From positions 6,634,001 to 6,698,000 of the forward strand of contig NZ_CP109190.1 of assembly GCF_041438805.1 (NCBI RefSeq): DNA of 64,000 bases, written 5' to 3'. Source of the stretch: Streptomyces sp. NBC_01707. GTDB taxonomy: Bacteria; Actinomycetota; Actinomycetes; Streptomycetales; Streptomycetaceae. Under the pieces are notes generated by a model. The model saw nothing but the letters and a program-made list of their open reading frames with translations. It did no database searches and had not been told where the DNA came from. Position numbers and translations under genes: made by a program. Positions 1-64,000 of the stretch are shown here, one piece after another (within the stretch, counting starts at the first letter, position 1; the number at the start of each line of letters is the position of its first letter).

Positions 1-1
1 C

Positions 2-1009
2 GAGCCGGGCGAGTCCCGGGACATCGTCCTGGAGCTCAAGACCGTCGCCGACGTGGCTCTGGTGGGCTACCCGAGTGCCGGCAAGTCCTCGCTGATCTCG
101 GTCCTGTCCGCGGCCAAGCCGAAGATCGCCGACTACCCGTTCACCACGCTCGTCCCGAACCTGGGCGTGGTCACCGCGGGCGGAACGGTCTACACCATCG
201 CCGACGTCCCGGGCCTGATCCCGGGCGCCAGCCAGGGCAAGGGCCTCGGCCTGGAGTTCCTGCGGCACGTCGAGCGCTGCTCCGTCCTCGTACACGTACT
301 GGACACGGCGACGCTGGAGTCCGACCGCGACCCGGTCTCCGACCTCGACATGATCGAGGAGGAGCTGAAGCAGTACGGCGGTCTGGACGACCGGCCCCGC
401 ATCGTCGTCCTCAACAAGATCGACATCCCGGACGGCCAGGACCTCGCCGACATGATCCGACCGGAACTCGAGGAGCGCGGCTACCGCGTCTTCGAGGTGT
501 CCGCCGTCGCCCGCACCGGCCTCAAGGAGCTCTCCTACGCGCTCGCGGGTGTGATCGCCGAAGCGCGTGCCGCCAAGCCCGTGGAGGAGGCGACCCGCAT
601 CGTCATCCGCCCGAAGGCCGTGGACGACGCGGGCTTCACCGTCACGCTGGAGGAGGACGGCATCTACCGGGTGCGCGGCGAGAAGCCGGAGCGCTGGGTG
701 CGGCAGACCGACTTCAACAACGACGAGGCCGTCGGCTATCTGGCGGACCGTCTCAACCGTCTCGGTGTCGAGGACGAGCTGATGAAGGCCGGCGCCCGGG
801 CGGGCGACGGTGTGGCCATCGGCGCCGAGGACAACGCGGTCGTCTTCGACTGGGAGCCGACGATGGCGGCGGGTGCGGAGATGCTCGGACGCCGTGGTGA
901 GGACCACCGTCTCGAGGCGCCGCGTCCGGCCGCTCAGCGTCGTCGCGACCGCGAGGCGGAGCGGGACGAAGTCAGCAAGGAATACCAGGAGTTCGACCCG
1001 TTCGCGTAG
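2..1009 (+). CDS. obg: GTPase Obg/CgtA, 3' part (5' end outside window)
   Basis: This is the C-terminal two thirds of the ribosome-associated GTPase Obg. The reading frame is open from base 2, so the glycine-rich N-terminal Obg fold lies upstream of the window. Visible are the P-loop GYPSAGKSS, the switch II DVPGL, the NKID guanine-specificity motif, and a C-terminal OCT domain (around [14 protein letters not shown] to VVFDWEP). Obg binds the 50S subunit and links GTP/ppGpp level to growth; in Streptomyces it is essential and affects aerial mycelium onset. A strong hairpin terminator follows 9 bases after the stop, so it is the last gene of its operon (normally rplU-rpmA-obg, family knowledge). 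Confidence 0.97.
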
Positions 1010-1017
1010 CGCGGGAC

Positions 1018-1073
1018 GCCGAGGGGCCTGTACCGGATCAGAGAAATCTCTGATCCGGGACAGGCCCCTCGGC
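1018..1073 (+). terminator. Hairpin terminator of the obg operon
   Basis: Near-perfect inverted repeat with arms of about 27 bases that begin GCCGAGGGGCCTG and end CAGGCCCCTCGGC, around a very short AA loop. There is no U tract, as is usual in Streptomyces terminators. Confidence 0.85.
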
Positions 1074-1313
1074 CGTTCTCGGAGCTTTCAGACCCAGGAT
1101 TTGGCTTGATCCCATAGGGTAAATGGCGTGTTTTGTCCAAAGAATGGATAAACTTTCGCCCGGTGTGCAGCCTTTTGTTGCTTCTGCGTGTCTAGCTCGA
1201 CGCGAGGACAGAAGCCCGCCCTCGCGCCGACCGAGGGGGCAGGGGAGCGTGATGACACCCACGCGGGGCTGCCCGGGGATTGCTGCGAGCTGCGGCCCGG
1301 CCGAAAGACACTG

Positions 1314-3347
1314 GTGAAGATTTCATTCCTGGTACGCGACCTGTGCCATATGGGCGGGGTGGTCAGCGCGACGCAGAACCTTGCGGGTGCACTCGCCTCC
1401 CGGCACGAGGTGGAGATCGTCGCGTTGCGCAAGGTGCGGGACACCTCGTACTTCCCGCTCGACCCGCGGGTCTCTGTACACGTTCTCACCGACCTGCGGG
1501 GGCATTCCCCTGCCTCCGACCTGGAGCACCCGTTGATCGGGGTCTTCCCGAAGGTCTACCCGGTCGACCCGGCGGAGAAGAAGCCGGTGGTCAGCAGGCT
1601 GGCCGAGCTGCGGCTGCTGGAATTCCTGGCGACCACCGACTCCGACGTCGTGGTGAGCTCCAGCCCGCGTAACACGATCATGCTCTCGTACGCCGAGGGC
1701 GACTACCTGCGGGTCACGCAGGAGCACTCGATGCCCTCGATCTACGCGAAGTACTACCAGGGCCGACTGTTCAAGGCGTACCACTCGCTGGACGCGCTCA
1801 CCGCCCTCACGCCCGAGGAGGCCGAGAGCATCGGCAGGCAGGTGCCCGGCGTGCGTAACCGGCTGGCCGTCATGCCGAACTGCGTGCCCGCCGCCCCGAT
1901 GCAGTCCAAGAGCACCAACAAGGTCATCGTCGCTGCGGGTCTCCTCAAGGAGAACAAGAACTTCGCGGCGGTCGTCGAAGCCTTCGCCACCGTCGTACGC
2001 AAGCACCCCGACTGGCGGCTGCGTATCTACGGCGAAGGAACGGAGAAGGCCAATCTGCGCAAGCAGATCGAGAACCTCGGCCTGCACAACACCGTCGCCC
2101 TGATGGGACCGGTCGCCCCGGTCGCCCCGGAATTCAGCAAGGGGTCGATCTTCGTGGTCCCGTCCAAACGCGAGGCGTTCGGCAATGTGATCGTCGAGGC
2201 GATGGCCGCCGGTCTGCCCGTGGTCAGCACCGACGCCGACCACGGACCGCGCAACATCATCACCCACGGCGAGGACGGTCTCATCGTCCCGTGCGACAAC
2301 ACCGATGCCATGGCCGAGGCCGTCCTCGAACTGGTCGAGAACGACGAGCGCCGCAGACGGATGGGCGAGGCCGCGGTACGCAATGCCGTGCGCTTCCACG
2401 AACCCGCGAGCTGTGAACGCTTCGAGGCGATCCTGAACGATGCGTTCGCCCGCCGGGCACTGCCGACGACGGCCGGCGCGCAGGTGGACCCGGAGGGATC
2501 GGTCCGGATCGACGTGGGCGCGCTGCCCCCACGGGCGCACGGCGCCGAGATCGTCTGCCGCCTGGTCGGCAGGCCGGACCAGGAGGAGCGGTTCGCGATC
2601 GACCCCGCGGGCACCGCCGTGGTGCCGTGGCGAGGCGGACTGCCCGAGGGGACCTATGAGCTGTCGGTACGCACCCCGGAGGGCAACGAGGTGCCGCTGA
2701 CGGTGGACGGTTACGGCTGCGACTTACGCGATGTGTTCAATGTGCCGTTGCCCCGGGAGAACGGCGCCCCGGCTCTGGAGCTGCTGTTGCCGCACCGGGG
2801 GGAGATGGACCGCCTCCGGATCCGCAGCGTGGTGCGTGACGCCCATGTGGAGATCGACGCGCTGGTGGTCGGCACCGAGACCATCGAGGTGGAAGCGCTC
2901 GGCTGGGGTGTGCAGCTCGGCCGGGGCGCGGTCCTGGAGGCCGTGCAACGCAAGGACAAGGAACAGGTGCTGATCTTTCCGGTGGCGGCCGTGGAGGGCC
3001 GTCGGATCACCTCCCGGGTCGACTGTGCCGCGCTGGTGCGTGCGCACGAGGGACCCGAGCTGATCTGGGACATGTGGCTGCGGCCGACGGCGGAAGCGGA
3101 CCGGGTCCAGGTCGGCAAGCTGGCCACCGACGTCCTGGAACCGATCGGGGTGTTCACCTTCCCCCGCCCGGTGGTCCGGGTACTGCCCGAGCCCAGCACG
3201 ACCGTGCTGGCCAAGGTGGGGCGCCGGATGGCCAGGGCGCTGAACGGCGGCAAGCCCGTACCGCCTCCGGTCACCAGGATCGAGATCAGGCCGTACTTCA
3301 CGGCCCTGTCGCAGCTCGCCTTCAAGACGGTGGACGTACAGCCGTAG
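1314..3347 (+). CDS. GT4 glycosyltransferase with a C-terminal beta-rich extension
   Basis: A 677-residue GT-B fold glycosyltransferase (family 4). The N-terminal half begins MKISFLVRDLCHMGGV, typical of the acceptor domain. The donor-site signature SKREAFGNVIVEAMAAG lies at about residue 284. From about residue 390 there is a further region of roughly 290 residues without glycosyltransferase motifs, rich in predicted beta strand; similar extensions accompany actinobacterial teichoic-acid polymerases. The reading frame is open further upstream (from 1188), but GTG at 1314 is preferred because homology starts there and GAAAG precedes it. It stands alone on the plus strand and converges with two TagF-type genes, so a role in assembling a cell-wall glycopolymer is inferred; donor and acceptor are unknown. 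Confidence 0.88.
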   Translation: MKISFLVRDLCHMGGVVSATQNLAGALASRHEVEIVALRKVRDTSYFPLDPRVSVHVLTDLRGHSPASDLEHPLIGVFPKVYPVDPAEKKPVVSRLAELRLLEFLATTDSDVVVSSSPRNTIMLSYAEGDYLRVTQEHSMPSIYAKYYQGRLFKAYHSLDALTALTPEEAESIGRQVPGVRNRLAVMPNCVPAAPMQSKSTNKVIVAAGLLKENKNFAAVVEAFATVVRKHPDWRLRIYGEGTEKANLRKQIENLGLHNTVALMGPVAPVAPEFSKGSIFVVPSKREAFGNVIVEAMAAGLPVVSTDADHGPRNIITHGEDGLIVPCDNTDAMAEAVLELVENDERRRRMGEAAVRNAVRFHEPASCERFEAILNDAFARRALPTTAGAQVDPEGSVRIDVGALPPRAHGAEIVCRLVGRPDQEERFAIDPAGTAVVPWRGGLPEGTYELSVRTPEGNEVPLTVDGYGCDLRDVFNVPLPRENGAPALELLLPHRGEMDRLRIRSVVRDAHVEIDALVVGTETIEVEALGWGVQLGRGAVLEAVQRKDKEQVLIFPVAAVEGRRITSRVDCAALVRAHEGPELIWDMWLRPTAEADRVQVGKLATDVLEPIGVFTFPRPVVRVLPEPSTTVLAKVGRRMARALNGGKPVPPPVTRIEIRPYFTALSQLAFKTVDVQP

Positions 3348-3367
3348 GACGGCGCGGACAGGGAACA

Positions 3368-3410
3368 GAAGGGCGGGCCCCCGGAGATCCTCTCCGCGGG
3401 CCCGCCCTTC
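3368..3410. terminator. Bidirectional terminator between convergent genes
   Basis: Inverted repeat GAAGGGCGGGCCC / GGGCCCGCCCTTC with a 17-base loop, lying between the stops of the GT4 gene and of the TagF-type gene on the minus strand. Confidence 0.85.
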
Positions 3411-3428
3411 TTCTCCGCGCGCGGGTGG

Positions 3429-6400
3429 CTAGTTCCCGTCGGAGAGCTCCGCGGTCTGATCCAGCATGCGGTCGACGACCCGCTGCGAGGCCCGGCCGTC
3501 GTCCAGGTCGCAGAACAGGTGGTGGAAGCGGTCGAAGCGCTCGCGGTACTCGGGCCAGACGCCGTCGATGTTCCGGATGGAATCGATCAGTTCACCGGAG
3601 GTACGGATCAGCGGGCCGGGCGAGTCCTTCTCGAAGTCGAAGTAGAACCCGCGCAGGGTGTCGCGGTAGTGCTCCAGGTCGTACGTGAAGAAGAGCATCG
3701 GCCGCTTGAGGTGGGCGTAGTCGAACATCACGGACGAGTAGTCGGTGATCATGATGTCGGCGGCCAGGTACAGATCGGCGATGTCCGGGTACTCGGAGAC
3801 GTCCCAGACGAAGCCGTTCCCGGCCCCGGGCACGGCGTCGACCACGTTGGAGTGGCGGCGGATCAGCAGCACGTGGTCGTCCCCGAGCCTGCGGCGCGCG
3901 TCCTCCAGGTCCAGCCGCAGGTCGAACAGGTACTGGCCGGCGCTGTGTGACTGGTCGTCGCGCCAGGTCGGCGCGTAGAGGACGACCTTCTTCCCGGCGG
4001 GCAGACCGAGCTTCGCCTTGACCTGCTCGACGATCTTCTCCTGGTCGGGGGAGTAGAGGTAGTCGTTGCGGGGGTAACCGGCCTCGAAGATCTCGCCGTC
4101 GTACGAGAAGGCGCGCTTCAGGATGGGCGTGCTGAACCGGTTGGACGAGACGAGCAGGCTCCAGTTGTTCGCCTCGAGCGCCAGCCGGTTCTGGTACTCG
4201 CGGTCGAAGTAGAGCGTCTCGATGTCATGGCCGATCTTCTTCAGCATCGTGCCGTGCCAGGTCTGCACGATCACCTGGCCGGGGCGGCGCACCAGCCACT
4301 CGGGCAGGTGCCCGTTCGTGACGATGTAGCGGGACCTGGACAGGGCCTCGAACCACTCGCGGCCCCACATACGGACCTTCTCCGTGGCCGGCGGCAGGAC
4401 GACCTGGCCGTCCCGGACGGCCCACAGATGCTTGAGGTCACTGCCGCGGCGCAGCAGCTCCTCGTGGATGGCACGGGGGCTGTCGGAGTACTGCTTGCCG
4501 TTGTAGCTCAGGTAGAAGACCTGGTCGAGCAGCGGCTGCTCACGGCCCGGCTCGTACACCTCGCGGCGCATCTGCAGCTGCCGGTACGGGCCGAGCTCCA
4601 TGTCGCTCAGCTCGGAACGGCAGTTGAGCTGCGGGAAGTCGCCCCAGCGGTGCTCGAACCAGTAGCGGCGGCCGCCGAGTTCGGTGTGCAGCGGGAACTG
4701 GGCGATGGCGAGCCGGTCGATGACGAAGGCCGCGTCCGGGACGTTCTCCTCCTCCGACCGCAGGAAGAGGTTCCACCGTCCCGCCTTGAGCGGAACCTGG
4801 CCGGAGCCGCCCATGGCCGACGGGTCGAAGGAGGTGGTGAAGGTTCCGTCAGCGGCCCATTCGACGGCAGCCACCCGCTCGTCGAAGCGGCTGCGGGCCT
4901 TGAGGACCAGCTCGGCGCCGACGAGCCGGGGGCTCGTGCGGCCGCTGACGACGATCCGGCCGTCACGCTCGGAGACGTCGGTGATCACGGCTCGCCGCGC
5001 CCGGCCGATGATCTTCAGATAGCCGTTGTGGCCCGAGACCAGGGCCAGCTCCTGATGGGCGCCCTCCTCGCCGAAGCTCTCCGGCAGGTCGAGGCGGAGG
5101 TCGGCCAGGCCCTCCCGGACGACAGCGCTGAACTGGCGCTCCGTGCCGTCGGAAGCCGTGCCGAGCAGGGCCGTGCTCCACAGTCGGCGCTCGGGCTGGG
5201 CCTTATCGTCCACCGCGTCGGCGGCGAGCAGGGCCACCTCGGCGACGGGTACGCGCACGCTGAACGTGGCGGTGTCGCCGGTCCGCTCCACAGTCGCCGG
5301 GAACTTCTTGATCTCACCGCTCTTGGGGTTGGTCAGCCGCAGGTCGAGAGTCTCGCCCTGCTTCGGCGTGACCCGCAGTTCACCCCGGATCTCCAGCTCG
5401 TCGCCGTCCAGCCGGCGGTCGGTGACGAGGGCGAGGACCTTCTCGATGCGGAGCTTCAGCGCGCTGCGCTCGACGCTGGGCAGCAGCCGGAAGTCCTTGT
5501 CGAGCCACTGGTAGGGCGGGAAGTTGGCCGCCGACCCGCCGCGCGCCCACACACCGCTGCGCCGTACCAGGCCCGAGGAGTAGACGTTGATGCCGACGTG
5601 CCACAGACCCTCCTGCCAGGTGCCGCCCTTGCGGAACTTGGCGGGGTCGAGTTCGAGCTCCCAGCCGGCCCAGTCGTAGTTGTAGCGCTTCTGGCCGGAG
5701 CTGGTGGTGGCCTCGGGGCGGTGGACGTTCTTCGCGGGCAGGAAGAGCCGGCGCCGCGAGTTGTCCCGCTTGAGCTGGACGACCTTGATGCTGCTGCGCT
5801 TCGTCGACATGTCTATCTTGTCGATCCAGGCGTCGCCGGACAGCACCAGCCGGCCGTTCCTCCACTCGACCGAGCGCAGCGGCGCGCGCAGGTCCAGGTC
5901 CTGGTCGATGCGCAGCGCGGCCTTGGGCAGCTCGACGGAGCTCGACTCCAGCGGTGCGAAGCTCGCGTACTTACGGAAGCCGCCGGAGACCTCGACGGGC
6001 TCCTTGCGGCGCAGCGACGCCAGCAGCGCGATCAGCTCGGGCATGGCGTGCTTGCGCACGAGCAGCCACTGCACCCGCAGGTCCGCGGGCAGGGCCATGA
6101 CGATCTGCGGGTCGATCGTGTCGAGGTAGCGGTTGGCGGCCTCGAGGAACGCCTCGTGGAACTCGGCGGTCGCGTCGGGCAGCACCCGCAGGAACAGCCG
6201 CAGGTCGTCACGGAGGACGCGGTCGTCGTACTGCCGCTTGTACTCGGCGAACTCGGAGCCCTGCTGCTGGGCGAGGAAGTCGCTGACCAGGCTCACCGCG
6301 GTGACCCGGTCCCTGATCGCCTGGGGGTCCCGGCGGCGCTGGGTGATCGACGGGGCGGACTCGCCCTCGCGCAGCCGCCAGAAGTACGTCGGCTCACCGA

Positions 6401-7004
6401 TGATGTCGACCGCTTCGGCCCGGTAGTGGGCAGGGAGGACGACGGGGATGTCCTCGTGCAGGATGCCCTCGGGGAAGGCGAACCCGTGCTTCTCCCAGAA
6501 GGTGCGCCGGAACACCTTGTTGCAGGCGATGCGGTCGGCGACGAGCCTGGGGTTCTTCGATATGTGCGTCCGCTTGCGGGCCTCGCCCGCCAGCATCTTG
6601 AGCAGCGGCACCTGCCAGGATTTCTCGCCCTTGAGGTGGAAGACGTTCCCGGTGGCGAAGTCGGAGCCGCTCTCGTCGAGGCTCGCGGTCATCAGGCGGT
6701 AGGCGTCCGGCGGGATGATGTCGTCGCTGTCGACGAATGTCAGGAACTCCGCGTCGGGCGATATGTGCGAGATACCCGTGTTGCGGGCCGCGCCGAGGCC
6801 GCCGTTCTCCTTGCGTATGAGGGTGAACCGCGAATCGCGGGCCGCGTATTCGGCGGCTATCGCCGCGGAGCCGTCCGGGGACCCGTCGTCCACCATCAGG
6901 ACTTCGATCTCACGCAGCGTCTGCGACGCCAGTGAGTCGAGGCAGGCCGGGAGATAGCGCTCCACGTTGTAGATGGGAACGATGACACTGAGCCGAGGGG
7001 CCAT
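3429..7004 (-). CDS. Bifunctional GT2 glycosyltransferase / CDP-glycerol glycerophosphotransferase
   Basis: A 1191-residue protein in three parts. Residues 1 to about 330 form a GT-A (family 2) domain with DDGSPDGS near 39 and DSDD near 92. The centre (about 400-770) is a beta-rich region of unknown function. The C-terminal third is a TagF-like CDP-glycerol:poly(glycerophosphate) glycerophosphotransferase (PF04464 type) with QTWHGTMLKK (His about 917), YAPTWRD, and TDYSSVMFDY (about 1087). It should add sugar and glycerol-phosphate units to a teichoic-acid-like polymer at the inner face of the membrane. The start is ATG at 7004, with AAAGGA about 9 bases upstream; the frame is open upstream but overlaps the preceding gene. 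It lies 22 bases after the next TagF-type gene, probably in one operon. Confidence 0.9.
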   Translation of the reverse strand: MAPRLSVIVPIYNVERYLPACLDSLASQTLREIEVLMVDDGSPDGSAAIAAEYAARDSRFTLIRKENGGLGAARNTGISHISPDAEFLTFVDSDDIIPPDAYRLMTASLDESGSDFATGNVFHLKGEKSWQVPLLKMLAGEARKRTHISKNPRLVADRIACNKVFRRTFWEKHGFAFPEGILHEDIPVVLPAHYRAEAVDIIGEPTYFWRLREGESAPSITQRRRDPQAIRDRVTAVSLVSDFLAQQQGSEFAEYKRQYDDRVLRDDLRLFLRVLPDATAEFHEAFLEAANRYLDTIDPQIVMALPADLRVQWLLVRKHAMPELIALLASLRRKEPVEVSGGFRKYASFAPLESSSVELPKAALRIDQDLDLRAPLRSVEWRNGRLVLSGDAWIDKIDMSTKRSSIKVVQLKRDNSRRRLFLPAKNVHRPEATTSSGQKRYNYDWAGWELELDPAKFRKGGTWQEGLWHVGINVYSSGLVRRSGVWARGGSAANFPPYQWLDKDFRLLPSVERSALKLRIEKVLALVTDRRLDGDELEIRGELRVTPKQGETLDLRLTNPKSGEIKKFPATVERTGDTATFSVRVPVAEVALLAADAVDDKAQPERRLWSTALLGTASDGTERQFSAVVREGLADLRLDLPESFGEEGAHQELALVSGHNGYLKIIGRARRAVITDVSERDGRIVVSGRTSPRLVGAELVLKARSRFDERVAAVEWAADGTFTTSFDPSAMGGSGQVPLKAGRWNLFLRSEEENVPDAAFVIDRLAIAQFPLHTELGGRRYWFEHRWGDFPQLNCRSELSDMELGPYRQLQMRREVYEPGREQPLLDQVFYLSYNGKQYSDSPRAIHEELLRRGSDLKHLWAVRDGQVVLPPATEKVRMWGREWFEALSRSRYIVTNGHLPEWLVRRPGQVIVQTWHGTMLKKIGHDIETLYFDREYQNRLALEANNWSLLVSSNRFSTPILKRAFSYDGEIFEAGYPRNDYLYSPDQEKIVEQVKAKLGLPAGKKVVLYAPTWRDDQSHSAGQYLFDLRLDLEDARRRLGDDHVLLIRRHSNVVDAVPGAGNGFVWDVSEYPDIADLYLAADIMITDYSSVMFDYAHLKRPMLFFTYDLEHYRDTLRGFYFDFEKDSPGPLIRTSGELIDSIRNIDGVWPEYRERFDRFHHLFCDLDDGRASQRVVDRMLDQTAELSDGN

Positions 7005-7026
7005 GTCTTTCAGGATTCCTTTCGGG

Positions 7027-9258
7027 TCAGACCCGCTCGACCGGTTCGAGCGCCTGAGCTGGGGAGGGTGCCGGCTTGCGTTCGGCAAGCGGTACAACGG
7101 GAAGGAGGCTCTCCTCGCCCAGGAAGACTTTGCGGACGACACGCTCCGCCGCGTGACCGTCGTCGTAGTCGCAGTATCGTTCGCGGAACTCGCTGCGGAA
7201 GGTGGCGGACTTCTCGCTCCGCCACTCGCCTGATCCGAGGATCTCGGTGAGCTGCGACTGGCTGGTCGCAACGGCGCCGGGAGGCTCGGCCATCAGGTCG
7301 AAGTACGTGCCGCGGACCGCCTTGTAGGTGTCCCAGTCGTCAGCGAAGATCACGATCGGCCGGTCAAGATTCGCATAGTCGAACATTGCTGACGAGTAGT
7401 CGGTGATCAGGGCGTCCGAGGCGAGGTAGAGGTCCTCGACACGCTGGTGTGCCGACACATCGATGATGCGGCCGCTGGTCTGGAGCTCGGCCATCCGCCC
7501 GCTCGGCTTGTAGAAGTAGTGACCGCGCACCAGAAGAGTGACGTCCTCGCCCAGTTCGTCGGCCAGCCGTGGAAGGTCGAGCCGCGGGGTGAAGTCCTTC
7601 TGGTACTCGCGGTGGGTCGGCATGTAGAGGAAGACGCTGGAGCCGTCCTTCAGACCGAGCTCCCGGCGAACCCTTGCGACGTCCGCGGCAGTCGAGTTGA
7701 TGAGGACGTCGTTGCGCGGGTAGCCGGTCTCCAGGGAGGTGTACCGGCACGGGTACACCCGCTCCCACACGGTGGTCGAGAAGCGGTTGGAGGAGAGGCT
7801 GTAGTCCCAGCGGTCACAGCGCTTGAGCAGGTCTTCGAAGTCCATGCTGGTGGAGGCCGGGAAGTTCATCTGGTCGAGCCCCATGGTCTTCAACGGGGTG
7901 CCGTGATGGGTCTGCAGATGGATCTGGCCCTCGCGCTTGACCACCGCGTTGGCGAAGTTCACGTTGTTGACCAGGTACTTGGCACGGGCCACCGCCGTCC
8001 AGTAGGAACGGGAGCCCACGACCGCCACCTCGACGCCCTTGGGAACCCGGTCGACCTGGTCGGCCCTGACCGCCCAGACCCGGCGGATGTGCGGGGCCAG
8101 GCGGGCCAGTTCGGCGTCGATGGCCGCGGGGTTGCAGGAGTAGCCGCGGCTCCAGTAGGCGGAGAACACCGCCAGGTTCTCGTCCAGTCCCATCCTCAGC
8201 TGGGACCGGTAGAACATCCCCATGGCGGCGCGCTTGGCACGGACGACGTGTTCGCGTCTGCGAAGATTGGACCGGTTGCGCAATCGACGGGCCCGGGTGG
8301 CGGCGGCCAGCGCCGGATAGGAGCCCATGCCGAGCAGTGCGTACTTGTAGCCACGGCCGCCCGGGGGGCGTACGAAACCGTCCGGCAGCCTGCGTCCGTA
8401 GTCCTCGGAGGCCCGGTGGAAGAACTCGGACCGTGCGTTGCGCGGCAGCCGGCCCGGCTTTTCCATGATGGTCAGATAGTGGTCGGCCATCTTCCGGAAG
8501 ACCGCCGTGCGCCAGTGGTCGAGCTCGGGGTGTTCGTCCAGATAGGCGAAGACACGGTCGTACTGGTCGAAGACGTCGAAGTGCTTGCGGCTGACGGTAC
8601 GCAGGATGTTCCCGCCCTCGCGTCGCTGCCGGTAGAAGACGCACGTGCGGTCGAGCACCGCAAGGCGCTCCGCAGCTATCAGGGTGGAGTACGTCCATGG
8701 GGCGTCCTCGTAATAGCCGGGCGGGAACTGGAAACCGTGCCGGGTGATGAAGTCGCGACGGTACGCCTTGTTCCATACGATCTGGAGTAGGTCCAGCAGC
8801 TCGGGCCGGTCCGCCAACGAGAATGCCGCGGGGCCGGTTTCGGCCAGCAGGTCGGCGCGCTGGTTCGGCAGGCGTCGGCCGTCCCAGTAGGTGCGCGTGT
8901 AGTCGAAGATCAGGACGTCGGGATCGTCCGTCGTGTCGAGCCGCCGGGCGATGGCGCTCAGCGATCCCGGCGCAAGGGTGTCGTCGCTGTCCAGGAACAG
9001 CAGATAGTCGCCGGTCGCCTGTTCGATGCCGGCGTTGCGGGCGCGGCCCAGGCCCACATTCTCACCGAGGTGCAGGACGCGCACACGGGTGTCGCGACGG
9101 GCGAACTCGTCCATGATTTCGCCGGAACCGTCCGGCGAGCAGTCGTCGACGGCGACGATCTCGAAGTCGGTGAAGTCCTGCCGCAGTACGGAGTCGATGC
9201 ACTCCCGGATGTATCCCTGCACGTTGTAGGCAGGCACGATGAGTGTCAGTCGAGGCAT
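7027..9258 (-). CDS. GT2 glycosyltransferase / CDP-glycerol glycerophosphotransferase (shorter form)
   Basis: A 743-residue protein of the same two-enzyme type as its downstream neighbour but without the central beta-rich part. The N-terminal family 2 glycosyltransferase domain starts MPRLTLIVPAYNVQGYI and carries DDCSPDGS and DSDD. The C-terminal CDP-glycerol glycerophosphotransferase domain has HHGTPLKTMG (His about 452), YMPTHREY and ITDYSSAMFDY (about 619). Family knowledge: such proteins prime or extend poly(glycerol phosphate). It is first gene of a probable two-gene minus-strand operon and is divergent from galE. Its start at 9258 coincides with the first conserved residues of the GT2 domain. 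Which of the two is the primer enzyme and which the polymerase cannot be told from sequence. Confidence 0.9.
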   Translation of the reverse strand: MPRLTLIVPAYNVQGYIRECIDSVLRQDFTDFEIVAVDDCSPDGSGEIMDEFARRDTRVRVLHLGENVGLGRARNAGIEQATGDYLLFLDSDDTLAPGSLSAIARRLDTTDDPDVLIFDYTRTYWDGRRLPNQRADLLAETGPAAFSLADRPELLDLLQIVWNKAYRRDFITRHGFQFPPGYYEDAPWTYSTLIAAERLAVLDRTCVFYRQRREGGNILRTVSRKHFDVFDQYDRVFAYLDEHPELDHWRTAVFRKMADHYLTIMEKPGRLPRNARSEFFHRASEDYGRRLPDGFVRPPGGRGYKYALLGMGSYPALAAATRARRLRNRSNLRRREHVVRAKRAAMGMFYRSQLRMGLDENLAVFSAYWSRGYSCNPAAIDAELARLAPHIRRVWAVRADQVDRVPKGVEVAVVGSRSYWTAVARAKYLVNNVNFANAVVKREGQIHLQTHHGTPLKTMGLDQMNFPASTSMDFEDLLKRCDRWDYSLSSNRFSTTVWERVYPCRYTSLETGYPRNDVLINSTAADVARVRRELGLKDGSSVFLYMPTHREYQKDFTPRLDLPRLADELGEDVTLLVRGHYFYKPSGRMAELQTSGRIIDVSAHQRVEDLYLASDALITDYSSAMFDYANLDRPIVIFADDWDTYKAVRGTYFDLMAEPPGAVATSQSQLTEILGSGEWRSEKSATFRSEFRERYCDYDDGHAAERVVRKVFLGEESLLPVVPLAERKPAPSPAQALEPVERV

Positions 9259-9472
9259 CCTTCACCAGTCCAGAGAGCTGTCGAGGGTCCGTGTGGGCGC
9301 CGATTCGTACCGTCGACCGACGGGGCGGCGCCGAAGTACCCGGACAGAGTAATTGATCGTCATTGGCTCGCTGTGGCCCTGCGTTGGCCCGGACTTCACC
9401 CGGAGGTGTCCGTCCTGGCATCTCCCCCGCAAGGGGGCATATTGAACGATAGTGCTGATTGGTCCTATTTGC

Positions 9473-9500
9473 TCGACTCCATTTTTCCCACACGTAGAGT
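9473..9500 (+). promoter_or_regulatory. Candidate sigma-70-type promoter of galE
   Basis: TCGACT at 9473-9478, a 16-base spacer, then TAGAGT at 9495-9500, about 39 bases before the galE start, in an AT-richer part of the divergent 280-base intergenic region. Seen by eye only. Confidence 0.4.
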
Positions 9501-9538
9501 GAAGCCGACGGTAGGACCTCGTACAGGGAGACGCGTAA

Positions 9539-10510
9539 ATGGCCTGGATGGTTACAGGTGGGGCGGGATATATCGGTGCACATGTCGTGCGTGCGATGCT
9601 CGCGGGCGGTCAGTCGGTGGTCGTCTACGACGACCTGTCGACGGGAAGCGCCGAGAAGGTTCCCGCCGGGGTCCCCCTGGTGATCGGCAGCGTGCTCGAC
9701 CGGCAGCGGCTCGACGCGGCGATCCGTGACCACGATGTGACAGGCGTGGTGCACGTCGCGGCGAAGAAGCAGGTGGGCGAGTCCGTCGAGCGGCCGCTCC
9801 ACTACTACCGGGAGAACGTGACCGGGCTGGAGACTCTCCTGGAGAGCATGGTCGCGGGGGGCGTCGACCGGCTGGTGTTCTCCTCGTCGGCCGCCGTCTA
9901 CGGCATGCCGGATGTGGATCTGGTCACAGAGGACACTCCGTGTCTGCCGATGAGCCCGTACGGCGAGACGAAGCTCGTCGGCGAATGGCTGATCCACGCA
10001 GCCGCTCGGGCCCATGGACTGCGCTGCGCGTCGCTCCGCTACTTCAATGTCGCGGGTGCCGCCTCGCCCGAGCTGGCCGACGCCGGAGTATTCAATCTCA
10101 TCCCGATGGTCTTCGAACGGCTGGCGGCAGGTGAGGGTCCGAGGATCTTCGGCGACGACTACGGGACGCCCGACGGCACATGCATCCGTGACTACATCCA
10201 TGTGGAGGACATAGCCTCCGCGCATCTCGCCGCCGCGCGCAGGCTGGACGAGGCCGAGAGCGGTACCGATCTCACGCTCAACATCGGCCGTGGTGAGGGC
10301 AGTTCCGTGAAGGAGATGGTCGACCGGATCCTCAAGGTGACCGGCCGCGGCGACCTCACCCCGGAGGTGACGGCCCGCCGTCCCGGCGACCCGGCGCGCG
10401 TGGTCGCCGGGGCCGACCGGATCCGGACGGAGCTGGGCTGGTCGGCCACGTACGGAGTGGACGAGATGATCGACTCCGCGTGGCAGGGCTGGCTCCACCA
10501 CCACCCGTGA
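9539..10510 (+). CDS. galE: UDP-glucose 4-epimerase
   Basis: A 323-residue extended short-chain dehydrogenase/reductase that interconverts UDP-glucose and UDP-galactose with bound NAD. The Rossmann motif GGAGYIG is at residues 7-13, SSS at 115-117 and the catalytic YGETK (Tyr141, Lys145); RYFNVAGA follows, as in GalE. GGGAG-like sequence precedes ATG at 9539. It sits inside the glycopolymer cluster, so it probably supplies UDP-galactose (or, if relaxed, UDP-GalNAc) for that polymer; substrate preference is not decidable here. A strong hairpin follows, shared with the convergent gene. Confidence 0.93.
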   Translation: MAWMVTGGAGYIGAHVVRAMLAGGQSVVVYDDLSTGSAEKVPAGVPLVIGSVLDRQRLDAAIRDHDVTGVVHVAAKKQVGESVERPLHYYRENVTGLETLLESMVAGGVDRLVFSSSAAVYGMPDVDLVTEDTPCLPMSPYGETKLVGEWLIHAAARAHGLRCASLRYFNVAGAASPELADAGVFNLIPMVFERLAAGEGPRIFGDDYGTPDGTCIRDYIHVEDIASAHLAAARRLDEAESGTDLTLNIGRGEGSSVKEMVDRILKVTGRGDLTPEVTARRPGDPARVVAGADRIRTELGWSATYGVDEMIDSAWQGWLHHHP

Positions 10511-10519
10511 CGAAGAGCG

Positions 10520-10559
10520 ACGGCGAAGGGGCCCGCATACCTGCGGGCCCCTTCGCCGT
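10520..10559. terminator. Bidirectional terminator between galE and the convergent gene
   Basis: Perfect 18-base inverted repeat (ACGGCGAAGGGGCCCGCA and its complement) around a TACC loop, lying between two convergent stops. Confidence 0.9.
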
Positions 10560-10578
10560 TCTGCCGGTGCGGCGGGCG

Positions 10579-12798
10579 CTACACCTCGGGTGCCACGTTC
10601 AGCAGGGACTTCGAAGCCTCCGCCGACGTCGTCGTTTCCTCGGTCACGGCCGCGCGCGGCGCCGGAATCATGGACAGCAGCCGCTGCGCCATGCGCGCAC
10701 GGTGACTGTCCGCCCTCGCGCAGAGACTGCGTGCCGCCTCGTTGAAGCGCTCCAGCGACGGCGGATCCGAGGGGCCGAGCAGATGAAGCTTCAGCTCGGC
10801 ACGGCTGCGGACCAGTGTGTCGTGCTCCGGATTGCGTACGGTGTGCAGCAGCGCCGCCACACCCTCGGCGTCCGGGGTGAGGATCGTCGCCGCGCGGACC
10901 GTCGGGAACGCTTCTCGGAACGCGTCCTCCGGCAGCTCGCTGGTGTTCGCGACGGCGTACGGCTTCTCGCTCGCCAGGTAGTCGGTGACCACGCTCGACA
11001 CATCGCTGATCAGCAGATCCGCCTGGTTGAAGCAGGCGTACAGCGCGGGCTGCGGGGTCGTGATGATCTGGTGCTCCCAGTCGGGCAGGGATTCCCAGTA
11101 GGCCTCTTCCCAGGCGGCCGTTGCCGCGGCGACCGCTTCGGCGCGGCCCGCGGGCGGTGCGCCCTGGGCCAGCATCCGCTCCGCGTCGTCCGAGCCCTTC
11201 CGGAAGGAGGAGGCGGTTATCCCGTCCAGCTCCGCGGTCCGCAGGGCGAGCGCGGCCGCGGCCTCGGGGCCGGGCCGGGGGCCGGTGCGCCGGCGGTTGG
11301 CCTCGCGGATCAGCTCCTGCATGCGCTCGTTCGCGGCTCCCGCACGCGGATCGACCGAACCCGTCATCGGATGCGGCTTGTAGAGGAGCCGCACCCCGGG
11401 ATCGGCGAGCAGCGCACGGACGATGTTCTCGCCGGCCAGGATCACCGATGTGTTGCCGGGGTTGCCGTCCCAGCCCTCCCAGGTCGGGGCGTAGAGCACG
11501 GTGGTGTGCGGGCCGGTGGGCGGGCCCGCGTACGGTGCGATCGGCGCCAGCTGGGGACGGCCGATCTCCACCACGTCACGGTCGTCGATGCCGACCTCGG
11601 CCTGGGCGTAGCGCTCCCGGGCGGCCGGTCCCGCGACCCAGACCTCGTCGTACGCCTTCGCGTAGGGATTGCAGCTGGAGAGCTTGTCGCTCTCACCGTG
11701 GTTGACGAAGGCGTGCTTGATCGTCGGGATGCGCAGGACCTGCGAGGTCTTGCCCGAGTTCGCGGGGTGGATCATCATCTTGAGCGTCGAGTGCTCGAGG
11801 CGCATCAGCTGGGCGACCCTGGGGATGCACACGATGGGGATGTCCGTCGCGCCGATCTTCTGCATCATGAAGCGCTCGCGCAGCACGATGAGCGGGCGGC
11901 CGTCGGTCCGGGCCAGCGTGTCGAGCCACATATTGGCCTGGTACGCGGACGAGGAGCCGCCCGAGAAGTACATGCCGACGGTCGGCTGGTACTCGGCGAG
12001 CCAGGCGTCGAACCAGGCGAGCGCCTGTTCCTGCGAGGCGGGACGGCGCCGGGCGAGCCGCCACAGCAGCACGGCGAGTCCGGCGCAGGCGAGCAGGACC
12101 GAAAGCCCGATGCCTGCCGCGGCGAACTCCGGCTCGTCGCTCGCCGCCGTCGTCAGCAGGCCCGCGGTCGCGGGCAGGCCGAACAGCAGCAGCCGCGGTC
12201 CCGGGCCGCCCATCAGCAGCGCGGGGGGTGCCGGGGTGATCCGCAGGGCGGAGGCGTCGATGTTGCGCGTGAGCAGGGGCATGGTGCGGCTGGCGCGCAC
12301 AAGGATCGCCGTGGCGTGGCCGGCGAAGTGGAGCGCGTAGAAGAAGAGCAGAGCGCAGACGAGGGGGAGGTAGGCCGTCTCCCGCTGCTGGCTGTCCAGT
12401 TCGAGCACGCCCACGACGAGCAGGAGGTCGCGTATGACCTGTCGTACCGTGACATCTGCCCTGACCTTGGTGAACTGCGAGTTCAGGCCTGGCTGCCAGC
12501 GGTGCAGGGCGGCTTCCGTCGCGAGACCGGTCGCCGTGGCCGCGATGAGCAGGGGGACGTTCGGGAGGAGCGCGGCGGTGGCCTGGGCGACGAACGACGC
12601 GGCCAGCGCGAAGATCAAGAAGGGCTTCGCGGCAGGCCGCATGGTGAGGGGAAGAGGTTGCACTCGGGGGACTCCAAGCAGCTCGAGCTCGCGCAGGGCG
12701 CGATTGCGGCCGGATGGCACAGTGATCGGGCCGACTGGTAAAGCCAGGGCCGGGGCCCCGGAAGCGGGTGTGATCCGCCCCCACCGTAGAGAAGCCAC
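10579..12798 (-). CDS. Membrane-anchored TagF-like glycerophosphotransferase
   Basis: A 739-residue protein with several hydrophobic segments in the first 250 residues (for example around FLIFALAASFVAQATAALL and LPLVCALLFFYALHFAGHA), followed by a cytoplasmic domain like CDP-glycerol glycerophosphotransferases. Recognisable blocks are VNHGESDKL (His about 367, in place of the usual HGT), VLYAPTWEGWDG, LLYKPHP and LLISDVSSVVTDYLAS (about 596). It differs from the two upstream TagF-type proteins by lacking a GT2 domain and by having its own membrane anchor. The start is uncertain: GTG at 12798 gives the longest frame, while ATG at 12642 (residue 53) just precedes the first hydrophobic segment and would be a natural alternative; neither has a strong ribosome binding site. 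It is divergent from rmlA. Confidence 0.8.
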   Translation of the reverse strand: MASLRWGRITPASGAPALALPVGPITVPSGRNRALRELELLGVPRVQPLPLTMRPAAKPFLIFALAASFVAQATAALLPNVPLLIAATATGLATEAALHRWQPGLNSQFTKVRADVTVRQVIRDLLLVVGVLELDSQQRETAYLPLVCALLFFYALHFAGHATAILVRASRTMPLLTRNIDASALRITPAPPALLMGGPGPRLLLFGLPATAGLLTTAASDEPEFAAAGIGLSVLLACAGLAVLLWRLARRRPASQEQALAWFDAWLAEYQPTVGMYFSGGSSSAYQANMWLDTLARTDGRPLIVLRERFMMQKIGATDIPIVCIPRVAQLMRLEHSTLKMMIHPANSGKTSQVLRIPTIKHAFVNHGESDKLSSCNPYAKAYDEVWVAGPAARERYAQAEVGIDDRDVVEIGRPQLAPIAPYAGPPTGPHTTVLYAPTWEGWDGNPGNTSVILAGENIVRALLADPGVRLLYKPHPMTGSVDPRAGAANERMQELIREANRRRTGPRPGPEAAAALALRTAELDGITASSFRKGSDDAERMLAQGAPPAGRAEAVAAATAAWEEAYWESLPDWEHQIITTPQPALYACFNQADLLISDVSSVVTDYLASEKPYAVANTSELPEDAFREAFPTVRAATILTPDAEGVAALLHTVRNPEHDTLVRSRAELKLHLLGPSDPPSLERFNEAARSLCARADSHRARMAQRLLSMIPAPRAAVTEETTTSAEASKSLLNVAPEV

Positions 12799-13193
12799 GT
12801 CATCCGCTTGTGTGGCTCAGGTGAGGACTGTGTAACGATATGCAGCTTCGTACAACCATTCTAGATGATGACCATGCAGCTGTGCACATCCCGTCAGGTG
12901 CCTGTGTGCGGACAGTCGCGGGCCGGTCCGGACGGATGGAGCGCGGACCGTCGCCCGGGATGATCCGGGCGGCCCCGGGTGGGGCGGAGACACGATCGGT
13001 GCGCGAGGCAATTCCCGCATTCCGCTGTCGGGGTGGAAGAAATGTACGAAACAAGAAAATGTATCCGAGTGTCAATCGGGCGCATCTCGATTCCGTGGGC
13101 CCCTTCGCGGCGGATCGCACAGTGAATCTCAGTAAAATCGCCCCGAAGGTCGCGGTCGCGACAAGACCGGAATCTCACCATCGGGCAGGGAAA
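12799..13193. promoter_or_regulatory. Divergent intergenic region between the membrane TagF-like gene and rmlA
   Basis: 395 bases with no supported gene. It contains unusually AT-rich patches for this genome (around 12830-12870 and 13040-13140), including a -10-like TAAAAT at 13133-13138 on the plus strand about 55 bases before rmlA. A frame is open through it in phase with rmlA, but coding character is absent and rmlA homology starts only at 13194. It must hold the promoters of both divergent genes. Confidence 0.5.
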
Positions 13194-14264
13194 ATGAAAG
13201 CTCTCGTACTTTCCGGTGGGGCCGGCACCCGGCTCCGTCCCATTACGCACACCTCTGCCAAACAGCTGGTCCCGGTGGCGAACAAGCCGGTGCTGTTCTA
13301 CGGCCTGGAAGCCATTGCGGAAGCGGGCATCACCGAGGTCGGCATCATTGTGGGCGACACCGCTGCGGAGATTCGCGCGGCCGTCGGCGACGGTTCCCGG
13401 TTCGGCATCGAGGTCACGTACATCCCGCAGGACGAGCCGCTGGGGCTCGCGCACGCGGTGCTGATCGCCCGGCGTTTCCTGGGGGACGACGACTTCGTCA
13501 TGTACCTCGGTGACAACTTCATCGTCGGCGGGATCGCCGGCCTCGTCGAGGAGTTCCGCGCCGACCGGCCCGATGCGCAGATCCTGCTGACCCGGGTGCC
13601 CGACCCGAGTGCCTTCGGTGTCGCCGAACTCGACGGCGACGGCCGGGTGGCGGCGCTGGAGGAGAAGCCGAAGGAGCCGAAGAGCGATCTGGCACTGGTC
13701 GGTGTCTACCTCTTCACCTCCGTCGTCCATGAGGCGGTGCGCTCCATCGCACCCTCCTGGCGGGGCGAGTTGGAGATCACGCACGCCATCCAGTGGCTGA
13801 TCGACCAGAGGCGGGACGTCCGCTCCACCACGATCCGCGGGTACTGGAAGGACACCGGCAATGTCACCGACATGCTGGAGGTCAACCGGACGGTGCTGGA
13901 GACCGTCGAGCCGTCCGTCGAGGGCGCCGACGTCGACGACGAGAGCGAGATCATCGGCCGGGTCCGGATCGAGGCGGGCGCCAAGGTCAGCGGCAGCCGG
14001 ATCGTCGGTCCCGCGATCATCGGCGCCCGCTCGGTGATCAGTGGCGCGTATGTCGGTCCGTTCACCTCGGTCTCGGAGGACTGCCGGATCGAGGACAGTG
14101 AGATCGAGTACTCGATCGTCCTGCGGGGTGCCTCGATCGACGGTGTCCGCCGCGTCGAGGCGTCACTCATCGGCCATGACGTCGAAGTGACCCCCGCGCC
14201 CCGCTCCCCGTCCGCCCACCGACTCGTGCTCGGCGACCACAGCAAGGTGCAGATCTCCTCATGA
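13194..14264 (+). CDS. rmlA: Glucose-1-phosphate thymidylyltransferase (long, StrD type)
   Basis: A 356-residue nucleotidyltransferase that makes dTDP-glucose from dTTP and glucose-1-phosphate, the first step to dTDP-L-rhamnose. The N-terminal signature GGAGTRLRPIT is followed by SAKQLVPVANKP and YLGDNF. It is about 60 residues longer than the short RmlA form: from about residue 250 it continues into hexapeptide-type repeats (IIGRVRIEAG, IVGPAIIGA) forming a left-handed beta helix, as in StrD-type enzymes. ATG at 13194 follows AGGGA closely and matches the family N terminus. The stop overlaps the start of rmlB by four bases (ATGA). Confidence 0.93.
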   Translation: MKALVLSGGAGTRLRPITHTSAKQLVPVANKPVLFYGLEAIAEAGITEVGIIVGDTAAEIRAAVGDGSRFGIEVTYIPQDEPLGLAHAVLIARRFLGDDDFVMYLGDNFIVGGIAGLVEEFRADRPDAQILLTRVPDPSAFGVAELDGDGRVAALEEKPKEPKSDLALVGVYLFTSVVHEAVRSIAPSWRGELEITHAIQWLIDQRRDVRSTTIRGYWKDTGNVTDMLEVNRTVLETVEPSVEGADVDDESEIIGRVRIEAGAKVSGSRIVGPAIIGARSVISGAYVGPFTSVSEDCRIEDSEIEYSIVLRGASIDGVRRVEASLIGHDVEVTPAPRSPSAHRLVLGDHSKVQISS

Positions 14265-15247
14265 CCACTCGCATCCTGGTGACCGGCGGGGCCGGTTTCA
14301 TCGGCTCGCACTACGTCCGTACGGTGCTCGGCCCGCAGGGGCCCGGAGATGTCGCCGTCACCGTGCTCGACAAGCTCACCTACGCGGGCAACCCGGCCAA
14401 CCTCGACGAGGTCCGCGACCATCCCGGCTTCGCCTTCGAGCAGGGCGACATCTGCGATGCGGAGCTGGTCGCCAAGCTGATGGCCGGGCACGATCAGGTG
14501 GTGCACTTCGCCGCCGAGTCCCATGTGGACCGGTCCATCGACGGCGGCGCCGAGTTCGTCCGTACGAACGTGGTGGGCACGCACACCCTGGTCCACGCCG
14601 CGCATCTGGCGGGCATCGAGACCTTCGTGCACATCTCCACCGACGAGGTGTACGGCTCGATCGACGAGGGCTCCTGGCCCGAGACCGACCCGCTGGCGCC
14701 CAACTCGCCGTACTCCGCGGCCAAGGCGTCCAGCGACCTGATCGCCCTTTCGTACCACCGCACGCATGGCCTCGACGTGCGCGTGACCCGCTGCTCCAAC
14801 AACTACGGGCACCACCACTTCCCCGAGAAGGTCATCCCGCTGTTCGTCACGAACCTGCTGGACGGCAAGCCGGTACCGCTGTACGGCGACGGCGCCAACG
14901 TCCGCGACTGGCTGCACATCGACGACCATGTGCAGGGCGTCGAACTGGTCCGCACGAAGGGCCGCGCCGGTGAGGTCTACAACATCGGCGGCGGCACCGA
15001 ACTGTCCAACAAGGAGCTCACCGGCCTGCTGCTGGAAGCCTGCGGCGCCGACTGGGAGACCGGCGTCATCCATGTCGAGGACCGCAAGGGCCACGACCGC
15101 CGCTACTCCGTCGACTGCACGAAGATCCGCGACGAGCTCGGCTACGAGCCCCGCAAGGACTTCCGTACCGGTCTCGCCGAGACCGTGCAGTGGTACCGCG
15201 ACAATCGCGCCTGGTGGGAGCCGCTGAAGGACAGGGCCGCGCTGTGA
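14261..15247 (+). CDS. rmlB: dTDP-glucose 4,6-dehydratase
   Basis: A 328-residue NAD-dependent short-chain dehydrogenase/reductase converting dTDP-glucose to dTDP-4-keto-6-deoxyglucose. GGAGFIG is at 9-15, the catalytic Thr-Asp-Glu in STDEVYG at 126-132, and YSAAK (Tyr151, Lys155); RCSNNYGHHHFPEK is characteristic of RmlB. The start overlaps the end of rmlA and the stop overlaps rmlD, so the three are one translationally coupled operon. Confidence 0.96.
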   Translation: MTTRILVTGGAGFIGSHYVRTVLGPQGPGDVAVTVLDKLTYAGNPANLDEVRDHPGFAFEQGDICDAELVAKLMAGHDQVVHFAAESHVDRSIDGGAEFVRTNVVGTHTLVHAAHLAGIETFVHISTDEVYGSIDEGSWPETDPLAPNSPYSAAKASSDLIALSYHRTHGLDVRVTRCSNNYGHHHFPEKVIPLFVTNLLDGKPVPLYGDGANVRDWLHIDDHVQGVELVRTKGRAGEVYNIGGGTELSNKELTGLLLEACGADWETGVIHVEDRKGHDRRYSVDCTKIRDELGYEPRKDFRTGLAETVQWYRDNRAWWEPLKDRAAL

Positions 15248-16149
15248 GCCCCGTCTGGCTGGTGACCGGAGCCGCCGGAATGCTCGGCCGGGACGTCCTG
15301 GCCCGGCTCGCCGGCGAGTCGGTCACCACGGTCGCCGCGAACCGTGTGGCCCTCGACATCGCCGACCCCGCCCTGGTGCGTGCCGCCCTGGAGTTCCACC
15401 GCCCCGCCGTCGTGGTGAACTGCGCCGCCTGGACCGCCGTCGACGACGCCGAGTCCCAGGAGGAAGCGGCGCTGCGGGTCAACGCCACGGGTCCCGCGGT
15501 CCTGGCCGCGGCCTGCCGTGAGCACGGCGTCGTGCTTCTTCAGGTCTCCACCGACTACGTCTTTGCCGGGGACGCCGAGAAGCCATATCCGGAGGACGCC
15601 GCCGCCGGCCCGCGCACCGCCTACGGCAGGACCAAACTGGCCGGGGAACGTGCGGTGCTGGACATCCTCCCGGACACCGGTTACGTCGTCCGTACCGCCT
15701 GGCTGTACGGCGCGTACGGTCCCAACTTCGTCCGAACGATGATCAAACTGGAGGGCGTCAAGGACGCCCTCGATGTGGTCGACGACCAACGTGGGCAGCC
15801 CACTTGGACCGCAGATCTGGCCGACCGGCTCGTCCGGCTCGGACAGGCCGCCGCGGCCGGCGCCGTCCCCGCGGGCATCTACCACGGCACCAGCGGCGGG
15901 CAGACGACCTGGTTCGGCTTCACCCGGGAGATCTTCCGGCTGCTCGGGGCCGACCCGGCTCGTGTCCGCCCCACCACCAGCGAGGCCTTCGTCCGGCCGG
16001 CACCCCGGCCCGCGTTCGGTGTGCTCGGACACGACCGCTGGGCGGCGGCCGGTATGGAACCGATCCGCGACTGGCGGGCGGCGCTGGCGGAGGCGTTCCC
16101 CGCCCTGCTGGCGGCGGAACGGCGCAGCAGCGGTGACCTCGCCCTCTGA
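15244..16149 (+). CDS. rmlD: dTDP-4-dehydrorhamnose reductase
   Basis: A 301-residue NADPH-dependent reductase for the last step of dTDP-L-rhamnose synthesis. GAAGMLG near residue 9, STDYVFAGD at about 102 and YGRTKLAGE (Tyr127, Lys131) are the family motifs. GTG at 15244 overlaps the rmlB stop (GTGA). The frame is open further upstream inside rmlB, but the coupled GTG fits the conserved N terminus. A weak CCCCG/CGGGG hairpin at 16150-16172 may end the transcript. Confidence 0.94.
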   Translation: MSPVWLVTGAAGMLGRDVLARLAGESVTTVAANRVALDIADPALVRAALEFHRPAVVVNCAAWTAVDDAESQEEAALRVNATGPAVLAAACREHGVVLLQVSTDYVFAGDAEKPYPEDAAAGPRTAYGRTKLAGERAVLDILPDTGYVVRTAWLYGAYGPNFVRTMIKLEGVKDALDVVDDQRGQPTWTADLADRLVRLGQAAAAGAVPAGIYHGTSGGQTTWFGFTREIFRLLGADPARVRPTTSEAFVRPAPRPAFGVLGHDRWAAAGMEPIRDWRAALAEAFPALLAAERRSSGDLAL

Positions 16150-16201
16150 GCCCCGCTGAACTCCGCCGGGGCCACCCGTACTTCCCGCGGTCCCGGCCGG
16201 C

Positions 16202-16801
16202 TCAGCCTCGGGCGCGCAGCTCCGCGTAGTACGCCTGACAGGCCTCGTACGACGGCAGCAGGCCCTGCTCCTCGGCCTCGGCCAGTGAGGGTGCGGCGGC
16301 GTCCTTCTCGGAGAGGAGCGGCGTGACGCCCTCGGGCCATTCGATGCCCAGCTCGGGGTCGAGCGGATTGATGCCGTGTTCACGACCGGGCGCATAGCCC
16401 TCGGAACACAGGTAGACGACCGCTGTGTCGTCGGTCAGCGCCATGAAGGAGTGCCCGAGTCCCTCGGCGACGTAGACGGCGTGATGGACCGTGTCGTCGA
16501 GGCGTACCGCCTCCCATTGCCCGTACGTGGGGGAGCCGACCCGGATGTCCACGATGACGTCGAGCACCACCCCCCGTACGCATGTGACGTACTTGGCCTG
16601 GCTCGGCGGCACATCGGCGAAGTGGATGCCGCGCAAGGTGCCCCGGCTGGAGACCGAGAAGTTGGCCTGCGCCAGCTGCAGGCCGTGTCCGGTGGCGTCA
16701 TCGAGGTCGGACCTCCTGAACCACTCGTGGAAGCTGCCGCGACTGTCCGGGAAGAGCTTGGGTTCATGCACCCAGGCCCCGGGGAAGGAGAGCTGCCGCA
16801 T
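16202..16801 (-). CDS. rmlC: dTDP-4-dehydrorhamnose 3,5-epimerase
   Basis: A 199-residue cupin-fold epimerase converting dTDP-4-keto-6-deoxyglucose to dTDP-4-dehydrorhamnose. RGTLRGIHF carries the catalytic His60; GLGHSFMAL and VVYLCSEGYAPGRE follow in family order. It is encoded opposite to rmlABD and converges with rmlD, so the pathway is complete but split over two transcripts. AAGGA lies 9 bases before ATG at 16801. The upstream region is shared with proB. Confidence 0.94.
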   Translation of the reverse strand: MRQLSFPGAWVHEPKLFPDSRGSFHEWFRRSDLDDATGHGLQLAQANFSVSSRGTLRGIHFADVPPSQAKYVTCVRGVVLDVIVDIRVGSPTYGQWEAVRLDDTVHHAVYVAEGLGHSFMALTDDTAVVYLCSEGYAPGREHGINPLDPELGIEWPEGVTPLLSEKDAAAPSLAEAEEQGLLPSYEACQAYYAELRARG

Positions 16802-17150
16802 GCGATCACATCCTTGTTCTGGCGTCCGGGACAGACCGGAATGTCGAAAGCCAATTTAACGGGAATTGTCGCCGTCCATGGTTCCGGTGAGTGGGATGTC
16901 CCGATGGTCGATCGGATTGCTGCGCAATGATCGAGACCGGTCGTGTCGGTATGGAATATGCGAATAATTTGATCCGACTTTCGTTGTCGCGCCATCCGCG
17001 GGTCGTGCATTCATCAATTCGTGGCCGGAAGACGGAAAACGGGAGTCCGATTATCGGGAACGCCTGTTCGGTCCGCTGGTCCCCCCGCTCGCGTACGCTG
17101 ACGGCCAGGCAGACGCAGCCGATGACGATGAAGACGACGAGGGCAGGAAC
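16802..17150. promoter_or_regulatory. Divergent intergenic region rmlC / proB
   Basis: 349 bases with no supported gene. The part next to rmlC (about 16840-17060) is clearly AT-richer than the coding sequence around it. On the plus strand TACGCT at 17094-17099 could be the proB -10 box. It marks the boundary between the glycopolymer island and the conserved proB-proA core. Confidence 0.45.
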
Positions 17151-18284
17151 GTGCACGTGGCAGGGGCAAGGCAGGGCGTGACCGAAGCGCGCAGGATCGT
17201 GATCAAGGTCGGTTCCTCGTCCCTGACCACCGCGGCCGGCGGCCTCGACGCCGACCGGGTCGACGCGCTCGTCGATGTCCTCGCCAAGGTCAGGAGCGGC
17301 GGGGAGAAGGAGATCGTCCTCGTCTCCTCCGGAGCCATCGCCGCCGGACTCGCCCCGCTCGGCCTGCACCGCCGGCCCCGGGACCTGGCCAGGCAGCAGG
17401 CCGCGGCCAGCGTCGGCCAGGGGCTGCTCGTCGCCCGCTACACCGCCTCCTTCGCGCGCTACGGCGTACGCGTCGGCCAGGTGCTGCTCACCAGCAACGA
17501 CACCAGCCGCCGCGCTCACTACCGCAACGCCTACCGCACCCTGGACCAGCTCCTGGCGATGGGCGCGCTCCCGATCGTCAACGAGAACGACACCGTCGCC
17601 ACCGATGAGATCCGGTTCGGCGACAACGACCGGCTCGCCGCGCTCGTCGCCCATCTCGTCCGCGCCGATCTGCTGGTCCTCCTCTCCGACGTGGACGGCC
17701 TCTACGACGGCGACCCCAGTACCCCCGGCACCTCACGCATCGCCGAAGTGACCGGCCCCGCCGATCTGGCCGATGTCACCATCGGCAGCGCGGGAAAGGC
17801 GGGCGTCGGTACCGGCGGCATGGTCACCAAGGTCGAAGCCGCCCGAATCGCCACGGCCGCCGGAGTGCCGGTCGTCCTGACCTCCGCGAGCCGCGCCGCC
17901 GACGCCCTCGCCGGGCGCGACACCGGCACGTACTTCCGCCGCACCGGACGCCGTTCGGCGGACCGGCTGCTCTGGCTGGCCCACGCCTCCACCCCGCAGG
18001 GATCGCTCACCCTCGACGACGGGGCGGTGCAGGCCGTCGTCGAACGCCACAGCTCGCTGCTGCCGGCCGGGATCGCCGCCGTCGAGGGCGAATTCACCGC
18101 AGGGGACCCGGTGGAGCTGCGCGACCTCCAGGGCCGCCCCGTGGCCCGCGGGCTCGTCAACTTCGACGCCAAGGAGATTCCGCAGCTGCTCGGCCGGTCC
18201 ACCCGGGACCTGGCACGCGAACTCGGCCCGGCGTACGAACGCGAGGTCGTACACAGGGACGATCTGGTCATCCTGCACCCCTGA
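17151..18284 (+). CDS. proB: Glutamate 5-kinase
   Basis: A 377-residue enzyme that phosphorylates glutamate, the first step of proline synthesis. The amino acid kinase domain runs from about residue 14 (RRIVIKVGSSSL) to about 265, with VSSGAIAAG, PIVNENDTV and FGDNDRLAALVA in order. A PUA domain follows (about 285-365, FTAGDPVELRDLQGRPVARG). GTG at 17151 follows GGCAGGAAC; a second GTG at 17178 is an alternative. proA is downstream but separated by a conserved gene of unknown function. Confidence 0.95.
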   Translation: MHVAGARQGVTEARRIVIKVGSSSLTTAAGGLDADRVDALVDVLAKVRSGGEKEIVLVSSGAIAAGLAPLGLHRRPRDLARQQAAASVGQGLLVARYTASFARYGVRVGQVLLTSNDTSRRAHYRNAYRTLDQLLAMGALPIVNENDTVATDEIRFGDNDRLAALVAHLVRADLLVLLSDVDGLYDGDPSTPGTSRIAEVTGPADLADVTIGSAGKAGVGTGGMVTKVEAARIATAAGVPVVLTSASRAADALAGRDTGTYFRRTGRRSADRLLWLAHASTPQGSLTLDDGAVQAVVERHSSLLPAGIAAVEGEFTAGDPVELRDLQGRPVARGLVNFDAKEIPQLLGRSTRDLARELGPAYEREVVHRDDLVILHP

Positions 18285-18416
18285 CCGGCCCCCTGAAACG
18301 GCTGAAAGTCCGGACTTCGGGCAGGGACCTTCATGAAAACCGCCCCACGCCAGGCCCCGGACTGGTCAACTTTGTAACGGGGACACAGCGGGGGTACAGC
18401 ACAGCAACGCATTCAC

Positions 18417-18422
18417 AGGAGG
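18417..18422 (+). promoter_or_regulatory. Perfect AGGAGG ribosome binding site fixing the start at 18429
   Basis: AGGAGG ends six bases before GTG at 18429 and decides the start of the unknown gene between proB and proA. Confidence 0.75.
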
Positions 18423-18428
18423 CCGCCG

Positions 18429-18932
18429 GTGAGACGAGCTCGCCCGGGGGCGCCGCCCCGAGGAACGGGTGGCCGCGCCTTGACCAGCGTCGGAGCAGGT
18501 GTCGGCTTCGACGAGGTCCGGTCCGTCGACCGGACCGCCGACGGGACCACCACCGACCCCGAGCCGGTGGCGGCGAAGGAGGAACACACCCGGTCGAAGC
18601 TGTGGCACATCACGCTCAGCGTCTCGGGTACCGAGACACCGCTGAAGGAGGTCAGACGCGGTCTCGAACAGCTCGCCAACGACCATCCCTTCCTGCTGAC
18701 CAGCCGGTACGCCAACGACCACGCGGAGATCCGGTACTGGGAAGAGGCACGGGATCTGCACGACGCGGCGGCGGTCGCACTGCGGCTGTGGGGCGAGCAC
18801 CGTTCCAGCGCCAAGCTGCCGCCGTGGGAGATCGTCGGCCTGGAGGTCATCGACCGGGAGACGTACCACCAGCGCATCGCCGAGGGATACGGACCGCCCC
18901 CGGCGGCCCCGGTCGGCGTGCACCCGTACTGA
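18429..18932 (+). CDS. Conserved hypothetical protein between proB and proA
   Basis: 167 residues, function not recognised. The first 50 residues are basic then low in complexity; the rest (from [11 protein letters not shown]) looks like a compact alpha/beta domain with charged and aromatic residues, and has no membrane segment, signal peptide or cysteine pair. The start is set by a perfect AGGAGG. The position inside the proBA pair, from memory also seen in other Streptomyces, suggests a cytoplasmic accessory role, but nothing links it directly to proline synthesis. Confidence 0.75.
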
Positions 18933-19002
18933 CCGGTCGGCTCCGCTCGGGACGGCCGTCTCGCATCACGGGATACCTGCGGAATGCCCGCTGTGTGCGC
19001 AC

Positions 19003-19008
19003 TACTCT
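19003..19008 (+). promoter_or_regulatory. -10 box of proA (leaderless transcript likely)
   Basis: TACTCT followed by exactly six bases and the proA ATG; no Shine-Dalgarno sequence is present. Confidence 0.55.
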
Positions 19009-19014
19009 GCGGGC

Positions 19015-20298
19015 ATGACCACGCTTTCGCCGTACGACAACATGTCCCCGGTCGCCCAGGCCGCCTACCGGGCCCGCTCCGCCGCCGCCGACATCGCGCC
19101 ACTGCCGCGCGCGGCGAAGGACGACGCGCTGCTGGCGATCGCGGACGCGCTGGAAGTGCGGACGGCCGAGATCGTCGCGGCCAACGCCGAGGACGTGGCC
19201 CGCGCCCGCGAGGCCGGGACCAGTGAATCGATCGTCGACCGGCTCACCCTCACCCCCGAGCGGATCCGGGCCATCGCCGCCGATGTACGGGACGTGGCGG
19301 CGCTGCCCGACCCGGTCGGCGAAGTGGTGCGCGGCTCGACCCTGCCCAACGGCATCGACCTGCGCCAGGTTCGGGTGCCGCTCGGAGTGGTCGGGATCAT
19401 CTACGAGGCCCGGCCCAATGTCACGGTGGACGCCGCTGCGCTCTGCCTGAAGTCCGGCAACGCCGTTCTGCTGCGCGGCTCGTCCTCCGCATACGCCTCC
19501 AACACCGCACTCGTCCGGGTGCTGCGCGACGCGGTCGGCGGCTCCGGTCTGCCGGCCGACGCGGTGCAGTTGGTGCCCGGCGAGAACCGCGATTCGGTAC
19601 GGGAACTGATGCGGGCCCGCGGTCTCGTCGACGTACTGATCCCGCGCGGCGGCGCCTCCCTGATCCGCACCGTCGTCGAGGAGTCCACCGTTCCGGTCAT
19701 CGAGACCGGTACCGGCAACTGCCATGTGTACGTGGACGCGCAGACAGACCTCGGCATGGCCGTCGACATCCTCATCAACTCCAAGGCCCAGCGGCCGAGT
19801 GTCTGCAACGCCGCCGAGACGCTGCTGGTGCACAAGGACATCGCCGCGGAATTCCTGCCCCGCGCGCTGGACGCGCTGGCCGACGCAGGGGTGACGGTGC
19901 ACGGCGACGAGCAGGTGCTGGAGTTCGCCGAGACGTCCAAGGCCACCGTCGTGCCGGCGACGCCGGAGGACTGGGAGACCGAGTACCTCTCCTACGACAT
20001 CGCGGCCGCCGTCGTCGAATCCCTGGACGCGGCCGTCGCCCACATCCGGCTCTGGTCCTCCGGACACACCGAGGCGATCGTCACCACGTCGCAGGCCGCT
20101 GCTCGCCGGTTCACTCAACTGGTGGATTCCACGACGGTCGCCGTGAACGCGTCCACCCGGTTCACCGACGGGGGGCAGTTCGGGTTCGGCGCGGAGATCG
20201 GAATCTCCACCCAGAAGCTGCACGCCAGGGGCCCGATGGGCCTGCCGGAGCTGACCTCGACGAAGTACATCGTGACCGGGGACGGTCACGTACGGTGA
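19015..20298 (+). CDS. proA: Gamma-glutamyl phosphate reductase
   Basis: A 427-residue aldehyde-dehydrogenase-fold enzyme that reduces gamma-glutamyl phosphate with NADPH to glutamate semialdehyde for proline. Key blocks are [26 protein letters not shown] and [13 protein letters not shown] with the catalytic Cys264. The length is normal. It lacks a ribosome binding site but has a -10 box six bases before ATG, so it is likely translated from a leaderless transcript separate from proB. Confidence 0.96.
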
Positions 20299-20352
20299 TC
20301 TTCGGTGCCCGGCGAGTTTGCAGTCTCCCTGCCCAAAACGACTCGCCGGGGC

Positions 20353-20358
20353 TACGCT
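20353..20358 (+). promoter_or_regulatory. -10 box deciding the start at 20365
   Basis: TACGCT, then six bases, then GTG at 20365. The same geometry recurs at other genes in the window. Confidence 0.5.
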
Positions 20359-20364
20359 GAAGCT

Positions 20365-20964
20365 GTGCCGGACGACGTGGGGGGCAGGCCGTTTTCGGAC
20401 GGCTGGGAGCCCGACGACGACCGCGGGGGCGCGGACGAGGACTTCGCCTCCGTGGTGTTCGACGAGGACTTCGTCCGGGCTGCCAAGTTCCATGAAGCCA
20501 CCGCGGTCGAGCGGCTGTTGGCGGCCGCCCAGGCGCGTGCCGAGGCCGAGGCCGCCCGGGCGCGCGCCGGCGGTGGCCCCGCCGACGACGAGCTGTACGA
20601 CGACGGATACGGGCCGGGCGGCGCATACGGCCGTGGGAGCCCCTACGGCGACCCGCTGGACCACGACGGGCTCGACGACTACGACAACGGCCCGTACGGG
20701 CGCCACGGCGGCTCCTTGCGCCCCTACCGGGGGGCCGCACGGTGGCACCGCCCCGTGGCCTGGCTGCTCGCGCTGCTGATGGGCATCGGCATGGTCGCGC
20801 TGGCCTTCAGTGCCGTCTACCGGGGCGCCTCGGCCCACCGCCAGGACCAGATCCCACCACCCGCCACGACCGGCGTGGACAGCGCGCCCGGCTCCGGCGT
20901 CGCCCCATCCGCTTCCGCCGACTATTTCCGCCCCACGGTGTCTGCGGTCCCACGCACGCCCTGA
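20365..20964 (+). CDS. Single-pass membrane protein with SVVFDEDFVRAA motif
   Basis: 199 residues, family not recognised by name; from gene order it is probably the counterpart of S. coelicolor SCO2584, which I recall being linked to the spore-wall synthesizing complex (from memory, not checked). Layout: acidic N terminus, the motif SVVFDEDFVRAA at 29-40 followed by an Ala/Glu-rich helix (about 41-70), a Gly/Tyr/Asp-rich linker (75-120), one transmembrane helix (about 129-150, WLLALLMGIGMVALAFSAVY) and a short Pro/Ser-rich tail outside the cell. It shares its cytoplasmic motif with the next gene. The longer frame from 20305 is rejected because a -10 box overlaps it. Confidence 0.78.
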   Translation: MPDDVGGRPFSDGWEPDDDRGGADEDFASVVFDEDFVRAAKFHEATAVERLLAAAQARAEAEAARARAGGGPADDELYDDGYGPGGAYGRGSPYGDPLDHDGLDDYDNGPYGRHGGSLRPYRGAARWHRPVAWLLALLMGIGMVALAFSAVYRGASAHRQDQIPPPATTGVDSAPGSGVAPSASADYFRPTVSAVPRTP

Positions 20965-20975
20965 TACGCGCAGCC

Positions 20976-21018
20976 CCCTGGCGTGTGAGAACTCGGATCG
21001 AGTTCTCACACGCCAGGG
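20976..21018 (+). terminator. Strong hairpin after the first motif-bearing membrane protein gene
   Basis: Perfect 19-base inverted repeat starting CCCTGGCGTGTGAGAACTC around a five-base loop, beginning 12 bases after the stop. It separates the two paralogue-like genes. Confidence 0.88.
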
Positions 21019-21193
21019 CGTTTACGTTCGTGGCAATCGACCTACTCTGAAGATGTGACCCCTCCCCAGGAGGGGGCTTCTCACCCGTCCGTACGCGCGA
21101 ACCCGTGACGGACAGGCCCTGCCCGAGGCCCTTTCGGCCGAAGCAGTGCGTAGCGTGTCGGCTTCGGCCGGTGACGTGGAGTCGGGAGAAGTC

Positions 21194-22330
21194 ATGACAG
21201 GCCGTGGAGAACCGCCAGAAGGAGCACCCGAGGGCCTCCCCGGTGGTGGCGAGGACGAGTACCGGTCCGTCGTCTTCGACGAGTCGTTCGTCCGTGCTGC
21301 CCGGCTCCAGGAATTCTCCGCCCAGGAACGCATGGGCGAGCACGCCCGCGCCGTACGCAGCCTCCCGGCCCGCCACTTCCGTACCGGATCCCGGGCCGTC
21401 ATCGCCCTGATCGTCCTGATAGCCATCGCCTTCGCCACGGCCGTCTACATGGGCCTCAGCAATCCGTACCAGCCACCCGTCGGCAGGCGGGCCGAGCCGC
21501 TCCGCTCGACCGTCATACCCCTGGCGCCCCGAGGCGCCGTCCCCGGCGGCAAGGCCGCCGACCTCTTCGCCACGAGCCCCGCCGCCCACTTCCGGACAGG
21601 TGCCTCAGGCATCAACCTTCCGATGACCCGGCGGACCGAAAACTTCTCGGACAGCCAGGTGACCACCGCCCTGACCACGGTGAAGGACTACCTGGTGGCG
21701 TCCTCCCTGGACCCCGACGTCCTCACCGGCGGCTCGGTGCGGCCGGTGGGGCTGCTGCTCGACCCGGACCAGGCGAACCAGTTCGACCGGAGCATGACCC
21801 GATCGGCCGACGACGGGCAGCATGCCGCGACCGGCTGGGTGGTTCGGTTCGACCCGGCGAAGGTGGCGCTGGCCGACCCGGACATCCGGGTCCAGGGGAC
21901 CCTGGCCTACTCCGAGGCGGGCTCCGACACCCTTGAGGTGGTGTCGGACCACACCTTCACGTACGCCCTGCGCCCGGCCGTCTCAGGTCCGCAAAAAGCG
22001 GGTGGCGTCTCGCTGTTCACCGTACGGCGCGAGCTGCACTTCCGCTTCGACCGGGAGGACCTGCGGCTGCACCGGCTGGAGCTGCGGACCAGCTACGTCC
22101 AGGCCGGACCGCAGGCCTGCTCGCCGGACACGACCGGCACCCTGCACCCGCTGCTCGCCGGCGAGCGGGCGGCCTCCCGCGGGCCGGCGGGCACCGACCC
22201 GTATACGACGGGGCGGCCCACGACGGCGCTCTGCGGGACGCTGGAGATCAGCTCCCGGCTGTCCCGGGCCCCTGAGGGCTCTCCGGGTCCTCCGTCCCCG
22301 GCTGCCGGGGCGCTCCGGAGTCATCCGTAG
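21194..22330 (+). CDS. Single-pass membrane protein with SVVFDESFVRAA motif and large outer domain
   Basis: 378 residues, function unknown. The cytoplasmic part carries SVVFDESFVRAA at 25-36, nearly identical to the upstream gene's motif. One transmembrane helix follows at about 68-86 (AVIALIVLIAIAFATAVYMG). The remaining 290 residues lie outside and look like a folded domain (LDPDQANQFDRSM, GWVVRFDPAKVALADPDIR) with no catalytic motif I can name. GGGAGA precedes ATG at 21194. Its last 83 bases overlap the end of the convergent M48 protease gene. Confidence 0.8.
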   Translation: MTGRGEPPEGAPEGLPGGGEDEYRSVVFDESFVRAARLQEFSAQERMGEHARAVRSLPARHFRTGSRAVIALIVLIAIAFATAVYMGLSNPYQPPVGRRAEPLRSTVIPLAPRGAVPGGKAADLFATSPAAHFRTGASGINLPMTRRTENFSDSQVTTALTTVKDYLVASSLDPDVLTGGSVRPVGLLLDPDQANQFDRSMTRSADDGQHAATGWVVRFDPAKVALADPDIRVQGTLAYSEAGSDTLEVVSDHTFTYALRPAVSGPQKAGGVSLFTVRRELHFRFDREDLRLHRLELRTSYVQAGPQACSPDTTGTLHPLLAGERAASRGPAGTDPYTTGRPTTALCGTLEISSRLSRAPEGSPGPPSPAAGALRSHP

Positions 22331-23393
22331 CGCCGCCCTTGCCTGCCGCACCGCCACCGTGGCTGCCGCCGGTGAACTTGTCGCGGAGCTTGCCGCCCAG
22401 GTCTCCGGCGCCGCCGGCTATGTCGCCCACGAGCTTCATCAGCGGGTCCTTGCTGGTGCGCACCGAATCGGCGTAGTGCGAGGCGGACTCCCGGAACGAG
22501 TCCGTCACCGACGTGTCCTTGTCGTCCTCGCGCCGCGGGTAGTGGCCGTCCATGATCCGCTGGTAGTCGCGGCTCTCGGACCACTTCTTCAACTCGGCCG
22601 CGCGCACCGTGGTGAACGGGTGGGAGCGGGGCAGCACATTGAGGATCTTGAGTACGGAATCGCGCAGGTCGCCACCCTTCTCGTACTCGTCGGCCTGCGC
22701 GAGGAAGGCGTCCACATTCATCTCGTGCAGATGATTGCCACCGGCAATCTTCATCAGACCGCGCATGGAGGCCTGAGAATCCTGGCCGACCAGCAGCCCC
22801 GCCCGGTCCGCGGACAGCTCCGACTTGCGGAACCACTCGCGCAGCGCCATCACGATCGTCATGATCGCCACATTGCCGAGCGGGATCCAGGCGACCTTCA
22901 GCGCGAGATTGGTGAGGAACAACAGAATCGTGCGGTAGACGGCGTGACCGGAGAGGGCATGCCCCACCTCGTGGCCGACGACCGCCCGCATCTCCTCCTC
23001 GTCGAGCAGCTCCACCAGCCCGGTCGTCACCACGATGATCGGCTCGTCGAGACCGATGCACATGGCATTCGGCTGCGGGTCCTGGTTCACGTACATCGGC
23101 GGGACCTTCTCCAGGTCCAGGATGTAACAGGCGTCGCGCAACATGTCGTTGAGATGGGCGAACTGGGCGTCACTCACCCGTACGGAGTCGGAGAGGAAGA
23201 GCAACCGCAGACTGCGCTCGGGCAACAGGCCGCTCAGTGCCTTGAACACCGTGTCGAAACCGCTCAGCTTGCGCAGGGCCACCAGCGCCGACCGGTCCGC
23301 CGGGTGTTCGTACGCACGGGACGAGATGCCCGAGAAACGCCTGCGCTGCCTGCTCGGCACGCGGTCGTGACTCGCGTGGCTGTTGTCGGTCAT
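22248..23393 (-). CDS. M48 family membrane zinc metalloprotease (HtpX-like)
   Basis: 381 residues. The zinc motif HEVGH is at 141-145 and the third ligand Glu192 lies in SELSADRAG, so the active site is intact. Hydrophobic segments follow HEVGH (about 153-185), placing it in the membrane. The N-terminal 20 residues are hydrophilic and basic; the last 80 are Gly/Ser/Pro-rich and flexible. Family knowledge: M48 membrane proteases degrade misfolded membrane proteins. ATG at 23393 precedes MTDNSHASHD; an in-frame upstream extension is non-coding. Its 3' end overlaps the convergent membrane protein gene. Confidence 0.9.
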   Translation of the reverse strand: MTDNSHASHDRVPSRQRRRFSGISSRAYEHPADRSALVALRKLSGFDTVFKALSGLLPERSLRLLFLSDSVRVSDAQFAHLNDMLRDACYILDLEKVPPMYVNQDPQPNAMCIGLDEPIIVVTTGLVELLDEEEMRAVVGHEVGHALSGHAVYRTILLFLTNLALKVAWIPLGNVAIMTIVMALREWFRKSELSADRAGLLVGQDSQASMRGLMKIAGGNHLHEMNVDAFLAQADEYEKGGDLRDSVLKILNVLPRSHPFTTVRAAELKKWSESRDYQRIMDGHYPRREDDKDTSVTDSFRESASHYADSVRTSKDPLMKLVGDIAGGAGDLGGKLRDKFTGGSHGGGAAGKGGATDDSGAPRQPGTEDPESPQGPGTAGS

Positions 23394-23478
23394 GAACTGG
23401 GCCCCCTGTTCGTACGAGACGTCGCTCGCCCCCTGACAAGTCCCAGCGTAGGTGCTGGGGCTACGGTGTGCGGGGGGC

Positions 23479-23487
23479 TGTGGATAA
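23479..23487 (-). promoter_or_regulatory. Perfect DnaA-box sequence (TTATCCACA on minus strand)
   Basis: TGTGGATAA lies upstream of the 50-residue membrane protein gene. It equals the E. coli consensus DnaA box. Whether DnaA binds here is unknown. Confidence 0.35.
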
Positions 23488-23504
23488 CTGAGGAGACGCC
23501 CAAC

Positions 23505-23657
23505 ATGCCGCACACCGTTGCTCTGCTTGCCGCCGCATCCGAGGACCAGGGCCCGGGCAACACCCTTCGGATCGTGCTGCTCGCCGCGCTCATCGGCGCG
23601 GCTTTGCTCGCCTGGTTCCTGCTGCGCGGATACCGCAACGACGACAACAACGACTGA
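23505..23657 (+). CDS. 50-residue membrane mini-protein
   Basis: Sequence starts MPHTVALLAAASED and has one hydrophobic helix (about 21-40, LRIVLLAALIGAALLAWFLL) followed by an RGYRNDDNND tail. GAGGAG lies nine bases before ATG. Not recognised; candidates are a small partner of the neighbouring M48 protease or of the LCP protein. Coding is supported by the ribosome binding site, the helix and the charged tail. Confidence 0.65.
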   Translation: MPHTVALLAAASEDQGPGNTLRIVLLAALIGAALLAWFLLRGYRNDDNND

Positions 23658-23741
23658 GTCGGCGTGAGCGTGCCCGGGGCCCCCGCATACGATGTCCGCG
23701 ACGTCTTCCTTCCGACTCCCGATCGATAGGTCCTGCCGAAG

Positions 23742-23906
23742 ATGAGCCTCACGAGCACCGCACACCAGCTGGTCACTCTCGCCTCCGAGGGTGGCGAGCA
23801 CGGTGGTAACCACGAAAGCCTCAGCCCGTACCTCACCGGAGGCGGTGCGTTCGTCACGCTTCTGCTCCTGCTGTGGATCACCACCCGCTTCAACCGCGAC
23901 CGCTGA
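23742..23906 (+). CDS. 54-residue membrane mini-protein upstream of nadD
   Basis: Starts [15 protein letters not shown], with a Gly/His/Glu-rich middle and one C-terminal hydrophobic helix (about 36-47, [12 protein letters not shown]) ending TTRFNRDR. It has only a weak ribosome binding site (GCCGAAG). It lies 38 bases before nadD. Function unknown; a similar small gene before nadD is, from memory, common in Streptomyces. Confidence 0.6.
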
Positions 23907-23930
23907 GGCGGAGGCGTACAGCTGTGCCAG

Positions 23931-23936
23931 TAGGCT
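23931..23936 (+). promoter_or_regulatory. -10 box of nadD
   Basis: TAGGCT eight bases before the nadD ATG at 23945; no ribosome binding site is seen, so the transcript is probably nearly leaderless. Confidence 0.45.
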
Positions 23937-23944
23937 CTGCACGC

Positions 23945-24562
23945 ATGGGAGAGCAGGAAGTGCCTACCGGCCGCGGCAAACGCCGACTCGGTGTGATGGG
24001 CGGGACGTTTGACCCGATTCATCATGGACACCTGGTGGCGGCCAGCGAAGTGGCCGCCCAGTTCCACCTCGACGAGGTGATCTTCGTTCCGACCGGGCAG
24101 CCGTGGCAGAAGAGCCACAAGCTGGTTTCCCCGGCCGAGGACCGCTATCTGATGACGGTCATCGCGACGGCGTCCAATCCGCAGTTCTCGGTCAGCCGCA
24201 GTGACATCGACCGTGGCGGACCGACGTACACGATCGACACGCTGCGGGACCTGCGCACGGTCCATGGCGACGCGGACCTCTTCTTCATCACCGGCGCCGA
24301 CGCGCTCTCGCAGATTCTCACCTGGCGGGACGCCGAGGAGCTGTTCTCGCTGTCCCACTTCATCGGTGTGACACGGCCTGGGCACGTGCTCACGGACGAC
24401 GGGCTGCCGGAGGGCGGTGTCTCCCTCGTGGAGGTCCCGGCGCTCGCGATCTCCTCCACGGACTGTCGTGCGAGAGTCGCGCAGGGGGAACCGGTCTGGT
24501 ACTTGGTGCCGGACGGTGTGGTCCGCTACATCGACAAGCGCCAGCTGTACCGCGGCGAATGA
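23945..24562 (+). CDS. nadD: Nicotinate-nucleotide adenylyltransferase
   Basis: 205 residues; makes nicotinate adenine dinucleotide from nicotinate mononucleotide and ATP in NAD synthesis. The nucleotidyltransferase motif [12 protein letters not shown] is at about 19-30 and the C-terminal [13 protein letters not shown] matches the ISSTxIR phosphate-binding motif. The length is normal. It is first of a co-directional run nadD, LCP, rsfS, phosphatase. Confidence 0.95.
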
Positions 24563-24581
24563 GCCACGGAGAGGGGCACCG

Positions 24582-26312
24582 GTGAACGACCGACAGAACC
24601 CGTACGACCCGTACTACCAGCAGCCGCAGATCGTCGGCTACGACGAGTACGGGCAGCCGGTGTATCAGCAGCCTGGGCAGCAGCAACAGGAGCAGCAGCA
24701 ACACCAGCAGCCCCAGCGGCAGTACGACCCGTATGCACAGCAGGGGCAGGGGCAGCCGGGGTACGGATACGACCCGTACGCCCAGCACCAGCAGTCCCAG
24801 CAGCCCCAGCAGTACGACCCGTACGCCTCTCAGCAGCCTCAGCAGCCTCAGCCGCCTCAGCAGCCGGCCTACGGCTACGACGGATACGGCTACGACACCG
24901 GCCAGCAGCCCGCCGCGGTCGACACCACGGCGCAGTGGAACATCCCGCAGCAGGCCTCCACGCCGACGGCCGCCCCGGCGCCAGCCCCCCAGCAACGGGA
25001 GCGGGAGCAGGAGTTCGAGCCGGAGCCGGCCGTTCCCGAGCAGCGCCGCGCGGACCGTGACTACGGCACCGGGCAGTTCTCCTTCATCGAGGAGCCCGAC
25101 GAGGACTCCGAAGACGTCATCGACTGGCTGAAGTTCACCGAGAGCCGCAGCGAGCGGCGCGAGGAGGCACGCCGCCGCGGCCGCAACCGGATGGTCGCTC
25201 TGATCGTCGTGGTGGCCCTGGTCGTGGTCGGCGGTGTCGGCTACCTCTGGTCCGCGGGCAAGATCCCGGGCCTCGGCGGATCGGAGAAGGAGAACACCGC
25301 GACGACGGGTCCGCAGAAGCGAGACGTCATCGTGGTCCATCTGCACGACACCAAGAAGGGCGGCACCTCCACGGCGCTGCTCGTCGACAACGTGACCACC
25401 AAGCAGGGGACCACGGTCCTGCTGCCCAACTCGCTGGCGGTCGCCGACGACGAGGGCAACACCACCACCCTCGGCAAGTCCGTCGACGACGACGGCTCCG
25501 ACGGCACCCGCGAGTCCATCGACACGCTGCTCGGCACCGACATCAGCGGCACATGGCGGCTCGACACCCCGTACCTGGAGAACCTCGTCGACCTCGTCGG
25601 CAACATCGAGGTCGACACGGACACCGATGTGCCGGACACCAAGAAGGGTGCGTCGCCCTTGGTCAAGAAGGGCGAGGCGCAGACCTTGAGCGGCCGGATG
25701 GCCGTCGCGTACGCCACCTACCGGGGTCCCGGTGAGGCCGAGACGAAGCAGCTCATGCGGTTCGGGCAGGTCATGCGCGGCGTGCTGCGGAAGATCTCGG
25801 ACGATCCGAAGGCCGCCACGGTCACCGTGCAGACGCTGGCGCAGATCCTGGACCCGTCGCTGCCCGAGGGAGACCTCGGCGCGTCCTTGGCGAAGCTCGC
25901 CGAGCACGCCAAGATCGGCGACTACAAGACGGCACTGCTGCCGGTGCAGCCCGACGGCACCCTGACCGACGCTGCCACCGAGAGCGTCGTCAAGGACATC
26001 CTGGGCGGCACGGTGAAGGCCCCGGATCAGGACGCGGCCGTGCGGGTCGGCGTCAAGAACGGCACCGGGGACGAGGACGGCACCGAGTCCGCCCGGATCA
26101 GGCTGGTCAACGGTGGATATGCCTTCGTCGGCGGTGGGAACACCGGCACCGCGGTGTCGTCCACGGTCGTCTACAAGGCGGCGGCCGACAAGGAGAAGGC
26201 GACCCAGGTCGCCAAGACCCTGGGCCTGCCGGCGAGCGCGGTGAAGCAGGGCAAGCCTGCCGCGAACGCCGATGTGTCCGTCGTTCTCGGCCAGGACTAC
26301 AAGATCAAATAG
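24582..26312 (+). CDS. LytR-CpsA-Psr (LCP) family wall-glycopolymer ligase, divergent; probable PdtA/SCO2578 counterpart
   Basis: 576 residues. The first 120 are a Gln/Tyr/Pro-rich cytoplasmic tail with YDPY at residues 8, 48, 63 and 78. An acidic block and DVIDWLKF (178-185) follow, then a basic stretch, one transmembrane helix (about 204-223), the LCP domain from about 245, and a C-terminal LytR_C domain (from VRVGVKNGTG). LCP enzymes attach teichoic acids or other glycopolymers to peptidoglycan. By gene order after nadD this matches S. coelicolor SCO2578/PdtA (from memory). The LCP domain lacks the usual IPRD arginine (LLPNSL instead) and the Asp/Arg cluster is altered (YRGPGEAETKQLMRFGQ), so catalysis is uncertain. 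GTG at 24582 follows GGAGAGGGG. Confidence 0.85.
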   Translation: MNDRQNPYDPYYQQPQIVGYDEYGQPVYQQPGQQQQEQQQHQQPQRQYDPYAQQGQGQPGYGYDPYAQHQQSQQPQQYDPYASQQPQQPQPPQQPAYGYDGYGYDTGQQPAAVDTTAQWNIPQQASTPTAAPAPAPQQREREQEFEPEPAVPEQRRADRDYGTGQFSFIEEPDEDSEDVIDWLKFTESRSERREEARRRGRNRMVALIVVVALVVVGGVGYLWSAGKIPGLGGSEKENTATTGPQKRDVIVVHLHDTKKGGTSTALLVDNVTTKQGTTVLLPNSLAVADDEGNTTTLGKSVDDDGSDGTRESIDTLLGTDISGTWRLDTPYLENLVDLVGNIEVDTDTDVPDTKKGASPLVKKGEAQTLSGRMAVAYATYRGPGEAETKQLMRFGQVMRGVLRKISDDPKAATVTVQTLAQILDPSLPEGDLGASLAKLAEHAKIGDYKTALLPVQPDGTLTDAATESVVKDILGGTVKAPDQDAAVRVGVKNGTGDEDGTESARIRLVNGGYAFVGGGNTGTAVSSTVVYKAAADKEKATQVAKTLGLPASAVKQGKPAANADVSVVLGQDYKIK

Positions 26313-26428
26313 TCGGGGCTCCGCACCTTGAAAGATCTTCGAGACGGATCTTCGAAAGATCGCTGCGTGGGCTGTCGGCGGTCCGTGAGACCCTAGAGGT
26401 TGATCTGACCGCCGACGAAAGCCTGCTT

Positions 26429-26860
26429 GTGACCGCCACGGACCGCTCCATCGAGCTCATCAACGCCGCCGCTCAGGCGGCCGCCGACCGGCTCGCGCAC
26501 GACATCATTGCGTACGACGTCAGCGACGTGCTGTCGATCACAGACGCCTTCCTGCTGGCCTCGGCCCCCAACGACCGCCAGGTCAAGTCGATCGTCGACG
26601 AGATCGAGGAGCGGCTCCAGAAGGAGCTCGGCGCCAAGCCGGTGCGCCGCGAGGGCGACCGCGACGCCCGCTGGATCCTCCTCGACTACGTCGACATCGT
26701 GATCCACGTCCAGCACAGCGAGGAGCGTGTCTTCTACGCGCTCGAGCGCCTCTGGAAGGACTGCCCCGAGATCGCGCTCCCCGAGGACGCCGTCAGGACT
26801 CGCGGCAAGGCCGAGGAGCACGCCCAGCTCACCGGCGGCACGGAAGGTGACCTGAGCTGA
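26429..26860 (+). CDS. rsfS: Ribosomal silencing factor RsfS (Iojap family)
   Basis: 143 residues; binds L14 on the 50S subunit and blocks subunit joining during starvation. The family pattern is clear (INAAAQAAADRLAHDIIAYD, SAPNDRQVKSIVDEIEE, WILLDYVDIVIHV). GTG at 26429 with GAAAG upstream. A TAGAGG -10-like element lies around 26393. The stop overlaps the probable CTG start of the next gene. Confidence 0.94.
   Translation: MTATDRSIELINAAAQAAADRLAHDIIAYDVSDVLSITDAFLLASAPNDRQVKSIVDEIEERLQKELGAKPVRREGDRDARWILLDYVDIVIHVQHSEERVFYALERLWKDCPEIALPEDAVRTRGKAEEHAQLTGGTEGDLS
26842..26850 (+). promoter_or_regulatory. Strong ribosome binding site for a CTG start
   Basis: GGAAGGTGA, highly complementary to the 16S rRNA 3' end, ends six bases before CTG at 26857. 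It lies within the last codons of rsfS. Confidence 0.6.
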
Positions 26861-27510
26861 ACGGCAGCAGCAGCGGCAGGGGCCGCAGGATCGTCCTCTG
26901 GCGACACGGTCAGACGGCGTGGAACCTGGAGCGCCGATTCCAGGGGTCCACGGACATCGAGCTGACCGAGACCGGCGTCGGGCAGGCCCACCGGGCCGCC
27001 CGGCTGCTCGCCTCGCTGAAGCCGGACGCGATCGTCGCCTCCGATCTGCGACGGGCGGCGGCCACGGCCGCCGAGCTCGCCGCGATCACCGGGCTGGAGA
27101 TCGCCCATGACGCGGGACTGCGCGAGACCTATGCGGGTGCCTGGCAGGGCCTCACCCACGAGGAGATCGTCCGGCAGTACGGCGAGCAGTACGCCGCGTG
27201 GAAGCGCGGTGAGCCCGTGCGGCGTGGTGGCGGCGAGCTGGAGACCGAGGTCGCCGACCGGGCCGCCCCTGTCGTGCTCGATCACGCCGACAAACTGCCC
27301 GACGGCGGCACGCTCGTCGTGGTCAGCCACGGCGGCACGATCCGCACGACCATCGGGCGGCTGCTCGGCCTGGAAGCGCACCACTGGGAAGGGCTCGGCG
27401 GGCTCTCCAACTGCTGTTGGTCGGTGCTGGGCGAGGGTGCGCGCGGGTGGCGCCTGCTGGAGCACAACGCCGGCACGCTGCCCGAGCCCGTGCTCGGGGA
27501 CGACGCCTAG
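26857..27510 (+). CDS. Histidine phosphatase (phosphoglycerate mutase-like), probable CTG start
   Basis: 217 residues with the phosphohistidine motif RHGQT (His17) and the second catalytic block VVSHGGTIRTT; FQGSTDIELTETG is typical of the branch-2 histidine phosphatases. Exact substrate unknown (phosphosugar or phosphonucleoside phosphatase rather than glycolytic mutase is likely). No ATG, GTG or TTG lies in frame between an upstream TGA (26848) and the catalytic RHG. The only sensible start is CTG at 26857, which overlaps the rsfS stop as CTGA and has a strong ribosome binding site at ideal distance. Confidence 0.85.
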   Translation: MNGSSSGRGRRIVLWRHGQTAWNLERRFQGSTDIELTETGVGQAHRAARLLASLKPDAIVASDLRRAAATAAELAAITGLEIAHDAGLRETYAGAWQGLTHEEIVRQYGEQYAAWKRGEPVRRGGGELETEVADRAAPVVLDHADKLPDGGTLVVVSHGGTIRTTIGRLLGLEAHHWEGLGGLSNCCWSVLGEGARGWRLLEHNAGTLPEPVLGDDA

Positions 27511-27572
27511 GGCCTCTTCGGGGCGCGCCGGTTCGGCGGTCGGAGGCCGCCTCCGGGCGGTGTCGGCCGGAT

Positions 27573-27602
27573 TTCACTTTCTGGCTGGTCACAGGCTAAA
27601 GT
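27573..27602 (+). promoter_or_regulatory. Candidate promoter of the first tRNA-Ala
   Basis: TTCACT (27573-27578), 18-base spacer, TAAAGT (27597-27602), about 46 bases before the tRNA. Confidence 0.45.
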
Positions 27603-27648
27603 TCTTCTTGTTCGCAGCGCGGAAACGCAGGGAAACACAGCGAACAGC

Positions 27649-27721
27649 GGGGCTATAGCTCAGTTGGTAGAGCGCCTGCATGGCATGCAGGAGGTCAGGA
27701 GTTCAATTCTCCTTAGCTCCA
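27649..27721 (+). tRNA. tRNA-Ala (anticodon GGC), copy 1
   Basis: 73 bases folding into a full cloverleaf: acceptor GGGGCTA/TAGCTCC, D arm GCTC...GAGC, anticodon stem CCTGC/GCAGG with loop ATGGCAT (anticodon GGC), T arm AGGAG/CTCCT with TTCAATT loop. The CCA end is not encoded. Identical to the second copy at 28999. Confidence 0.97.
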
Positions 27722-27726
27722 CAATC

Positions 27727-27758
27727 AAGATCCCGTCCCCATCAGGGGGCGGGATCTT
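27727..27758 (+). terminator. Terminator of tRNA-Ala copy 1
   Basis: AAGATCCCGTCCCC / GGGGGCGGGATCTT with an ATCA loop, five bases after the tRNA. Confidence 0.85.
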
Positions 27759-28454
27759 CGCGTTCCCGACTCGCCTGTGGCGGCGTGGGCGCACCGGCGC
27801 CACCTGCCCCGCTCCTCTCGTCGGCCGGGGTGTCCGCCGCGGGAAGGTGCTCCGGCGGCCTGTGACGGACGGTGACGCGGGCTGGCCATCGGCGCCGGAC
27901 CTGGCAGCCTGCTCGGACCCGGCCGGGCCCGCCCTGCCCGGCTCGCGGGCTTTCGCCCTCCTCTCCGCTCGCCTGCGGACTGGCTGTGGGCACCGGGCAG
28001 TTGATCGGCTTCCGGCTGGTTCAGCGCGTGGCTGCGGAGGTGACCTTTCCCCAAAGGTCCTGGTTCCGGGTGGTTTTGCCCCGGCGGCTGTCGCTTCGGT
28101 GACTGTCGTGCTTGTGATGCGCGACGGGGGTAGGTCGGAATCGGACCGTATGCGGCTCGGTGATCATGGGTGCCGGACCGGTGCGGGGCTGCGGTCCCAC
28201 CCGCACGGGGGAGCCGGCCGCCGTACGGCCGGAGGGCGCCGGCGATGCGAGCGCTGTCCTGGTGAGCGTGACCCGATGCGGCCGGTCCGGGGGCGCGGCC
28301 TTCGGCACGCTCTTCCTCAACCGCCTTGATGTGTCAGGGGCGCACGGGTTCGCAGACGCGCTGCAGGCGTGCGCCTTCGCGCTCCTGGTGGCCGCGATCG
28401 CGGTGCGCCGGCAGGTCTTGTACGAGGTCGGTGGCCGGTCGATTCTCCGCAGGG
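27759..28454. other. Gene-poor segment between tRNA genes
   Basis: About 700 bases without an intact gene. Open frames here have no ribosome binding sites and no consistent coding character. The only recognisable content is the transporter remnant at 28202-28411. Confidence 0.5.
28202..28411 (+). pseudogene. Remnant of an MFS drug transporter (DHA2-like), C-terminal fragment
   Basis: About 70 codons read as AVRPEGAGDASAVLVSV, then AAFGTLFLNRLD, then HGFADALQACAFALLVAAIA. This resembles the region before the last transmembrane helices of 14-TM major facilitator transporters (PExxGxASA, G-rich helix, FADALQ). No N-terminal 400 residues are present and no start or ribosome binding site. Interpreted as a decayed gene end; the similarity is from memory. 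Confidence 0.5.
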
Positions 28455-28483
28455 CTGACCCCCTTGCGGGGCCATGGCAGAAT
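28455..28483 (+). promoter_or_regulatory. Candidate promoter of the small ORF / zinc-ribbon pair
   Basis: CTGACC (28455-28460), 17-base spacer, CAGAAT (28478-28483), 46 bases before ATG at 28529. Confidence 0.35.
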
Positions 28484-28528
28484 CGGACCGCCGGAGGGGG
28501 CGACGGACCGAACGGGAGGGAGCGCGCG

Positions 28529-28636
28529 ATGCCTGCGAGCCGCCACGAGGTCGCGGACCTGCCCCTTGTTCCCGAAGTTTCCCGAGTGTCCGAAGCCCTC
28601 GAGGCCTCCGAGTTTCCCGAAGGCGGCGTCGGCTGA
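28529..28636 (+). CDS. 35-residue small ORF coupled to the zinc-ribbon gene
   Basis: Begins MPASRHEVADLPLV and ends EFPEGGVG; acidic, with repeated valine/glutamate segments, no membrane helix. GGGAGGGAG ends six bases before ATG, a much stronger ribosome binding site than that of the next gene, whose ATG lies three bases after this stop. It could be a real small protein, or an upstream ORF that couples translation to the next gene. Confidence 0.5.
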   Translation: MPASRHEVADLPLVPEVSRVSEALEASEFPEGGVG

Positions 28637-28639
28637 CTC

Positions 28640-28873
28640 ATGGGTGCACACAGGCGGAAGTGCGACTGGTGCGGCAGCGGTACGCCCATCGTCAGGGACA
28701 TGGACCCGATCAACCTCGAGTACCAGTACTGGTGCGAGGAGTGTGCGCGGGCGCTGATCATAAAAGGCGACCCGATCGAGACATATCGGGAACTGGAGGG
28801 GGAGCCGATCTACGGGCGGCTCCTGGAGGAGCACTGCACCCTCAAGCGTTTCTACTCTTTCGCCACTGCCTGA
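28640..28873 (+). CDS. Small CxxC-CxxC zinc-ribbon-like protein
   Basis: 77 residues with two cysteine pairs, CDWC at 8-11 and CEEC at 32-35, that could bind one zinc. The rest is acidic and Tyr/Leu-rich (IETYRELEGEPIYGRLL). Function unknown. It has no clear ribosome binding site of its own and probably depends on the preceding 35-codon ORF. It is followed by the second tRNA-Ala. Confidence 0.75.
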   Translation: MGAHRRKCDWCGSGTPIVRDMDPINLEYQYWCEECARALIIKGDPIETYRELEGEPIYGRLLEEHCTLKRFYSFATA

Positions 28874-28929
28874 GCGCCACGCCGAGGGGCTGCCCGAATC
28901 GGGTCATACCGGCACCGAGCGGAATCGAT

Positions 28930-28960
28930 TTGGTGGTGGGCCGGGGTGACCGTGTAATGT
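28930..28960 (+). promoter_or_regulatory. Candidate promoter of the second tRNA-Ala
   Basis: TTGGTG (28930-28935), 19-base spacer, TAATGT (28955-28960), 38 bases before the tRNA. Confidence 0.4.
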
Positions 28961-28998
28961 TCTCGATGTCGCCAGGGAGACCGGGCGGAAAACAGCAC

Positions 28999-29071
28999 GG
29001 GGCTATAGCTCAGTTGGTAGAGCGCCTGCATGGCATGCAGGAGGTCAGGAGTTCAATTCTCCTTAGCTCCA
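28999..29071 (+). tRNA. tRNA-Ala (anticodon GGC), copy 2
   Basis: Identical over all 73 bases to the copy at 27649, with the same GGC anticodon and no encoded CCA. Flanking sequences differ, and it has its own promoter-like element and terminator. Confidence 0.97.
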
Positions 29072-29081
29072 CAGTGAAGTA

Positions 29082-29122
29082 ACAGGAAGCGGGTCATCCG
29101 AATCGGATGACCCGCTTCCTGT
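29082..29122. terminator. Bidirectional terminator, tRNA-Ala copy 2 and the convergent NuoF-like gene
   Basis: Near-perfect 20-base inverted repeat beginning ACAGGAAGCGGGTCATCCGA, between the tRNA end and the stop of the minus-strand gene. Confidence 0.88.
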
Positions 29123-29145
29123 CTGTCAGGGCTTGTTCGTGCAGG

Positions 29146-30723
29146 TCAACTACGGCCGCTGCCAAGAGCCTTGCGGGCGGCTCCTGGCGGCAGCGCGGGA
29201 CGTTCCGCCGGTGCCTGCTCGACTCGGAGTGCCAGCGCGGGGCACCGGCGCACAGCACGCTGAGCACGGCCCCGCAGATGTACCGGAACCGCGGCGTCCG
29301 CGAGTGCGGGATATCCGTCGGGGCCCAGCCTGATCAGCTCCGGGACGATGTCCGCGCAGAGCCCGTGGCCCTTGCAGAGCGTCCAGTCCACCGCCAGCTT
29401 CTCGCCGCTCGGAATGGACTCCTCCAGGTCCTGGTAGCCGGGCGCGGGCAGGGGCAGGACGCCGACCGTCTCCCGACCGCAGCCGCCGTCCAGGACGTGC
29501 GCGGCCAGATCGTCCGTGAACGCGGACAGGGTCGAGGTCAGGAAGCGGGCTGAGCCGTCCGGATGTTTGCAGGCCCCCCGGCCCTTCACCGCCTGCGTCA
29601 CCTCGCGCAGCGCCTCCAGAGCCGCGGGACCGCCACCGTTCAGCACGTCGGACAGTCCGCCGGCCGCGGCGGGCAGCCCCAGCTTGCAGGGGCCGCACTG
29701 GCCGGCGGTCTCGGCGGCCAGCCAGTTCGCGATCCGCAGCGACTCGCCGAGCGGGCAGGTCTCGGGTCCGATCGGCAGGATCGCGCCCGCGCCCAGGGCG
29801 CCGCCTGCCGCCGCCAGCGAGGCCCGGGAGACGACGGCGTCGTGCGTGGCCATCGCGTCGATCCAGTTGCCGTGGTAGCCGCCGGTCAGTACGCCCTGGG
29901 GCAGCGGCGGAGCGCCGGCGAGCTGGAGTACGTACCGCAGCGGCACACCGGTGGGCACCTCGATGACCATCGGGCGCGAGACGGCACCGGAGAGGGTGAG
30001 CAGCACCGTGCCGGGCTCGTCGGGCAGCCCGGTGTGCCCGTAGCGGCGGGCGCCGATCCGGGCGGCGACGGCGAGCTGCGCGTATGTCTCGGCGTTCGAC
30101 AGCAGGGTCGGGGCCCCGCCGACGCCGGACTCGGCCGCCCGTTCGCGACGGCCCGGCGGCAGCGCGGGGCCACCGCCTGCCGCCCTGATGACCGCGGATG
30201 CCTCGCCGGAGACCATGCGCTCGGGTGTGCGCACGACCCGGGCGCGCAGTTGCTGTCCGCGCCGGTCTGACAGGCCGCGCTCGGCGAGGGCTTCGCGTAT
30301 GGAGATCTCCGTGGAGTTACGGGTGACCGCGACGATCAGCGTGCGGGCGCCGAGCGCCTCCGCCGCCAGCAGGGCGCCGTCCAGGATCAGGTGCGGTGCG
30401 CGGTTCAGCAGGACGGTGTCCTTGCGACAGGCCGGCTCGCCCTCGCTGCCGTTGATCACGACGACGGGCCGCACCCCACGCCGGATGGATGCCTTGGCGA
30501 CGGCCCGCAGCTTCTTCCCGAAGGGGAAGCCCGCACCGCCGCGGCCACGCAGCGAGATGGTTTCGGCCAGTTCGGCCAGACGTTCTCCGGTCATCGGTTC
30601 GAGCGGTCCGTGCACCTTCAGATGCATGGCGAGGTCGAGCCGCTCCACCAGGTCGAACCCGGTGGTCAGCTGAGGTAGGCCGACGACACGGACTTCGGGC
30701 ACGTCGGGGAGGGGGAGGTTCAC
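29146..30723 (-). CDS. NuoF-like flavoprotein with C-terminal ferredoxin domain
   Basis: 525 residues, related to the 51-kDa NADH-binding subunit of complex I. Order: FMN/NADH site RGRGGAGFPFGKK (59-71) and NGSEGEPA (91-98), SLBB-like beta-grasp, NuoF iron-sulfur region, then a ferredoxin-like tail with Cys450-x5-Cys456 and Cys494-Pro (3Fe-4S type pattern). In the N3-type cluster site only three of four cysteines remain: AGQCGPC (Cys343, Cys346) and GACKHPDG (Cys385), with Ala at the first position (about 340). It probably passes electrons from NAD(P)H to the membrane partner encoded just upstream, whose stop overlaps this GTG start (GTGA). Confidence 0.88.
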   Translation of the reverse strand: MNLPLPDVPEVRVVGLPQLTTGFDLVERLDLAMHLKVHGPLEPMTGERLAELAETISLRGRGGAGFPFGKKLRAVAKASIRRGVRPVVVINGSEGEPACRKDTVLLNRAPHLILDGALLAAEALGARTLIVAVTRNSTEISIREALAERGLSDRRGQQLRARVVRTPERMVSGEASAVIRAAGGGPALPPGRRERAAESGVGGAPTLLSNAETYAQLAVAARIGARRYGHTGLPDEPGTVLLTLSGAVSRPMVIEVPTGVPLRYVLQLAGAPPLPQGVLTGGYHGNWIDAMATHDAVVSRASLAAAGGALGAGAILPIGPETCPLGESLRIANWLAAETAGQCGPCKLGLPAAAGGLSDVLNGGGPAALEALREVTQAVKGRGACKHPDGSARFLTSTLSAFTDDLAAHVLDGGCGRETVGVLPLPAPGYQDLEESIPSGEKLAVDWTLCKGHGLCADIVPELIRLGPDGYPALADAAVPVHLRGRAQRAVRRCPALALRVEQAPAERPALPPGAARKALGSGRS

Positions 30724-32084
30724 GGTCGGTCTCCTGCGGGTGCCTGCCAGGGTTCTCCGGCAGGGGGCGGATAGAGCGGCCCCGGCAGCGGTGCGGTCTC
30801 GTCGACGGCGGGCAGCGGGCCGGTCGGCACGTCCGTTCCGTACGGGTCGTACGGGTGCTCCTGAGCGGGCTCGTACGGGGGGCGGAACGTCTGGGTCTGC
30901 GCCTGGGCCGGTGGTGCGGGTGAGGGAGCGGGCCAACGGCCGGCCGGTTGCTGGGGGCCGGGCCCGGGGACCGGGACCGCGTTCTCGGCGGCCCGCGAGA
31001 CCGCACGGTAGGCGGCGGAGATCCCCGGGTCGGGGCCTGTGCGAGTGGGCCCTGCGCCCCCGACGGGTCCGGTGTCGGGGCTCGTGTCCAGACGGTCGGA
31101 GTACCGGGGCGGAGCCTCGTACGAAGTCTCGTACGGGGCCTCGTACAGCGGTGAGGCGGGTGCGGAGAGGGGCGTGCGCGGGCGGTCGAAGGACGACGGG
31201 AGCGGGGTGCCTCGTAGCTCTCGCCCGAGCTCATCACGACCCAGCTCGTCCCGGCCGAGCCCGCCGTAGGCGCGTTCCCGGCTCAGTTCCTCCCGCCCCA
31301 GATCCTCCCGCCCGAGCGGAAGTACGCGCTCCGCGCCGGGCAACGGGGCCTCGCGGAGCGCGGGATCCGGTTCGGGGAGGAGGGCATCCGGCTTGATCAG
31401 AGCGGCGATCAGTTCGGTGATCCGGCGTTTGGTCGTCGGCGGCAGCAGCCGCAGGCACAGGGCGGCGGCCACAGCGACCAGACAGAGGCTGTACATCACG
31501 ACGACCCAGGTCGCGGGCGGCCTGCCCGCGTACAGACCGTGGATCAGCGCCGCACACCAGGCCGGGTAGGACAGTGCGTGCAGCGCGCGCCAGCGGCCCG
31601 CTACGCGGCCCGGGGTGGCGAAGGCACTGCGCAGCGCGCCGGTCGCGGCCGCGACGACCATCAGCAGCCCCGCCAGCGAGCCGAAGCCGATCAGCCCTGC
31701 GGTGCCACGCATACCGAGACCGAAGGGTATGAGGGCGCCGAGCAGCGCCACATGCCCGAGCGCGACCTTCACGGTCACATGCAGAAGCAGGAAGCCGAGC
31801 GAGGCCGCGGCAGCGGCCCGGTGGATGCCCTGGCCGAGCAGGCGCTGCCGTGAGGACAGGAACAGCCGGTCGGTGGCGATCAGGCCCCAGGCCACCGCGG
31901 CGGTGAGCGAGACCAGTGAGAGCACACCGGTGGTGAAATCGAGTGCGGCGCGCAAGTCGTCGCTCCCTGCGACGGCGAGCAGAGGGATGAGAACCAGCAC
32001 GGCGACGGTGAGCCCGCCCTGTACCGAGCGGTTCGGTCCGGCGCTCAAGGTGGGGGATGAGCGGATCTTGCGATGAGGGTTCAT
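30720..32084 (-). CDS. Ferric-reductase-like bis-heme membrane protein with disordered repeat tail
   Basis: 454 residues. Residues 25-215 hold about six transmembrane helices with two histidine pairs, His88/His102 and His169/His182, spaced 14 and 13 apart as in ferric reductase / NADPH oxidase cytochromes, so two hemes across the membrane are expected. It has no FAD/NADPH domain; the partner flavoprotein is encoded next in the operon (GTGA overlap). The C-terminal 230 residues are Pro/Gly/Arg/Glu-rich with LGRDEL-type repeats and YEAPYETSYEAP. ATG at 32084 with GGAG eight bases upstream is chosen; ATG at 32129 is an alternative. Confidence 0.85.
   Translation of the reverse strand: MNPHRKIRSSPTLSAGPNRSVQGGLTVAVLVLIPLLAVAGSDDLRAALDFTTGVLSLVSLTAAVAWGLIATDRLFLSSRQRLLGQGIHRAAAAASLGFLLLHVTVKVALGHVALLGALIPFGLGMRGTAGLIGFGSLAGLLMVVAAATGALRSAFATPGRVAGRWRALHALSYPAWCAALIHGLYAGRPPATWVVVMYSLCLVAVAAALCLRLLPPTTKRRITELIAALIKPDALLPEPDPALREAPLPGAERVLPLGREDLGREELSRERAYGGLGRDELGRDELGRELRGTPLPSSFDRPRTPLSAPASPLYEAPYETSYEAPPRYSDRLDTSPDTGPVGGAGPTRTGPDPGISAAYRAVSRAAENAVPVPGPGPQQPAGRWPAPSPAPPAQAQTQTFRPPYEPAQEHPYDPYGTDVPTGPLPAVDETAPLPGPLYPPPAGEPWQAPAGDRP
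31213..31320 (-). repeat. Degenerate LGR(D/E)EL coding repeats
   Basis: Within the reductase tail: about five imperfect copies of a unit coding Leu-Gly-Arg-Asp/Glu-Glu/Asp-Leu, interrupted by a SRERAYGG stretch. Confidence 0.6.
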
Positions 32085-32398
32085 TGGGGCAACTCCGAAT
32101 TGTTCGGCAAAGCGGTCCCGTTGCGGCATGCTAAGTCGCTCCATACCGGCCAGTACGGGGTTTGAGCGGTTGCCCCAGTAGAGGGCGGTACGCGGAGTAA
32201 CCCCCGCTTCCCGGACGTTCCGCCGCCGCCTCGCAGGGCCCGGCAGGGGACTTCCGGACGATCCGCTGCCGCTTCCTGGGGCTCCTCCCGGGCCTTGCCC
32301 GGACTTTCCTCGGGCTTTCGGGAGGCCCCGTCGTCCGTGGTTGTCCACGGAGCGGCAGTGTCCGGCTGCGCTCCGGGCCTGTGCGGTACCCTGACGCC
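32085..32398. promoter_or_regulatory. Divergent intergenic region between the reductase operon and leuS leader
   Basis: 314 bases with no supported gene, GC-rich in the middle. The right end holds the leuS leader promoter; a near DnaA-box TTGTCCACG is at 32341. The left end must hold the promoter of the reductase operon. Confidence 0.4.
32387..32392 (+). promoter_or_regulatory. -10 box of the leuS leader transcript
   Basis: TACCCT, then six bases, then the leader-peptide ATG at 32399, which implies a leaderless leader ORF. A weak -35 candidate GGCTGC lies 17 bases upstream. Confidence 0.5.
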
Positions 32399-32437
32399 AT
32401 GCGTGCCGTACGCCTTCTGCTTAGCGAGCCGCGCTGA
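32399..32437 (+). CDS. leuS leader peptide (Leu-rich, 12 residues)
   Basis: Reads MRAVRLLLSEPR, with three consecutive leucine codons CTT CTG CTT; two are codons rarely used in this GC-rich genome. It precedes leuS by 117 bases and is followed by an RNA hairpin region and a U-tract terminator. This is the classic layout of ribosome-mediated attenuation: starvation for Leu-tRNA stalls the ribosome and lets transcription enter leuS. Family knowledge: such Leu attenuators have been predicted in actinobacteria. Confidence 0.75.
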   Translation: MRAVRLLLSEPR

Positions 32438-32510
32438 TCAGTCCCGACCGGTGTGAATGCCTGGTTGGAATCGGCGCGGCGTCCCCTCCTGTGCGAGGGG
32501 CTTTTTCGTT
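32428..32510 (+). promoter_or_regulatory. Attenuator of leuS: hairpin plus U-tract terminator
   Basis: A first stem pairs GCCGCGC (32428-32434) with GCGCGGC (32474-32480), with extra GAT/ATC and CCGACC/GGTTGG pairing inside. The terminator follows: CCCCTC (32483-32488), six-base loop, GAGGGG (32495-32500), then CTTTTTCGTTT. The run of T is conspicuous in a genome whose other terminators lack one. Confidence 0.7.
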
Positions 32511-32554
32511 TCCGTAAGCGCGGGCAGATGACGATCGATGGAGCTTTGAGGATC

Positions 32555-35422
32555 ATGAGCGAGACGAATTCCGCAGCCGAGGCGGCTGCGCCGCACCGCT
32601 ATACGGCGGCAATGGCTGCCGACATCGAGGCACGCTGGCAGGACTTCTGGGACGCCCACGGCACGTACGAGGCGCCGAACCCGACCGGTGATCTGGCGGA
32701 CGATCCGGAACTGGCCGCCAAGCCGAAGAAGTTCATCATGGACATGTTCCCGTACCCCTCCGGTGCGGGTCTGCACGTCGGGCACCCGCTGGGCTACATC
32801 GCCACCGATGTCTTCGCCCGTCACCAGCGCATGACCGGGCACAACGTGCTGCACACCCTGGGCTTCGACGCCTTCGGCCTGCCGGCGGAGCAGTACGCCG
32901 TACAGACGGGTACGCACCCGCGCGCCTCCACCGAGGCCAACATGGAGAACATGAAGTCCCAGCTGCGACGGCTGGGCCTGGGCCACGACAAGCGCCGCTC
33001 GTTCGCGACGATCGAGGCGGACTACTACAAGTGGACCCAGTGGATCTTCCTGCAGATCTTCAACTCCTGGTACGACACCGAGGCGGACCGGGCGCGGCCG
33101 ATCGCCGACCTGGTCGCGCAGTTCGAGAACGGTGAGCGCCCGACCCCGGACGGCCGTGACTGGAGCGCTCTGAGCGCCGTCGAGCACGCCGAGGTCCTGG
33201 GCCAGTACCGCCTGGCGTACGCCTCCGACGCGCCCGTCAACTGGTCGCCGGGGCTGGGTACCGTGCTGGCCAACGAAGAGGTGACGGCCGACGGCCGTTC
33301 CGAGCGCGGCAACTTCCCCGTCTTCAAGGCCAAGCTGCGCCAGTGGAACATGCGCATCACCGCCTACGCCGACCGGCTGCTGAACGATCTGGACGGGCTG
33401 GACTGGCCCGAGGCCATCAAGCTGCAGCAGCGCAACTGGATCGGGCGTTCCGAAGGCGCGCGCGTCGACTTCCCGGTCGACGGCGCGGGGGACATCACCG
33501 TCTTCACCACCCGCCAGGACACCCTGTTCGGCGCCACCTACATGGTGCTGGCGCCCGAGCACGACCTGGTGGAGCGGATCATTCCGGCCGCCTGGCCCGA
33601 GGGCACCCATCCGGTGTGGACCGGCGGACACGCGTCCCCGGCCGAGGCCGTCACCGCCTACCGCAAGCAGGCCGCCGCCAAGTCCGACGTGGAGCGGCAG
33701 GCCGAGGCCAAGGACAAGACCGGCGTCTTCACCGGCGCGTACGCGACCAACCCGGTCAGCGGCGAAAAGGTGCCCGTCTTCATCGCCGACTACGTCCTGA
33801 TGGGCTACGGCACCGGCGCGATCATGGCTGTCCCGGCGCACGACGGGCGCGACTTCGCCTTCGCGCGCGCCTTCGAGCTGCCGATGCGCTGCGTCGTCGA
33901 GCCGTCGGACGACCGTGGCACGGATCCCTCCACCTGGGACGACGCATTCGCCTCGTACGAAGCGAAGCTGGTCAACTCCGCGAGCGACGAGATCTCGCTG
34001 GACGGCATGGGTGTCGTCGAGGCCAAGGCGAAGATCACCGCATGGCTGCAGGCGAAGGGCCTGGGCGAGGGAACCGTCAACTTCCGTCTGCGTGACTGGC
34101 TGTTCAGCCGTCAGCGCTACTGGGGCGAGCCCTTCCCGATCGTGTACGACGAGGACGGCATCGCCCACTCGCTGCCCGAGTCGATGCTGCCGCTGGAGCT
34201 GCCGGAGGTCGACGACTACTCGCCGCGCACCTTCGATCCGGACGACGCCGACACCCAGCCCGAGACCCCGCTGTCGCGGAACGCCGACTGGGTCAACGTC
34301 ACGCTGGACCTGGGTGACGGCCCCAAGAAGTACCGCCGCGAGACCAACACCATGCCCAACTGGGCAGGTTCCTGCTGGTACGAGCTGCGCTACCTGGACC
34401 CGAACAACGACCAGCAGCTGGTCGACCCGGCGATCGAGCAGTACTGGATGGGTCCGCGAGAGGGCCTGCCGACCGGTGGCGTCGACCTGTACGTGGGCGG
34501 CGCCGAGCACGCGGTACTGCACCTGCTGTACGCACGGTTCTGGTCCAAGGTCCTGCACGACCTGGGGTACATCTCCTCGGCCGAGCCGTTCCACAAGCTG
34601 TACAACCAGGGCATGATCCAGGCGTTCGTGTACCGGGACAGCCGCGGCATCGCGGTTCCGGCGGCCGAGGTCGAGGAGCGCGACGGCGCGTTCTACCACC
34701 AGGACGAGAAGGTCAGCCGCGTCCTGGGCAAGATGGGCAAGTCCCTGAAGAACGCGGTGACGCCCGACGAGATCTGCACCGAGTACGGGGCGGACACGCT
34801 GCGTCTGTACGAGATGGCGATGGGCCCCCTGGACGTGTCGCGGCCGTGGGACACCCGTGCCGTCGTGGGTCAGTACCGGCTGCTGCAGCGGCTGTGGCGC
34901 AACATCGTCGACGAGGAGACCGGCGAGGTCACCGTCGTGGAAACCGAGCCCGGCGAGGACACGCTGCGCGCGCTGCACAAGGCCATCGACGGCGTCGGCC
35001 AGGACATGGCCGGTATGCGCTTCAACACCGCCATCGCCAAGGTCACCGAGCTGAACAACCACCTGACCAAGGTGGGCGGCCCGCTGTCGCGGTCCGTCGC
35101 CGAGCGACTGGTGCTGCTGGTCGCGCCGCTGGCGCCGCACATCGCCGAGGAGCTGTGGCGCCGGCTGGGCCACACCGATTCGGTCGTGCACCAGGACTTC
35201 CCGGTCGCCGACCCGGCGTACGTCGTGGACGAGACCGTGACCTGCGTGGTGCAGGTCAAGGGCAAGGTCAAGGCACGGCTGGAGATCTCCCCGTCGATCA
35301 CGGACGAGGAGCTGGAGGCGCTGGCCCTGGCCGACCCGGCAGTGGTCGCGGCGCTGGACGGAGCCGGGATCCGCAAGGTGATCGTGCGGGCGCCGAAGCT
35401 GGTCAATATCGTCCCTGCGTGA
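32555..35422 (+). CDS. leuS: Leucyl-tRNA synthetase
   Basis: 955 residues, normal for a bacterial class I LeuRS. The HIGH motif is HVGH at 74-77 ([16 protein letters not shown]), the CP1 editing region includes [14 protein letters not shown], and the KMSKS loop reads KMGKS at about 726-730. An anticodon-binding domain and C-terminal domain follow ([13 protein letters not shown]). ATG at 32555 follows GAGG; an earlier in-frame ATG at 32528 is possible. Expression is probably controlled by the leader attenuator upstream. Confidence 0.97.
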
Positions 35423-35475
35423 CGGTCTCCGGCTAGCCGCCGATCGGCTCACGACGGTGTGAGGGCTTTCCCTTA

Positions 35476-35516
35476 CGGGCAGGTTAGGGGTTCCGAAGGA
35501 ACCCTCGGCCTGCCCG
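35476..35516 (+). terminator. Terminator after leuS
   Basis: CGGGCAGG...CCTGCCCG outer stem with an inner GGGGTTCC/GGAACCC stem around GAA, 54 bases after the stop. Confidence 0.75.
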
Positions 35517-35574
35517 TTCCGTTTACGGTGGAGGGGCCGGTAGTCGGCAGCCGAATCGACATCCAAGGGGCGTC

Positions 35575-36303
35575 ATGGAAGCCGTGATCCTGATTCTGGG
35601 GCTGCTCTTCGTCGCGTTCATGGCCCTGGGCGTCTATGTGAGCGTCAAGGTCATCGGCGCGGCGAAGCGTGGCGTGGACCGCACGATCACGCAGGCGCGC
35701 CGCACGGTCGAGGAGACCACGCTGCGGGCCAAGAGTTACGGCCAGGTGGGAGTGGCCGGAGAGCTGGCACAGCTGCGGCTCTCGCTGCGGACGTCGATGC
35801 GGGCCACCCAGGAGGCGTTGCAGGCGGGTGTCGCCGAGGACGCCTCGCTGTCGGAGTCGCTGGGACTGTTCGAGCGACTCAGCGTGCACGGGCGGGAGCT
35901 CGACGACGAGCTGAAGAGGCTGGAGCGCGAGCCCGACCGGGCGACGGTCGCGTCGCTGCTGCCCGGCCTGAAGCAGCGCACGGAGCGGATCACGCACTCG
36001 GCGCAGTCGCTGCGGTGGGCCGCGCGCGACCGGGCGCGGCAGTTCGCCGACGACGATCTGGCGGCGCTGAACACGCAGATCGATGTGGAGGCGGGGGCGC
36101 TGCGGCACTGGACGGTGGAGGAGCCTTCGGCCGGTGCCGGTGCCGGTGCGGGTGCCGGTGCGGGTGCGGATGGGCGTGGGGGCGAGCGGGCGCGGGGTGC
36201 GCGGGCCGGCGAGGAAGGCCCGGAGGCGCTCACGTCTCGGGACCCCCGGGCGCAGACCGGTTATCCCTGGCAGAAGGCCGTGCGGCCCGAGACGACCAAT
36301 TGA
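35575..36303 (+). CDS. Membrane-anchored helical protein of unknown function
   Basis: 242 residues. An N-terminal transmembrane helix (about 4-26, VILILGLLFVAFMALGVYVSV) is followed by about 150 residues of charged heptad-like helix without prolines, suggesting a coiled coil in the cytoplasm, then a Gly-Ala repeat (GAGAGAGAGAGA, about 186-197) and a flexible basic tail. No catalytic motif. AAGGGG precedes ATG. It is similar in style to DUF948-type anchored coiled-coil proteins, but I do not recognise it as a named family. Confidence 0.75.
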   Translation: MEAVILILGLLFVAFMALGVYVSVKVIGAAKRGVDRTITQARRTVEETTLRAKSYGQVGVAGELAQLRLSLRTSMRATQEALQAGVAEDASLSESLGLFERLSVHGRELDDELKRLEREPDRATVASLLPGLKQRTERITHSAQSLRWAARDRARQFADDDLAALNTQIDVEAGALRHWTVEEPSAGAGAGAGAGAGADGRGGERARGARAGEEGPEALTSRDPRAQTGYPWQKAVRPETTN

Positions 36304-36428
36304 GCAGGACGGGCGTGCCGAAGGCCCGGGCTCGAACCGATGTGATCGGTCGTGGCAGGATGCGGGCCGAAGCGATCGGAAGTGATCACTCGGTCGGGGT
36401 CGGACTGCCGAGACGGCGCCCCGGCAGG

Positions 36429-36434
36429 TAACCT
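36429..36434 (+). promoter_or_regulatory. -10 box of the degV-family gene
   Basis: TAACCT seven bases before ATG at 36442, with no ribosome binding site. Confidence 0.5.
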
Positions 36435-36441
36435 CCCGCTC

Positions 36442-37287
36442 ATGTCCCGCCATGTCGCGATCGTCACCGATTCCACGGCCTACCTGCCGCCCCAGGCGAT
36501 GGAGCGGCATGGCATCACCGCAGTGCCGCTGACCGTTGTCCTCGGCGATCAGGCGCTGGAGGAGGGCACCGAGATCTCGGCCCGCTCCCTCGCGCTGGCG
36601 CTCCAGAAGCGACGCCCCGTGACGACGTCGCGGCCCAGCCCCGAGGTCTTCGCCGCCGCGTACCGGGCTGCGGCCGAAGCCGGCGCCGTCGGCATCGTCT
36701 CGCTGCACCTCTCGGGCGAATTCTCGGGCACGTACGACGCCGCGCTGCTCGCCGCCAAGGATGCTCCGGTGCCGGTACGGGTGGTCGACACCGGCATGGT
36801 CGCCATGGCCCTCGGGTTCTGCGCCCTGGCCGCGGCCGAGGCGGTGGAGGCGGGCGGCAGCCTGGACGAGGCGGTCGTGGCGGCCGAGAAGCGGGCCGCG
36901 GGCACCTCCGCCTACTTCTACGTCGACACGCTGGACTATCTGCGCCGCGGGGGGCGCATCGGCGCGGCCCAGGCCCTGCTGGGGTCGGCCCTCGCGGTGA
37001 AGCCCCTGCTCCAGCTGGACGGTGGCCGGATCGAGCTGCTGGAGAAGGTGCGGACGGCCTCGAAGGCGATCGCGCGGCTGGAGGAGATCGTCGCCGAGCG
37101 GGCGGGCACCGGCCGGGTGGACATCGCCGTGCACCACCTGGCGGCGTCCGAGCGGGCCGACCGGCTGGCCGAGAGGTTGCGTGTGCGTGTCCCCGGGCTC
37201 GTCGATCTGCATGTCAGTGAGGTCGGCGCGGTGATCGGTGCGCACACCGGTCCCGGTCTGCTCGGAGCGGTGGTTTCGCCTCGCTGA
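36442..37287 (+). CDS. DegV family fatty-acid-binding protein
   Basis: 281 residues. TDSTAYLP at the N terminus, TSRPSP around residue 64, SLHLSGEFSGTY and DTLDYLRRGGRIG are the DegV family landmarks. DegV/FakB proteins bind a fatty acid and in other bacteria present it to the kinase FakA; no fakA-like gene is in the window. The start is supported by a -10 box seven bases upstream. Confidence 0.92.
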   Translation: MSRHVAIVTDSTAYLPPQAMERHGITAVPLTVVLGDQALEEGTEISARSLALALQKRRPVTTSRPSPEVFAAAYRAAAEAGAVGIVSLHLSGEFSGTYDAALLAAKDAPVPVRVVDTGMVAMALGFCALAAAEAVEAGGSLDEAVVAAEKRAAGTSAYFYVDTLDYLRRGGRIGAAQALLGSALAVKPLLQLDGGRIELLEKVRTASKAIARLEEIVAERAGTGRVDIAVHHLAASERADRLAERLRVRVPGLVDLHVSEVGAVIGAHTGPGLLGAVVSPR

Positions 37288-37310
37288 TCTCCCTCGTCAG
37301 GGTGAGGGAG

Positions 37311-37319
37311 TTATCCACA
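37311..37319 (+). promoter_or_regulatory. Perfect DnaA-box sequence TTATCCACA before comEA
   Basis: Consensus 9-mer with a related TTTTCCACT 10 bases further on, in the 102-base gap between the degV-family gene and comEA. Confidence 0.35.
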
Positions 37320-37389
37320 ACCGGGCGGTTTTCCACTGGAATGTGGCCTGCTCGGCGGGTTCGGGCGAATGTGCCTAGCGTCGTGAGGC

Positions 37390-38475
37390 ATGGCTCCCCG
37401 ATCAGATCGTGTGCATCGAGCACACCGTGCAACCAGTGGAAGTGGACCCGGCCGCGCTGCGGCGTCGGACGTGCGCGCCCGGCGCGGGTCCGGTGCGGGC
37501 CAGGGCCCGGGATACGGTCCCGGCTCCGGACCTGGACGACGACGGTTGTCGCGTGGGCATGCCGCCGGCGTCGCGGCGGCCTCGCGACATCGCGCGGACG
37601 CGCTCATGGCCGGTGCGTACGGGGGGCGCGTCGCCCGGCCGACAGTGGGCCCTGCGCCGCCTCCGTCACCGCGTCCGGCTCCCGCAGAGGAGACCACGCT
37701 GGCGGTCACAACGGCTCCGGTCGCGGCCGGGCGGTGGGAGCGGCTGGTTCCTGCCGTTCGGGAGCGCCTCCCGATGTGGTTGCAGCTCAGGTGCGGACTG
37801 GAGCCGAGAACCCTCGCCGCGCTCACCGTCGTCCTGGTCGCTGCCGCGGTCTTCGCCGTCGTCCACTTCTGGTCCGCACGTCCGCAGTCCGTCCGCGCCC
37901 CCGATCCGGTCAGCGAGGCCGCGCATGCCCCGGAATCGGCCCTGGGCACGGATCGGGGCGTGGATCGGGCCGGCACTCCGGATCCGTCCCCCGGACCGCC
38001 GCCCACCGGAGGACCGGGCGGACGGATCGTCGTCGATGTGAGCGGCAAGGTACGGCGGCCGGGCATCTACCCCTTGGCGTCCGGTGCCCGGGTCGCCGAC
38101 GCCCTGCGGGCGGCGGGCGGAGTCCGGACCGGCGTGGATCTCGCCGGGCTCAACCGGGCGCGGGTGCTCATGGACGGGGAGCAGGTCGTGGTGGGCGCGC
38201 CACCCGGACCGCAGGCCTTCGGCGCCACAGGAGGAGCCGCCGCGGCAGGGGGTGCCGCGGGCGCCGGTGCCGGCCCCGTGACGGGGCCGGTCAGCCTCAA
38301 CAGCGCGACGGTGGAACAGCTGGACACCCTGCCCGGGGTCGGCCCTGTTCTCGCCCGGCACATCGTCGACTACCGCACGCAGCACGGCGGCTTCCGGTCC
38401 GTCGGCGAACTCCGCGAGGTCAACGGGATCGGCGACCGCCGGTTCGCCGATCTCCAACCGCTGGTACGGCCATGA
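37390..38475 (+). CDS. comEA: ComEA-family DNA-binding protein
   Basis: 361 residues. A long Arg/Gly/Pro-rich N-terminal region (about 1-135), one transmembrane helix (about 140-160), an SLBB domain (VDVSGKVRRPGIYPLASG) and a helix-hairpin-helix DNA-binding domain at the end (VSLNSATVEQLDTLPGVGPV to IGDRRF). In competent bacteria ComEA binds incoming DNA outside the membrane. TAGCGT lies eight bases before ATG. The stop overlaps comEC by four bases (ATGA). The N-terminal extension is longer than in Bacillus ComEA. Confidence 0.9.
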   Translation: MAPRSDRVHRAHRATSGSGPGRAAASDVRARRGSGAGQGPGYGPGSGPGRRRLSRGHAAGVAAASRHRADALMAGAYGGRVARPTVGPAPPPSPRPAPAEETTLAVTTAPVAAGRWERLVPAVRERLPMWLQLRCGLEPRTLAALTVVLVAAAVFAVVHFWSARPQSVRAPDPVSEAAHAPESALGTDRGVDRAGTPDPSPGPPPTGGPGGRIVVDVSGKVRRPGIYPLASGARVADALRAAGGVRTGVDLAGLNRARVLMDGEQVVVGAPPGPQAFGATGGAAAAGGAAGAGAGPVTGPVSLNSATVEQLDTLPGVGPVLARHIVDYRTQHGGFRSVGELREVNGIGDRRFADLQPLVRP

Positions 38476-41057
38476 GCCCCACGGAGGACCCGCGACCGGA
38501 GGACCGTCCGGACGTCCACCCGGACATCCATGAGGACGTCCATACGGTCTCGGGTCGGCGGCTGGGTGTCTCCGACCCGCAGCAGGACGGCCCGGTCGAT
38601 CTGCGGCTCGTCCCGCCCGCACTGTCGACCTGGGCAGCCGCGGCCCTCGCCGTGGGGGCGCCGGGGCGCTGGACGGCCGTGGGGACAGTGGTCTGTCTCG
38701 TCGCGGGTCTGGCGCTCCTGGTTGTGTCACGGACGGCTGCCCGGGGCACGAGCGCCCGGCCGGCCGGCGAGAGGGACACGCGGGACGGCGGGCGAAGCGC
38801 CGTACGGAGACGGCGACTGCACGCGACCGCGGCCGCAGCCGCTCTGCTGTGCGCGGCGGCCGGAGCGACGGCCGCCGGACTGCACAGCGCCTACCTGCGG
38901 CAGCAGCCGATTCATGGTCTCGCGCAGCGCTTCGCGAAGGTCGAGGCGGAGGTGACCGTCACGTCCGACGCACGCCAGACCCGGACCCAGGTCCGTGGCG
39001 ACCACAGCACCCCGGTCGCGCTTCTCCTGGACGCCGAGATCACCCGGCTGACGGCGCCCGACGGTGCCGCCACCCGGCTCCGTGTCCCGGTGCTGGTGAT
39101 CGTGTCCCCTGACCGTTCGCCGGAGCGGTGGCAGCGGCTGCTGCCCTCCACGCGGCTGCGCCTGAGCGGCCATCTCTCGCCGCCTCTGCACAGCGGGGAG
39201 CGCAACGCCGCCGTCCTGCGGCCGGACGGCAACGGCCCGCCCCGCGTCATCGGGCCTCCCACCCTTCTCCAGCACGCGGCGGGTGGTCTGCGCGCCGGGC
39301 TGCGCACGGCGACCGACGGGCTGGAGCCGGATGCGCGTGCGCTGTTGCCGGGGCTGGTCGTCGGCGACACCTCACGGGTCACCCCCGAACTGCACGATGT
39401 GTTCCAGGCGGCGGATCTCACCCACCTGATGGCGGTCTCCGGCGCCAATCTGGCGATTCTGCTCGTGCTGCTCATCGGGCCGCCCGGCACCGCGCTTCGG
39501 GTCGAACGCCGTGGTCTGGCACCTCGGTTGGGTCTGTCGCTGCGGATGACCGCGCTGCTCGGCGGGGGACTCACCCTCGCCTTCGTCCTCGTCTGCCGGC
39601 CGGAGCCGAGCGTGCTGCGGGCCGCCGCCTGCGGCCTGATCACGCTGCTGGCGATCGGCACGGGGCGCCGCCGGTCGTTGATTCCCGCACTGGCGGCCGC
39701 CGTTCTGCTTCTCGTGCTGTACGACCCGTGGCTGGCACGTAGTTATGGCTTCGTGCTCTCCGTCCTGGCCACCGGGGCTCTGCTCACCGTCGCGCCGTCA
39801 TGGAGTGCCGCGCTGCGGCGGCGCAGGGTGCCGCCCCGGCTCGCGGAGGCGCTGGGTGCCGCTGCCGCGGCGCAGGCGGTGTGCGCGCCGGTCGTCGTGT
39901 TGCTGGCCTCGCGGGTCAGCCTGGTGGCGATTCCGTGCAATCTGCTGGCCGAGTTCGCGGTGGCGCCGGCCACCGTCCTCGGGTTCGCCGCACTCGCCCT
40001 GGCGCCCGTGGCCATGCCGGTGGCCCAGCTGCTGGCGAGGATCGCGGGGTGGCCGGCCGGGTGGATCGCCTCCGTGGCCCGCACCGGAGCGGCCTTCCCC
40101 GGGGCGGAGATCGACTGGCCCGACGGCCGGCAGGGAGCGTTGCTGCTCGCCGTCCTCACGGCGCTCACGGTGCTGTCCGCCCGCCGTATCGCGCGCCACC
40201 CCTGGGTGTGTTCGGCCGCGGCGCTGCTGTTGATCCTCGCGGTGCTGCGGCCGGTGCCGCTGACCCGGGTGCTGACGGGGTGGCCACCGCCTGACTGGGT
40301 GTTCGCGATGTGCGACGTGGGCCAGGGGGACGCCATGGTGCTGGCGGCAGGACCCGGCGAAGGCGTGGTCGTCGACACCGGACCTGATCCGCGGCTCGCC
40401 GACCGATGCCTGCACGACCTGGGCGTCACCCGGGTACCACTGCTGCTGCTCACGCACTTCCACGCGGATCATGTCCGGGGCCTGCCCGGCGTGCTGCGGG
40501 GCAGAGCGGTGGGCGCGATCCAGACGACGGGCCTGGACGAACCGCCGGAACAGGCCGCGTTCGTACGCGGAACGGCCGCCGCCGCACGGGTCCCTCTGAT
40601 GCGGGCTGCCCCGGGAGAGCGGCGCCGCATCGGTCCGCTCGACTGGCGGGTCCTGTGGCCCGTCGGCGGTGCGACAGCGGTTCCCGAACCGGAGGAGCCC
40701 AACGACGCCAGTGTCACGCTGTTCGTCCGGACCGGCGGACTGACCCTGTTGCTCCTCGGAGATCTCGAACCACCGGCCCAGCAGGGGTTGTTGCGCCAGT
40801 ACCCGGCGCTGCCGCGGGTGGACGTCCTCAAGGTCGCCCATCACGGTTCCGCCCACCAGGACCCCGCGTTGCTGCGCAGTGCTCACCCGCGACTCGCGCT
40901 GGTGAGCGTGGGCAAGGACAACCCGTACGGGCATCCGGCGGCCCGTACCGTCGAGGCGCTCAGGGCCGGCGGAGCGGTGGTGCTCCGCACGGACCTGGAC
41001 GGCGCGATCGCGGTGACGGGTTCCGGGCCGGGGCTGCGGGCGGTCGGACGCTCATGA
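38472..41057 (+). CDS. comEC: ComEC/Rec2 family DNA channel protein
   Basis: 861 residues. N-terminal membrane helices and OB-like region, a central competence domain with many helices (THLMAVSGANLAILLVLLIG is the family signature), and a C-terminal metallo-beta-lactamase domain with HFHADH (His662-His667) that probably degrades the non-transported strand. All parts are present, so the protein looks functional although natural competence is not generally reported for streptomycetes. ATG at 38472 overlaps the comEA stop. Confidence 0.93.
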   Translation: MSPTEDPRPEDRPDVHPDIHEDVHTVSGRRLGVSDPQQDGPVDLRLVPPALSTWAAAALAVGAPGRWTAVGTVVCLVAGLALLVVSRTAARGTSARPAGERDTRDGGRSAVRRRRLHATAAAAALLCAAAGATAAGLHSAYLRQQPIHGLAQRFAKVEAEVTVTSDARQTRTQVRGDHSTPVALLLDAEITRLTAPDGAATRLRVPVLVIVSPDRSPERWQRLLPSTRLRLSGHLSPPLHSGERNAAVLRPDGNGPPRVIGPPTLLQHAAGGLRAGLRTATDGLEPDARALLPGLVVGDTSRVTPELHDVFQAADLTHLMAVSGANLAILLVLLIGPPGTALRVERRGLAPRLGLSLRMTALLGGGLTLAFVLVCRPEPSVLRAAACGLITLLAIGTGRRRSLIPALAAAVLLLVLYDPWLARSYGFVLSVLATGALLTVAPSWSAALRRRRVPPRLAEALGAAAAAQAVCAPVVVLLASRVSLVAIPCNLLAEFAVAPATVLGFAALALAPVAMPVAQLLARIAGWPAGWIASVARTGAAFPGAEIDWPDGRQGALLLAVLTALTVLSARRIARHPWVCSAAALLLILAVLRPVPLTRVLTGWPPPDWVFAMCDVGQGDAMVLAAGPGEGVVVDTGPDPRLADRCLHDLGVTRVPLLLLTHFHADHVRGLPGVLRGRAVGAIQTTGLDEPPEQAAFVRGTAAAARVPLMRAAPGERRRIGPLDWRVLWPVGGATAVPEPEEPNDASVTLFVRTGGLTLLLLGDLEPPAQQGLLRQYPALPRVDVLKVAHHGSAHQDPALLRSAHPRLALVSVGKDNPYGHPAARTVEALRAGGAVVLRTDLDGAIAVTGSGPGLRAVGRS

Positions 41058-41083
41058 CCCCTCTCCGGCCGATGGCACCGGCC

Positions 41084-41539
41084 TCAGACCAGCCACCTGC
41101 CGTCGGCCATCAGCTCGCGCCCGGACAGCTCGTTCTCCTCCCGCCACGCCCTGACGGCGTACGGCGTGAAACGGAGGTACACCCAGGGGGTGCGGCCACG
41201 CAGGTCCCAGCCGAGTTTCGTCGCGAAGGCGTCGCCCGACTCCGGGGAGAGTTCCGCGCCCTCCACGACCTCGGCGGTCGCGTCGATGAGCACCACATCG
41301 CGGGTGTGGCCCAGGCTGATCCTGGCCTGCCCGGTCGGAGTCACATTGCGTGCGGTCGGATTGGTGCGCCGAGTCGCCATCAGGAGCGTCCCCCGGTCCC
41401 ACACGAACGACAGCGGCACCAGCGTCGGCACGCCGTCCGCCGAAGCGGTCGCCACCCAGGCGTCGTCGTCCTTCTCCAAGCGGTCGAGCACATCCTGCTT
41501 GCGCTGTTCCCGGCTGCGCGCCGGCTCCGCATTCGTCAT
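41084..41539 (-). CDS. PPOX-class (pyridoxamine 5'-phosphate oxidase fold) protein
   Basis: 151 residues of a split-barrel flavin/F420-binding fold: WVATASADGVPTLVPLSF, then NVTPTGQARISLGHTRDVV, then WVYLRFTPYAVRAWREE. Family members are F420- or FMN-dependent reductases; cofactor not decidable by eye. It converges with comEC (27-base gap). Confidence 0.85.
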   Translation of the reverse strand: MTNAEPARSREQRKQDVLDRLEKDDDAWVATASADGVPTLVPLSFVWDRGTLLMATRRTNPTARNVTPTGQARISLGHTRDVVLIDATAEVVEGAELSPESGDAFATKLGWDLRGRTPWVYLRFTPYAVRAWREENELSGRELMADGRWLV

Positions 41540-41546
41540 GTTCCGT

Positions 41547-41552
41547 ACGCTA
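41547..41552 (-). promoter_or_regulatory. -10 box of the PPOX-class gene
   Basis: TAGCGT on the minus strand, seven bases before ATG at 41539. Confidence 0.5.
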
Positions 41553-41640
41553 GCGAGTGCTTGCGACCACGCACCTCGGTCGGCGGTCCTAGGACCACCG
41601 GATCATGGCGCACGGCGGCGCACCGGGACAGACTGCGGCC

Positions 41641-42474
41641 ATGGACCCGCAATCGCCACAGACCGTCGACGCCTATTTGGACCGCATCGGCGCCGTCCGT
41701 CCCGCGCGCCCCGACGCAGCTGCCCTGCGCGATCTGCAGGTGCGGCACCTCACGACCGTGCCCTTCGAGAATCTGTCGATCCATCTCGGCGAAGACATCG
41801 TGCTGGAGGAGAAGGCGCTCCTGGACAAGGTGGTGGGCGCCCGGCGGGGCGGCTTCTGCTACGAACTGGGCGGCGCCTTCGCGGCTCTGTTGCGGGCCCT
41901 CGGCTTCGGCGTCACTCTGCTCCAGGCCCGCGTCTACGGGGACGGCGGACAACTCGGAATTCCGTACGACCATCTCGCGCTGCGTGTCGAGACCGACGAC
42001 GGCTCCGGACCCTGGCTCGCCGATGTCGGCTTCGGTGACCACGCCCATTTTCCGCTCGTGTTCGACGACCGTGCGGACCAGGAGGACCCGCGGGGTACGT
42101 ACCGGATCCGGGAGACTCCCGACGCCACGGAAGGTGCCGGGGCCGGTGATCTCGATGTGCTGCGTGACGGGGTGCCCCAGTACCGACTCGATCCGCGACC
42201 GCGGGCTCTGGCGGACTTCCGGGCCGGCTCCTGGTACCACCGCACCTCGCCCGGTTCGCACTTCACCCGGTCTCTGGTCTGCTCCCGGCTCACCGGCATG
42301 GGCAGGGTCACCCTCAGCGGACGCACCCTCGTCACGACGGTGGGTGGCGAGCGACATGAAGTTCCGCTGGCCACCGACGCCGAGGTGCTCGCCTCCTACC
42401 GTGAGCACTTCGGGCTGCGGCTCGACCGGCTGCCCACAGTCCGCAAGGCGGGCATTCAAGGACCGAACGGTTGA
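41641..42474 (+). CDS. Arylamine N-acetyltransferase
   Basis: 277 residues transferring acetyl from acetyl-CoA to arylamines. The catalytic triad is complete: Cys73 in RGGFCYELGG, His111 in YDHLAL and Asp128 in ADVGFGD. PFENLSIHLG is also conserved. ATG at 41641 matches the family N terminus; ATG at 41605 in the same frame is an alternative. The natural substrate is unknown; relatives act in ansamycin synthesis, but no such cluster is here. Confidence 0.92.
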   Translation: MDPQSPQTVDAYLDRIGAVRPARPDAAALRDLQVRHLTTVPFENLSIHLGEDIVLEEKALLDKVVGARRGGFCYELGGAFAALLRALGFGVTLLQARVYGDGGQLGIPYDHLALRVETDDGSGPWLADVGFGDHAHFPLVFDDRADQEDPRGTYRIRETPDATEGAGAGDLDVLRDGVPQYRLDPRPRALADFRAGSWYHRTSPGSHFTRSLVCSRLTGMGRVTLSGRTLVTTVGGERHEVPLATDAEVLASYREHFGLRLDRLPTVRKAGIQGPNG

Positions 42475-42658
42475 CGCACACAAGCGGAACGTTCAATTCG
42501 GACCTTCGGTAACACCTCCTCCCAAGCCCTGTCCAGACGCTCCGTTTGCCTCGAACGCCTCAAGGGTGATCGAATGCATGCTCGTCGGCGGGCCGCTGCT
42601 CCGACAACGATGTCCAGCCGTCAGGCCCCATGGTGAATCTCCCCCGGGGGTACTGAAG

Positions 42659-43543
42659 ATGCTCGGCCGTTGGCTGGGAAGCAAGAAGGCGACGCACGCG
42701 GCGGGCGGCAGCCCGCTCGCCGGACTCGCGGTGCCGCGCACCGCGGGAGTGCTGAGCTGCCGTGTGCTCGATCCGGTCAACGTGGCTGTGCAGCAGGCCG
42801 AGTTCGTGGTCACGGACAGTGCGGGCCGCAAGGTCGTCGGCGGTGAGACGGACCCTTACGGGAACGTCCTCGCCACCGTCCCGGCGGGTGAGTACCGGCT
42901 GGCCGTCACGGCGGAGGGCTTTACTCCGTTCCATGGTTCGGCCACCGTCGGCGAGAGCGGCCACGCGAGCCTCGGCGACGTGACGCTCCAGGTCTCCGCA
43001 CCCCCGCAGCTGCCCGCCGCCGGTGACTGGGAGATCGAACCGAACCACACACAGATCGGGTTCACCGCCCGCCACATCGGGCTGGCCCGTATCCACGGCC
43101 GGTTCAACACGTTCGCCGGTGCGGTGCGGATCGCCGACCGCATGGAGGACTCCGCCATGCACGTCATCATCGATGCGGCGTCGATCGACACGAACGTGCA
43201 GATGCGCGACGACCATCTGCGCTCCAGCGACTTCCTCGACGTCGGGCGCTACCCGACGCTCGAGTTCTACAGCGACCGTTTCGTCCACCGGGGCGGCAGC
43301 CGCTGGGGCGTCAGCGGCGCGCTGACCCTGCACGGCGTCAGCCGAACGGTGACGCTGGACACCCAGTACCTCGGCCTGGGCAACGGCCTCGAGGGCGAGA
43401 CCCGGGCGGCGTGCCGGGCCACCACCGAGCTGCACCGTGAGGACTTCACGCTGACCTGGCAGACCATGCTGGCCCGAGGTATCGCCGTCGTCGGACCCAG
43501 CATCGCCATCGACATGGACATCCAGATCGTCCCCAAGAGCTGA
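42659..43543 (+). CDS. YceI family protein with N-terminal carboxypeptidase-regulatory-like domain
   Basis: 294 residues. Residues about 35-110 look like a small beta-sandwich (CRVLDPVNVAVQQAEFVVTD to GEYRLAVTAEGFTPF) of the carboxypeptidase-regulatory type. Residues about 122-294 are a YceI lipocalin-like domain (WEIEPNHTQIGFTARHIG, then GRFNTFAGAVRI, then LHGVSRTV). YceI proteins bind isoprenoid or amphiphilic ligands. No signal peptide is seen. The start is a choice among in-frame codons; ATG at 42659 gives MLGRWLGSKK. Confidence 0.85.
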   Translation: MLGRWLGSKKATHAAGGSPLAGLAVPRTAGVLSCRVLDPVNVAVQQAEFVVTDSAGRKVVGGETDPYGNVLATVPAGEYRLAVTAEGFTPFHGSATVGESGHASLGDVTLQVSAPPQLPAAGDWEIEPNHTQIGFTARHIGLARIHGRFNTFAGAVRIADRMEDSAMHVIIDAASIDTNVQMRDDHLRSSDFLDVGRYPTLEFYSDRFVHRGGSRWGVSGALTLHGVSRTVTLDTQYLGLGNGLEGETRAACRATTELHREDFTLTWQTMLARGIAVVGPSIAIDMDIQIVPKS

Positions 43544-43576
43544 GCCCGGGGGAGGCCTGCGGGCGGGGCGCCGCCG

Positions 43577-43822
43577 CTAAGGCGCTTCCAGCCAACCCTC
43601 GTACTCCGCCGCGAACGCGTCGAGCGCTGCGGAGTCCAGCCGGCCGGCCGGGTCCTCGACGACCACCAGCCACTGGGCGTCCTCGGCGTCGTCCTCGCCG
43701 GCCAGTGCGTCGCGCACGAGCTGGGGCTCATCGGCGACACCGAAACGGTCGGCGAGCTCTCCGGCCACCTCCTCCGCCGTATCGCGGTCGGGCAGCACCA
43801 GTACATGTCTCACATCGCTCAC
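43577..43822 (-). CDS. Small conserved acidic protein
   Basis: 81 residues, starts MSDVRHVLVLPDRDTAEEVA and ends EYEGWLEAP; very acidic, alpha/beta pattern resembling a ferredoxin-like or regulator-of-RNase-E-like small domain. Function unknown. GTG at 43822 has both a GGAG and a GAGAAT -10-like element six bases upstream. It is divergent from holA. Confidence 0.7.
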   Translation of the reverse strand: MSDVRHVLVLPDRDTAEEVAGELADRFGVADEPQLVRDALAGEDDAEDAQWLVVVEDPAGRLDSAALDAFAAEYEGWLEAP

Positions 43823-43905
43823 CTGCCCATTCTCCGGTACGGCGGCGGGTGCGGGGACGGGCGGTCGAGCCGTGCTGTCAGTGGCGCGTGGGATGCTGGA
43901 CGGCG

Positions 43906-44892
43906 ATGGCCACCAGAAGGAATTCCACCGACGATCCGCTCGCCCCCCTCACGCTCGCCGTGGGCCAGGAGGACCTCCTCCTCGACCGTGCGGTGCAGCA
44001 GGTGGTGGCGGCGGCCCGGGCGTCCGACGCCGACACGGACGTCCGCGACCTCACCTCCGACCAGCTCCAGCCGGGCACTCTTGCCGAGCTGACGAGCCCT
44101 TCGCTCTTCGCCGAGCGCAAGGTGGTGATCGTGCGCAATGCGCAGGACCTCTCCGCCGACACGGTGAAGGACGTCAAGGCGTACCTCGGTGCGCCGGTCG
44201 AGGAGATCACGCTCGTGCTGCTCCATGCGGGCGGCGCCAAGGGCAAGGCGTTGCTGGACGCGGCGCGCAAGGCGGGTGCGCGGGAGGTCGCCTGCCCGAA
44301 GACGACCAAGCCCGCGGAGCGGCTGTCGTTCGTGCGGTCGGAGTTCCGGGCGCTGGGGCGTTCCGCGAGCCCCGAGGCGTGCCAGGCGCTCGTCGACTCC
44401 ATCGGCAGCGATCTGCGGGAGCTGGCGAGCGCGGTGTCGCAGCTGGTCGCGGATGTCGAGGGCACGATCGACGAGGCGGTGGTCGGGCGCTACTACACCG
44501 GTCGTGCGGAGGCGTCCAGCTTCACCGTTGCCGACCGGGCGGTGGAGGGGCGGGCGGCGGAGGCGCTGGAGGCGTTGCGCTGGTCGCTGTCGACCGGGGT
44601 GGCGCCCGTGCTGATCACCAGCGCGCTCGCGCAGGGCGTCCGGGCGATCGGCAAGCTGTCCTCGGCACGCGGGGGGCGTCCTGCGGATCTTGCGCGCGAG
44701 CTGGGGATGCCGCCGTGGAAGATCGATCGGGTGCGGCAGCAGATGCGGGGGTGGACACCGGACGGGGTGGCGGTCGCGCTGCGGGCGGTCGCGGATGCGG
44801 ACGCGGGGGTGAAGGGCGGCGGGGACGACCCCGAGTACGCCCTCGAGAAGGCCGTCGTTGCTGTTGCGCGGGCGGCGCGGAGCGGTCGGTGA
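43906..44892 (+). CDS. holA: DNA polymerase III subunit delta
   Basis: 328 residues, the clamp-loader subunit that opens the beta sliding clamp. Family blocks are TLAVGQEDLLLDRAV, SPSLFAERKVVIVRNA and FTVADRAVEGRAAEALEALR, and the C-terminal collar helices (LARELGMPPWKIDRVRQQ). The length is normal. ATG at 43906 is preceded by a -10-like GATGCT. Confidence 0.93.
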   Translation: MATRRNSTDDPLAPLTLAVGQEDLLLDRAVQQVVAAARASDADTDVRDLTSDQLQPGTLAELTSPSLFAERKVVIVRNAQDLSADTVKDVKAYLGAPVEEITLVLLHAGGAKGKALLDAARKAGAREVACPKTTKPAERLSFVRSEFRALGRSASPEACQALVDSIGSDLRELASAVSQLVADVEGTIDEAVVGRYYTGRAEASSFTVADRAVEGRAAEALEALRWSLSTGVAPVLITSALAQGVRAIGKLSSARGGRPADLARELGMPPWKIDRVRQQMRGWTPDGVAVALRAVADADAGVKGGGDDPEYALEKAVVAVARAARSGR

Positions 44893-44966
44893 CCGTGGGA
44901 CGGCCCGTTGACCGTGGGACGGCGAGGCAGGTGCCGGTCGTGACCGACTGAGCTAGAGCGGGTATG

Positions 44967-45017
44967 CCGAAGGCCCCGGTTCGTCGCCCTGGGGAGGGTG
45001 ACGAACCGGGGCCTCGG
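44967..45017. terminator. Bidirectional terminator holA / rpsT
   Basis: CCGAAGGCCCCGGTTCGTC pairs with GACGAACCGGGGCCTCGG (one bulge) around a 14-base loop, between convergent genes. Confidence 0.87.
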
Positions 45018-45134
45018 TTCTCGCTTGGTGCGCCGCACCCGCGTGGCGAACGCAGGTTCGGTGTGCGGCGCGGGGGCCGGGCAGGGGCGGGAGAGAGGGC
45101 CCGCTGGTCCGTTCCGGCAGTTACATCAGAAAGC

Positions 45135-45401
45135 TCAGCCCTGGAGGGCGGCAACCTTGGAGGCCAGCGCCGACTTCTTGTTGGCGGCGGCGTTCTTGTG
45201 GATGACGCCCTTCGAGACAGCCTTGTCGAGTGCGCGCGAAGCGTCGCGAACGGCCGTGGTGGCCTTCTCGACGTCGCCCGCTGCGGCAGCCTCACGGGCC
45301 TTGCGGATCGCGGTCTTGAGCGAGGACTTGACGGCCTTGTTGCGCAGGCGCGCCTTCTCGTTCGTCTTGTTCCGCTTGATCTGGGACTTGATGTTCGCCA
45401 C
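45135..45401 (-). CDS. rpsT: 30S ribosomal protein S20
   Basis: 88 residues, basic and alpha-helical: [15 protein letters not shown] start, [15 protein letters not shown] and [23 protein letters not shown] start at 45401 with AAAAGG upstream. Monocistronic, read away from lepA, with its own consensus-like promoter. Confidence 0.97.
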
Positions 45402-45449
45402 GAAAGAGCCTTTTCAGGTTCGTTGGATCTTCGATGTGCGCCCCGCCGC

Positions 45450-45478
45450 CCATAAGAGCCACGAGGCACAGCTGTCAA
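45450..45478 (-). promoter_or_regulatory. Promoter of rpsT
   Basis: Perfect -35 TTGACA (45473-45478), 17-base spacer, TTATGG (45450-45455), about 49 bases before the rpsT start. Confidence 0.6.
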
Positions 45479-45616
45479 CGGTACCAGCCGCGCTCCGACC
45501 GGCCCAAACCGGTCTCTGCCCCGCAGCCGTGGGACGATGGAAGCTACGTATCGATCCGACCGACCCGACATCGACCCGAGACACGGCGTTCGGCGTCTCA
45601 AGAATCAGGACCCTGC

Positions 45617-47491
45617 GTGCCCGCGACTCCTACCAACGTGCCCGAGCCGAGCCGTACCGACCCGGCGCTGATCCGCAACTTCTGCATCATCGCTCACATC
45701 GACCACGGCAAGTCGACGCTTGCCGACCGGATGCTCCAGCTGACGGGCGTGGTCGACCAGCGGCAGATGCGCGCTCAGTACCTCGACCGGATGGACATCG
45801 AGCGCGAGCGCGGCATCACCATCAAGTCCCAGGCGGTCCGTCTGCCGTGGGCGCCCACCACGGGCGAGGGCGAGGGCGCCACCCACGTCCTCAACATGAT
45901 CGACACCCCGGGCCACGTGGACTTCACGTACGAGGTCTCCCGCTCGCTCGCCGCCTGCGAGGGCACGGTCCTGCTGGTCGACGCCGCGCAGGGCATCGAG
46001 GCCCAGACGCTGGCCAACCTCTACCTGGCGATGGAGAACGACCTCACCATCGTTCCGGTGCTCAACAAGATCGACCTGCCGGCCGCGCAGCCCGAGAAGT
46101 TCTCCGAGGAGCTGGCCAACCTCATCGGCTGCCAGCCCGAGGACGTCCTCAAGGTCTCCGCGAAGACCGGTGTCGGCGTGGACGCCCTGCTGAACCGGGT
46201 GGTCAGGGACGTCCCGGCACCGATCGGCAAGGCCGATGCCCCGGCCCGCGCGATGATCTTCGACTCGGTCTACGACTCGTACCGCGGCGTGGTCACCTAT
46301 GTCCGTGTCGTCGACGGTCAGCTCAACAAGCGCGAGCGCATCAGGATGATGTCCACCGGCGCCACCCACGAGCTGCTGGAGATCGGTGTCTCCTCCCCGG
46401 AGATGACCCCGGCCGACGGCCTCGGGGTGGGCGAGGTGGGCTACATCATCACCGGTGTGAAGGACGTCCGGCAGTCCAAGGTCGGTGACACGATCACCTC
46501 CCTGAGCAAGGGCGCGACCGAGGCGCTCGGCGGTTACAAGGACCCCAAGCCGATGGTGTTCTCGGGTCTGTATCCGCTGGACGGGTCCGACTACCCGGAC
46601 CTGCGCGAGGCCCTCGACAAGCTCCAGCTCAACGACGCCGCCCTGGTGTACGAGCCGGAGACCTCCGCGGCCCTCGGCTTCGGCTTCCGTGTCGGCTTCC
46701 TCGGGCTGCTGCACCTCGACGTGATCCGCGAGCGCCTGGAGCGCGAGTTCGGTCTGGAGCTCATCGCCACCGCCCCCAACGTGGTCTACCGCGTCGAGAT
46801 GGAGGACGGCAGCGAACACACCGTCACCAACCCGAGCGAGTTCCCCGAGGGTAAGATCGACAAGGTGCACGAGCCGGTCGTACGTGCCACCGTCCTCGCC
46901 CCCAGCGAGTTCATCGGCGCGATCATGGAGCTCTGCCAGAACCGGCGCGGCACCCTGCTCGGCATGGACTACCTCTCCGAGGACCGGGTCGAGATCCGGT
47001 ACACCCTGCCCCTCGCCGAGATCGTCTTCGACTTCTTCGACCAGCTGAAGTCCAAGACCCGCGGCTACGCCTCGCTCGACTACGAGCCCACCGGCGAGCA
47101 GTCCGCCCAGCTCGTCAAGGTCGACATCCTGCTGCACGGCGACAAGGTCGACGCGTTCTCCGCGGTCACGCACAAGGACAAGGCGTACGCGTACGGCGTG
47201 CGGCTCGTCGCCAAGCTGCGTGAGCTCATCCCGCGGCAGAACTTCGAGGTGCCGATCCAGGCGGCCATCGGCTCCCGGGTCATCGCCCGTGAGACGGTCC
47301 GCGCCATCCGCAAGGACGTTCTCGCCAAGTGCTACGGCGGTGACATCTCCCGTAAGCGGAAGCTGCTGGAGAAGCAGAAGGAGGGCAAGAAGCGGATGAA
47401 GATGGTCGGCAACGTGGAGGTGCCGCAGGAGGCCTTCATCGCCGTTCTGTCCACCGACGAGTCCGGCGGGGAGAGCAAGGGCAAGAAGTAG
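45617..47491 (+). CDS. lepA: Elongation factor 4 (LepA)
   Basis: 624 residues; translation GTPase that can back-translocate ribosomes. G1 AHIDHGKST at about 25-33, [22 protein letters not shown], then EF-G-like domains and the LepA-specific C-terminal domain ([20 protein letters not shown]). GTG at 45617 follows AGGA. A strong terminator follows. Confidence 0.96.
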
Positions 47492-47555
47492 TCCCCGCGG
47501 GATTTCCGCTTCTGTCCCGGCTTGAACCACGCTGCCCCTACTCGGTGGTAGCCCC

Positions 47556-47600
47556 AACGGACCCCTGCGTCGCAGCACCCTGCGGCGTGGGGGTCCGTTT
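47556..47600 (+). terminator. Terminator after lepA
   Basis: ACGGACCCC(TGCGTCGCA) pairs with (TGCGGCG)TGGGGGTCCGT and is followed by TTGTTA. Confidence 0.83.
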
Positions 47601-47806
47601 GTTATGAAGCGGCGTCCGATTGCCTCTTACGCGGCGGACGTGTGCGCTCTACCCTGATCACGACTCGTAGTTACTCGCGAGTTAAACAAGCGGAATCACG
47701 CACGCAGGATCAGCACGCAGTCGGACGCACGTAAGCAGGAACAAGCAGCAGCACGCAGCAACCAAACAACCGGTCGTGAAGCACTGCCGCAGGCCCGGAG
47801 GATGTC
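47601..47806. promoter_or_regulatory. Upstream region of the acyl-CoA ligase gene
   Basis: Contains TACCCT (47650-47655, -10 candidate), a palindrome at 47671-47684, and a 70-base stretch with repeated CACGCA/GCAGCA words (47696-47765). No gene. Confidence 0.45.
47671..47684. promoter_or_regulatory. Palindromic candidate operator of the acyl-CoA ligase gene
   Basis: TTACTCGCGAGTTA with a perfect ACTCGCGAGT core, about 10 bases downstream of the presumed transcription start. Shape and position fit a TetR-family repressor of fatty-acid degradation; the regulator is not in the window. Confidence 0.5.
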
Positions 47807-49696
<1,890 letters not shown>

Positions 49697-49706
49697 GCAC
49701 GGCCCA

Positions 49707-49742
49707 CGGTGCGGACGGGGCGGGACCGCCCCGTCCGCACCG
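49707..49742 (+). terminator. Terminator after the acyl-CoA ligase gene
   Basis: Perfect 17-base inverted repeat CGGTGCGGACGGGGCGG and complement with a two-base centre. Confidence 0.88.
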
Positions 49743-49901
49743 CTGTTCCCGAAGCCCCGTTCCTGCTCGTCGTTCCTGTGTCTTCTCCTCCCACTTCGGT
49801 AACTCGGTGCTTCTGGGGAGGGTCGGTCTGTCACTCTGTCCGTGTCGTCAGCGGCACACGGCGCCAAACAGGCCGTGCGAGAACAGGTCAGGAGCGGCGC
49901 C

Positions 49902-51875
49902 ATGGGGCCCATTCCCTTGCAGCGGGACACCGTTCAGCGTCCCGGAAACCACGTCGGGCGGGCGGACGCGCAGCCGGTCGCCCGGACGAGCCTGCCGGGG
50001 AATCTCCTCGCGCCGGCCGCCGCGCGCCGGTTCGTCCGGGCCGCCCTCGCCGAGTGGACCGGGCTCGGGCTGCCCGCGGCGGTGGGCTTCAGCGACCGGC
50101 TGGCCGACGACGCGGTGACCGTCGCCGATGAGCTGGTCACCAACGCCGTCGTGCACGCCGGCACCACCGTCGAGCTGCTCTTCCGGCTGGAGGAGGCGGC
50201 CGAGGACGAGGCCGCAGCCCTGGTGCTGGAGGTCGCCGACCACCACCCCGCCCGGTCCGTACGCAGCGAACGCCCTGACCCGGTGCCCGCGGCGGACCCG
50301 GACGACCCGGCCGAGGTCGGGCGCGGGCTGCAGGTCGTCGCCGCGCTCGCCGAGCGCTGGGGCATCACGTACCGCACCGGCCTCAAGACCGTCTGGGCCC
50401 GGCTGCCCGTCGACGACTGGACCGCGTTGCCCGAGGCGGCCGCGGAGCCGGAGCTCCGGAGCGGTCTGCGCACCGCCGAACTGCTCGCCCCCACCGCCCG
50501 GCGCGCTCTGCGCGACGACGCGGACTGGGCGGGCCGCGGTGCGCTCTCGTTCCTCGCCGAGGCGTCCGACCTGCTCGCCGGCCAGCTCGACGAGGACATC
50601 GTGGCGGCGCTCGCCGGGCAGTTACTCGTGCCCAGACTCGCCGACTGGTGCGCGATCTGGCTGGAGCCGGAGAACGGTGGGCCCGCGGCCGTCCCCCGGC
50701 TCGCGAGCGTCTGGCACCGTGACGAGGCGGAGACCGGGCAGCTGCGCACCGTGCTGGAGCGGGACCCGATCCGGCTGCCGGAGCGGGTGGGCACCGGGCC
50801 CGTCTCCATGCCGTGGCCCGGGGCCGACGAGGACGGGGCAGGACCGGGCGCCGACAGGCGCTCCAACGGCCGTGCGGGGGCCGCGCTCGCCTATCGGATA
50901 ACCGCCGGCGGCCGCACGCTCGGAGCCGTACTCCTGGGACGGGAGGGCATCGCCCGCGTCCCCGACGGGGTGACCGCGCTGATCGAGGACTTCGTACGCC
51001 GTGTCGGCCTCGCCGTCGGCGCCGCCCGCGCCTACACCCGACAGGCCACCATCAGCCGCATCCTGCAGCGCGGACTGCTGCCCAGCAAGGTCGCCGACAT
51101 CCCCGGAGTGACCAGCTCACTGGTGTACGAGCCCAGTGACGACGGCGTCGTCGGTGGTGACTTCTACGACATCTTCGCGTGTCCCGGCGATCGCTGGTGC
51201 TTCATCCTCGGCGATGTGCAGGGCAGCGGTCCCGAGGCCGCCGTCGTCACCGGCCTCGCCCGGCCCTGGCTGCGGTTGCTGGCCCGGGAGGGCTTCCGCG
51301 TCGGCGAGGTGCTGGACCGGCTCAACCGGCTGCTCCTCGACGACGCGATGGAGACCGCCGAGGCCGCCGCCCTCATGGTCGCCGCCGCAGGCGGGCAGCA
51401 CCTGACGGAGGGCGGCCAGCATCTGCGGGAGGACGGCCAGCAGCTGCCGGACGGCGGGCAGCCCCGGTTCCTCTCGCTGCTGTACGGGGAGATGGTGCCC
51501 CTGCCCGGCGGCGGGGTGCGTTGCACGCTGGCCAGCGCAGGCCACCCGCTGCCGCTGCTGCTGCGCCCGGACGGCACCGTGCGGCCCGCCGCCGAGCCGC
51601 AGGTGCTGCTCGGGGTCATCGAGGACGTCGCGTACGAGAGCCAGAGCTTCGACCTGGCGCCGGGCGACAGCCTGCTGTGCGTCACGGACGGGGTGACGGA
51701 GCGGCGCTCCGGGCCGCTGATGTTCGACGACGGGGACGGTCTGGCCCAGGCGCTGGCCGGCTGCGCCGGGCTGACCGCGGAAGGGATCGCGGACCGCATC
51801 AAACGGGCCGTCCACGAGTTCGCCGAGCGGCCCCCGGACGACGATCTGGCGCTGGTCGTGCTGCAGGCCCAATGA
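49902..51875 (+). CDS. SpoIIE-type PP2C phosphatase with N-terminal histidine-kinase-like ATPase domain
   Basis: 657 residues. N-terminal HATPase_c-like domain (about 40-165; ELVTNAVVHAG near 77) as in anti-sigma factors of the RsbW type, a GAF-like middle (about 190-370), and a C-terminal SpoIIE/PP2C domain with LQRGLLP, GGDFYD (metal-binding Asp about 420) and LGDVQGSGPEAA. It can be read as a combined anti-sigma-factor kinase / anti-anti-sigma phosphatase, common in Streptomyces. Residues about 500-522 hold a GGQHL-type repeat inserted in the phosphatase domain. ATG at 49902 with AGGAG is preferred to GTG at 49842. The partner is unknown. Confidence 0.9.
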   Translation: MGPIPLQRDTVQRPGNHVGRADAQPVARTSLPGNLLAPAAARRFVRAALAEWTGLGLPAAVGFSDRLADDAVTVADELVTNAVVHAGTTVELLFRLEEAAEDEAAALVLEVADHHPARSVRSERPDPVPAADPDDPAEVGRGLQVVAALAERWGITYRTGLKTVWARLPVDDWTALPEAAAEPELRSGLRTAELLAPTARRALRDDADWAGRGALSFLAEASDLLAGQLDEDIVAALAGQLLVPRLADWCAIWLEPENGGPAAVPRLASVWHRDEAETGQLRTVLERDPIRLPERVGTGPVSMPWPGADEDGAGPGADRRSNGRAGAALAYRITAGGRTLGAVLLGREGIARVPDGVTALIEDFVRRVGLAVGAARAYTRQATISRILQRGLLPSKVADIPGVTSSLVYEPSDDGVVGGDFYDIFACPGDRWCFILGDVQGSGPEAAVVTGLARPWLRLLAREGFRVGEVLDRLNRLLLDDAMETAEAAALMVAAAGGQHLTEGGQHLREDGQQLPDGGQPRFLSLLYGEMVPLPGGGVRCTLASAGHPLPLLLRPDGTVRPAAEPQVLLGVIEDVAYESQSFDLAPGDSLLCVTDGVTERRSGPLMFDDGDGLAQALAGCAGLTAEGIADRIKRAVHEFAERPPDDDLALVVLQAQ

Positions 51876-51917
51876 GCGTGGGCCGGGAACGGCCGGCGGC
51901 GAGTGACAATGGACGGT

Positions 51918-53150
51918 ATGCCTTCCGTACTGCCCGATGGTGAACCCGTGCCCGACGACGGGGCCCTGCCCCGCCATGCCCTGGAAGGCGCCGCCGACCG
52001 CCCGCTCGGCTTCTACCTGCATGTGCCGTACTGCGCGACCCGCTGCGGCTACTGCGACTTCAACACGTACACCGCGACCGAGCTGCGCGGCTCCGGCGGT
52101 GCATTGGCCTCCCGGGACAACTACGCCGCCCACCTGATCGGCGAGGTCCGGCAGGCCCGCAAGGTACTCGGCGACGACCCGCGGCCGGTCCGTACGGTGT
52201 TCGTCGGCGGCGGCACGCCCACGCTGCTGGCTGCCGGGGATCTCGTACGGATGCTGGCGGCGATCCGGGACGAGTTCGGGCTCGCCGACGACGCGGAGAT
52301 CACGACCGAGGCCAATCCGGAGTCCGTCGATCCGGCCTATCTGTCGGAGCTGCGGGAAGGCGGCTTCAACCGGATCTCGTTCGGGATGCAGAGTGCGCGT
52401 CAGCACGTGCTGAAGATCCTCGACCGTACGCACACGCCGGGGCGACCCGAGGCATGCGTCGCCGAGGCGAGAGCCGCGGGCTTCGAGCACGTCAACCTCG
52501 ACCTGATCTACGGCACCCCCGGCGAGTCCGACGACGACTGGCGGGCCTCGCTGGACGCGGCCATCGGGGCGGGGCCGGACCACGTGTCCGCCTACGCGCT
52601 GATCGTCGAGGAGGGGACGCAGCTGGCGCGCCGGATCCGGCGCGGCGAGGTTCCGATGACGGACGACGACGTCCACGCCGACCGCTATCTGATCGCCGAC
52701 GAGGCGATGGCCGCGGCGGGCTTCTCCTGGTACGAGGTGTCGAACTGGGCCCGGACGCCGGAGGGGCGGTGCCTGCACAACGAGCTGTACTGGCGGGGCG
52801 CCGACTGGTGGGGGGCCGGGCCGGGCGCGCACAGCCATGTGGGCGGGGTGCGGTGGTGGAACGTCAAGCATCCCGGTGCGTACGCGCAGGCACTGGCGGA
52901 AGGGCGGTCGCCGGGAGCGGGACGCGAGGTGCTCTCCGAGGAGGACCGTCGCGTCGAACGGATCCTGCTGGAGCTGCGGCTGGTCGACGGCTGTCCGCTG
53001 TCGCTGCTGGCACCGGCCGGACTGGCCGCGGCGGGACGAGCGGTGGCGGACGGGTTGCTGGAGGAGGCGTCCTATGCGGAGGGTCGGGCCGTGCTGACCC
53101 TGCGGGGCCGGCTCCTTGCGGACGCGGTCGTCAGGGACCTGGTGGACTGA
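51918..53150 (+). CDS. hemW: Radical SAM heme chaperone HemW (coproporphyrinogen III oxidase-like)
   Basis: 410 residues with the radical SAM cluster motif CATRCGYC (Cys39, Cys43, Cys46), FVGGGTPTLL, EANPESVD and GMQSARQHVLKILDR, and a C-terminal HemN-type domain. Former hemN annotation; family members with this spacing insert heme into respiratory proteins rather than oxidise coproporphyrinogen. ATG at 51918 is preferred (GACAAT seven bases upstream); ATG 51909 or GTG 51903 are in frame. Confidence 0.92.
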   Translation: MPSVLPDGEPVPDDGALPRHALEGAADRPLGFYLHVPYCATRCGYCDFNTYTATELRGSGGALASRDNYAAHLIGEVRQARKVLGDDPRPVRTVFVGGGTPTLLAAGDLVRMLAAIRDEFGLADDAEITTEANPESVDPAYLSELREGGFNRISFGMQSARQHVLKILDRTHTPGRPEACVAEARAAGFEHVNLDLIYGTPGESDDDWRASLDAAIGAGPDHVSAYALIVEEGTQLARRIRRGEVPMTDDDVHADRYLIADEAMAAAGFSWYEVSNWARTPEGRCLHNELYWRGADWWGAGPGAHSHVGGVRWWNVKHPGAYAQALAEGRSPGAGREVLSEEDRRVERILLELRLVDGCPLSLLAPAGLAAAGRAVADGLLEEASYAEGRAVLTLRGRLLADAVVRDLVD

Positions 53151-53156
53151 TGGGGA

Positions 53157-53192
53157 CCGGTGGGGGTGCGGGCGCGCCCGCACCCCCACCGG
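53157..53192. terminator. Bidirectional terminator hemW / DUF3097 gene
   Basis: Perfect 17-base inverted repeat beginning CCGGTGGGGGTGCGGGC, between convergent genes. Confidence 0.85.
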
Positions 53193-53294
53193 GTCGTGCC
53201 CGAAACCGGGGGCTCCGCCCTCGCATCCCGGCCCGCGCACCCCGGACGGACCGAAGGCGTCCGAGCCCGGTCACGGCGGGCGCGGCGGCCCTGC

Positions 53295-54116
53295 CTACCC
53301 CGTGGGCGCCGTGACGAAGTCGATCAGCTCCTCCACCCGGCCCAGCAGCGCCGGCTCCAGGTCGCGGTACGAGCGGACCGTGGACAGGATGTGCTGCCAC
53401 GCCGCCCCTGTGTTCTCCGGCCAGCCCAGCGACCGGCACACGCCCGTCTTCCAGTCCTGGCCGCGCGGGACCACCGGCCAGCTCGCGATGCCGACCGACG
53501 ACGGCTTCACCGCCTCCCAGACGTCGATGTAGGGGTGGCCCACCACCAGCACGTTCGCGTCCGTGACCTCGCCCGCGATCCTCGACTCCTTGGAACCGGG
53601 GACCAAGTGGTCGACCAGGACGCCCAGTCGCGCGTCCGGGCCGGGGGCGAAGTCGCGGACGACGGCCGGGAGGTCGTCGATGCCCTCCAGGTACTCGACG
53701 ACCACGCCCTCGATGCGCAGGTCGTCGCCCCAGACCCGTTCGACCAGCTCCGCGTCGTGCCGGCCCTCGACATAGATCCGGCCGGCCCGTGCCACCCGCG
53801 CCCGCGCCCCGGGGACGGCGAGCGAGCCGGAGGCCGTGCGGGCGGGGCGTACGGGACCGGGCGCCGACGGGCGTACGAGGGTGACGACCCGGCCCTCCAG
53901 CAGGAAGCCGCGAGGTTCCATCGGGAACACCCGTTGCTTGCCGAAACGGTCCTCCAGGGTCACCGTCGGGCCCTGAGCCGTCCTCTCGCAGCGGATCACG
54001 GCACCGCAGAAGCCGCTGGAGACCTCCTCCACGACCAGATCGGGCTCGGCGGGGACCTCGGGAACGGGGGCGGACTTCTTCCACGGTGGGGTCAGATCCG
54101 GGTGGTAGCTGCGCAT
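53295..54116 (-). CDS. DUF3097 family protein
   Basis: 273 residues, recognised as the actinobacterial DUF3097 family. Starts MRSYHPDLTPPWKK, then a beta-barrel-like part (GAVIRCERTAQGPTVTLEDR), and an alpha/beta part that looks like a TOPRIM-related fold (IYVEGRHDAELVERVWGDDL, VVVEYLEGIDDL, DARLGVLVDHLVPGSKE): an EGxxD block followed by acidic motifs. A nucleic-acid function is therefore possible but unproven. A -10 box lies six bases before ATG. Confidence 0.85.
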   Translation of the reverse strand: MRSYHPDLTPPWKKSAPVPEVPAEPDLVVEEVSSGFCGAVIRCERTAQGPTVTLEDRFGKQRVFPMEPRGFLLEGRVVTLVRPSAPGPVRPARTASGSLAVPGARARVARAGRIYVEGRHDAELVERVWGDDLRIEGVVVEYLEGIDDLPAVVRDFAPGPDARLGVLVDHLVPGSKESRIAGEVTDANVLVVGHPYIDVWEAVKPSSVGIASWPVVPRGQDWKTGVCRSLGWPENTGAAWQHILSTVRSYRDLEPALLGRVEELIDFVTAPTG

Positions 54117-54122
54117 CGGACG

Positions 54123-54128
54123 ACGATA
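54123..54128 (-). promoter_or_regulatory. -10 box of the DUF3097 gene
   Basis: TATCGT on the minus strand, six bases before ATG at 54116; no ribosome binding site. Confidence 0.5.
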
Positions 54129-54141
54129 GGACGGGAACGGC

Positions 54142-54864
54142 TCACGACACGCCGAACGCAGTGGACAGTTGGTCGCGTTGCGCGCGTACGAACGAGGCGT
54201 CCACGAGCGCACCGTGCCCCGGCACGTACACCGCGTCCTCGCCGCCCAGCGCCAGCAGCCGGTCCAGTGCGGCCGGCCAGCGCGACGGGATCGCGTCCGG
54301 GCCCGCCTGCGGTTCGCCGGACTCCTCGACCAGGTCGCCGCAGAGCACGACGGCGGGGGAACCGGGCACCAGGACCGCGAGATCGTGGCCGCTGTGGCCG
54401 GGGCCCACGTTCGCCAGCAGCACCTGGCGGCCGCCGCCCAGGTCGAGGGTCCACTCGTCGTGCACCTGGTGGTGCGGTGCCACCAGCACATCGGCCGCCT
54501 GCGCCGCGTCCGCCTCGGGCACCCCGTGGCGCACGGCGTCCGTGCGCAGCTCGTCCGCTCCGCGGGCCAGGAGATCCGTCACTCCGACCGCCCCGTACAC
54601 CTCGGCCCCGGAGAAGGCCGCGGTACCGAGCACATGGTCGAAGTGGGGGTGGCTGAGTGCGATATGCGTCACCCTCCGGCCGATCAGCGCCTCCACCTGG
54701 GCCCGTACCTCCGCGCCCTCGCGCAGCGTCGATCCGGTGTCGAAGAGCAGCGCCCCGTCCGCTCCGACCACCAGTGCGACCGTCGCGTCCCACCCGGGAA
54801 GCCGCCGTCGGCCCACACCGTTGCCGAGTCGCTCCCAGCCGAACTCTTCCCAAGAGGCGTCCAT
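54142..54864 (-). CDS. Metallo-beta-lactamase fold hydrolase
   Basis: 240 residues with [10 protein letters not shown] (His72, His74, Asp76, His77), [14 protein letters not shown] and VPGHGALVD supplying the other metal ligands. Resembles small MBL-fold thioesterase/glyoxalase II-like enzymes; substrate unknown. Encoded just upstream of and co-directional with the DUF3097 gene (25-base gap), but each has its own -10 box. Confidence 0.88.
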
Positions 54865-54870
54865 GCGGCG

Positions 54871-54876
54871 ACGCTA
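54871..54876 (-). promoter_or_regulatory. -10 box of the MBL-fold gene
   Basis: TAGCGT on the minus strand, six bases before ATG at 54864. Confidence 0.5.
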
Positions 54877-54921
54877 TCGGCAACGACCTGCGCAGTCTCG
54901 GGGTAGCGTGGCCGGTCGCCC

Positions 54922-54952
54922 TTGCTAGGGCCCTACCCGGCCGCCGTACACT
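54922..54952 (+). promoter_or_regulatory. Promoter of hrcA-dnaJ2
   Basis: TTGCTA (54922-54927), 19-base spacer, TACACT (54947-54952), directly upstream of the CIRCE operator. Confidence 0.55.
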
Positions 54953-54964
54953 GGCGGGGGATTA

Positions 54965-54991
54965 CTGGCACTCGTACGCATCGAGTGCCAG
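54965..54991. promoter_or_regulatory. CIRCE operator (HrcA binding site)
   Basis: CTGGCACTC, nine bases, GAGTGCCAG: a perfect inverted repeat matching CIRCE (TTAGCACTC-N9-GAGTGCTAA) at the inner seven positions of each arm. It overlaps the presumed transcription start, so HrcA should repress its own operon. Confidence 0.92.
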
Positions 54992-55055
54992 GGCTCTTCG
55001 AGGAACGACGGAAACGACCGGGATCCACCGAGTGACACAGCTGGAGGTGTGCGCC

Positions 55056-56072
55056 ATGCTCAGCGAACGCAGACTCGAAGTGCTGCGCGCCATCGTCCAG
55101 GACTATGTCGGCACCGAGGAGCCCGTCGGTTCCAAGGCGCTCACCGAGCGGCACAAGCTGGGGGTCTCCCCGGCCACGGTCCGCAACGACATGGCAGTGC
55201 TGGAGGACGAGGGCTTCATCGCCCAGCCCCACACCAGCGCGGGGCGCATCCCGACGGACAAGGGCTACCGGCTCTTCGTCGACAAGCTCGCGGGGGTCAA
55301 GCCCCTGTCGTCGCCGGAGCGCAGGGCCATTCAGAACTTCCTCGACGGCGCGGTCGACCTCGACGACGTCGTGGGCCGCACCGTACGGCTGCTCGCGCAG
55401 CTGACCCGGCAGGTCGCCGTCGTGCAGTACCCCTCGCTGACCCGGTCGACGGTGCGGCATGTGGAGCTGCTGTCGCTGGCGCCCGCCCGGCTGATGCTCG
55501 TGCTGATCACGGACACCGGCCGGGTCGAGCAGCGCATGATCGACTGCCCCGCGCCGTTCGGTGAGACTTCTCTCGCCGATCTGCGGGCCCGGCTCAACAG
55601 CCGGGTCGTCGGACGCCGTTTCGCGGACGTCCCGCAGCTGGTGCAGGATCTGCCGGAATCCTTCGAGAGCGAGGACCGGGGAACCGTGTCCACCGTGCTC
55701 TCGATCCTGCTCGAAACCCTCGTCGAGGAGACGGAGGAGCGGCTGATGATCGGCGGCACCTCCAACCTCACCCGCTTCGGGCACGACTTCCCCCTGATGA
55801 TCCGGCCCGTGCTGGAGGCGTTGGAGGAGCAGGTCGTGCTGCTGAAGCTGCTCGGCGAGGCCAAGGACTCGGGCATGACCGTACGTATCGGGCACGAGAA
55901 CGCCCACGAGGGGCTCAACTCCACGTCCGTCGTCGCGGTCGGCTACGGTTCGGGCGACGAGGCAGTCGCCAAACTCGGCGTGGTCGGACCGACCCGCATG
56001 GACTACCCCGGAACGATGGGAGCGGTACGCGCAGTGGCACGTTACGTCGGACAGATCCTGGCGGAGTCGTAA
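55056..56072 (+). CDS. hrcA: Heat-shock repressor HrcA
   Basis: 338 residues. The N-terminal winged helix ([38 protein letters not shown]) binds CIRCE; the GAF-like C-terminal part (from about 100 on, [19 protein letters not shown]) needs GroEL for activity in Bacillus. GGAGG eight bases before ATG at 55056. dnaJ2 starts immediately after the stop. Confidence 0.96.
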
Positions 56073-57209
56073 GTGGCCACGGACTACTACGCCGTACTCG
56101 GCGTGCGCCGCGACGCATCTCAGGACGAGATCAAGAAGGCCTTCCGGCGGCTCGCACGCGAGCTGCATCCGGATGTCAACCCCGATCCGAAGACCCAGGA
56201 GCGGTTCAAGGAGATCAACGCCGCCTACGAGGTGTTGTCGGACCCGCAGAAGAAGCAGGTCTACGACCTCGGCGGCGACCCGCTGTCCGCTTCCGGCGGC
56301 GGTGGCGCGGGCGGATTCGGACAGGGTGGCTTCGGCAACTTCTCCGACATCATGGACGCGTTCTTCGGTACGGCGTCGCAGCGCGGACCCCGTTCGCGCA
56401 CCCGGCGCGGCCAGGACGCGATGATCCGGCTGGAGATCGATCTCGGCGAGGCCGCGTTCGGCACCACCAAGGACATCCAGGTCGACACGGCCGTCGTCTG
56501 TACGACCTGCAGCGGCGAGGGCGCCGCACCCGGCACCTCCGCCCAGACCTGTGACATGTGCCGCGGTCGCGGTGAGGTCTCCCAGGTCACCCGGTCGTTC
56601 CTCGGCCAGGTCATGACCTCGCGGCCCTGCCCGCAGTGCCAGGGCTTCGGTACGGTCGTGCCGACCCCGTGCCCGGAGTGCGCCGGTGACGGCCGCATCC
56701 GTTCGCGGCGCACGCTCACCGTGAAGATCCCCGCCGGTGTCGACAACGGCACCCGCATCCAGCTCGCGGGCGAGGGCGAGGTCGGCCCCGGCGGCGGACC
56801 GGCCGGCGACCTGTACGTCGAGATCCACGAGCTGCCGCACGCGGTGTTCCAGCGCCGCGGCGACGATCTGCACTGCACCGTCACGATCCCCATGACGGCG
56901 GGCGCGCTCGGCACCAAGGTGCCGTTGGAGACGCTCGACGGACTGGAGGAGGTCGACATCCGGCCGGGCACCCAGTCCGGTCAGTCGGTCCCGCTGCACG
57001 GCCGTGGCATCACCCACCTGCGTGGTGGCGGGCGCGGCGATCTGATCGTGCACGTCGAGGTGATGACCCCGTCGAAGCTGGACCCGGAGCAGGAGCGACT
57101 GCTGCGCGAGCTCGCGAAGCTGCGCGGCGAGGAGCGGCCCACCGGTCAGTTCCAGCCGGGACAGCAGGGGTTGTTCTCCCGGCTCAAGGACGCGTTCAAC
57201 GGCCGCTGA
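56073..57209 (+). CDS. dnaJ2: Chaperone DnaJ (second copy, hrcA-linked)
   Basis: 378 residues, type I Hsp40: J domain with HPD at 32-34, Gly/Phe-rich linker, four CxxCxGxG-type zinc repeats (CTTCSGEG, CDMCRGRG, CPQCQGFG, CPECAGDG), and C-terminal substrate domains. Delivers clients to DnaK. The hrcA-linked copy is distinct from the dnaK-grpE-dnaJ one in actinobacteria. GTG start directly abuts the hrcA stop, so translation is coupled and under CIRCE control. Confidence 0.96.
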   Translation: MATDYYAVLGVRRDASQDEIKKAFRRLARELHPDVNPDPKTQERFKEINAAYEVLSDPQKKQVYDLGGDPLSASGGGGAGGFGQGGFGNFSDIMDAFFGTASQRGPRSRTRRGQDAMIRLEIDLGEAAFGTTKDIQVDTAVVCTTCSGEGAAPGTSAQTCDMCRGRGEVSQVTRSFLGQVMTSRPCPQCQGFGTVVPTPCPECAGDGRIRSRRTLTVKIPAGVDNGTRIQLAGEGEVGPGGGPAGDLYVEIHELPHAVFQRRGDDLHCTVTIPMTAGALGTKVPLETLDGLEEVDIRPGTQSGQSVPLHGRGITHLRGGGRGDLIVHVEVMTPSKLDPEQERLLRELAKLRGEERPTGQFQPGQQGLFSRLKDAFNGR

Positions 57210-57243
57210 GTGCCGTCCGTCGCGTCACCGCCCACTGCGACGC

Positions 57244-57274
57244 ACCGCCCGCCGGTCCTGGACCGGCGGGCGGT
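57244..57274 (+). terminator. Terminator of the hrcA-dnaJ2 operon
   Basis: 14-base inverted repeat ACCGCCCGCCGGTC and complement with a short loop, 35 bases after the stop. Confidence 0.85.
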
Positions 57275-57394
57275 TCGCATCTGGCGGTACCCCGTCCGGT
57301 CATCGGATCCCCCTCGGGGCTCCCGCTCCGGATGTCTTTCCGGCCGCCTCATGGCTGATTCGGCAGGGTGCGGGCGACGTGGCACGATGCGGTC

Positions 57395-58468
57395 ATGTCA
57401 TCCGCGTTGACCGATCTCTGCCGGTATCCGATCGTGCAGGCCCCGATGGCGGGCGGTGTGTCCTGTCCACAGCTGGTCGCGGCCGTCGCGGAAGCGGGCG
57501 GGCTGGGTTTCCTCGCCGCCGGGTACAAGACGGCGGACGGCATGTACAACGAGATCAAACAGCTGCGCCGGCTGACCGGCCAGCCGTTCGGTGTCAACCT
57601 CTTCATGCCGCAGCCGAGCCTCGCGGACCCGAGCGCCGTCGAGGTGTACCGGCAGCAGCTGGTCGGTGAGGCCGCCTGGTACGAGACTCCGCTCGGTGAC
57701 CCGGACCCGTGCGGCGACGACGGATACGAGGCCAAGCTCGCGATCTTTGTGGAGGACCCGGTTCCGGTGGTCTCCTTCACGTTCGGCTGCCCCACCCGCG
57801 ACACCTTCGACGCGCTCGCCGGAGTCGGTACGTACACCGTCGTGACGGTCACCACGCCGGAGGAGGCGCAGGCCGCCCAGTGGGCGGGCGCCGACGCGGT
57901 CTGTGTCCAGGGCATCGAGGCGGGCGGCCATCAGTCCACCTACCGCGACGACCCGCAGAACGACGGCACCGGCATGGGACTGCTCTCCCTGGTGGCCGAG
58001 GTCCGCGAGACCGTCCAGGTGCCGGTCATCGCCGCGGGCGGCATCATGCGTGGCTCCCAGATCGCGGCGGTGATCGCGGCGGGCGCGGATGCGGCGCAGC
58101 TCGGAACGGCTTTCCTGGCCTGCCCCGAGTCCGGTGCCCATCTGCTGCACAAGCAGGCACTGACCAACCCGTTGTTCGCGCGGACGGCGCTGACCCGGGC
58201 GTTCTCCGGGCGCCCGGCCCGCGGCCTCGTCAACCGTTTCATGCGCGAGCACGGGCCGTACGCCCCCGCCGCCTACCCGCAGGTGCACCATGTCACCAGC
58301 GGGCTGCGCAAGGCCGCGGCCAAGGCCGGGGACGCCCAGGGCATGGCCCTGTGGGCGGGCCAGGGTCACCGGATGGCACGCGAGCTGCCGGCCGGCCGGC
58401 TGACCGAACTGCTCGCCGCAGAACTGGATGCCGCGCGAGCGGCAGTGAGCACAAGGAGCACGCAGTGA
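57395..58468 (+). CDS. Nitronate monooxygenase / FMN-dependent 2-nitropropane dioxygenase family protein
   Basis: 357 residues, TIM-barrel flavoprotein: PIVQAPMAGGVS at the N terminus, GFLAAGYKTADGM, CVQGIEAGGHQST with the catalytic His region, VIAAGGIMRG and the FMN phosphate site AAQLGTAFLACPES. Oxidises propionate-3-nitronate in characterised relatives. Its stop overlaps the GTG of rsmE (GTGA), so the two are co-translated. Confidence 0.9.
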   Translation: MSSALTDLCRYPIVQAPMAGGVSCPQLVAAVAEAGGLGFLAAGYKTADGMYNEIKQLRRLTGQPFGVNLFMPQPSLADPSAVEVYRQQLVGEAAWYETPLGDPDPCGDDGYEAKLAIFVEDPVPVVSFTFGCPTRDTFDALAGVGTYTVVTVTTPEEAQAAQWAGADAVCVQGIEAGGHQSTYRDDPQNDGTGMGLLSLVAEVRETVQVPVIAAGGIMRGSQIAAVIAAGADAAQLGTAFLACPESGAHLLHKQALTNPLFARTALTRAFSGRPARGLVNRFMREHGPYAPAAYPQVHHVTSGLRKAAAKAGDAQGMALWAGQGHRMARELPAGRLTELLAAELDAARAAVSTRSTQ

Positions 58469-59211
58469 CCGCACCGGTCTTCGTCGTCGAGCAGGTCCCC
58501 AGCGGCCCGCGGTTCGTCCTGGACGGGCCCGAGGGGCGGCACGCCGTATCGGTGAAACGGCTGCACGCCGGTGAGGACGTGGTCCTGACGGATGGGCACG
58601 GCCGGTGGGTGGAAGGCGTCGTGGAGGCCGCCGAGGGCAAGGACAGGCTCGTCCTGACGGACCTCGGCACGGTCCACGAGGAGCCCCGGCCCGCGCCCCG
58701 TATCACCGTGGTCCAGGCGCTCCCCAAGGGCGACCGCGGCGAGGTCGCCGTCGAGACCCTCACGGAGACCGGTGTCGACGCGATCGTGCCGTGGCAGGCT
58801 TCGCGCTGCATCACCCAATGGAAGGGTGATCGTGGCCTCAAGTCCCTGGCGAAATGGCGGAACACGGCCCGTGAGGCGGGCAAGCAGTCGCGCCGGGTGC
58901 TGTTCCCGGAGGTGACGGACGCCATGACGACCAAACAGGTTGCCGCACTCCTGGCCGCAGCGGACTTCGCGGCCGTCCTGCACGAGGAGCGGGACTACGA
59001 CAGCGAGCCGCTGGCCACCGTCGGACTCCCGGTCGGGGGCGAGATCATGCTGGTCGTGGGGCCCGAGGGCGGTGTCTCGCCGGACGAGCTGGCAGCCTTC
59101 GCCGAGGCCGGCGCCCGGACCTGCCGGCTCGGCCGGAGCGTGCTGCGCACCTCCACGGCGGGCACCGCGGCGACGGCTCTGCTGCTCGGACGCACCGGCC
59201 GCTGGGCCTGA
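58465..59211 (+). CDS. rsmE: 16S rRNA (uracil1498-N3)-methyltransferase
   Basis: 248 residues, SPOUT-class methyltransferase with N-terminal PUA-like domain. The trefoil-knot SAM site shows as VVGPEGGVSPDEL and LGRSVLRTSTAGTAA near the C terminus; VVQALPKGDRGE is also conserved. Modifies U1498 in the 30S decoding centre. AAGGAG precedes GTG. Confidence 0.94.
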   Translation: MTAPVFVVEQVPSGPRFVLDGPEGRHAVSVKRLHAGEDVVLTDGHGRWVEGVVEAAEGKDRLVLTDLGTVHEEPRPAPRITVVQALPKGDRGEVAVETLTETGVDAIVPWQASRCITQWKGDRGLKSLAKWRNTAREAGKQSRRVLFPEVTDAMTTKQVAALLAAADFAAVLHEERDYDSEPLATVGLPVGGEIMLVVGPEGGVSPDELAAFAEAGARTCRLGRSVLRTSTAGTAATALLLGRTGRWA

Positions 59212-59287
59212 CTGCCCCTTACCGTAAGTCAGGTGTGGCCGCAAGCGGTCTACCGCACGGCGGGGAAGTAGTGGGACGCTTCCACGT

Positions 59288-59854
59288 ATGGGGACATTGA
59301 GGGCATCAAGTCCATGGGGGCGCGGCCGGACCCGCCGCATTCCGGCCGTACTGTGCCTTGTCGGTGCGGCGGTTGCGGGGGCCGTCGCCTGTGAGCCGAT
59401 CGACGGAATGAACTCCGCGTCCGTCGCCCTGACCACGGACCGGGCCGGCACCGGGGCGCTGGAGGGCAAAGGGGTCGATGTGCGGTGGCTGAACTGCACG
59501 GCCGAGGTCGAGGGCGTCGGTGCGACGCCTTCCTCGGCCTCACCTTCCGCGTCGGTGCGGCAGGTGGCGCAGGTCGACTGCCGCGGCCGGACCGTGGGCG
59601 GCAAGGACATCACGCTCGCCGGCAAGATCACGAAGGAGGTCAACGGCCTGTGTGTGCGGGGGAACTTGACCGGGAGGGTCGGCGACAGGACCGTCCTGCA
59701 GGCCGATGGGCTCGGCGACTGCGACGCCGCCCCCTCGACCGGCGGTGTGACACCGCCGACGAAGGGTGGAGACGGCCGGAACGGCGGTGGTGGCGGTGCC
59801 CGGCCGACGGTCACCGTGACCGTCACGGTGATCGAATATCCCGGGGGCAAGTGA
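59288..59854 (+). CDS. Secreted small protein, possible lipoprotein
   Basis: 188 residues. A basic N terminus and hydrophobic stretch (PAVLCLVGAAVAGAVA) end before Cys35; GAVAC is a weak lipobox but AVA would also suit signal peptidase I. Mature part has three further cysteines (WLNCTAEVE, QVDCRGRT, GLCVRG) and is beta-rich. The C terminus is Gly-rich then TVTVTVTV-like. Function unknown. It precedes the tricorn protease gene by 79 bases. Confidence 0.7.
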   Translation: MGTLRASSPWGRGRTRRIPAVLCLVGAAVAGAVACEPIDGMNSASVALTTDRAGTGALEGKGVDVRWLNCTAEVEGVGATPSSASPSASVRQVAQVDCRGRTVGGKDITLAGKITKEVNGLCVRGNLTGRVGDRTVLQADGLGDCDAAPSTGGVTPPTKGGDGRNGGGGGARPTVTVTVTVIEYPGGK

Positions 59855-59920
59855 GTGTGCCCGACACGCAGGTGTGGGCGGACTCCGGCCAACCCCGTTC
59901 CCCGGAGCACGACCGCGGCC

Positions 59921-59926
59921 TAGGGT
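59921..59926 (+). promoter_or_regulatory. -10 box of the tricorn gene
   Basis: TAGGGT seven bases before GTG at 59934; perfect match to the TAGRRT actinobacterial -10; no ribosome binding site. Confidence 0.55.
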
Positions 59927-59933
59927 GATCCAT

Positions 59934-62900
59934 GTGACACAGCCTGCCTATCTCCGGTACCCCCATGTCCAGGGCGAATTGATCGCCTTCACCGCTGAGG
60001 ACGACGTCTGGTTGGCGCCGCTCGGCGGCGGTCGGGCCTGGCGGGTCAGCGCCGACAACCGGCCCGTCAGCCAGCCGCGCATATCGCCGGACGGCGCCCA
60101 CGTCGCCTGGACTTCCACCCGGGACGGTGCCCCCGAGGTGCACCTCGCGCCCGTCGACGGCGGCCCCTCGAAGCGGCTGACCTACTGGGGCGACGCCAGG
60201 ACGTCCGTACGCGGCTGGACCCCCGAAGGCGACGTCCTGGTCATCAGCACCCAGGGGCAGGTGTCGCTGCGCCGTAGCTGGGCCCGCGCCGTCCCGGTCG
60301 ACGGCGGGCCCGCCCGGACCCTGCCGTACGGCCCGGTCGGCTCCCTCGCGTACGGACCCGGCGGACGGGTCCTGTTGCTCTCCGCCACCATGGGGCGCGA
60401 GGCCGCCACCTGGAAGCGCTACCGGGGCGGCACGGCGGGCAAGTTGTGGCTCGCGCAAGCACCCGGGGAAGGCCAGGGACCGGACGGCGTCGCGGAGTTC
60501 GTACGGATCCACGAGGGCCTCGACGGCAACATCGAATGCCCGATGTGGGTCGGTGAACGTCTCGCCTTCCTCTCCGACCACGAAGGCGTGGGCGCGCTCT
60601 ACTCCTCGCTCCCCGACGGCTCCGACCTGCGTCGGCACACCGAGGCCGACGGCTTCTACGCCCGCCACGCGACGACCGACGGCACCCGCGTCAGCTACTC
60701 CTCGGCCGGCGAGCTGTGGCTGCTCGACGACCTCGACGGCGCCGGACCGCGCCGTCTCGACATCCGCCTCGGCGGCCAGCGCGCCGACCTCCAGCCGCAC
60801 CCCGTGCACGCCGGTAGCCACCTCGACTCGGCGTCCCCGGACCGTACCGGCCGCGGCAGCGCCGTCGGGACGCGCGGCGCCGTCCACTGGGTCACCCACC
60901 GCGAGGGCCCGGCCCGCGCACTGGCCGTCGAACCCGGGGTGCGGGCCAGACTGCCCCGTACCTTCCAGGCCGACGGCGATCAGCACGTCGTCTGGGTCAC
61001 CGACGCGGAGGGCGACGACGCCCTCGAGTGCGCACCCGCCACCGGGATCGCCCCCGGCACCGCTCCGCGCCGACTGGCCGCCGGCCGCCTCGGCAGGGTG
61101 CTCGACCTGGCGGCGGCCCCCGACGGCAGCCGGTTCGCCGTCGCCTCGCACGACGGCCGGATCCTGATCGTCGAACGGGAGAGGGGCGAGGTCCACGAGG
61201 TCGACCGCAGTGAACACGGCGACGCCTCCGGGCTCGTCTTCTCGCCCGACTCCGCATGGCTCGCCTGGTCCCACCCCGGGCCCGAGCCGCTGAGCCAGCT
61301 CAAGCTCGCGCACCTCGCCGATCTGTCGGTCGCCGAGGCCACGCCGCTCCGCTTCCGGGACTACGCCCCCGCGTTCACCGTCGACGGCAAGCACCTCGCC
61401 TTCCTCTCCGAGCGGGCCTTCGATCCGATCTACGACGCGCACGTCTTCGACCTGGCCTTCGTCGGCGCCTGCCGCCCGCACCTGCTGACGCTCGCCGCCA
61501 CCACACCCTCCCCGTTCGGGCCGCAGCGCCACGGCCGCCCGACCGAGAAGGAGAAGAGCTCCGGCGACGGCGATCAGGACAACCCCACCGCGCTGCCCGT
61601 CACCCGGATCGACCTCGAGGGGCTCGCCGACCGGATCGTTCCGCTGCCCGTCGAGGCCGCCCGCTACTCCTCGCTGCGCGCGGCCAAGGACGGACTGCTG
61701 TGGCTGCGGCACCCGGTGACGGGCGTGCTCGGAACGGCAGGGGCGACGCCGGACTCCCGGGGGCCGGAGACCGTCCTGGAACGGTACGACCTGGAGAAGC
61801 TGCACAGCGACGAACTCGCCTCCGACGTCAGCCGGTTCGCGGTCAGCGGCGACGGCAGGCGGCTGGTTCTGCACACCCGGGGCAAGTTGCGCGTCGTGCC
61901 CGCCGACAGCCGTGTCCCGGCAGGCTCCGACGACGACCACGACGGTGGCGGCGACACCGTCGACCTCTCCCGGATCCGCCGTACCGTCGAACCGGCCGCC
62001 GAGTGGCGCCAGATGTACGACGAGGCCGGCCGCATCATGCGCGACAACTTCTGGCGGCCCGACATGGGCGGCGTCGACTGGGACGGGGTCCTCGACCGCT
62101 ACCGGCCGGTGCTGGCGCGCATCGCCACCCATGACGACCTCGTCGACCTGCTCTGGGAGGTGCAGGGGGAGCTCGGCACCTCGCATGCGTATGTGACGCC
62201 GCAGGGCGGCCGGCACGACGACACGAGCCGGCAGGGGCTGCTCGGGGCCGACATCTCCCGTACCGACGACGGTGATTGGCGCATCGACCGGATCCTGCCG
62301 TCCGAGACGTCCGACCCGGCGGCCCGCTCGCCGCTGGCCGCGCCCGGCGTCGCGGTCCACGCCGGGGACGCGATCCTTGCCGTCGACGGGCAGGAGATCG
62401 ACCCCCTGACCGGACCCGGTCCGCTGCTCACCGGCTCGGCGGGCAAGCCGGTCGAGCTGACCGTCGAGCCGGCGGACGGCGGCAATCTGCGTCATGTCGT
62501 CGTCGTGCCCACCGCGGACGAGGAGGCGTTGCGGTACCACGCGTGGGTCGCGGACCGCCGGGCGTACGTGCACGAGCAGTCTGGCGGTCGCCTCGGCTAC
62601 CTCCATGTCCCCGACATGGTCGGCTCCGGCTGGGCCCAGCTGCACCGGGACCTGCGGGTCGAAGTGGCCCGTGAAGGGCTGGTGGTGGACGTACGCGAGA
62701 ACCGGGGCGGCCACACGTCGCAGCTGGTCGTGGAGAAGCTGGCCCGCCGCATCGTCGGCTGGGACCTGCCGCGCGGTATGCAGCCGTACAGCTATCCCGG
62801 GGACGCGCCGCGCGGTCCGGTGGTGGCCGTGGCGAACGAGTTCTCCGGCTCGGACGGCGACATCGTGAACGCGGCGATCAAGGCGCTCGGGATCGGGCCG

Positions 62901-63176
62901 GTGGTCGGTACGCGGACGTGGGGCGGTGTGGTGGGCATCGACAGCCGGTACCGGCTCGTCGACGGCACGCTGGTGACACAGCCCAAGTACGCGTTCTGGC
63001 TTGAGGGATACGGCTGGGGCGTGGAGAACCACGGGGTGGATCCCGATGTGGAGGTCGTGATGACGCCGCAGGACCATGCGGCGGGGCGGGACCCGCAGCT
63101 GGACGCGGCGATCCGGATCGCGCTCGAGGGGCTCGCGGAGAGCCCGGCGAAGACGGCACCGGGTCTGCCGGGGTAG
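59934..63176 (+). CDS. Tricorn protease homologue
   Basis: 1080 residues, S41-type tricorn core protease, same length as archaeal Tricorn. The N-terminal 700 residues contain two beta-propeller regions (repeats such as DGSRFAVASHDGRILIVE), then a core with a PDZ-like domain (about 800-880) and the catalytic part. The triad is intact: Ser750-His751 in GTSHAYV, the nucleophile in FSGSDGD (Ser973 most likely) and Glu1031 in VENHGVDP. Cytosolic peptide degradation downstream of the proteasome is the family role. The start is fixed by a TAGGGT -10 box. Confidence 0.93.
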   Translation: MTQPAYLRYPHVQGELIAFTAEDDVWLAPLGGGRAWRVSADNRPVSQPRISPDGAHVAWTSTRDGAPEVHLAPVDGGPSKRLTYWGDARTSVRGWTPEGDVLVISTQGQVSLRRSWARAVPVDGGPARTLPYGPVGSLAYGPGGRVLLLSATMGREAATWKRYRGGTAGKLWLAQAPGEGQGPDGVAEFVRIHEGLDGNIECPMWVGERLAFLSDHEGVGALYSSLPDGSDLRRHTEADGFYARHATTDGTRVSYSSAGELWLLDDLDGAGPRRLDIRLGGQRADLQPHPVHAGSHLDSASPDRTGRGSAVGTRGAVHWVTHREGPARALAVEPGVRARLPRTFQADGDQHVVWVTDAEGDDALECAPATGIAPGTAPRRLAAGRLGRVLDLAAAPDGSRFAVASHDGRILIVERERGEVHEVDRSEHGDASGLVFSPDSAWLAWSHPGPEPLSQLKLAHLADLSVAEATPLRFRDYAPAFTVDGKHLAFLSERAFDPIYDAHVFDLAFVGACRPHLLTLAATTPSPFGPQRHGRPTEKEKSSGDGDQDNPTALPVTRIDLEGLADRIVPLPVEAARYSSLRAAKDGLLWLRHPVTGVLGTAGATPDSRGPETVLERYDLEKLHSDELASDVSRFAVSGDGRRLVLHTRGKLRVVPADSRVPAGSDDDHDGGGDTVDLSRIRRTVEPAAEWRQMYDEAGRIMRDNFWRPDMGGVDWDGVLDRYRPVLARIATHDDLVDLLWEVQGELGTSHAYVTPQGGRHDDTSRQGLLGADISRTDDGDWRIDRILPSETSDPAARSPLAAPGVAVHAGDAILAVDGQEIDPLTGPGPLLTGSAGKPVELTVEPADGGNLRHVVVVPTADEEALRYHAWVADRRAYVHEQSGGRLGYLHVPDMVGSGWAQLHRDLRVEVAREGLVVDVRENRGGHTSQLVVEKLARRIVGWDLPRGMQPYSYPGDAPRGPVVAVANEFSGSDGDIVNAAIKALGIGPVVGTRTWGGVVGIDSRYRLVDGTLVTQPKYAFWLEGYGWGVENHGVDPDVEVVMTPQDHAAGRDPQLDAAIRIALEGLAESPAKTAPGLPG

Positions 63177-63304
63177 GTGGCGGGGCTCGCTCGCCTGCTC
63201 GCCAGTTCTCGATGCCGGGGCGCCGCCCCGGCATCGGGAACGGGGCAACCGCGCCCGATAGCATGCCGGTGTACGGATCAACCACGCGACCGAGGAGCCC
63301 GGCC

Positions 63305-63664
63305 ATGGCGGGAGAACCGCAGCCCGACTGCCTGTTCTGCAAGATCGTCTCGGGAGACGTCCCGGCAACCATCGTCCGCGAGACCGAGACGACCGTAGCC
63401 TTCCGCGACATCAACCCCCAGGCCCCCACCCACATCCTCGTCATCCCGCGCGTCCACCACCGCGACGCCGCCACCCTCGCCGCCGCCGAACCGCAGATCG
63501 CCGCCGACATACTGCGCGAGGCCGGGCACATCGCCGCCGACGAGAAGATCACCGACACCGGTTACCGGGTGGTCTTCAACACCGGCGCCGGTGCCGGGCA
63601 GACCGTCTTCCACGCGCACGCCCACGTCCTGGGCGGCCGCGGGATGCAGTGGCCTCCCGGATAA
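63305..63664 (+). CDS. HIT family nucleotide-binding protein
   Basis: 119 residues with CLFCKI zinc-site-like cysteines near the N terminus and the HIT triad HAHAHV near the end. Hydrolyses nucleotide phosphoramidates in relatives. ATG at 63305 with GAGGAG upstream; a TAGCAT -10-like element is at 63258. It precedes rnz by 14 bases and is probably co-transcribed with it. Confidence 0.92.
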
Positions 63665-63678
63665 CAGGCCGACGCACC

Positions 63679-64000
63679 ATGTCCGTACGAGAACTCGTCG
63701 TCCTCGGCACCGCCAGCCAGGTCCCGACCCGGCACCGCAACCACAACGGCTATCTGCTGCGCTGGGACGGCGAGGGCATCCTCTTCGACCCGGGCGAGGG
63801 CACCCAGCGTCAGATGCTGCGGGCCGGGGTCGCCGCGCACGACATCAACCGGATCTGCATCACGCACTTCCACGGCGACCACTCGCTCGGTCTGGCCGGG
63901 GTGATCCAGCGGATCAACCTCGACCAGGTACCGCACCCCGTCACCGCGCACTACCCGGCGAGCGGCCGGCACTTCTTCGAGCGGCTGCGGTACGCGACCG
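63679..64000 (+). CDS. rnz: Ribonuclease Z, 5' part (3' end outside window)
   Basis: First 107 residues of the tRNA 3'-processing endonuclease, MBL fold. [18 protein letters not shown] starts the fold, [11 protein letters not shown] matches RNase Z, and the zinc motif HFHGDH is at 63-68. tRNAs such as the two tRNA-Ala genes here lack encoded CCA, so they are expected substrates. It is cut by the window end. Confidence 0.93.

Follow-up and report, generated by a model that had tools for sequence, protein, structure and literature searches.

A conserved leucine-codon leader with an adjoining stem and terminator upstream of leuS: a probable attenuator shared across actinomycetes

Introduction

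In Streptomyces sp. NBC_01707 the leucyl-tRNA synthetase gene leuS is preceded by a short reading frame with adjacent Leu codons, a stem and a U-tailed terminator, which raises the question whether this gene is controlled by ribosome-mediated attenuation and, if so, by which switching step. The locus was analysed within a stretch of 64,000 nucleotides of contig NZ_CP109190.1, referred to as the window, whose numbering is used throughout.

Attenuation of Leu-related genes in actinobacteria, which the earlier note on this DNA had named as known, is indeed on record, as classical attenuators were predicted upstream of leuS in S. avermitilis and S. coelicolor (Seliverstov et al. 2005, PMC1262725). 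The reannotation of S. lividans TK24 furthermore lists leuL2, encoding MRAVRLLLSEPR, upstream of leuS as leaderless and followed by a hairpin and a U stretch (PMC8079986). The window's leader peptide is identical to this LeuL2 letter for letter. Because both the identical peptide and leuS attenuators are reported from Streptomyces, the switch has to be regarded as already known; gene, position and kind of leader are the same, and nothing in the window's element differs in kind from these systems as the available parts of the two texts describe them. Those parts do not describe the spread through the class, the CTY rule, the constancy of the gap or the missing terminator-sequestering structure, and measured against them the switch is more widespread and more rigidly built than stated. 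The word 'leuS' is absent from the main texts of the S. clavuligerus Term-seq paper PMC8269248 and of PMC4833913. The window's instance adds one more species to a known attenuator, and what matters is the rule set: CTT, rarely CTC, exactly five nucleotides before a stem that is itself set against the terminator. Attenuators of aminoacyl-tRNA operons were reportedly also treated by Lopatovskaya et al. in 2010, possibly already over a wider taxonomic range, so that we claim no priority for the spread of the leader.

Results

The region upstream of leuS is organized as follows.

32387-32392, + strand: -10-type promoter box TACCCT, 6 nt upstream of the leader start codon, a leaderless spacing
32399-32437, + strand: leader ORF MRAVRLLLSEPR with stop codon, read directly; same peptide in S. 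lividans (PMC8079986)
32414-32422, + strand: putative regulatory Leu codons CTT CTG CTT; 32420-32422 is the conserved CTT, 5 nt upstream of stem A
32428-32480, + strand: stem-loop A, arms 32428-32438 and 32470-32480, from folding, alignments and covariation
32483-32506, + strand: intrinsic terminator T, hairpin 32483-32500 plus U-run to 32506, starting 2 nt past stem A
32555-35422, + strand: leuS, leucyl-tRNA synthetase, 955 aa (TIGR00396, 894.9 bits)

The spacer between the box and the leader ATG (32399) reads GACGCC, the leader peptide comprises 12 residues with three Leu codons, and the 5' arm of stem A contains the last codons of the leader ORF together with its stop. Terminator T is built from CCCCTC-CTGTGC-GAGGGG (32483-32500), followed by C and TTTTT (32502-32506). 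The box six bases ahead of the ORF, the three adjacent Leu codons and the stem at 32428-32480 with a T-run terminator just before leuS had all been described in the earlier note, and direct reading confirmed them with the same coordinates. The short leader ORF, which by its sequence contains codons for the amino acid of the regulated gene, and a predicted intrinsic terminator before the structural gene, judged from sequence and pairing, together make the element a candidate attenuator in the broad sense. No T-box or other Rfam covariance model matched the locus, either at its gathering score or at E values up to 1. The terminator hairpin CCCCTCCTGYGYGAGGGG (32483-32500) is almost invariant in several families, loop included, though a hairpin could drift in sequence; its pattern has a single occurrence in the own genome. 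Two tRNA-Ala (GGC) genes lie at 27649-27722 and 28999-29072 of the window, on the same strand and about 1.3 kb apart.

Leader DNA matches were found in 389 of 392 genomes of the genus, the own genome included. The closest relatives of the window's leuS come from Streptomyces species. Among the best 80 of 585 leuS loci from genome contigs, 67 show, upstream of leuS, both a -10-like box and a small ORF containing adjacent Leu codons, the box being itself a selection criterion for this set, and the other 13 have no such leader by the criteria applied. The 67 leaders from these best 80 loci include Kitasatospora, Streptantibioticus, Jiangella, Micromonospora, Plantactinospora and Catellatospora as well as Paractinoplanes, Prauserella, Kibdelosporangium, Amycolatopsis and Occultella. 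In five of the leader-less loci (L056, L059, L062, L067 and L080) a leaderless GTG start of leuS itself, just past a -10-like box, seems to be present as judged by eye.

For a wider search, a covariance model containing no promoter positions was built from the window's leader and 38 of the 67 leaders. It matched 157 of 394 genomes and 63 of 137 genera of the class. Forty matches from outside the genus, representing 24 families, were fetched, of which 37 lie before leuS (tblastn), one at a contig end (L161) and two before the citramalate synthase gene cimA (L178, L179); the class-wide count therefore includes some matches that do not belong to leuS. By identity to the window's LeuRS over the best aligned stretch, the 37 distant synthetases form two classes (about 35-41% and 63-72%), and five distant leuS fragments tested all had leuS_bact as their best NCBIfam model, below the whole-protein cut-off as expected for fragments. 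One genome (G584) encodes two leuS copies of different class (L155, L156), with about 41% and 71% identity to the window's LeuRS over the aligned region, and a separate leader of the leuS type precedes each of them. After removal of L147 (contig end), L167 (same leader as L066) and the two cimA loci, 36 distant leaders remained for comparison.

A TAnnnT box 6-7 nt upstream of the start codon is present in 35 of these 36 distant leaders, against a background of 12 in 4248 (0.3%) at shifted positions. In the single miss (L154) the start had been chosen in the wrong frame, and the actual GTG has TATCCT six nucleotides upstream. A -10 box at the spacing expected for a leaderless transcript is hence found in the window and in 35 of 36 distant leaders, which supports the earlier reading of the leader as probably leaderless, in line with the term used for the identical S. 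lividans peptide in PMC8079986.

The codon exactly five nucleotides before the GCCG of stem A proved even more constrained. It is CTT, in frame, in 67 of 67 near leaders (from the best 80 of 585 loci), and in the 36 distant leaders it is CTT in 32 and CTC in four (L148, L168, L172, L173), missing in none; CTG never occupies this position (0 of 103 leaders). The position is defined by its distance of five nucleotides from the stem and not as the last Leu codon, which shifts L149 from CTC to CTT. Leu codons in the window's genes, represented by 32 ORFs picked by third-position GC with leuS not excluded, are CTG at 61%, CTC at 33% and CTT at 1.5%, and in the 67 leuS genes (same best 80 of 585 loci) CTG accounts for 97% and CTT for 3 of 4884. 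Both CTT and CTC are read by tRNA-Leu(GAG).

The five-nucleotide gap is kept even where the stop codon shifts: the stop is either a TGA inside the stem arm, a TAG just before the stem (L143, L162, L174, L175, L181, L182) or a later stop (L164, L170, L171, L177), and each of these positions would let a terminating ribosome cover the 5' arm of A. Stem and terminator are likewise held together, with a linker of 0-2 nt in 102 of 105 leaders; this set stems from 107 analysed leaders minus two without a terminator by the rule used, includes the two cimA loci and was searched for linkers of 0-5 nt. The earlier note had staked its proposal on the conservation of the Leu codons and the terminator in related genomes, and both are conserved.

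The earlier note had also suggested folding 32399-32560 as a check. At -64 kcal/mol (z -0.65) the minimum free energy is not significant, as 49 of 200 shuffles were at least as stable; RNAalifold, given no structure, nevertheless recovered stems A and T. Since the folding energy is not unusual for the leader's composition, the case rests on comparison. In an alignment of 62 diverse sequences, 10 of 16 pairs changed on both sides (five of the ten pairs of A and five of the six of T), 97.6% of cells were paired, none of 500 shuffles scored as high and slid controls reached 0-3 pairs, with the reservation that this alignment was fitted to the structure and leans towards it. A MAFFT alignment of 39 sequences showed only 3 of 16 pairs changed on both sides. 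Judged by comparison, the leader element is real, known in the genus and very probably functional.

Discussion

We read the leuS leader as a ribosome-mediated transcription attenuator in which stem A antiterminates by abutting T, and give this reading a probability of roughly 0.55. It builds on the observed sequence, its conservation and covariation, the codon and gap limits and the promoter spacing, from which we infer the tRNA that is read, the stalling, the direction of control and the antitermination. A leaderless mRNA would start at or adjoining the leader ATG, and a ribosome would translate the 12 leader codons while RNA polymerase makes stem A and terminator T. With ample charged tRNA-Leu(GAG) the ribosome would reach the stop codon and mask the 5' arm of A, and T would terminate transcription. 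With charged tRNA-Leu(GAG) in short supply it would stall with the last CUU in the A site, five nucleotides before stem A; the persisting stem, adjoining T at a distance of 0-2 nt, would then keep T from folding fully inside the RNA exit channel, and leuS would be transcribed. The activation of leuS upon Leu-tRNA shortage that had been proposed would follow from this sequence of events. Because a ribosome at the CUU would have A at its mRNA entrance, a codon-to-stem spacing known from frameshift stimulators, and a ribosome at the stop would lie over the 5' arm, the stem would stay intact in starved cells and be masked in well-supplied ones, as expected of an antiterminator.

Some observations speak against antitermination by abutment. 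A and T have no nucleotides in common, and a ribosome mask extending 12-13 nt from the stalled codon takes away four to five pairs from the outer end of A, whose loss in the stalled state would weaken the abutment. The attenuator model as a whole also has to accommodate the folding energy, no better than that of shuffles, and the 13 of the best 80 of 585 leuS loci without a leader. Equilibrium folding, in which T forms in all three simulated states in nearly all leaders, was discarded as an exclusivity test because it is uninformative: T is retained likewise in E. coli trpL and leuL. Three other contacts were considered and set aside. The Leu-codon run can be paired with T's 3' arm (noticed by eye and in the minimum free energy structure of L043), but stalling would then promote termination, and CTC would be a better partner than CTT; pairing of the 3' arm of A with the loop of T is weak, and its bases do not covary in the needed direction; an extension of A into T offers one extra pair in 6 of 102 leaders, partly set by how A was chosen, and was not used.

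A known system close to antitermination by abutment is the 'fast' attenuator of C. glutamicum ilvBNC, in which, according to PMC11857589, the transcription start adjoins the leader start codon, CUU is among the control codons and the antiterminator adjoins the terminator. In ilvBNC a GCC trinucleotide is common to both hairpins, which compete for these three nucleotides (PMC11857589), whereas in the leuS leader the hairpins are mostly 0-2 nt apart; by analogy, blocking of T by direct abutment would be a further step of the same design, and this is the interpretation that we find best. A model of the same logic, with a ribosome at the stop masking the antiterminator and a stall at BCAA codons letting it form, is given in PMC13236596 for M. 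tuberculosis ilvB1, a system that differs in its mutually exclusive hairpins and in gene and codons.

A more conventional possibility, which we hold to be unlikely though a serious competitor, is a classical three-hairpin attenuator, with A as anti-antiterminator and a missed antiterminator that forms when a stalled ribosome opens A and sequesters the 5' arm of T. With the end of the leader in one arm and T following, the layout is reminiscent of E. coli trp (1:2 and 3:4). Most families show an almost unchanged T loop (CTGYGY), as though it had a pairing partner elsewhere; in some species the 3' arm of A can pair weakly with this loop, and PMC1262725 terms the leuS attenuator classical. Like the leuS leader, E. 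coli trpL and leuL combine a leader peptide containing regulatory codons with a terminator; they differ in possessing a T-sequestering antiterminator. When the stalled state was folded without the still untranscribed 3' arm of T, a thermodynamic proxy, pairing of the T 5' arm exceeded 0.5 in none of 102 leuS leaders (mean 0.21), while the positive controls reached 0.71 for trpL and 0.60 for leuL, with the E. coli transcripts taken to begin 26 nt upstream of the leader and the 102 leaders being the 105 minus L165, L178 and L179. The same threshold was passed in 15 of 102 leaders in the unmasked state and in 19 of 102 in the stop-codon state, so some upstream pairing with the T 5' arm exists, but not in the state that needs an antiterminator. 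The leuS leader, which looks like an attenuator, was therefore not filed as trp-type by this proxy, and because a trp-type antiterminator was looked for and not found, the switching step may differ from the textbook one. The E. coli trpL and leuL leaders, moreover, are Shine-Dalgarno-led.

Control could also be mainly translational or act through RNA stability, with leader and terminator both real, as has been discussed for the LEU element of leuA; we regard this as rather improbable. The Leu-codon runs do appear complementary to purine-rich stretches by eye, and altering leader codons of ilvB and leuA in S. coelicolor did not have the effects expected of classical attenuation (PMC1262725). 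The leuA element shares with the leuS leader a Leu-codon leader peptide in actinobacteria and differs from it by a pseudoknot and a Leu run pairing with the Shine-Dalgarno box (PMC1262725, in part). It also lacks a typical terminator according to PMC8079986, whereas a U-tailed terminator is conserved in the leuS leaders. That a chance short ORF merely precedes an ordinary 5' UTR with a terminator would agree with the unexceptional folding energy, yet it is already contradicted by the class-wide conservation of codon, spacing, promoter and pairs and has a negligible probability; on comparative grounds it is conservation, not energy, that shows the leader not to be a product of chance.

Should abutment by itself suffice to block termination, attenuators could do without overlapping hairpins and would be missed by searches that require an overlap; the leader before cimA may be such a case. 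The leuS leader could also report the charging of a single tRNA isoacceptor across actinomycetes. All this might amount to a distinct actinomycete type, defined by a leaderless leader, a minor-tRNA stall codon, a constant gap of 5 nt and a stem that antiterminates by abutting T without base overlap; two diverged leuS classes would use it, and so would cimA, with Ile codons (ATC ATT ATC). We give this tentative suggestion somewhat less than even credence.

The cimA leaders (L178, L179 and L183-L208; in the own genome L213/L218) are attenuator-like, carry Ile codons and share the layout of the leuS leader. The gene was assigned at one tested locus by its best model, TIGR00977, with the fragment scoring below the cut-off. 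The literature searched, including the available part of PMC8079986, held nothing relevant on a citramalate synthase leader, and we make no claim of novelty beyond that search. Within one family, cimA leader DNA has matches in 98 of 120 genomes, though some of these matches cover part of the query only. In 25 of 26 loci (L183-L208) the leader encodes III as ATC ATT ATC/T five nucleotides before a GCGYGY stem, the five-nucleotide window having been part of the search pattern; L199, which the pattern missed, reads MPSQVLIIVRRAG. The terminator again abuts the stem (GACCTCTCG...CGAGGGGTC plus a T-run). The counterpart in the own genome is located as follows.

G000:C1:3552135-3552315, minus strand: own-genome cimA leader, reading VSLFVMIIGNRRAGPQ, with a larger gap between Ile codons and stem

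This stem gap of the Streptomyces cimA leader is larger than in L183-L208, and the own-genome leader DNA matches 61 of 61 genomes of the genus, its own included.
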